Positions 1-24,585 of a stretch of 24,585 nt of DNA are shown here, one piece after another. The DNA is from a virus. The position numbers and the translations under genes were made by a program. The notes below the pieces were generated by a model, which was given only the letters and a program-made list of their open reading frames with translations, searched no databases and had not been told where the DNA came from. The stretch lies in the IMG/VR virus record IMGVR_UViG_3300023435_000091, positions 1 to 24,585 of that record. One strand, given 5' to 3'. The stretch's first letter is position 1, and the number at the start of each line of letters is the position of its first letter.

Positions 1-1716
1 CGAATTCACGCAGAACGCACCCGCAGACGTCCCAACATCCGCGCAACCACCGACGCGAACAACACGCCATCCTCCAGATGGGGTCGTATCAAATGACGTG
101 TAGTAATAATCACACAAATATGTTGCTGAACTGCCACCGGAGACCGATGACGCCCATATACCAATGATATCTAAAAAATCGACCGCATACCCATCTGCCT
201 CACCTAAATTCCCTGCTAAAATGTAATTAGATGCTGTATTGGAGACATAATTTATATAGTCAGTACAGAGATACAGTTTCGACGAGGCGCCATCGTTATT
301 GATGTTGCAACCATCAGCCCATTTATAGACATTTCCATACCAATTTTCGACACCCCGGTAAGACATATAGGCGTCGTTTGTGTCTCCACCAGTATTCCCG
401 GTTATGTTGCCGTCTGGGTTTGATTTTCCGCACTGGCCAATATAGCTATCTGCTACCCACGTGCCACCAGTTAACGCAGTTCTACCGGCACCAATTTTGG
501 TTTGAGAATCAAAATCAGCGTATTCAGTTAGATAAAGCGCCTGCAACGCTGCATTAAGCGCATAATCGAACTGATGCCAGCCTGTGCCTCGCTCTTCAGC
601 CATCGCCCTAAATTCAACGATTGTTTCAGTCACCTTTGGATATTGAGCAGCATAAGAACAAAGTTTGTCACCGGCTGCATACAGAGACGTGACAATATCA
701 GCAGGGGCAACCATAACGCCGGCTGAAGCATCGTACATACTACCCTCGTAGGCACCGATATAGCGGTATTCTGATGGGGTAGCCGACCCGCCTTTATAAA
801 ATGCCGTATTAATAGCCGCCACAACAGTCTCGCCGGTCGATAAAATCATCCGAAATGGCCCTTGAGCAATCATAAAATATCTGTAATTGCCATCCTGGTG
901 TTGCAGAGAGTAGAATTGCGGAATCTCAACCATCACCTGACCGTCTGTGCCGCCAAGGTTAGCTGTGCAGATTTCAAACGTCTCCGCACTGTCCATTATA
1001 TCTGAGCCGATTGACAGTACATCATCACTGTCTTTGGCTGTGATTATAGCGTATGTGTCATCGGTTGTATTGTGGACATAATAGCCGACATAAACTGATG
1101 CAGCGCCGGTAAAGATACCAGCATCGCTTAATTTATCCGCCGTGCCGGTATCATCAGTGCCGGTCACAGAAGGAGCAACACCCGCTTTATTATAACTATC
1201 ATCATACTCAAGATAATACTGCACAACCCCTGCATCACTAAGCACACACCGCCGCATCTGATCCTGTATGGGATAATCAGTGTAAGTGACAGCCAGGAAC
1301 GTCCCGGCTTGATTTACTATAACGCCTTTTTCGTAAGTATCGTTACCGGCACCGGCCTTCCACCTGATTCCATATGCGGTTGTTGAAAATACCCCAGAAT
1401 ACACGCTCCACCCGTGCGCCCCATCTCCGACCAGTCGAGCGTCTGTATCTGTGCCTGAATCCGGCACAGTGCCAGATGGTGCAGTTTCCCAAGTTGCATC
1501 ACCGGCGGCATCGGAGGTGAGAACTTTGCTTGCTCCGGCCCCGGTGGTTAGTTTCACAGCCGCAGCACTTACGGACCCCGTAGTAGTTATCCCTGCCCCA
1601 CCCTTAGCCGGTGTTAAATCCCCACTCGAATCAATCCGCCACATAGAATGTAACCCACCGGCAGCGATCAAGAAAGCCGAAGCAAATAATATAAAAATCC
1701 ATCCAAATTTCTTCAT
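1..1716 (-). CDS. Tail or receptor-binding protein with DGR-type C-type lectin C terminus (3' partial)
   Basis: Reading frame of 572 codons, open without a stop to the left edge, so the C terminus is missing. Start ATG at 1716 is preceded by AAGGAGA. Residues 1-21 form a hydrophobic signal-like stretch. Residues 46-75 resemble the collar motif of phage fibres (KLTTGAGASKVLTSDAAG). Landmarks further on are MVEIPQFY (262-269), YIGAYEG (319-325), YRGVENWYGN (453-462), GGSSAT (527-532), CDYYY (535-539) and GGWRV (548-552). The frame then ends VGGCADVGTSAGAFCVNS (555-572). This order is that of the formylglycine-enzyme/C-type-lectin fold of DGR target proteins, and the last segment lies where their variable repeat lies. 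The likely role is adhesion to a changing receptor. The fold call is by recognised motifs only. A fixed, non-diversified lectin-type tail protein is the alternative. Confidence 0.85.
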   Translation of the reverse strand, partial: MKKFGWIFILFASAFLIAAGGLHSMWRIDSSGDLTPAKGGAGITTTGSVSAAAVKLTTGAGASKVLTSDAAGDATWETAPSGTVPDSGTDTDARLVGDGAHGWSVYSGVFSTTAYGIRWKAGAGNDTYEKGVIVNQAGTFLAVTYTDYPIQDQMRRCVLSDAGVVQYYLEYDDSYNKAGVAPSVTGTDDTGTADKLSDAGIFTGAASVYVGYYVHNTTDDTYAIITAKDSDDVLSIGSDIMDSAETFEICTANLGGTDGQVMVEIPQFYSLQHQDGNYRYFMIAQGPFRMILSTGETVVAAINTAFYKGGSATPSEYRYIGAYEGSMYDASAGVMVAPADIVTSLYAAGDKLCSYAAQYPKVTETIVEFRAMAEERGTGWHQFDYALNAALQALYLTEYADFDSQTKIGAGRTALTGGTWVADSYIGQCGKSNPDGNITGNTGGDTNDAYMSYRGVENWYGNVYKWADGCNINNDGASSKLYLCTDYINYVSNTASNYILAGNLGEADGYAVDFLDIIGIWASSVSGGSSATYLCDYYYTSFDTTPSGGWRVVRVGGCADVGTSAGAFCVNS

Positions 1717-1726
1717 AACGTTCTCC

Positions 1727-2134
1727 TTATTGAAAATGCAGTATAATCGTTCCGGTGCCACCGCTCCCGGCGCTTGCAATGACGGGCGTTAATGCCCCTG
1801 TAATGATACGGCTGCCGTATGAACCCCCCGCTAAAGGCCATGCCGATTCGGTAGCAGATGTTGACCTGGCGCCCAAGGTTCCGAACAAGTCTTCACTTTC
1901 AGCGTCATTCACGACTATTGTGTAAGCGGTTGTCGTACCAGGCTCGGTCTGCATCATAAGCAGTTCACGCCCGGTAATAGCCTTTGTTATCGTTTCGCTA
2001 CAAAACGTGCCATTGTCAGTGCTTATACCGGAAACGGCTCCGTCCGTGTGAGCAGTCCAGACCATTGTAAGCTCCAATGTTTCCTTGCCGTTTTTGTAAA
2101 TCGGTTTTAATGTTTGAGTTATTGCTGCGGCCAT
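1727..2134 (-). CDS. Small phage structural-type protein, function unknown
   Basis: A 135-residue protein starting at ATG 2134 behind GGAG. It has no cysteine pair, signal peptide or catalytic motif that I can recognise. The composition is rich in Thr, Ser, Gly and Ala with alternating hydrophobic residues, as in beta-rich virion proteins. The C terminus is glycine-rich and hydrophobic (SAGSGGTGTIILHFQ). It sits between the lipoprotein gene and the lectin-type gene, 10 bp from the latter, in the same transcription unit. A baseplate or fibre accessory, or a chaperone for its neighbour, is possible, but this rests on position only. Confidence 0.6.
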   Translation of the reverse strand: MAAAITQTLKPIYKNGKETLELTMVWTAHTDGAVSGISTDNGTFCSETITKAITGRELLMMQTEPGTTTAYTIVVNDAESEDLFGTLGARSTSATESAWPLAGGSYGSRIITGALTPVIASAGSGGTGTIILHFQ

Positions 2135-2147
2135 GATTAATTCTCCT

Positions 2148-2639
2148 TTACCACGTTATTGTTAAGAGGTTATATACCGCCAAGGCATTATATATTTGCC
2201 ATTCCAAGGCCGCATTACCACCATGTTTCTTGATATTATACAAATCGCCGTCCCCGCTATGTCGTAATGGGCAAGTGAGTGTTTCGATAGCAGACAATAT
2301 TTTAAACCCCTTTGAGAAGTTGGAACTATCTAAAAACAAACCAACAACATTTTGTGTTAGTAATCCAGCCCTGTTTATCCACCTGTGATCTGACTCTGAT
2401 AAATTCCCACTATATTCTACACTCAACCCATGCAATGAATAGTCAGCGCCTACAATTTCGCAAGTTACCATATGGGCGCCTTCATGCACGGCCAAAGATG
2501 CCACCGCCCCTACAACCATGTATCCAGCGTCTTTAGGCGTCATGTTTTTAAACGAGTCCACCGGCGAACCGGCTATGAACGTTTTGCAACCAGTGGTTAA
2601 TAAAAAAATCGATATAATTAACAACATTTTTATTTTCAT
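2148..2639 (-). CDS. Predicted lipoprotein with HEXXH (HEGAH) metalloprotease-like motif
   Basis: A 163-residue protein. The N terminus is a lipoprotein signal: basic MKIK, hydrophobic LLIISIFLL, then TTGC with Cys18 as the expected lipidated residue. A hydrophobic helix (about 38-51) runs straight into HEGAH (52-56), matching the zinc-peptidase HEXXH signature. Further on are an RAGLLTQN segment and a hydrophobic C terminus. The helix-HEXXH plus AG..xxN arrangement recalls M50-type membrane peptidases, but the similarity is short and I cannot name a third zinc ligand. The start codon overlaps the preceding stop as TAATG, so translation is probably coupled. A surface-modifying or superinfection-exclusion role is inference. 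Lipoprotein call firm, protease activity uncertain. Confidence 0.7.
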   Translation of the reverse strand: MKIKMLLIISIFLLTTGCKTFIAGSPVDSFKNMTPKDAGYMVVGAVASLAVHEGAHMVTCEIVGADYSLHGLSVEYSGNLSESDHRWINRAGLLTQNVVGLFLDSSNFSKGFKILSAIETLTCPLRHSGDGDLYNIKKHGGNAALEWQIYNALAVYNLLTITW

Positions 2640-3679
2640 TAGGTTCTCCTAAATTCAGCAATTGTAAAAACGCTATTCATGCCGGATGAGATAGCGCCAG
2701 CACCAAAACCAAAAAGAGCGCTTGTTAATGTGCAATAATGCTGAATTTCAAAGGTTTTTTGAGCTGCTATTGTAAATGTACCAATAATTAATGAGTATGT
2801 AACATTGTTATTTTTGCTATATCCAGATGTGCCTAAGATAGTTTCAGATGTATCTGATATATTATATAGCCTAGCCACATGCATCTCAACGTCATAGGTA
2901 GGGCAAGCAATAAAACAAGTATATGTTCCAGCCGCTAAAGTTATTTGGTTTGATGATATTGAACAAATTCCGCCTGTGTCTGAATCCTCTGTGTTTATAT
3001 CTCTTGTTCGCCACGCATCTTGCGTAAACGTCCCGCCTCCAGCGTCTTCAGCTTTAACATCACTGACCTTAACATATTGCTCAAGTTTTGCTTTTATATT
3101 CGCAGGTGTTGTTGCTCTGTCTGTTGCCGTTCCGGTGATTGTTTCGGTATCGGTGGCAAGCTCGACCGTACCACTAACAGTTGTGGAAGCTGCAGCGACT
3201 TGCACGAACCATGCCCTGCTGTCTGTGGAAACAGTCTGAGCGCCCGCTAATGTAGTAATTGTTCTGATAGGTATTCTTCCAGCGGTAAAGGCAGTGGTGT
3301 TTTTGGTGACAGTCCCGGCCTGTGTAATTTCAACATAATTTGTGGAAGCATCGGTTAAGCCAATGGTTCCGGCGGCAATTGTCGTTACGGTATTGTCTAC
3401 CCGAATTTTGCCGGTCTTGTATCCCCATGTCAAGCCGGTTGTGGTCGCTGAGTTTTCATCGAATATTTCGGCAAGGGTTCTGGTCGATGCCGTGTCGCTG
3501 TATATTTCAGCTAATGCGTCCTCAACATTATCAGCGGCCATATTCCCGGCTGAATCATAAACACCTACCTGAGACGCACCACTGCCGCTATCCGTTGCTA
3601 AAAGGGCGTCTATGAAGGTGTTTACCCGCGTAAAACAGGTTTTAATTGACTCGGTAAGGGTCAGTTTTGTAAAGGCCAT
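2639..3679 (-). CDS. Tail fibre-like protein
   Basis: A 346-residue protein with a modular fibre layout. The N-terminal part contains VGVYDSAGNMAADNVEDAL, common in fibre or spike anchors. A short repeat-like segment at about 168-193 (SGTVELATDTETITGTATDR) resembles the VELAT repeats of lambdoid tail fibres. The C-terminal domain (about 222-346) is beta-rich and runs from a TFTQDAWRTRDINT entry through LAAGTYTCFIACP to EIQHYC. This pattern recurs at the ends of many phage fibre proteins and resembles a jelly-roll (C1q-like) head. The start is ATG 3679, overlapping the stop of the 59-residue gene upstream (TAATG). It probably forms a trimeric virion appendage, and receptor contact by the C-terminal domain is inference. 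Confidence 0.75.
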   Translation of the reverse strand: MAFTKLTLTESIKTCFTRVNTFIDALLATDSGSGASQVGVYDSAGNMAADNVEDALAEIYSDTASTRTLAEIFDENSATTTGLTWGYKTGKIRVDNTVTTIAAGTIGLTDASTNYVEITQAGTVTKNTTAFTAGRIPIRTITTLAGAQTVSTDSRAWFVQVAAASTTVSGTVELATDTETITGTATDRATTPANIKAKLEQYVKVSDVKAEDAGGGTFTQDAWRTRDINTEDSDTGGICSISSNQITLAAGTYTCFIACPTYDVEMHVARLYNISDTSETILGTSGYSKNNNVTYSLIIGTFTIAAQKTFEIQHYCTLTSALFGFGAGAISSGMNSVFTIAEFRRT

Positions 3680-3858
3680 TAAAACGTCTCCTCTGTATAT
3701 GTCGTTGTCGTATGCTCTAGGGTCGTCATTATTATAGCCCCCATGCCATCGTACTTTTCGGAATTGCCCAGAATAATATCGTTGTTACCAAGTATCCCAT
3801 AACCCGGTAAAGGCTCGGTCATTGTGAGTGAAGTGTGTTCTTCTGCTGTGAAAGTCAT
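3679..3858 (-). CDS. Small 59-residue protein, function unknown
   Basis: A 59-codon frame that starts at ATG 3858 and stops at TAA 3681-3679. It begins MTFTAEEHTSLTMTEPLPGYGILGNN and ends TTTTYTEETF. The start overlaps the stop of the 810-residue gene as ATGA, and its own stop overlaps the next start as TAATG. This double coupling, with exact filling of the gap between two long genes, is the main support for a real gene. The composition is threonine-rich and acidic, with no signal peptide or membrane segment. It may be a small tail or fibre-attachment protein; no family recognised. Confidence 0.65.
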   Translation of the reverse strand: MTFTAEEHTSLTMTEPLPGYGILGNNDIILGNSEKYDGMGAIIMTTLEHTTTTYTEETF

Positions 3859-6287
3859 TCTGTAACCCCGTCATAGCCTTTTTTTATTGTATACGCGCCC
3901 ATTGTCAGCAGATATTTTTTAAATTTGTTTTGTGCAGCTTTTCCAGCATATGGTTTTGACGCGTCCATAATAATTTGCGCTGCTGAAGGACTATAAATAG
4001 CTTCTGTGAGCAATCTATTAATTTGTTCCTCTGAGAATTTTCTTGGCGCTCCTGTTATGGCTTTCCAGATATTTTTTATCGCACCGAACATAAAGCCTTT
4101 GCCCTTTTGAATAGCAACCAATTGACCTATATTCCGGGCTATCGTATTTGTAGTTTCTCTCCTTGCGCCGAATGCTTTTTCAACTGTTGCAGACCCACCG
4201 GCATATGTGACGTTTTTGTTTCGTCCCAAAACTCGCAATATATTATGATAGTCTTGCAATGCCTTTATTTTGCCAGATTCTTTAGCATATAAAACTCTCA
4301 TTGCTGGCATGTGGTCCTCTAATATCTTACCAAGCGCTGCCATGCTCTGCACCGGATTACCTAAAACATCAACACCGCTTGTTTCGGCTGTTTTTAGCAA
4401 ATAATCTTTAAATGCATTCTTGATTCCTGCAACTGCCGCCGGGTTATCTTTTACCCCAGGCAATTTCAATAAATCGTTTGCCATTTTAGCGCTTTGCATT
4501 TTGCCCTTTCCGCTAAAAATACTTTTCATCACATCACCAACATCTGTACCAATAATTTTAGACGCAACTGTTTTTTCATACTCTGCAAGTCCAGCAACCG
4601 CAGTATCAGCCACTTTTTTTGATCTAATAATGTTTTGAAATTTATCTGTCAGTCCGTATTTGTCCAGCACGTCCTTGTTGGCTTTGAACCATTTAATAGC
4701 CCGCCCAGTATTAACTTCACCGTTATCTGTTGCCCTTGAAAGAAAATCTTTACCGGCATAATCGTCAATCAACGTACCGGCTTTTTCTTTGCCTACTGTT
4801 CGAACAAGATCATCTGCTGCATCCATTTTGCCGGTTCTGAAAAATCGACTCGGGATATCGGAATAGGCAACTTTCCCCCCGGTGCTTTCCCGGCCTGATG
4901 CCAAAACATCCCCGACTGTGCCCTTTCTATACTTTTTGATATACCCTTTGAACTGGTCGGATGCTTTTTTATATAGTTCAACTGTTTGGGCGTGTTCAGG
5001 AGCAAGCGTCCGCATTTGCTCCATTGCTTCATCAACGCCTTTTTCCAACATGCTTAACCGTCGAACCAATTTTAGATTTGGGTTTAATTTGCTGTATTCG
5101 TCTCTGATTTCAGTTGTAATTTGTGAGCGCCAATCCCGTAAATTATCGAACGTTACAGACTTGCCTTCTGTTTCTTTTACCGCCGCCTTAATTTGTTTTA
5201 CGATAGCAGAAGGATAGCTCCCAGGACCGCCACCTATTTTTTTAAAATCAGCGGTAACCCCTACCACTGTTTTATTAACAGGATTTGCAGACAAAACAGT
5301 TCCTTTGGGAATTTCCGCATACAGTGCATCAATTTGTCCTTTTTCTATTTTCCGACCTGATTCCAATGACTCCTTTATAACCCGCCCAATGTCCTGTTGA
5401 CGTTGACCTAATGCTAAAGGTGCCACCGTTTCTTCTGCCGCACCAACAGCCTTTGATGCACCTTTTTCAAGGCCAGTTTTATGTTTTGCTACACCGGCAA
5501 CAATTTCCCCTGCATCTTCTTTTCCTGGGAATTGTTTTTGAATAGCGGTCATCATTTCGCTGTTAATTTCAGCATCCTGCCCTTTTAAAATATTTGCTAG
5601 CTCTGCATCTTTTGCCGCCATGCTTTGCTCGAAACTTGCCGCTTTTGGTGATCCTGTTTTTTGAGCAAAGGTAGGTTGTGTTTTAATCCCGGTTCGTCTT
5701 AAAATAGCCTCTGTTTCTTTGCCAGTCTGGGTTGATATTTTAGACGGTTCGCGCACCTGTTCCAAGGCTTCTTTGGCTTTTAGCAACATTCCCCGGTCAC
5801 TCATTGACGGGAACATGCCTTTAATTTTCTTGAAAAGCCCGGTAAACCCCATTTTGTTTGCCAACTTCCATATACCATGCCCTGTGCCTACAACTGTTTT
5901 ACCTACAATACCCCCGGCCATTTCCATTTCGGCACCTGATTTAATATCTTCTGCCGCCTTTATAGAACTTTCTTTTAAATCCATTTTATCGGCAAGGCCC
6001 AAAAATTCATCAAGCCGGTCGGCTATATTTGACCCGATACTATATGTTAACCCAGCCCCACCAACCCCCCCAACCGGGCCGCCCGCCGCTGTGCCAGCAA
6101 TCGCTCCGCCCACTAAACCACCCATCTCAAGTGCTGGCCGGTATACGTTCGAAGCGGCCTGCCTAACGGGTCGGTTTTGCTGCCACGACATTTCGCCAGA
6201 CGGTGCCTGTAATCTATCAGGACTTATTTCAATACCGCCTATGGCGTTTGGATCTTCTATTAACCTATCTAATGAAATTTCTCCCAT
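3855..6287 (-). CDS. Large internal virion (DNA ejection) protein, putative
   Basis: An 810-residue protein starting at ATG 6287 behind AAGAGGA. Residues 56-86 are a Gly/Ala-rich hydrophobic stretch (GGLVGGAIAGTAAGGPVGG) able to insert into or cross a membrane. The rest is mostly charged, Lys/Glu/Ala-rich and predicted helical, with no enzyme motif I recognise. Length, helical bias and a membrane-active glycine-rich segment fit ejection proteins of short-tailed phages, which leave the capsid ahead of the DNA and form a conduit in the host envelope. It is the last of three consecutive genes of this type, downstream of the tail protein gene, as in P22- and T7-type genomes. I see no lytic transglycosylase signature. 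The call is by context and composition. Confidence 0.65.
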   Translation of the reverse strand: MGEISLDRLIEDPNAIGGIEISPDRLQAPSGEMSWQQNRPVRQAASNVYRPALEMGGLVGGAIAGTAAGGPVGGVGGAGLTYSIGSNIADRLDEFLGLADKMDLKESSIKAAEDIKSGAEMEMAGGIVGKTVVGTGHGIWKLANKMGFTGLFKKIKGMFPSMSDRGMLLKAKEALEQVREPSKISTQTGKETEAILRRTGIKTQPTFAQKTGSPKAASFEQSMAAKDAELANILKGQDAEINSEMMTAIQKQFPGKEDAGEIVAGVAKHKTGLEKGASKAVGAAEETVAPLALGQRQQDIGRVIKESLESGRKIEKGQIDALYAEIPKGTVLSANPVNKTVVGVTADFKKIGGGPGSYPSAIVKQIKAAVKETEGKSVTFDNLRDWRSQITTEIRDEYSKLNPNLKLVRRLSMLEKGVDEAMEQMRTLAPEHAQTVELYKKASDQFKGYIKKYRKGTVGDVLASGRESTGGKVAYSDIPSRFFRTGKMDAADDLVRTVGKEKAGTLIDDYAGKDFLSRATDNGEVNTGRAIKWFKANKDVLDKYGLTDKFQNIIRSKKVADTAVAGLAEYEKTVASKIIGTDVGDVMKSIFSGKGKMQSAKMANDLLKLPGVKDNPAAVAGIKNAFKDYLLKTAETSGVDVLGNPVQSMAALGKILEDHMPAMRVLYAKESGKIKALQDYHNILRVLGRNKNVTYAGGSATVEKAFGARRETTNTIARNIGQLVAIQKGKGFMFGAIKNIWKAITGAPRKFSEEQINRLLTEAIYSPSAAQIIMDASKPYAGKAAQNKFKKYLLTMGAYTIKKGYDGVTE

Positions 6288-6296
6288 ATTGTCCTC

Positions 6297-7832
6297 TTAA
6301 AAATCAGGGATAAAGTATTTTCCATCTTTTTCATAAACTGGTAGTCCCGTAACCGTATCTGTCCCGGTTAAAACCGAACCAGCGGGGATACCAAAAATAT
6401 GTTTGCTCGAATACTTATTTCTAATAAAATCTTCAAACCCAGTACCATCAAAAACACCCCTGTTTTGTTTTTTATAATTCGATACCTCTCTAGCGATATC
6501 GAGTTCTCTTTGAGCAATACTCTTGCGTATTTTAAGAATAAGTTTATTTCCACCTTTGCTGATAATCATTTGAACATTCATATCTTTAAGAAACTGAACA
6601 TCTTTGTCTGACATTTGACCAGCCAAAACCATACCTTCGCCTAAATTCCTTGATCGCAATGCCAACTCATTTACAATTGCTCCAAAGGCTTCTTTAGCTC
6701 CCAGGCTTTTGCTGACAGGAATACCAAAGGCGCTGGCCCATTGCTGAATACCCTTGCCAATATTTGCTAATTTCCCAGATCTAAAACGGTCTAATAACGT
6801 GTCCAAAGTATTTAGTGTAGCAATTTTCCCACGAGCTTTTACCGATCCAGCGACTATTTCTTTTTCACGCTCTGCACCAAATTTTCCAGATTGAGTCAAG
6901 TACCCCTTTGCCCTTGGGCCTATCGGGAAAAATCCCTCCGCTGCCGCCTGTGCTATTGCATTTTTATCTCTTGTATCAATATCTTTTGTTGCTCCGGTTT
7001 CCGCATTTCTGTAAAGATTCGTGTCCGGTGCAAACTCTGAATCATCTTCGCCCGCTCGCAAATCTTGTTTAAACAATTCTTTTTTTCTGAAATCCTCCAT
7101 GCCCTGCTTTCGTTTAGCCTCGGCAACTTTGGCCTTTTGTTCATCCTTCTTTTTTTCTGTCTGCCTCTTTGTTAAAGTAGCCTCGTCAAAAACATCGAAT
7201 CTCATATCTTTTAATACTTTGCCCTGATTATTCGCCTGCTTGAATGCCATTATGTTTTCATCTGTCGGGTCTTTTAAGGCGGCGTTGTAAGCAACCGTTG
7301 CTTTTTCTAAAAAAGCATCTTTTGCCTGTGCTTCTTTATCTTTTTGTGACAATGACCCATAACCCTCAACATCAATCCCCGCTTGCTTTAGTAATTCGTT
7401 CCAGTTTTTGGTTAAATGAGAATATGTCTCTCTCGTTTCTGGGCGTACTCCACCAGTAAGGGGGTTTTCCATCTTTTTTAGCATGTCACCTATACTATTT
7501 GCCTTGGCAAGCGCCTGTGTTTGACGTTCCCAAACAAATTTTTGCGTGTCTCGGCGTTTTTTTGTAGCATCCGCAGCTAGAGATGTTTCTCTTTCTTCCT
7601 TTATTCTGTCTGCTTTCAAATTAAAAGTATCAATAGCGCCGGGGCCATATCGTTTTTCTATATCGGCATTTTTGCTAGTGTCCAACCTCTGCCCCAACCC
7701 TACTTTCATTTCTATCATTTTCCCGCGATCATTCCGCCGACGCTCGATATCTTCTTTCTTCATGCGCCACATATTCTCGCTGTATTTTGGTATCCAGTCT
7801 GTTCCGTAACTATGTCTAGCAAAGTTCGCCAT
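6297..7832 (-). CDS. Internal virion or ejection-type coiled-coil protein, putative
   Basis: A 511-residue protein starting at ATG 7832 after AAGGGGA. It is strongly charged, with long Lys/Glu/Arg-rich helical stretches (for example RQTEKKKDEQKAKVAEAKRK) suited to coiled coils. The C-terminal part (GSVLTGTDTVTGLPVYEKDG) looks like a small beta domain. There is no signal peptide or membrane segment. It is the middle gene of the three-gene block between the gp10-like tail protein and the fibre genes. An ejection or core protein inside the capsid is the most likely role. No sequence family was recognised, so this rests on position and composition. Confidence 0.6.
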   Translation of the reverse strand: MANFARHSYGTDWIPKYSENMWRMKKEDIERRRNDRGKMIEMKVGLGQRLDTSKNADIEKRYGPGAIDTFNLKADRIKEERETSLAADATKKRRDTQKFVWERQTQALAKANSIGDMLKKMENPLTGGVRPETRETYSHLTKNWNELLKQAGIDVEGYGSLSQKDKEAQAKDAFLEKATVAYNAALKDPTDENIMAFKQANNQGKVLKDMRFDVFDEATLTKRQTEKKKDEQKAKVAEAKRKQGMEDFRKKELFKQDLRAGEDDSEFAPDTNLYRNAETGATKDIDTRDKNAIAQAAAEGFFPIGPRAKGYLTQSGKFGAEREKEIVAGSVKARGKIATLNTLDTLLDRFRSGKLANIGKGIQQWASAFGIPVSKSLGAKEAFGAIVNELALRSRNLGEGMVLAGQMSDKDVQFLKDMNVQMIISKGGNKLILKIRKSIAQRELDIAREVSNYKKQNRGVFDGTGFEDFIRNKYSSKHIFGIPAGSVLTGTDTVTGLPVYEKDGKYFIPDF

Positions 7833-7841
7833 AATGTCCCC

Positions 7842-9242
7842 TTATGGATTTAAAAGCCATGACGCAACGCCCGTTGAAACGCCGCCGATAATATTGCCCC
7901 ACATATCGTATTTATTAGCCTCTTCAGCGGAGTCTTGCTCCATGCCAGCTATTTTAACACCTTTATCAGCACCGTATTTTTGAGTCTGAGACTGCAATAA
8001 GGCTTTTTCCCAGTCCATTTGTTCGCCGTACTCAAACTGTTTCTGCTGTGTTTCGGCGGTATAATCTTTCCAGGCTAAATCGGCCTCGGTTTTAACATTC
8101 TCTTGCTGAATCCCGGCCTTTGCGATTGCACCGGATTGTTCTAAGTCCCAAAGATCCATTTGCCGGCCTTTGTTGGCCTCGCGCATTTCCAGCTCTGTTC
8201 CAATTCTTTGCGAAGAAATATCCCGGTATCCCTGGGTTAAACGAGTTGTACGCAAATCATCGATTCTTTTTAAAGTTTCCGACCCTACCCCGCCTTGCAA
8301 AACCCCTCTGTCAACCATGCTCGCTATTGAGGTTTTTAGCACATCCTCAGTTTCGGAGTTCACCAGTTCGGATAATGTAAGCCTTGAGTTTTCTTCAAGC
8401 TGATCCAGCATCGAGTTTTCTTCATCGGACAACGCCCCGGTGACTTGTGATAAATCACGAAGCTGTGTGGCCAGACCTAAATCGTCTGTAATCTGTGTAA
8501 GCTTGGATTCGATATTTGCAAAATCCGGCGGGTCTACCGGGTCATATTGTGAAAAACCGCTTTGTTCTGCATTGGGGTCTGTTTCGGCGTTACTCTCTTG
8601 TGAGCCTTCAGGGGTTTCTTGATTTGAAAAAGTATCAAGCCAGACTGAATTGCTATCCTCAGTAGGACCGCCACCCTCAAAATTAGCTACTTGATCCTTG
8701 AGCGCCGACAATTCTTGGTCAGAATCAACCGCAGACGTTGTTTGACTCGTTACGTCATCGACAGACAACCCCATTTCAGCCATAGCTTTATCTATCTTAT
8801 TGTTTGTCATAACATCGTCTACGGAGTATCCCGTCCTAACCAGTCCATAGGCCACTAATCCAAGCGCTGGGCCTAAAATAGCTGCAATGGTAGCACCAAC
8901 TTTTTTTGCATTGGTGTCTCTTATGCTACTAACAAGGGCTTCATGTTTTGCTTCAGCTTCCGCAAGTGTGTCTGTTGGATTGGGCATATTCATAGATATG
9001 TTGCTCATGTCTACTGGCCCGGAGCCGCTTCGAGTGCCAACACCATCGATACCTACTGAATTAGAAGGCGTACCAGCCGGCCCCATTCTTGCTTCATGGC
9101 CCCAATCACCAGCTTGACTCCCTGGTCCACCACCGCTACTTTGCCCGCCGCCGCCGCCCATACTCCCACCTGGGCCTGCCTCACCACCAACACCACTCGG
9201 GCCGTCAATGCAATAGATAATTTTTCTGAATGGTCTTATCAT
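7842..9242 (-). CDS. Internal virion or ejection protein with glycine-rich N terminus and hydrophobic segment, putative
   Basis: A 466-residue protein from ATG 9242, preceded by AAGGGG. Residues 12-45 are a low-complexity Gly/Ser stretch. A hydrophobic helix follows at about 115-135 (GATIAAILGPALGLVAYGL). The middle is acidic and Ser/Gln/Asn-rich. The C-terminal third is a long polar helix rich in Gln and Glu, ending in a short hydrophobic GGVSTGVASWLLNP. The mixture of a flexible start, one membrane-capable helix and a long coiled coil is typical of podoviral ejection proteins. It directly follows the gp10-like tail gene. No catalytic motif was seen. Confidence 0.6.
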   Translation of the reverse strand: MIRPFRKIIYCIDGPSGVGGEAGPGGSMGGGGGQSSGGGPGSQAGDWGHEARMGPAGTPSNSVGIDGVGTRSGSGPVDMSNISMNMPNPTDTLAEAEAKHEALVSSIRDTNAKKVGATIAAILGPALGLVAYGLVRTGYSVDDVMTNNKIDKAMAEMGLSVDDVTSQTTSAVDSDQELSALKDQVANFEGGGPTEDSNSVWLDTFSNQETPEGSQESNAETDPNAEQSGFSQYDPVDPPDFANIESKLTQITDDLGLATQLRDLSQVTGALSDEENSMLDQLEENSRLTLSELVNSETEDVLKTSIASMVDRGVLQGGVGSETLKRIDDLRTTRLTQGYRDISSQRIGTELEMREANKGRQMDLWDLEQSGAIAKAGIQQENVKTEADLAWKDYTAETQQKQFEYGEQMDWEKALLQSQTQKYGADKGVKIAGMEQDSAEEANKYDMWGNIIGGVSTGVASWLLNP

Positions 9243-9251
9243 TTTAACCCC

Positions 9252-10784
9252 TTAAACAATGTCTATTTTTGATCTTATATCGTAATTAAGATCGCCTTGA
9301 TAATAAGTAAAATTCTGTGCGACAGTATTGTGCCGCCATTTTATTGCAATCGTTTTTCCGCTAACCCCGAACAGCCGAATCTTTTTACGCTTCGTTCCGG
9401 TCCCTGCCCAGCCGGTTACGACTTCAGACGTGAGCGCCGTATAATTCCCGGACGTTCTGACCTGTGCATCGTCCATTAAATCAAGCGAATAATACGGAAT
9501 CATGGTAAGCGCCGCCTCGGAAGGAACGATAAAGCTTTCTATTGTTTGAAATTGTTTTCTAAACGTGTGGGCGATATTAATTTCATTGGTGTTCCCGGCA
9601 ATAACTGAGGTAAAATACCTGTCAATGGCAGTCCCGTTATCGTTTTCACCCGTATCAAGCTGGTAAACATACCCGGTATTATCCCCATAATAAATGTCAG
9701 TCGTTTCACCGTTCAGAACTCCGCCGAAACAATTTGCCGTAAGCCCGCCCATTGGGTAAAAAGCGTACCGGCCTGTCTCTTGTTTGAACTTATATGATAG
9801 AACGAATACAAAATGAGTTGCAGCGCCGGTGGGAATGCTTACCCAAATCTGCTGTTCCTTTTTATAATGGAAGAATTGCGTATATTGGATGTAATCCGGG
9901 TCAGCAATAGAAGCCAAGTAATCCTTAAAATGAGGAATAATAGAGGCAGTTTCAATATCCCCAAACTCTTGAATACCCGATAGCCTCTTAATATCCGTAC
10001 CGTCCAGAAAGATAACATCGTTGCCTACCTGAGTTATGGCCCATTGAGACGTGAAGCCTACTGAATCTGCGGATTTTGTGTAAACTGGTTTGATATAAAG
10101 TGAATCTCCGCTTACATCTGTTGTCGGGGCGCCACCTAATTTATATAAGGCGTTTCGTTTGCCGATTAACAGAATATCGAAAAACCCGAATATACCTGTT
10201 ATTGGATCTCCGGAATCACCAATAACTTGCTCAACTGCGCCATCAGCAGTACCGCTTCCGGTATAATCTGTAGGATCAAGTAAGGCTGAACCTGTTATTT
10301 TGGCAACATCCGTAGAATCTCCACCAAACCAAACCCTGTGCGCCCATTCTGCAACAGAATTTCCTTTGGGTGGACTTCCGGCCAAATCACCAACGTGTGA
10401 AGCATCTGTCCAATATTGCGGATTATTAGCACCCTCGTTTACCCCAATGGCTTTACCTGCGAAGTTTACCCATTGAAACATTTTATTGGATGTCAACCCG
10501 GTAATCCTGTCCACGAACTCCCCTGTGGCAGACGAATAAACCCCGACTTTGGTTGAGTACGATACTAACGAATTGGCAGTCGACCCGCTTCTAAACTCGT
10601 GAAAAGAGGTGATCCGTGAAGCCAGGGAGGTGTTATTCAACTTCACGGACCCCTTTCGACCCGTGGGTCTACCGGACGAATCGGGCATAATATTCTGAGC
10701 ATCCGCCAAAGCTTCCGGAGGTAGCAGAAACGGCGGTATAGAATAATCAACACCTAATCTTGATTGCCCGAACGTATTATTCAT
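9252..10784 (-). CDS. Tail hub/stabilisation protein, P22 gp10-like
   Basis: The preferred start is ATG 10784, giving 510 residues, with GAG at a suitable distance. A GTG at 10790 would add two residues. The protein opens MNNTFGQSRLGVDYSIPPFLLPPEALADAQN, a pattern typical of short-tail proteins that close the portal-adaptor channel. Repeated beta-strand units with Trp, Phe and Gly (QWVNFAGKAIGVNEGANNPQYW, HRVWFGG) follow, consistent with a beta-propeller hub as in P22 gp10. It overlaps the adaptor gene by 8 bp and precedes the ejection-protein block. The same position is held by gp10 in P22 (and nozzle gp12 in T7). The assignment is by pattern and gene order. Confidence 0.7.
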   Translation of the reverse strand: MNNTFGQSRLGVDYSIPPFLLPPEALADAQNIMPDSSGRPTGRKGSVKLNNTSLASRITSFHEFRSGSTANSLVSYSTKVGVYSSATGEFVDRITGLTSNKMFQWVNFAGKAIGVNEGANNPQYWTDASHVGDLAGSPPKGNSVAEWAHRVWFGGDSTDVAKITGSALLDPTDYTGSGTADGAVEQVIGDSGDPITGIFGFFDILLIGKRNALYKLGGAPTTDVSGDSLYIKPVYTKSADSVGFTSQWAITQVGNDVIFLDGTDIKRLSGIQEFGDIETASIIPHFKDYLASIADPDYIQYTQFFHYKKEQQIWVSIPTGAATHFVFVLSYKFKQETGRYAFYPMGGLTANCFGGVLNGETTDIYYGDNTGYVYQLDTGENDNGTAIDRYFTSVIAGNTNEINIAHTFRKQFQTIESFIVPSEAALTMIPYYSLDLMDDAQVRTSGNYTALTSEVVTGWAGTGTKRKKIRLFGVSGKTIAIKWRHNTVAQNFTYYQGDLNYDIRSKIDIV

Positions 10785-11655
10785 AATCACTCTTTTTCAT
10801 TATTACAGGCGTTGTGTATCTTTTCGGCACCATGTCCATGTCCATTTTAGTCAATGACTCAATAGCCTGTTCATACTTTCTTTCGAGCATGCCTATCTTA
10901 GGATCATTGGCCGCGAACAGTTCCAGTGCCCCGAAATAAGCCCCGCCACGTTCAAGGACGTACTCAAGCCGACTCCATACCGCGTCCACTGATCCGGATA
11001 AAGCAGATGGATAGGCAAGATAGAGAAGGCTCCCGATATAAGCTGCATCCGGGGAAGGATCGATCCTGAACACATGGCGGGCGTTTGTTTCGTCATACTC
11101 AAGACAAAATGTAGTCGGTTTTCCTGTCGGGTAATATAAATAATCAATATAATAATCAGTGGCGTCACTCATGGAACCGGTCGAATCAACAGTGATTGAA
11201 GCAGTCGTGTAATCCATGGTGTAATCGGTATCGCGGGTATAAGTTGTCGTACCGGCAACGGTCGTGACAACCTCGCTGTATTGAACCATCGTGGTGTTAT
11301 CTAAGGTAACGGCAACATCTGAATCCGCTGTAAACGATTCGTCTTCAATCTCGTTGGAAGTCAAGTCCCGGTGGAAGTCTTCCGGGGGAACCTGGTCAAT
11401 AATTTCTGAATTGGTTTCGTCCTTCAAGACCAGAAAACCGGAAAAATCTGTCGGGGCCTGGTAGGTTGCCTGCCCGGACGTCATCGTGAATAAACTTTTG
11501 GTGCGAAGGTACTTGAACTGATAGGGCCGGTTCATTACATCACGATATGCCGAGTTTGCCCATCTGAGCGCATACACAAGCATGGTCGCGTCGGCTACCA
11601 GGGCGCCCTCCCCAACGGCAAAAATAATGTTAGATTTTATTGTAGCAGTTGTCAT
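10777..11655 (-). CDS. Tail adaptor (portal-proximal neck) protein
   Basis: A 292-residue protein from ATG 11655. The helical N terminus contains LRWANSAYRDVMNRPYQFKYLRT, and GQATYQAPTDFSG lies nearby. This combination is characteristic of adaptor or tail-tubular A proteins, which bind the portal ring (T7 gp11 or P22 gp4 role). The C terminus is again helical (LERGGAYFGALELFAANDP). It precedes the gp10-like gene and overlaps it. The 5' end is unusual: an HNH endonuclease gene abuts it and the first codons are repeated at the endonuclease start. Its present Shine-Dalgarno GGGAG therefore lies inside the inserted cassette. Confidence 0.7.
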   Translation of the reverse strand: MTTATIKSNIIFAVGEGALVADATMLVYALRWANSAYRDVMNRPYQFKYLRTKSLFTMTSGQATYQAPTDFSGFLVLKDETNSEIIDQVPPEDFHRDLTSNEIEDESFTADSDVAVTLDNTTMVQYSEVVTTVAGTTTYTRDTDYTMDYTTASITVDSTGSMSDATDYYIDYLYYPTGKPTTFCLEYDETNARHVFRIDPSPDAAYIGSLLYLAYPSALSGSVDAVWSRLEYVLERGGAYFGALELFAANDPKIGMLERKYEQAIESLTKMDMDMVPKRYTTPVIMKKSDYE

Positions 11656-12364
11656 TTGAACTCCCCAATTTTAACATTGGCTGAAATGGGCGGTTAAGAT
11701 TATTGTGTTTAGACATATTGTCTTTTGCCCACAATGGTTGAAGATTTGACAGCGCCCAACATCTTTTAAAATCTTCATGCTCAGGCTTGCTAAAATTAAA
11801 AACAGATTTAGGTATTTTGTGGTCTATGTGCCATTTGCCGTAATTGCCCCAAGTCATTCCTGGTTTAAAAAGTTTTTTCAAATGCACTTTTAATTCTTCA
11901 ACAGTGTATCCGACCAAATCACACCAATGGCTGTTACCCTTAGCCCGGAATAATGCCTGTCTAATACTTGCTGACATAGCATCGCTTATCCTATACGAAG
12001 CAGATAACCTTCTTTTCGCGTCATACTCCCTGCATTTATCAAGATTGTTTCTCCGCCATTTTTTAGCAACCGTTTTATTTTCTGGTTTATTATGGCTTTT
12101 TCGTTGTATCTCTGAATATCTTTCCGGATTATTAGCCCGCCAGTTAGCCATATATAGGCGTCTTTTTTCTGGATTGTTTTTTGCCCATTTAGCCGCATAA
12201 ATATTCAGTTTCTTTTTTTTATCTTCCGCTGTTGTTCGACGGTACAACCCCATGCATTTAGAATTGCAAAAATGGTGCTTATTATGCTTTATATGATAAG
12301 GTATCCGGTATAATGTTTTGCCGCAATAATCACACGGGATAGCCGTTCTGTTAGCAGTTGTCAT
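11630..12364 (-). CDS. HNH homing endonuclease
   Basis: A 244-residue protein. N-terminal zinc-binding cysteines are C11-x2-C14 and C33-x3-C37. Residues 55-115 carry repeats of the form W-x-x-N-N-P-E-K/R that probably bind DNA. The nuclease core reads TWGNYGKWHIDHKIPKS (171-187) with His179, Asp181 and His182, followed by LSNLQPLWAKDN (205-216), which supplies the late Asn. The family makes site-specific breaks that spread its own gene. Start ATG 12364 lies one base after the stop of the previous gene. The last ten codons extend into the adaptor gene. The first 13 bases of the frame are identical to those of the adaptor. The coding region looks more AT-rich than its neighbours, as expected for a mobile insertion. 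Confidence 0.9.
   Translation of the reverse strand: MTTANRTAIPCDYCGKTLYRIPYHIKHNKHHFCNSKCMGLYRRTTAEDKKKKLNIYAAKWAKNNPEKRRLYMANWRANNPERYSEIQRKSHNKPENKTVAKKWRRNNLDKCREYDAKRRLSASYRISDAMSASIRQALFRAKGNSHWCDLVGYTVEELKVHLKKLFKPGMTWGNYGKWHIDHKIPKSVFNFSKPEHEDFKRCWALSNLQPLWAKDNMSKHNNLNRPFQPMLKLGSSNDNCYNKI
11643..11657. repeat. 15-bp direct repeat, downstream copy (adaptor gene start)
   Basis: On the minus strand AAATGACAACTGCTA, containing the adaptor start codon. The identical sequence is at 12352-12366, across the HNH endonuclease start. The copies are 709 bp apart and bracket the endonuclease cassette. Identity ends one base before the coding sequences diverge (C here, A at the other copy). Confidence 0.85.
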
Positions 12365-12366
12365 TT
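12352..12366. repeat. 15-bp direct repeat, upstream copy (HNH gene start)
   Basis: Minus-strand AAATGACAACTGCTA, identical to 11643-11657. It begins in the TAA stop of the 161-residue gene and includes the HNH start codon. It probably marks the original start of the adaptor gene. Confidence 0.85.
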
Positions 12367-12851
12367 TACCGCCTTATTCTGACATTGTGTCCGCCTCTGA
12401 GTTGTTCAATACTCCCCACGCCCGGAGCTGCGTCTAACCTCTGCATAAGATGTTTGTACTCACGGATATCGCTCTGAAGCTTTGGGTCTTGCATAACAAT
12501 CATGTGCGATTTTACCGCCTCTTCAAAGTCCTGGTGTTTGTCGTAACCGTCAGAAGCTTTCGGGTACATAACTTGCATAGACTGATGCCCCGGTAGTTTC
12601 TTTTCAATGGATGCCCGAAGGCTTTTAGCCCGAGTGTACGCCTTGTTTTTGGTTTTTTCGGTCAACCGTTTCGGGGCAAACTTTGTTAAAATCTGTTTTT
12701 TCTGGCTGATCTCAGCCTTGAACAAAGACTCGTCAGAAATCTGATTCCGGCCCGACCGTTTATCGGTTTCCAGCATTCTCTCTAATGCCGCAATCTCTGA
12801 CTTTGTTTCCCGGATAAGCCCCGGTGATGCGTGAACTAAATCAAAACTCAT
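12366..12851 (-). CDS. Uncharacterised helical protein of the head/neck region
   Basis: A 161-residue protein starting at ATG 12851 behind GGAGGGAA, a strong ribosome site. It is highly charged and helical, with a Lys/Arg-rich centre (APKRLTEKTKNKAYTRAKSLRAS) and a basic C terminus (GGHNVRIRR). The N-terminal helix ETKSEIAALERMLETDKRS could form a coiled coil. No cysteine pairs, signal or enzyme motifs were seen. It lies between the beta-helix gene and the adaptor, a position often filled by head-completion or minor virion proteins. No family was recognised. Confidence 0.6.
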   Translation of the reverse strand: MSFDLVHASPGLIRETKSEIAALERMLETDKRSGRNQISDESLFKAEISQKKQILTKFAPKRLTEKTKNKAYTRAKSLRASIEKKLPGHQSMQVMYPKASDGYDKHQDFEEAVKSHMIVMQDPKLQSDIREYKHLMQRLDAAPGVGSIEQLRGGHNVRIRR

Positions 12852-12873
12852 ATTTCCCTCCCAGATTTTATGA

Positions 12874-12896
12874 AGCGGTTTATACGGAGAGCCGCT
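12874..12896 (-). other. Short inverted repeat between genes
   Basis: AGCGG and CCGCT arms of 5 bp separated by 13 bases, in the 61-bp gap upstream of the 161-residue gene. No T-run follows it on the minus strand, so a terminator is unlikely. It could be a chance hairpin. Confidence 0.2.
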
Positions 12897-12912
12897 ATCC
12901 GGTTATGTTAAA

Positions 12913-13887
12913 TTAAGCAGGGTCTATTCCAAGACCGCCTGTAGGCGCGCCAACCGGGTTGCAATTAAAAATTGTGGTCGGAAAATTGGTTGCCCATACC
13001 GCTTGATTTTCGCCAATCAACCCGCAGTTTTTTAAAATTACCTTACCACTAGCAGCGGTTGTAAACCGAATGACATCGGCAACTACAGTCCCAGCACACT
13101 CAACGAAATTACAGTTGTCAAAAAGCGTCCATCCAGATCCGGGCATTGCACCATCAACAAAATTAACAAAGCCAGAAGCCGTGTTTGTGTTGTAGCTCAA
13201 AAACAAACAGTCCTTGAATGCGTTTCCGGTGTTGTTTGAGCCGTTAAAAGATAAAATCGCACCTGTCGCTGACGTGTTCTCAATGGTTCTCTGCCCAAAA
13301 GTGCAGCCAAGAAAGGTGTTATCCTGAGCTGATGTGAGCGTAACCATTCTCTGCCCAACAGCACCGCCGATATCGGTCTGACTCGGCCCTTCAAAATGAC
13401 AGCCACGGTACATATTCCTACCGTCACCGCTTATCGCAAGACCGATAAGACTTGCCGCTGTTGCTGAACCGCCCCACTGAAAATGAAGGTTGTCGAAAAC
13501 ACAGCCGGTGCCGGAATGAACAAACTCGCCAGCCGTTGCCGTGGTAACAGAGTTGGTAATTCTTACCCTGCCGCCACCTACAATACCTGCCGTGTGACCG
13601 ACAATGTGGGTGAAATCCTTGTCAAGCGTCAGCACGGAAGTTGAAGCGTATCCCGAAGCCGCACCAAGGATATGCAGCACATCGTTTTTTCCTGTAGTGC
13701 AAAGCGCATATCCAGCCTCTATGGATGCCTTTGCTGTATCCCAGCTTTTGCCGGAGTTAATAACGTCTGAACCATCTGTGAGGTCTACAAAATAATGGTT
13801 GCCCGGTGAGTCATAGGGAAAATTGCCTGACCCGTAAAGCGGAATACCGAAGCTCGTAATACCGTTTGGAAAATTAGTTAAACCCAT
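12913..13887 (-). CDS. Right-handed beta-helix capsid-associated (decoration-like) protein, putative
   Basis: A 324-residue protein from ATG 13887 with AAAAGGAG eight bases upstream. The start MGLTNFPNGITSFGIPLYGSG is a pattern I associate with short proteins encoded beside phage capsid genes. The body shows recurring strand-turn units of the parallel beta-helix kind: GCVFDNLHFQW, MYRGCHFEG, NTFLGCTFGQ, AFKDCLFLSY, LFDNCNFVEC and ILKNCGLIG. Each has an N-x-x-F/C stack separated by about 20-30 residues. Such a fold suits a capsid decoration or spike protein. It has no visible catalytic acid cluster, so polysaccharide lyase activity is not claimed. It follows the major capsid gene across a 145-bp gap containing hairpins. 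Confidence 0.65.
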   Translation of the reverse strand: MGLTNFPNGITSFGIPLYGSGNFPYDSPGNHYFVDLTDGSDVINSGKSWDTAKASIEAGYALCTTGKNDVLHILGAASGYASTSVLTLDKDFTHIVGHTAGIVGGGRVRITNSVTTATAGEFVHSGTGCVFDNLHFQWGGSATAASLIGLAISGDGRNMYRGCHFEGPSQTDIGGAVGQRMVTLTSAQDNTFLGCTFGQRTIENTSATGAILSFNGSNNTGNAFKDCLFLSYNTNTASGFVNFVDGAMPGSGWTLFDNCNFVECAGTVVADVIRFTTAASGKVILKNCGLIGENQAVWATNFPTTIFNCNPVGAPTGGLGIDPA

Positions 13888-13906
13888 GATTTACTCCTTT
13901 TTATAA

Positions 13907-13934
13907 GGACACCTTCGGATTTCACGGAGGTGCC
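13907..13934 (-). other. Hairpin upstream of the beta-helix gene
   Basis: On the minus strand GGCACCT and AGGTGTCC pair over seven base pairs with one bulged base around a 13-base loop. It lies 20 bases before the next start codon, between the capsid and beta-helix genes. An mRNA processing or stability element is possible; no T-run marks a terminator. Confidence 0.3.
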
Positions 13935-13944
13935 TCACGGGATA

Positions 13945-13974
13945 GGGGGCGTCTAGAGGTGAATTAACACCCCC
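13945..13974 (-). terminator. Candidate hairpin after the major capsid gene
   Basis: Minus-strand GGGGGTGT pairs with ACGCCCCC (eight pairs, one G-U wobble) around a 14-base loop, about 60 bases beyond the capsid stop. The arm is GC-rich but no T-run follows. It may stabilise the capsid message or reduce read-through into the beta-helix gene rather than act as a full terminator. Confidence 0.3.
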
Positions 13975-14032
13975 AGACTGTTTTACCCCGCACCGCGACT
14001 TACCTGATTAAAAGATACGTAACATACTGATA

Positions 14033-14959
14033 TTATGACACGTTGTGGCCTATCAAAGGTCTCCAATCAGCAAAACCGCACGCATACCGTTCATACACAG
14101 ACCATTTCGCAACCTTAGTATCAAAGTCACGATCCTGCTCAAAGTCTCCGCTGATCCGGTTGAACCAATAAAAATACTGTTTTGTCAGTTCAGAATCCAT
14201 GAAGAACCAGTCGTTAGAATCGGTCAGTCTCGGAAGAACCAACAGTTTATACCGGCCCTCGTGAAAGTTCCGGTTGTTATTGGCCGTGTCCACCTTGCCC
14301 TTTGAGTTGATAATTTCCCAGGCAGTTTCCTCAAGGCTTACCGGCACAACCATCTGATCGTAATTGATGTCAGCCAGTTCCCCCCGGTCGGTGTAAATCG
14401 AGGTATACCCAATACGCCGGGTTGCCTCTACCGAAGCAGGAGCAAGGGCCGTGGTGCCCAGGTTGCTCTGCACTGTGGAATCATCAGGGGAATAGGGATG
14501 TGACGCGCTGCACAGACACACGCCATCGCCACCGGTACTACCGGCAGGATGAACAGTGGTGAACGCCTCATTTAAAAACGAAATGCCCTTTTTCTCACGG
14601 GTCCGGGTTACGGATGTCGCAAGACCTCTGGGCCGTGCATCCATAATTCCAAACTCGTCATCATCGGCCAGTTTCTTTTCCACCTTCATACCCAAAGCTT
14701 TCTCAGGAAAGGTAAAAGTGGTGTCGTAAAGCTGACTCGGGCCATCGTAGGTAATCGACCCGTCAAAATCCTGAAGGTCGCCCAGTCCGCCCATTGCGGA
14801 TACTTTGTACTGGCTGTGCTTGCCCGGATTCACTACGTTAAACAGTAGCGGAATCACGGACGGCCCCAGCCGTTCTTTTGTGGCTTCGTAAATTTTCCGG
14901 AACCTCGGATCAAGGAGGTCACCGAAATTTTCAGAGATCGCCATATTTCGGATTGTCAT
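14033..14959 (-). CDS. Major capsid protein (Mu gpT-like head subunit)
   Basis: A 308-residue protein from ATG 14959, preceded by AAGGAGG, the strongest type of ribosome site. The N-terminal helix FGDLLDPRFRKIYEATKERLG is followed by extended loops. SASHPYSPDD lies mid-protein. The C-terminal part contains LVLPRLTDSNDWFFMDSE, QDRDFDTKVAKWSVYERY and a final ACGFADWRPLIGHNVS. The order 'LTDSNDWFF...D..T....VY.RYACGF.DWR' is a landmark of the Mu gpT-like family of HK97-fold capsid proteins. It follows the scaffold candidate and the 264-residue protein, the usual place for the capsid gene. There is no long N-terminal scaffold domain, in keeping with a separate scaffold gene. Confidence 0.85.
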   Translation of the reverse strand: MTIRNMAISENFGDLLDPRFRKIYEATKERLGPSVIPLLFNVVNPGKHSQYKVSAMGGLGDLQDFDGSITYDGPSQLYDTTFTFPEKALGMKVEKKLADDDEFGIMDARPRGLATSVTRTREKKGISFLNEAFTTVHPAGSTGGDGVCLCSASHPYSPDDSTVQSNLGTTALAPASVEATRRIGYTSIYTDRGELADINYDQMVVPVSLEETAWEIINSKGKVDTANNNRNFHEGRYKLLVLPRLTDSNDWFFMDSELTKQYFYWFNRISGDFEQDRDFDTKVAKWSVYERYACGFADWRPLIGHNVS

Positions 14960-14969
14960 TGTAGCCTCC

Positions 14970-15764
14970 TTATGATGTAGTTACACCAGCCGACCAAAAA
15001 TTCTTAGTCGGTATGGTAAAGTCGTGATAAAACTTGGCTCCATCCAATTTAATGCCGTCATGCAAGTCTCTATCAAGGCGCTGGAACGGCAGGTTCCGGG
15101 CAACCCCATAATGCATAATGCCACTGACGTAATCGCCAAGTGCGCCAGCCTCTGATTTGATGTTGGAATACGTTCCATCGAAATCAAGGGTGTTGCAGGC
15201 AGCTTGCTCGATCACCAGAAAATCATCCGTTGCGACAACGGCGTAGTTCAATGCCGTGGCAAGGGTGATGGCGGTGGCCGAAGTGGTGTCGGTGACGTAA
15301 TGCAGATAACCCGCATTTAAACCGTTGATAAAATAAATCCAACCACCAATCAGGCGGTCGTCAACGGTGGTAACGGTGAGTGATGTCCCTGCCGCTGAAC
15401 CAGTCGCCGCTGTGTCGTAATTAGCGGTTCCTGCGGCATCAGCCTGTGAATACTCTGCCCGTACAACAGATGACGGGAGCAGAGGGTACATTTTTTTCAG
15501 GGCCATGCCATAGGTGGCATCGTTGGGAAGATAATTTCCAGATGTGCCCTGATCTTCTGCCAGAATACCGGCAACATTTTCCATCGCCGTTGTTTCTCCG
15601 GCCCAAGTAAAAAACAACCCATCATCTACGTCATTACCATCCGGTACTCTAACGAGTGATCCCTTGTACCGTTTGGTCACGGAATCCTCGTCAACGTTTC
15701 CGTTGTAGTAGACTTCGATGGGAATCGGGGCAGTTCCCCCGGATAAATCCCTTACAATATACAT
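14970..15764 (-). CDS. Structural protein encoded next to the major capsid gene
   Basis: The true start is most likely ATG 15764 (264 residues, MYIVRDLSGG), because AGGAGG lies seven bases upstream. A TTG at 15782 would place that ribosome site inside the gene. The protein has a Thr/Ala-rich middle (AAGTSLTVTTVDDRLIGG) with beta-strand character and ends in IPTKNFWSAGVTTS. No enzyme signature or membrane segment was seen. Its position just before the major capsid gene, and an unusually good ribosome site, suggest an abundant virion protein, such as a capsid decoration or stabilising protein. No family was recognised with confidence. Confidence 0.7.
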   Translation of the reverse strand: MYIVRDLSGGTAPIPIEVYYNGNVDEDSVTKRYKGSLVRVPDGNDVDDGLFFTWAGETTAMENVAGILAEDQGTSGNYLPNDATYGMALKKMYPLLPSSVVRAEYSQADAAGTANYDTAATGSAAGTSLTVTTVDDRLIGGWIYFINGLNAGYLHYVTDTTSATAITLATALNYAVVATDDFLVIEQAACNTLDFDGTYSNIKSEAGALGDYVSGIMHYGVARNLPFQRLDRDLHDGIKLDGAKFYHDFTIPTKNFWSAGVTTS

Positions 15765-15834
15765 AATAGTCCTCCTAAACAATTTAATTGATTAATGTTT
15801 ATTTGGACGGCTATTTATTCTTGGGGATGCCTGT

Positions 15835-15847
15835 CGCTGATTCAGCG
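15835..15847. other. Near-perfect palindrome in intergenic gap
   Basis: CGCTGATTCAGCG, self-complementary around a central base, in the 103-bp gap between the zinc-ribbon gene and the 264-residue gene. It could be a protein site or a small hairpin before the capsid genes. The function is unknown. Confidence 0.25.
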
Positions 15848-15867
15848 GGGCGAGAAAAACAGTATCG

Positions 15868-16077
15868 TCACTTCCAGTTTTTACTTCCGCAAAAGGGACA
15901 TCCGGTTGTTACAGTAGGATTGTAGACCGATGTCCCCGAAATGGTTTGGGATACAACCGTGATGCCGTCTCCGGGTCCGGTTTTATCCCTATCTGAGTCA
16001 CACCAAAACCCGCATTGCTTACAGCGGATATGGTCGGTGTCTTCGGTACCTCTTGGTATTTTTGTTTTATAAGCCAA
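15868..16077 (-). CDS. Small zinc-ribbon protein
   Basis: A 69-residue protein with two cysteine pairs, C19-x2-C22 and C60-x2-C63 (CPFCGSKNW), giving a zinc-ribbon knuckle pair about 40 residues apart. Cys26 is an extra cysteine. The only usable start is TTG 16077, within the last codons of the preceding gene, and no Met occurs in the frame after it. Translation is therefore probably coupled to the scaffold candidate. Such ribbons often occur in short phage head-module proteins. The function is unknown; nucleic-acid or protein binding is possible. Confidence 0.65.
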   Translation of the reverse strand: MAYKTKIPRGTEDTDHIRCKQCGFWCDSDRDKTGPGDGITVVSQTISGTSVYNPTVTTGCPFCGSKNWK

Positions 16078-16738
16078 ACTCTTTTCGCACCTGTGGTGAT
16101 AAATTTTTAATATAATCGGCTTCGTCTTTTACGATGCCGTCTGCCATGTCCCGGGCGCACGCTTTTTTATACATGTCCGGCAAGCCCTTTTTTTTCACCC
16201 TGGGCCTGGGCCGTCCACCACTGGACATTTCGAGTCCTTCATGTTCCGGGCCGTACACTTTTGATCGAAGCAGTTTTCTTTCCGATTCGCCTCGGGCAAA
16301 TTCCACCGCCGCCTGTGGGGGCCAACCATCATTGATTTTCTTTTTAGCAATGGCGCTCATGTCGCTTTGGATCTCGCCGTAAATATCTTCCTCTGCGTGT
16401 CCGACAATGAGTTTGTTCATTTCACGCTCTTTGTCTTTGTTCGCTTCATCGGTGGCAAGAGTTCGTTTACGATTACTTTTATCCCTTATTGCGTTGACCG
16501 TTCCCTCAGGATCATCAAAAAGACCAGAGCTATAATCAGTCGGTGGCTCTTTAACCGGCGGCATCGGTCTTACCTGCCGATCACTTAATTCCTGCATCAA
16601 GGGTAAAATTTTCTCGTCGATTTGTTTTGCGACAACTCGGCCAAACCATGGCCCGGCCTGTTCTTTTGTCAAAAACTGCGGTTCTGGCGGCTCAGTAGGC
16701 TCTGTTGGTTCTATTGGTTCTACAATTGGTTCTGTCAT
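16067..16738 (-). CDS. Putative scaffolding protein
   Basis: A 223-residue protein. Residues 1-20 are a repetitive acidic Pro/Glu/Thr stretch (EPIEPTEPTEPPEP). The remainder is charged, with helices typical of capsid scaffolds (KEREMNKLIVGHAEEDIYGEIQ) and a basic segment near GGRPRPRVKKKG. Small size, high charge, lack of cysteine pairs and position between the portal and the major capsid protein are the classic signs of a scaffold that shapes the procapsid and leaves before DNA entry. No sequence family was recognised; the call is by composition and order. Its start overlaps the previous gene by four bases. Confidence 0.6.
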   Translation of the reverse strand: MTEPIVEPIEPTEPTEPPEPQFLTKEQAGPWFGRVVAKQIDEKILPLMQELSDRQVRPMPPVKEPPTDYSSGLFDDPEGTVNAIRDKSNRKRTLATDEANKDKEREMNKLIVGHAEEDIYGEIQSDMSAIAKKKINDGWPPQAAVEFARGESERKLLRSKVYGPEHEGLEMSSGGRPRPRVKKKGLPDMYKKACARDMADGIVKDEADYIKNLSPQVRKEFGL

Positions 16739-17058
16739 TTTTCCTCCCGTATTGCTTGCTCGGCTTCTGTCCAGAGTTCAATGATCGTGCTAATCTGCAA
16801 TATTAACTGAGTTGCAGGACAGTTGCATTGACGGTATCTGGGGTCTTGAAGCAGCGAAAGTATGAAACTTTTTAACTTCTTTTCCCACATCTCAAATAAC
16901 GGTTTACCGGCCCCTTGCCGTAACCGCTTTAAACCTTCGGATCGCTCATTTCGTAAAACATTAAACCGTGCCTGGTTTGCCGGATTGTTCGGGTCGGGCA
17001 CTTTTTCTAATTCTTCTGAGAACAAAAGCTCCCAGACAATATCGATGTTATCAGTCAT
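16735..17058 (-). CDS. Uncharacterised 107-residue protein after portal
   Basis: Begins at ATG 17058, overlapping the end of the portal gene by eight bases, and ends overlapping the scaffold candidate by four. The sequence is helical (LLFSEELEKVPD, GLKRLRQGAGKPLFEMWEKKLKS) and contains a CNCPATQ motif at residues 78-84. There is no signal peptide or membrane helix. Tight coupling to portal and scaffold suggests a head-assembly function, such as a portal chaperone or head-completion protein. No family was recognised. Confidence 0.6.
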   Translation of the reverse strand: MTDNIDIVWELLFSEELEKVPDPNNPANQARFNVLRNERSEGLKRLRQGAGKPLFEMWEKKLKSFILSLLQDPRYRQCNCPATQLILQISTIIELWTEAEQAIREEK

Positions 17059-18970
17059 TCGCCCTTTCTCTAACCGCCTTCTCTTTCCCGGTCATGGGAA
17101 TACCCTGTTCATTTGACGGCCCGTTCATTTGTTTAGTGATTTGCTGAACGTCCCCGCCTAAAGTTCCGGATTCGTAATGGTCTTCATCTAACATCCCGAC
17201 CATTTCTTTTTCGCCCCTATTTCTGAAAATGTTTTGCATTAATTTGTTTTGAATCTTTGGAACGCCCGGATTCTGAATACTCCCGACTACCTGAAGCAGT
17301 TGAATGTCCTGTTGAATCTCAGCGTCTTTTTGTTCGTCAAGTTTTACAGAAGACGCCGCCGGCACATATTGATACACTTCCTCCCAATCGCCGGGATTCC
17401 ATTCTTTACCAAGTATCCATTTAAAGGTAAGCGGGTGTGCGAATTTCTTTGCAAATGCAATATCCATCTGGGCAGACGGAATGAGAGCAGTTTTTTCAAC
17501 CATCCTCAAAACAAAATCCAGCTTCCCGGCTGACATCTGAGCGTTCATTACGTTTGTGGTGGCGGTTTTTTCCCGGCCAAGCCCCTGAATGGCGTTTGAA
17601 ACTGAAGTCTGTTGAAGCTCGCTGTCTAAAAGCGCGTGTTTCTGCCATGCGTCCTTGGTGACATAGGACGGCGCTTTGAACTCTATGGCCTCCCTCGGAT
17701 TACCACCGACAAGCCATTTCTGGCCGGGGGCGTGAACCATTGTATCCCAATCCCAGAGAGCGAATTTATTAACAATGGTAGGCGGCATAAGATTTTGCCA
17801 GATTTCGTCGAATGTCGCATTGATATTATCATTTATGGCCGTCACAATATCCTTGATGGGTTCAACAACACCGGTTGAGTGCCACCGTTCCGAATCAAAA
17901 TAAATGTGCATATCGATATAATTAATCCCGTCATAGGGATTGGTATCGAACCGTACCAAATGGTGGGTGGCCCCGACTCGCGCAACAGTAACGATCATAT
18001 CTTTTGTCTGGGGTTTGTCTTCCTCGATGTCCTCCTGATGCACATAGGGAACCAATTTACCGTCAACTTTATGGACAGTGTATTTCCCGATCCGTTCAAA
18101 CAATTCAACATCAGTGTAAATATCGGATTTAGGGGGTTCTGCCTGACCGTCTTTTGATTTTGCGTCAGCGTGGTCTTCAGCATATTTAGTGGCGGCAATC
18201 GCAGAAACGGTGCGATCTATGGCGTCCAGGTTCAGGTAATTGATTTTAGACCCAAGCATATCGTCAAGGTCTGTCAATGTCCGGTGGATGACAAACCGGC
18301 CCTCACGAATACTCTGCCCCGGTTTCAGCGCCCAATCATACACAATGTCTTTATTATTAATGATTTCGTTTTGAGGCCAATCAGCAACAGGAATACTTTT
18401 GGTGACTTTTCGCGTGACCGGACGGCTTTCGGTAATGTTTCCTTCTTCATCCGTCTCATAAGGCACATCCTCGGTAACCGGTTGGACAGAGCGTTTAAGT
18501 CTTTGGTGCCAGGTTTTTTTATTTATGCCGACACCGTTAAGAATTGCCCGGAGCAGCCACATCACCATTGTCAAAAAATAGTCGGTGCGTTCCTGGCCGA
18601 TAGTGCCCTGCATGGTATTCCAGAACTCGAGTATTTCCTCACGCTCAAAAGCACCGTCTTTGTCGAATGATTTTATACCTATTATAGGAGTAGCTGAAAA
18701 TATCTTGTTGGTAAGGTAAGGGATGACCGTCCAGACAACCTGAAAAACTTTATTGATAACAACGTTCGATTGCCAATCATAATTTCGCTCAGGCCGTTCC
18801 CCCCGGATCATACTGTAGATAGAATCGAACATATCGTTTAAATCTGAATTATATTGGTAACCCTTCGTCCACTCATCCATAACCTGCTGACAAAGCTCTG
18901 TCTCCCATTCGGGTACGGCATCTTCCGGGGTTTTCTCAGTTTTGGCTTCGTTGTCGTGGTGTTTATTCAT
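17051..18970 (-). CDS. Portal protein
   Basis: A 639-residue protein, in the size range of portals of short-tailed phages. The N-terminal helices surround WQSNVVINKVFQVVWTVIPYLTNKIF (about 66-91), a typical portal entry. YDGINYIDMHIYFDSERWHSTGVVEPIKDI and TAINDNINATFDEI give the wing-to-stem region. A polar, Gln-rich C terminus could form the crown. The portal forms the twelve-subunit ring at one capsid vertex through which the terminase drives DNA. It follows the terminase genes in the usual order. The start overlaps the preceding 74-residue gene by four bases (ATGA). I see no truncation or inserted domain. Confidence 0.85.
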   Translation of the reverse strand: MNKHHDNEAKTEKTPEDAVPEWETELCQQVMDEWTKGYQYNSDLNDMFDSIYSMIRGERPERNYDWQSNVVINKVFQVVWTVIPYLTNKIFSATPIIGIKSFDKDGAFEREEILEFWNTMQGTIGQERTDYFLTMVMWLLRAILNGVGINKKTWHQRLKRSVQPVTEDVPYETDEEGNITESRPVTRKVTKSIPVADWPQNEIINNKDIVYDWALKPGQSIREGRFVIHRTLTDLDDMLGSKINYLNLDAIDRTVSAIAATKYAEDHADAKSKDGQAEPPKSDIYTDVELFERIGKYTVHKVDGKLVPYVHQEDIEEDKPQTKDMIVTVARVGATHHLVRFDTNPYDGINYIDMHIYFDSERWHSTGVVEPIKDIVTAINDNINATFDEIWQNLMPPTIVNKFALWDWDTMVHAPGQKWLVGGNPREAIEFKAPSYVTKDAWQKHALLDSELQQTSVSNAIQGLGREKTATTNVMNAQMSAGKLDFVLRMVEKTALIPSAQMDIAFAKKFAHPLTFKWILGKEWNPGDWEEVYQYVPAASSVKLDEQKDAEIQQDIQLLQVVGSIQNPGVPKIQNKLMQNIFRNRGEKEMVGMLDEDHYESGTLGGDVQQITKQMNGPSNEQGIPMTGKEKAVRERAND

Positions 18971-19191
18971 ATAAGCCCCCGCTGTAGTTCCCGGTACAGG
19001 TAATGCGCCCGGTCTTCTGAAAAGTCGCAGTGGCCCATGAAAAAATAGATGATTTTGTGGGGTTCGGATTTAAGCCAGCCATACAGCATTTCCTTTACGT
19101 CATCATTTATTCGCGGTATGCCCTGCCCGAATGTTCGCTCCCAACCGTCTCTTGATTGGGTATTGCTCGGGGGGGTTCTAATAGTTTCCAT
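18967..19191 (-). CDS. Small 74-residue protein between terminase and portal
   Basis: Starts at ATG 19191 behind AGGAAG and ends in an ATGA overlap with the portal start. It carries an aromatic stretch HKIIYFFMGHCDFSEDRAHYLYRELQ near the end, with no membrane signal or cysteine pair. Position and coupling are the evidence for a real gene. It may help terminase-portal assembly; no family was recognised. Confidence 0.6.
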   Translation of the reverse strand: METIRTPPSNTQSRDGWERTFGQGIPRINDDVKEMLYGWLKSEPHKIIYFFMGHCDFSEDRAHYLYRELQRGLI

Positions 19192-19204
19192 TACTTCCTT
19201 AGCA

Positions 19205-19221
19205 CATTACTTTTAGTAATG
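19205..19221. other. Small hairpin between terminase and next gene
   Basis: CATTAC and GTAATG arms of six bp around a five-base loop in the 47-bp gap after the terminase stop. It is followed by no clear T-run on the minus strand. It could be a processing site or a weak attenuator. Confidence 0.25.
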
Positions 19222-19238
19222 CAAGTAAAAAGTTATAT

Positions 19239-21821
19239 TTATCGACCTGTCACGCTTCTTCTCCTAACCCCCTGTAATGGCGGCCTGTTTTTCATAAAAT
19301 GTGATGCGTTTTGAACTCTGGAATCTTTAAATAGCGCTTCGAGCACACAACAATCATGGCTGTTTTTCTGCATCGGCACATTCTTAGGATCATTGACCGC
19401 CCTGGTCGTGCTGGTCACATATTCCCCGTATCGCCAGTTCATAATCGAATGATGAAACTTTGGGGCCGTGTCGCAGATCCAGAGTGTCGGCAGGTACGAA
19501 ACTCTCCCAGCTTCGCGTACCTTATTATTAAAGGGCTTTCCGCACCGCACCGCATTCTTGAATCTCAAAGACACATTATCCCGCCCGGTCGTGCCCTTCG
19601 TGTTCCAGCCCTCCCAAAAACATTGGGCACCAATACCAGACGTTCGCCGCATTTCGTGAAAGTGCCGGTTCATGTCGTCGGTTGTCGAAAACCCGCTGTT
19701 GGCCTGTTTCTTGTTCGCCAGAGCATCGATCAAATTCACGGTGTAAATAAATTCCTGGCTATTTCGAGCAATGGTTTTGCAAATATCGTAGGTGTTATAT
19801 GCGTTCGGCCCGTCAATCGCCGGGTGAAACTCCTGCCACAAAAAAGCCTCATTGGTGGGGGATAGCGCCATCCATCCAACAGACCATGGGGTCCTAGACT
19901 CGTGGTAATCTATCCCCCGGCAATGAAACCACTCGTAGGGAATGCCGTCAGGAAAATACCGGGTAAACGGGATAAAACAATATTTTGGGTTGTAGGTTTT
20001 GTGAATCCGACCGGAAGCCTGCCGGAACGTCCCGTATATTCTTAAATCCACCTGAACAGGGTCGGCGCATTTATCAATCATTCGCTGAATTGCATCTTCG
20101 CTCAGGGTCGGATTGTCATAGGTGGACATGATGATGCAGGCTATATCAGTGTTCCCCTTGAGCCGCTTCTCGACCCGTTCCTCCCCGGTGTGGGCAATGA
20201 CCTTCTTGGTTCGGTAAACGTAGGATGCGGGAACAAACACCTCATCATAGACGTAAGAGTTCCCTGAAATAGAAACACACCCATTGCGCCTTACAACAGT
20301 CGTTTTATTCGAAGTAGTAGGGCACCATACAAAGCCATTATACGGTATGCTCTTTACGTTTAGTGATTTTATGTGCGTGTTTTTACGGAAACGAGATGAA
20401 TCAGAATAGACATGAGCCTTGTTAAAAAGTATGTCTCTGGTTTTATCATACCACTCTGAACGACTAGCCAGCTTCCCCAATAAAGTTGCTATCAACTGAA
20501 AATTGTCCATCAATTTCGGATTCTCAACCTGTGCGATCCTGATACTACCACCATTGCCGCGATTGCCATCACCATCTATAATCGCATTATAGAGAATTTT
20601 TAATTGCCGCTTTGATAATGAACAAATAAATTCTTGTGATAAAGATTTCTTATACCCAGTAACTTCAACAAAACTCAGCATTCTTTTTCTATCTTCACCA
20701 CGAAAACTCCACCGCCTGCATATACCATTTTTTGTAACTTCTCTTCCATTAATAATCCTATCCGGGTATGGGTGATCTGTAACTTTTACATTAAAATCAG
20801 CAGCCAGTACGTCAATATCATTGCATTTTTTACCATTAGCAGTTAATGATTGAGTAATAACAACAGATTGTCTTGCTACCGACCCATCGGTAACTAACCA
20901 CCCAAGCAAAGCTATCAGTTCATCACTATATTCTTCGTTATCATCGCCTAATACGGTGTGTTCAATCCGTTTAATGATGTGTTTTGAATTTAAATTTTTG
21001 GTTTCTTCAAGATACCACTTAGCCTGATTACGAGTATTAGAAACAAGCCATTTATGGTTCGGTGTTACAGCAGCATCAAACGATTTATGCCAAAGATGTG
21101 TTAGATTTCCTTTATATTTGTAAACATGGAATCCCTCAAGTTTCTTCCATTCCATGTAACCCATTTTGTTATGGGTCATTATTTCATCAGACATCAGGAT
21201 TTCATCATAAAACTTCCAACCACGATTAGTTAATAATTCTGTCTCTTCATCAAAACAATAGGGGTTCGTAGTCGTTATGCTGAAAATTTCGTCACCGTCC
21301 TCCTGCATGAGCCTTGCCGCGCACTCTGTCCTCTTATCGTCGGGGGTTTCCTCGTCGTGCCACAAAGATGAAAGGTTGATTTTCCCCAGGTCCTGCATTT
21401 CCTGCTTGGACGATCTGAACTCAAACACGGTCTTTTTACTGCTTAAACCAACAGGCCGCCGCACAACCAGATTAGCCGACCTTGCCGTAACATCCTTAAT
21501 TATCATCTCAGACGGTATCAGCCGCCGCAGCTCAATATATTGCGCGTTATCCGTCACGTCCGGGTCGTTGGACTCCGGTAAACTCGAACTCATGCACCGG
21601 ACTTTCCCCATTAATTTGTTCTTGTACGGTACGCTCGCTTTCCCAATCAGCCGGTCAACGTAATGCTTGGCTACGCTGGCGGTTTTTCCGGAACGATTGC
21701 CGGCAAATAAAGCAATACACCGGTGGGGCAGTTTATCCAAAACCTGATACTGCTCGGTCTTTGCAAACGATATCCAGTTGGCCCAGGAATTTAAAGCCTG
21801 TATGGTTTCTTGGGTTGGCAA
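19239..21821 (-). CDS. terL: Terminase large subunit containing a LAGLIDADG intein
   Basis: An 860-codon frame; 527 residues remain after removal of the 333-residue intein, a normal TerL size. ATPase half: Walker A GNRSGKT (41-47), Walker B around LWHDEE (153-158) and coupling motif TTTNP (183-187). The nuclease half after the intein has likely metal ligands in GIDYHE, NLIDALAN and NSHDC. The protein pumps DNA through the portal and cuts concatemers. The intein lies after Tyr188, within the ATPase domain, so activity should need splicing. The start is TTG 21821 because no ATG or GTG lies in frame before the first stop upstream. The stop of the metallopeptidase-like gene is one base away, so coupling is likely. 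The reading frame is intact. Confidence 0.95.
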   Translation of the reverse strand: MPTQETIQALNSWANWISFAKTEQYQVLDKLPHRCIALFAGNRSGKTASVAKHYVDRLIGKASVPYKNKLMGKVRCMSSSLPESNDPDVTDNAQYIELRRLIPSEMIIKDVTARSANLVVRRPVGLSSKKTVFEFRSSKQEMQDLGKINLSSLWHDEETPDDKRTECAARLMQEDGDEIFSITTTNPYCFDEETELLTNRGWKFYDEILMSDEIMTHNKMGYMEWKKLEGFHVYKYKGNLTHLWHKSFDAAVTPNHKWLVSNTRNQAKWYLEETKNLNSKHIIKRIEHTVLGDDNEEYSDELIALLGWLVTDGSVARQSVVITQSLTANGKKCNDIDVLAADFNVKVTDHPYPDRIINGREVTKNGICRRWSFRGEDRKRMLSFVEVTGYKKSLSQEFICSLSKRQLKILYNAIIDGDGNRGNGGSIRIAQVENPKLMDNFQLIATLLGKLASRSEWYDKTRDILFNKAHVYSDSSRFRKNTHIKSLNVKSIPYNGFVWCPTTSNKTTVVRRNGCVSISGNSYVYDEVFVPASYVYRTKKVIAHTGEERVEKRLKGNTDIACIIMSTYDNPTLSEDAIQRMIDKCADPVQVDLRIYGTFRQASGRIHKTYNPKYCFIPFTRYFPDGIPYEWFHCRGIDYHESRTPWSVGWMALSPTNEAFLWQEFHPAIDGPNAYNTYDICKTIARNSQEFIYTVNLIDALANKKQANSGFSTTDDMNRHFHEMRRTSGIGAQCFWEGWNTKGTTGRDNVSLRFKNAVRCGKPFNNKVREAGRVSYLPTLWICDTAPKFHHSIMNWRYGEYVTSTTRAVNDPKNVPMQKNSHDCCVLEALFKDSRVQNASHFMKNRPPLQGVRRRSVTGR
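20259..21257 (-). mobile_element. Intein with LAGLIDADG homing endonuclease, in terL
   Basis: Residues 189-521 of the terminase frame. Block A begins at Cys189 (CFDEETELLTNRGWK). Block B has TPNH (253-256). The two LAGLIDADG-type helices are LIALLGWLVTDGS (302-314) and LKILYNAIIDGDG (407-419). The C-terminal blocks read VWCPTTSNKTTVVRRNG (498-514) and end SISGN, with the +1 residue Ser522. The penultimate residue is Gly in place of the usual His, a variant known in some terminase inteins. Splicing would join TTTNPY to SYVYDE. The coding sequence appears more AT-rich than the flanking terminase halves. Both splice-junction residues and both endonuclease motifs are present, so it looks functional. 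Confidence 0.92.
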
Positions 21822-21822
21822 A

Positions 21823-22140
21823 TTAAATGCCGACCTTCAGCCACCCATTATCCACAAGTACCTGATAGATACCTTCGGAAATTCCTTCTATTGCGGCTTC
21901 GTTACTGTTGAAAATCTTATGGCCTGAAGATATATCAATGGCATGCAAAAGCTCATGAATAAATGTTACTACTTGAGCACTTTCGGCTATTTCGTTGCCA
22001 GCGGCATCCACATCACCGACTCTGATTTCTGCCATTGGATGATTACAATGCCCAAAAGTATCATTTCTTTCCAGAAATTTGTGCGGCCACATAACCTTAA
22101 AGGTATGCCCGCCGATTTTAACTGTTTTCGGTTTTTCCAT
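21823..22140 (-). CDS. HELLH metallopeptidase-like protein
   Basis: A 105-residue protein from ATG 22140 behind AGAGGAA. HELLHAID at 62-69 gives the HEXXH zinc signature in a helix. A downstream acidic helix NSNEAAIEGISEGIYQVLVDN (79-99) can supply a third ligand (Glu85 or Glu89) and matches small phage proteins of this type. Upstream is a strand, AEIRVGDVD. It sits directly before the terminase large subunit, one base from its start. Processing of a phage or host protein is conceivable, but no substrate is known. The metal-site assignment is from motif only. Confidence 0.7.
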   Translation of the reverse strand: MEKPKTVKIGGHTFKVMWPHKFLERNDTFGHCNHPMAEIRVGDVDAAGNEIAESAQVVTFIHELLHAIDISSGHKIFNSNEAAIEGISEGIYQVLVDNGWLKVGI

Positions 22141-22142
22141 AA

Positions 22143-22394
22143 TTATTCCTCTGTTAGATTGTCTTCCCTACCGACAGGTTGCCGAATTGCCTTTTTCAAT
22201 TGAACGGATTGAGCAAAATGTGAATCGGCAATATTTTGCGTAAGCCCGCAGTCATCCGGGAAAACTATTGGGAGCAGTTTCGCCAAACATTGCTCTGCAA
22301 AATTCTCAACGCACAAATGATGGCAATATTTTGCCTTGATTTCCGCTAAACCCAATACCAATTCACAAACTGCTTTCAATTCTTCAGGTTTCAT
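22143..22394 (-). CDS. Uncharacterised 83-residue protein
   Basis: Starts at ATG 22394, overlapping the preceding gene by 11 bases, and ends three bases before the metallopeptidase-like gene. An N-terminal helix ELKAVCELVLGLAEIKA is followed by CHHLCVENFAEQCL with three cysteines and two histidines (residues 24-37). This might bind a metal, but it does not match a known finger. The context is a run of small genes before the terminase. No family was recognised. Confidence 0.6.
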   Translation of the reverse strand: MKPEELKAVCELVLGLAEIKAKYCHHLCVENFAEQCLAKLLPIVFPDDCGLTQNIADSHFAQSVQLKKAIRQPVGREDNLTEE

Positions 22395-22728
22395 TTTCCT
22401 CCCTCATTTTCTGGCACTTCTTGCAATGTATCTCGTGCAGCCGCTTCCCGGACGGATTCTTGCAAACCTTCCCGCAAAGCGCCGTCGCCGACTCGACCGC
22501 CTTAACCCGCAATTTGTCAAGATAATCCTTCTTTCCGGCTAAATCCTCTAATCGAACATCCTTTCCCATGAAAACGGTTCCGCAGGTATAACACCCCAAA
22601 AGCATCCCGGAGGCCATGCCCAAACCCGTACCGATGTCCGCAAAAGACTGCCACGCGTCCCGGCATACAGGACATTTGTTTATACTCGCCTCACCCGCTG
22701 CTACTTTCTGATATACTTTGAAATTCAT
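22384..22728 (-). CDS. Double zinc-finger protein
   Basis: The start is taken at ATG 22728 (114 residues, MNFKVYQKV) because AAAGGGAGA lies at the right distance. The frame could begin at 22746, but that start has no usable ribosome site. Two cysteine quartets are visible: C19-x2-C22 with C46-x2-C49 (CPVC, CYTC), and C85-x3-C89 with C102-x2-C105 (CGKVC, CKKC). A short hydrophobic stretch GLGMASGMLLG joins the first two pairs. It may be a nucleic-acid-binding or assembly factor. No known family could be named. The stop overlaps the next start by 11 bases. Confidence 0.65.
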   Translation of the reverse strand: MNFKVYQKVAAGEASINKCPVCRDAWQSFADIGTGLGMASGMLLGCYTCGTVFMGKDVRLEDLAGKKDYLDKLRVKAVESATALCGKVCKNPSGKRLHEIHCKKCQKMREENET

Positions 22729-22749
22729 TTTCTCTCCCTTTGACATCCT

Positions 22750-22839
22750 TTACTGGTTGTCGGTGCTTCCCTCCTGATACTCTTCGTCAAATACCGACTC
22801 GCCATCTAATTCCTCAATCTCATCTAATGATACCGGCAT
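22750..22839 (-). CDS. Small acidic 29-residue ORF
   Basis: ATG 22839 starts directly after the stop of the 70-residue gene (TAAATG junction), with AGGAA eight bases upstream. The product begins MPVSLDEIEELDGESVFDEE and is strongly acidic. It fills the gap between two genes in the operon. Size is the main doubt. Acidic miniproteins of phages sometimes bind host proteins, but no function can be claimed here. Confidence 0.45.
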   Translation of the reverse strand: MPVSLDEIEELDGESVFDEEYQEGSTDNQ

Positions 22840-23052
22840 TTAATTATTCCTATGCTTTATAGCCTCAATATAACGATCATGGTCGAATTGAGGCTCGTTT
22901 ACGGCGGCAACCGCAACCTTTATATCACCGCCTTTAACCCAAAAATTCTCACCACGAAACATCTCAATTGTGAACCCGCCGCGCTCCGCTGCTTGAATAC
23001 GCGATACCAACTCCGGTGCGACATATACGCCCTCTGCAATTTTTACTAACAT
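22840..23052 (-). CDS. Uncharacterised 70-residue protein
   Basis: Starts at ATG 23052, overlapping the stop of the ribbon-helix-helix-like gene by one base (TAATG), with GGGAA upstream. The N terminus is MLVKIAEGVYVAPELVSRIQ and the end is acidic/aromatic (FDHDRYIEAIKHRNN). No signal, cysteine pair or enzyme motif was seen. It is the second gene of the operon after the operator-like region. A regulatory partner or host-takeover protein is possible by position alone. Confidence 0.6.
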   Translation of the reverse strand: MLVKIAEGVYVAPELVSRIQAAERGGFTIEMFRGENFWVKGGDIKVAVAAVNEPQFDHDRYIEAIKHRNN

Positions 23053-23339
23053 TATTTTCCCTTCTTGTCCGACTTCGGCTGAGGATTGAAAGGTCTGGCC
23101 CCGACATTGAATATCGCATCCATCCCTTGAACGTCATCGGGGGAAACAGTGGGGCCTTCAAATGGGCCTTCAAATCGAATCTTGGCGAGCTTTTCCGCCG
23201 CACTACCTTTCTCGGCAGTAGACGCACGGACCAAACGAATAAGATAATCGCTCACTGATCGTTCCGCCTTCGCCGCCCCTGACTTCATTAATTCCCAATC
23301 CGACTCAGACTTTAAATATATGCTCTTGACTATACCCAT
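23052..23339 (-). CDS. Ribbon-helix-helix-like DNA-binding protein, first gene of the operon
   Basis: A 95-residue protein from ATG 23339 with AAAGGGG upstream. Residues 4-38 read as strand VKSIYLKS, helix DWELMKSGAAKAE and helix SVSDYLIRLVRAS. This is the order of a ribbon-helix-helix (Arc/MetJ/CopG) fold, though the match is loose. The tail is Pro/Lys-rich. Three related operator-like repeats and a near-consensus promoter lie within 140 bases upstream, so it probably controls its own operon. The alternative is a small terminase subunit, since several of those are also small DNA-binding proteins. Confidence 0.6.
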   Translation of the reverse strand: MGIVKSIYLKSESDWELMKSGAAKAERSVSDYLIRLVRASTAEKGSAAEKLAKIRFEGPFEGPTVSPDDVQGMDAIFNVGARPFNPQPKSDKKGK

Positions 23340-23363
23340 CTTAAACCCCTTTAATGAAACTGT

Positions 23364-23379
23364 TAGCTTCTATGGATAA
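23364..23379. promoter_or_regulatory. Operator-like repeat 1, over the -10 box and start site
   Basis: TAGCTTCTATGGATAA, identical to 23407-23422. It overlaps two bases of the -10 box and the expected transcription start, so a bound protein would block the polymerase. The promoter drives the ribbon-helix-helix-like gene, the most likely binder. Confidence 0.7.
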
Positions 23380-23406
23380 TATAACAGCTTATATATAGAA
23401 TGTCAA
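23378..23406 (-). promoter_or_regulatory. Sigma-70-type promoter for the packaging operon
   Basis: On the minus strand TTGACA (23406-23401) is followed after exactly 17 bases by TATATT (23383-23378), which matches the -10 consensus at five of six positions. The expected start of transcription is near 23371, about 30 bases before the first gene. Two copies of an operator-like repeat overlap or abut these boxes. Confidence 0.8.
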
Positions 23407-23430
23407 TAGCTTCTATGGATAAAGTCATAG
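23407..23430. promoter_or_regulatory. Operator-like repeat 2, next to the -35 box
   Basis: Begins with the same 16 bases as repeat 1 and starts one base from the -35 box. It continues into CTATG-8 bases-CATAG, an inverted repeat with five-base arms, which is the usual shape of a dimer site. Confidence 0.7.
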
Positions 23431-23450
23431 CAAAATGGGGGGGGGCTACT

Positions 23451-23473
23451 AGAAGCTATGGATAAACTCATAG
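23451..23473. promoter_or_regulatory. Operator-like repeat 3, distal
   Basis: Contains CTATGGATAAACTCATAG, one mismatch from the 18 bases at 23413-23430, again with CTATG and CATAG arms. Its first part, AGAAGCTA, matches the reverse complement of the TAGCTTCT that opens the other copies. The distance between repeats 1 and 2 is 43 bases, and between the shared cores of 2 and 3 it is also 43, about four helical turns. Confidence 0.65.
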
Positions 23474-23727
23474 TTTTTATATATTTAGGGCTTTGTGTCT
23501 TGCGGATACATATATATACAGATACCCCCGGGGGTCGCGTCTGCTGGTCCCCCGCCCCTCCCCGCGCGCACACACGATCCTTTATTAGCCAAGACATTGA
23601 TCGCCCGCCGCCGCTGGCCCTGTCAGTCGATGTGATTGCTGTAGCCTCCATCAAACTATGGCTCCATCGCCCTACTACCAGTGGTTAACACGGAACCACC
23701 GGCCATGAGATACCGACATATGTACCG
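23474..23727. other. 254-bp intergenic region with no convincing gene, GC-rich and palindromic
   Basis: Between the operator cluster and the helix-turn-helix gene. It holds a TATATATA stretch (about 23509-23518), the 12-bp palindrome ACCCCCGGGGGT at 23524-23535, then a C-rich tract and CGCGCGCACACACG. A nine-base hairpin lies at 23678-23702. Short open frames here lack ribosome sites and family resemblance. A packaging, replication or termination site is possible. Confidence 0.5.
23678..23702 (-). terminator. Hairpin after the helix-turn-helix gene
   Basis: On the minus strand CCGGTGGTT pairs with AACCACTGG (nine pairs, one wobble) around a seven-base loop, 25 bases past the gene's stop. Position favours a terminator, but no T-run follows, so factor-dependent termination or a different role is possible. 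Confidence 0.4.
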
Positions 23728-24282
23728 TCAATCAAGCTCCAGGTCCACGTCAATAACATCCTCAACGTCGCCGGCACCTGGCATGGCTGCCTGGAGCAGA
23801 GCGAGGACAGCCGGATCAGTCGATTGGTTGAAACTATTTGATATTGCTATGAAAGTTTGGCCTAACGTGTGAGAGGGAGCTAAACCTATAGATTGCATAA
23901 GTCGGTTTTCAGCGCGATCAGCCAAGGCCAGGAGATCCTTATCGTCAACGGTTGGTATTACTGAGCGGGCGCTGGCTTTATCGCTGGTATTAGCTGGGGT
24001 TGTATCGGATTGAGGTTGATCGGTTGATACTGGGGGGCCGGCTTGGCCGGAGAGGATTAGCTTACCTATTTCCATCTTTCTTGTTTGATTTGATATTGCT
24101 GTATCCAGGGAGTCATTAATTAGAGTCTCCTGGGCTTTGCGAACTAAGGCCTTGATGTCAGGTTTATTCTTAAGCCTTGATACTGTAGCATTTGACACGC
24201 CTACCATTGCAGCTATATCATCGCCGGTTTCGCCTTCAGTTAATAAGCCTACAACCTCATTTTTGATTTCGACCGGTAGCAT
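23728..24282 (-). CDS. Helix-turn-helix protein, candidate terminase small subunit
   Basis: A 184-residue protein. Residues 5-40 form a helix-turn-helix (EVVGLLTEGETGDDIAAMVGVSNATVSRLK) of the kind found in small terminase subunits and transposase-like regulators. The middle is a polar Thr/Pro/Gln linker (80-110). The C terminus is helical and ends acidic (GDVEDVIDVDLELD), as in small terminases that contact the large subunit. Start ATG 24282 has no good ribosome site nearby, which leaves the start less certain. It is separated from terL by about 1.9 kb and an internal promoter, so an ordinary transcription regulator is a serious alternative. Confidence 0.65.
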   Translation of the reverse strand: MLPVEIKNEVVGLLTEGETGDDIAAMVGVSNATVSRLKNKPDIKALVRKAQETLINDSLDTAISNQTRKMEIGKLILSGQAGPPVSTDQPQSDTTPANTSDKASARSVIPTVDDKDLLALADRAENRLMQSIGLAPSHTLGQTFIAISNSFNQSTDPAVLALLQAAMPGAGDVEDVIDVDLELD

Positions 24283-24308
24283 ATCATTACTGTTTCTTAC
24301 ATTTTGTT

Positions 24309-24320
24309 ATGGTTTCGCTG
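24309..24320. repeat. 12-bp direct repeat, left copy, beside the tRNA-like element
   Basis: ATGGTTTCGCTG, identical to 24458-24469. The two copies flank the tRNA-like element at distances of 30 and 36 bases. They could be arm-type binding sites or traces of an insertion. Confidence 0.6.
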
Positions 24321-24324
24321 TTTA

Positions 24325-24528
24325 CTATAACTTTCTGTCCTTAACTTGCTTGGTAGCGGCGCCGGGGATTGAACCCGGAAACAAGGGGATATGAACCCCC
24401 GTGGTCACCTGACTCACCGCATTGATATAAATCTTGACAGCCCATAACAGGCACGGCATGGTTTCGCTGACCCTGGCTGCCCGTTCAATGCGCTCCTGCT
24501 CTCGCTCGTAGCTGATTTCATCAAACAT
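24325..24528 (-). CDS. Doubtful 67-residue ORF overlapping the tRNA-like element
   Basis: The N-terminal 38 residues (MFDEISYEREQERIERAARV...) are charged and helical and could be a real protein. The last 25 or so residues are a translation of the tRNA-like element (HIPLFPGSIPGAAT), which would be a strange C terminus. The ribosome site is weak (GGGGC). If genuine, the gene may have been cut and extended by arrival of the tRNA-derived sequence. Retained only as a possible coding remnant. Confidence 0.25.
   Translation of the reverse strand: MFDEISYEREQERIERAARVSETMPCLLWAVKIYINAVSQVTTGVHIPLFPGSIPGAATKQVKDRKL
24351..24421 (-). tRNA. tRNA-like element, anticodon CAT (Met-type), reduced D arm
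   Basis: The 3' half is textbook: anticodon arm GGGGG-TTCATAT-CCCCT with anticodon CAT, five-base variable loop, T arm CCGGG-TTCAATC-CCCGG, acceptor strand CGCCGCT, A and CCA encoded. The 5' acceptor strand TGCGGTG pairs at six of seven positions, including one wobble. The D region is short: about 14 bases separate the acceptor and anticodon stems where 19-20 are normal, holding only GTC-AGGT-GAC. It may be a phage tRNA with a minimal D arm, a decayed tRNA, or the tRNA-derived part of an attachment site. Confidence 0.5.
24458..24469. repeat. 12-bp direct repeat, right copy, beside the tRNA-like element
   Basis: ATGGTTTCGCTG, identical to 24309-24320 and in the same orientation, 149 bases away. 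Confidence 0.6.
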
Positions 24529-24544
24529 ATTGCCCCAGACAAAA

Positions 24545-24584
24545 TATCATAGTTTTATCGATTATCATAACCTTTGGTATCATA
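24545..24584. repeat. Three TATCATA repeats at the right edge
   Basis: TATCATA at 24545-24551, 24563-24569 and 24578-24584, spaced 18 and 15 bases apart in an AT-rich stretch upstream of the 67-residue ORF. On the minus strand each gives TATGATA, which also resembles a -10 box. They may be regulator or integrase arm sites, and more copies may lie beyond the edge. Confidence 0.35.
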
Positions 24585-24585
24585 A

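Follow-up and report, generated by a model that had tools for sequence, protein, structure and literature searches.

Adenine-specific variation in a phage tail protein gene that is very probably the target of a diversity-generating retroelement

In the diversity-generating retroelement (DGR) of the Bordetella phage BPP-1 (mtd-avd-TR-brt), the variable region (VR) lies at the 3' terminus of the gene for a tail receptor-binding protein with a C-type-lectin fold, the template repeat (TR) is found downstream, the reverse transcriptase (RT) gene comes after the TR, and mutagenesis affects adenines only. The system described here shares these features, with the TR and the RT seen in a near-identical relative, and differs in that an Avd homologue was not found in the records searched, the lectin domain is formylglycine-enzyme-like (FGE-like) and of the TaqVP type, the target starts with a putative signal peptide, and a gene of a family that we call family A adjoins the RT. 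TaqVP, the DGR variable protein of Thermus aquaticus (5vf4), has the closest solved fold and was the sole sequence-profile match (E=0.005); its identity to the target studied here is about 14%, and this target is found in a tailed-phage tail module. The phrog_5302 tail proteins, which include DGR targets of environmental and gut phages, are also close. All of the aligned target-family members (52/52) match phrog_5302, and predicted structures of tail collar fibre proteins are the nearest among the viral ones, but N-termini of this type of target are mostly tail-type, while our target and a subset of its relatives start with a putative signal peptide. Finally, the surface-displayed DGR targets of cells, such as the lipoproteins of Treponema and Legionella (PMC4891356, PMC8144416), share an N-terminal export signal, which is putative here, and a C-terminal variable C-type lectin; those targets are bacterial, whereas the gene studied here belongs to a phage that also encodes portal, capsid, and tail proteins. 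As a system, the DGR is of a known kind. Less ordinary are the subset of targets with putative signal peptides, a target part that was probably swapped between phages, and family A with its link to the RT.

The window, i.e., the whole stretch of DNA that was analyzed, comprises 24,585 bases and is a fragment of an IMG/VR viral record; the DGR finding is read on its minus strand. No match was obtained by megablast of the window against the INPHARED phages, and searches for whole-genome relatives with portal and capsid queries returned one short record and none, respectively. The tailed-phage genes on the minus strand include those for a portal (SU10_portal, E=2.9e-10) and a major capsid protein (Phage_capsid_4, E=1.1e-11), both called by profile matches, and the target gene is the last one in this row. 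It starts at position 1716, its frame runs off the left edge of the window, and its product matches the phrog_5302 tail protein profile (E=2.7e-61) within the tail gene cluster. As a phrog_24210 tail fibre gene lies close upstream, the target sits at the end of the tail module. The reference for the features below is the record IMGVR_UViG_3300025642_000015 (33,571 bases, hereafter L002), which contains a complete target gene and provided the TR for the test of the window.

1–1716, minus strand: DGR target gene for a tail protein; 572 visible codons of an open frame that the left contig end truncates within the VR
1–68, minus strand: visible part of the VR; 11 of 15 template adenines changed, and no other base, compared with the L002 TR
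1–948, minus strand: predicted C-terminal C-type-lectin-like (FGE-like) variable domain, C terminus incomplete, based on the model of the L002 homologue
55–57, 43–45, 37–39, 34–36, 25–27, 22–24 (silent), 10–12, and 1–3, minus strand: eight diversified codons, from the L002 TR codon table
50–1578, minus strand: gene body identical to L002 (1,529 nt, 0 differences); elsewhere the two records are unrelated
1579–1716, minus strand: N-terminal part differing from L002, with an in-frame junction just before GSVSAAAVKLTTGAG
1651–1716, minus strand: putative Sec signal peptide MKKFGWIFILFASAFLIAAGG, called with our own heuristic
1727–2134, minus strand: small gene (135 aa) immediately upstream of the target, without a signal peptide
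2639–3679, minus strand: tail fibre protein (phrog_24210 tail fiber, E=7.2e-20)

An earlier note on this DNA had proposed that the frame ends like a DGR-diversified lectin, with the motifs YRGVENWYGN, GGSSAT, CDYYY, GGWRV, and GG-x4-G-x2-AGAF-x-VN in this order. This was confirmed on the minus strand of 1–1716, with the frame open at the contig edge, and the alignment with the L002 TR bore out its claim that the gene is cut inside the VR. We conclude that 1–1716 very probably encodes a tail protein for receptor binding in a tailed phage with a DGR, in which a TR-templated, adenine-misreading RT diversifies the VR.

The comparison with the L002 template carries this conclusion. All 11 mismatches between the window VR and the L002 TR are at TR adenines, of which there are 15 among the 68 positions (P=8.9e-10). 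In the order of the codons listed above, the changes from TR to VR are CAC>CGC, AAC>TGC, AAT>GAT, AAT>GTT, AAT>TCT, GCA>GCG (silent), TAC>TGC, and ACG>TCG. Five of the seven codons that had been singled out as variable-looking were therefore correct (TGC, GAT, GTT, TCT, and TGC), while the other two, GCG and ACG, are the same as in the template; the changed codons CGC and TCG had been overlooked, and one GCG that was called fixed is GCA in the template. Compared with the L002 gene itself, the window shows 0 differences over the 1,529 nt of 50–1578 and 11 at 1–49, 10 of which are at TR adenines. The two records provide a clear natural demonstration of DGR action: over 1.5 kb the gene is identical, and it changes only at sites where an adenine in the template allows this. 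The template translates as R V V H V G G N A N N G T N A G A F Y V N T N N T S S N A N T N I, and with this AAY-rich layout adenine changes can reach most amino acids. An EcoRI site at 2–7 of the window was considered as a cloning junction and rejected, as the VR codon change AAT ACG > AAT TCG accounts for it.

Neither a TR/VR pair nor an RT was found within the window, as expected from a cut inside the VR. Both had been predicted just left of position 1, to be sought within about 3 kb, and both are present just past the equivalent of the cut in the near-identical L002, within 1.5 kb: the VR is at 9650–9771, the TR at 9802–9923 (152 nt after the VR), and the RT ORF at 10032–11102. The L002 RT matches RVT_1 (E=1.3e-13) and phrog_1423 (E=1.4e-105). 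It contains IGNYLSQ and YCDD, and the DGR RT motifs were found in L002 and four aligned relatives; (I/V/L)GxxxSQ is, with YxDD, the recognition motif of DGR RTs (PMC3521204). The L002 TR differs from its own VR at 25 adenines and 1 other base. One more record, L120, from another metagenome, was found by a TR search and carries the same TR and RT. It starts in the last VR bases and is then mismatch-free compared with the L002 record over 4,355 and 3,912 nt; its VR allele differs (TCTGTC versus AATCTC, with AATATC in the TR), and only at template adenines.

The same pattern was observed throughout the family. Five loci (L045, L046, L048, L049, and L059) have identical TRs and identical 1-kb gene bodies, but their VRs differ at 13–20 sites, mostly at template adenines. 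Over 53 distinct family VRs, TR adenines were changed at 1167 of 1703 positions, compared with 45 of 4392 for the other bases, and the TR was downstream of the target in 53/53 cases. The codons concerned are not invariant across relatives but vary at template adenines. The same TR/VR test was positive in 0 of 128 random stretches, which, together with the placement of all the window mismatches on TR adenines, excludes chance.

Anatomy and sequence variation together indicate adenine-specific mutagenic retrohoming as in BPP-1. In the proposed mechanism, the TR would lie just downstream of the target, to the left of position 1 and past the cut. An error-prone RT would copy it, misreading template adenines, and the mutated cDNA would replace the 3'-terminal VR of the target gene. 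The outcome would be a C-type-lectin-fold surface that varies between virions. We infer that such a cassette adjoins the cut in the phage of the window and is active there. It could differ from the one in L002, the sole near-identical relative, whose genome is otherwise unrelated to the window. It should also be noted that not every homologue need be active, since some (e.g., L054 and L074) lack an RT in the DNA examined.

The fold was modeled on the complete L002 homologue. The AlphaFold2 model of its C-terminal domain, built with 52 family members, reached a pLDDT of 88.2 and a pTM of 0.88; an earlier model from 16 full-length rows (pLDDT 47) was set aside. The best PDB match of the model was TaqVP (5vf4, E=4.1e-10), followed by PvdO and then by the Mtd variants of BPP-1, and the nearest predicted viral structures were tail collar fibre proteins. 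A search of the PDB by sequence with P0001 gave no match. The variable residues are predicted to lie on this C-type-lectin fold, and the variable face would, judging from the tail position of the protein and by analogy with BPP-1, bind the host receptor.

An avd gene had also been expected nearby. This did not hold, as the Avd profile PF22296 matched 0 of 20 records, while the BPP-1 positive control was matched. The known DGR accessory proteins named in the literature consulted are Avd, HRDC, and MSL (PMC10053308). Here, family A (about 100 aa), an undescribed family linked to the RT, is present at 37 of 97 RT loci; it follows the RT, in nearly all 37 loci no more than 370 bases from where the RT ends, and often overlaps the RT stop. 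Its only likeness is a weak match to phrog_19665, of unknown function. From its position, family A is a candidate for the missing accessory factor. At one locus (L112:1409–1705), the family A gene does not come after the RT but separates the target from the TR, as avd does in BPP-1. Family B is a small partner family encoded after the target or the RT. Neither family matched anything in Pfam, NCBIfam, or the PDB; a single family B member gave weak Arc and HeH matches, which we did not regard as credible.

The N-terminus of the target was less expected. According to Benler et al. (PMC6199706), phage DGR proteins lack signal peptides, and according to Roux et al. (PMC8144416), signals are mainly a feature of cellular DGR targets. 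In contrast to the statement of Benler et al., the targets of the window (MKKFGWIFILFASAFLIAAGG) and L002 (MKKIFLFIMMLVPLFILPGAFA) both have a start that resembles a Sec signal, as do 24 of 83 relatives according to our own simple heuristic, with hydropathy scores that are split by a clear gap. The signal label changes at least 5–7 times on the tree. The signal may be real, and the target and its partners may be exported by the host Sec system, either as a receptor-binding module that matures in the envelope or periplasm or as a lectin displayed on the infected cell. We consider this reading to be just short of an even prospect; it concerns the use of the protein and leaves its status as a DGR target unaffected.

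Several observations are consistent with export. Signal-bearing loci are found in real phage contigs, beside genes for a terminase (L069), a portal-type protein (L075), or major head proteins (L084, L067, and L065). ORFs that flank signal-bearing targets carry signals more often (29/108) than those near other targets (21/308). Family B proteins have a signal in 6 of 11 loci with a signal-bearing target and in 0 of 44 others, and in the family B alignment the L121 and L084 proteins correspond to the L074 protein with about 22 additional N-terminal residues. The cleanest case is L121, a contig from a deltaproteobacterial MAG, in which the small upstream protein, the target, and the partner all carry signals, with VR, TR, RT, and family A in place. 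However, the signal calls come from our heuristic rather than from SignalP, and signal-less homologues are annotated as tail proteins. The correlation between target and partner signals stems from few events: strictly independent ones gave 4 versus 0 pairs, which is in the right direction but not significant (p=0.125), and L041, L043, and L054 break the pairing with a signal on the target only. In addition, the small gene upstream of the window target lacks a signal; L002 has a 147-aa gene with a signal peptide at the same place, but the likeness of the two is by position only, with no detectable sequence similarity. Given the independent-pairs result and the broken pairings, export is a lead and not a result.

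A broader proposal is more tentative still: a subset of tailed phages might export the DGR lectin, the small upstream protein, and the partner by means of Sec signals, for a tip built or loaded in the envelope or for display on the infected cell, with the RT-linked family of about 100 aa in the place of Avd. If export occurs, either the completion of tail tips can take place beyond the cytoplasm or hypervariable lectins serve phages on the cells that they infect, and both outcomes would change the understanding of phage receptor-binding proteins. The wider comparison makes the signal-peptide point testable: putative signals occur in a considerable share of a single family of phage targets and in neighboring tail-module proteins.

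The identity to L002 raises a separate question, as no other window protein matched the L002 record at E<1e-3. A target body common to otherwise unrelated phages implies either a recent exchange of the target part or that one of the records is chimeric. The latter would mean that the target gene of the L002 phage was joined during assembly to the tail module of another phage in the window record. The absence of any difference over 1,529 nt next to proteins without a match would fit such a chimera, as would the facts that the junction of the window was observed in a single record and that the body pattern matches the L002 record alone. Against this, the join is in frame and at an equivalent place, after the signal peptide in both the window and L002, and the junction has a conserved linker, which also offers a natural site for recombination. 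Moreover, L045, L048, and L059 share a nearly perfect target C-terminus, TR, and RT, with unrelated target N-termini and upstream DNA, and the L048 junction was found again in three assemblies. As this arrangement was seen independently in these loci, we lean toward a natural exchange of the target part for the window and regard the chimera as unlikely; horizontal movement of DGRs as such is already known (PMC3521204). That the target is an ordinary, non-diversified lectin-like tail protein with an incidental VR resemblance could draw on the lack of a TR and an RT in the window, but this extremely improbable reading is refuted by the adenine-only pattern, as every mismatch is at an adenine of a TR present in two other records, the variation is limited to the VR, and the family is DGR-associated throughout.

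Several minor observations concern the family of the target. Three family records break inside the VR: the window at position 1, L120 at its start, and L057 (= L005) at 6145. Since such breaks are expected when several VR alleles coexist in a sample, contig ends in a VR may flag active DGRs. L051 (6144–6475) matches L048 with 99.7% identity as far as the TR start (L048 6150) and then jumps to sequence past the RT; it is either an RT-less variant or a contig-end artefact. The sole difference between the L002 record and L120 is a replaced stretch (L025, record position 18409–19101, versus L120 4359–4621), which carries a 143-aa HNH-type gene in the L002 record and likely reflects the presence or absence of a homing endonuclease. 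One phage contig encodes two adjacent phrog_5302 paralogues, both with a signal peptide (L075:2774–4453 and L075:4854–6548). With the L002 target alone as the query, an initial genome scan gave no match. In the L002 phage, a 3,089-aa protein (L024:2481–11750) is encoded directly upstream of the small signal-peptide gene.

Other genes on the minus strand of the window were also noted. Just upstream of the DGR target neighborhood, a 163-aa protein (2148–2639) contains LLTTGC as a lipoprotein-type signal and HEGAH as an HExxH-like motif. A free-standing HNH-type endonuclease-like gene of 244 aa (11630–12364), called from sequence only, lies within the structural gene cluster. An 860-aa terminase-like protein (19239–21821) contains an apparent, putative intein at about residues 183–530, which starts at CFDEETELLTNRGW and ends near VSISGNS. 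Thymidylate synthase is a common intein host, and part of the apparent intein stretch matches the thymidylate synthase phrog_85 (PHROG, E=1.8e-8).
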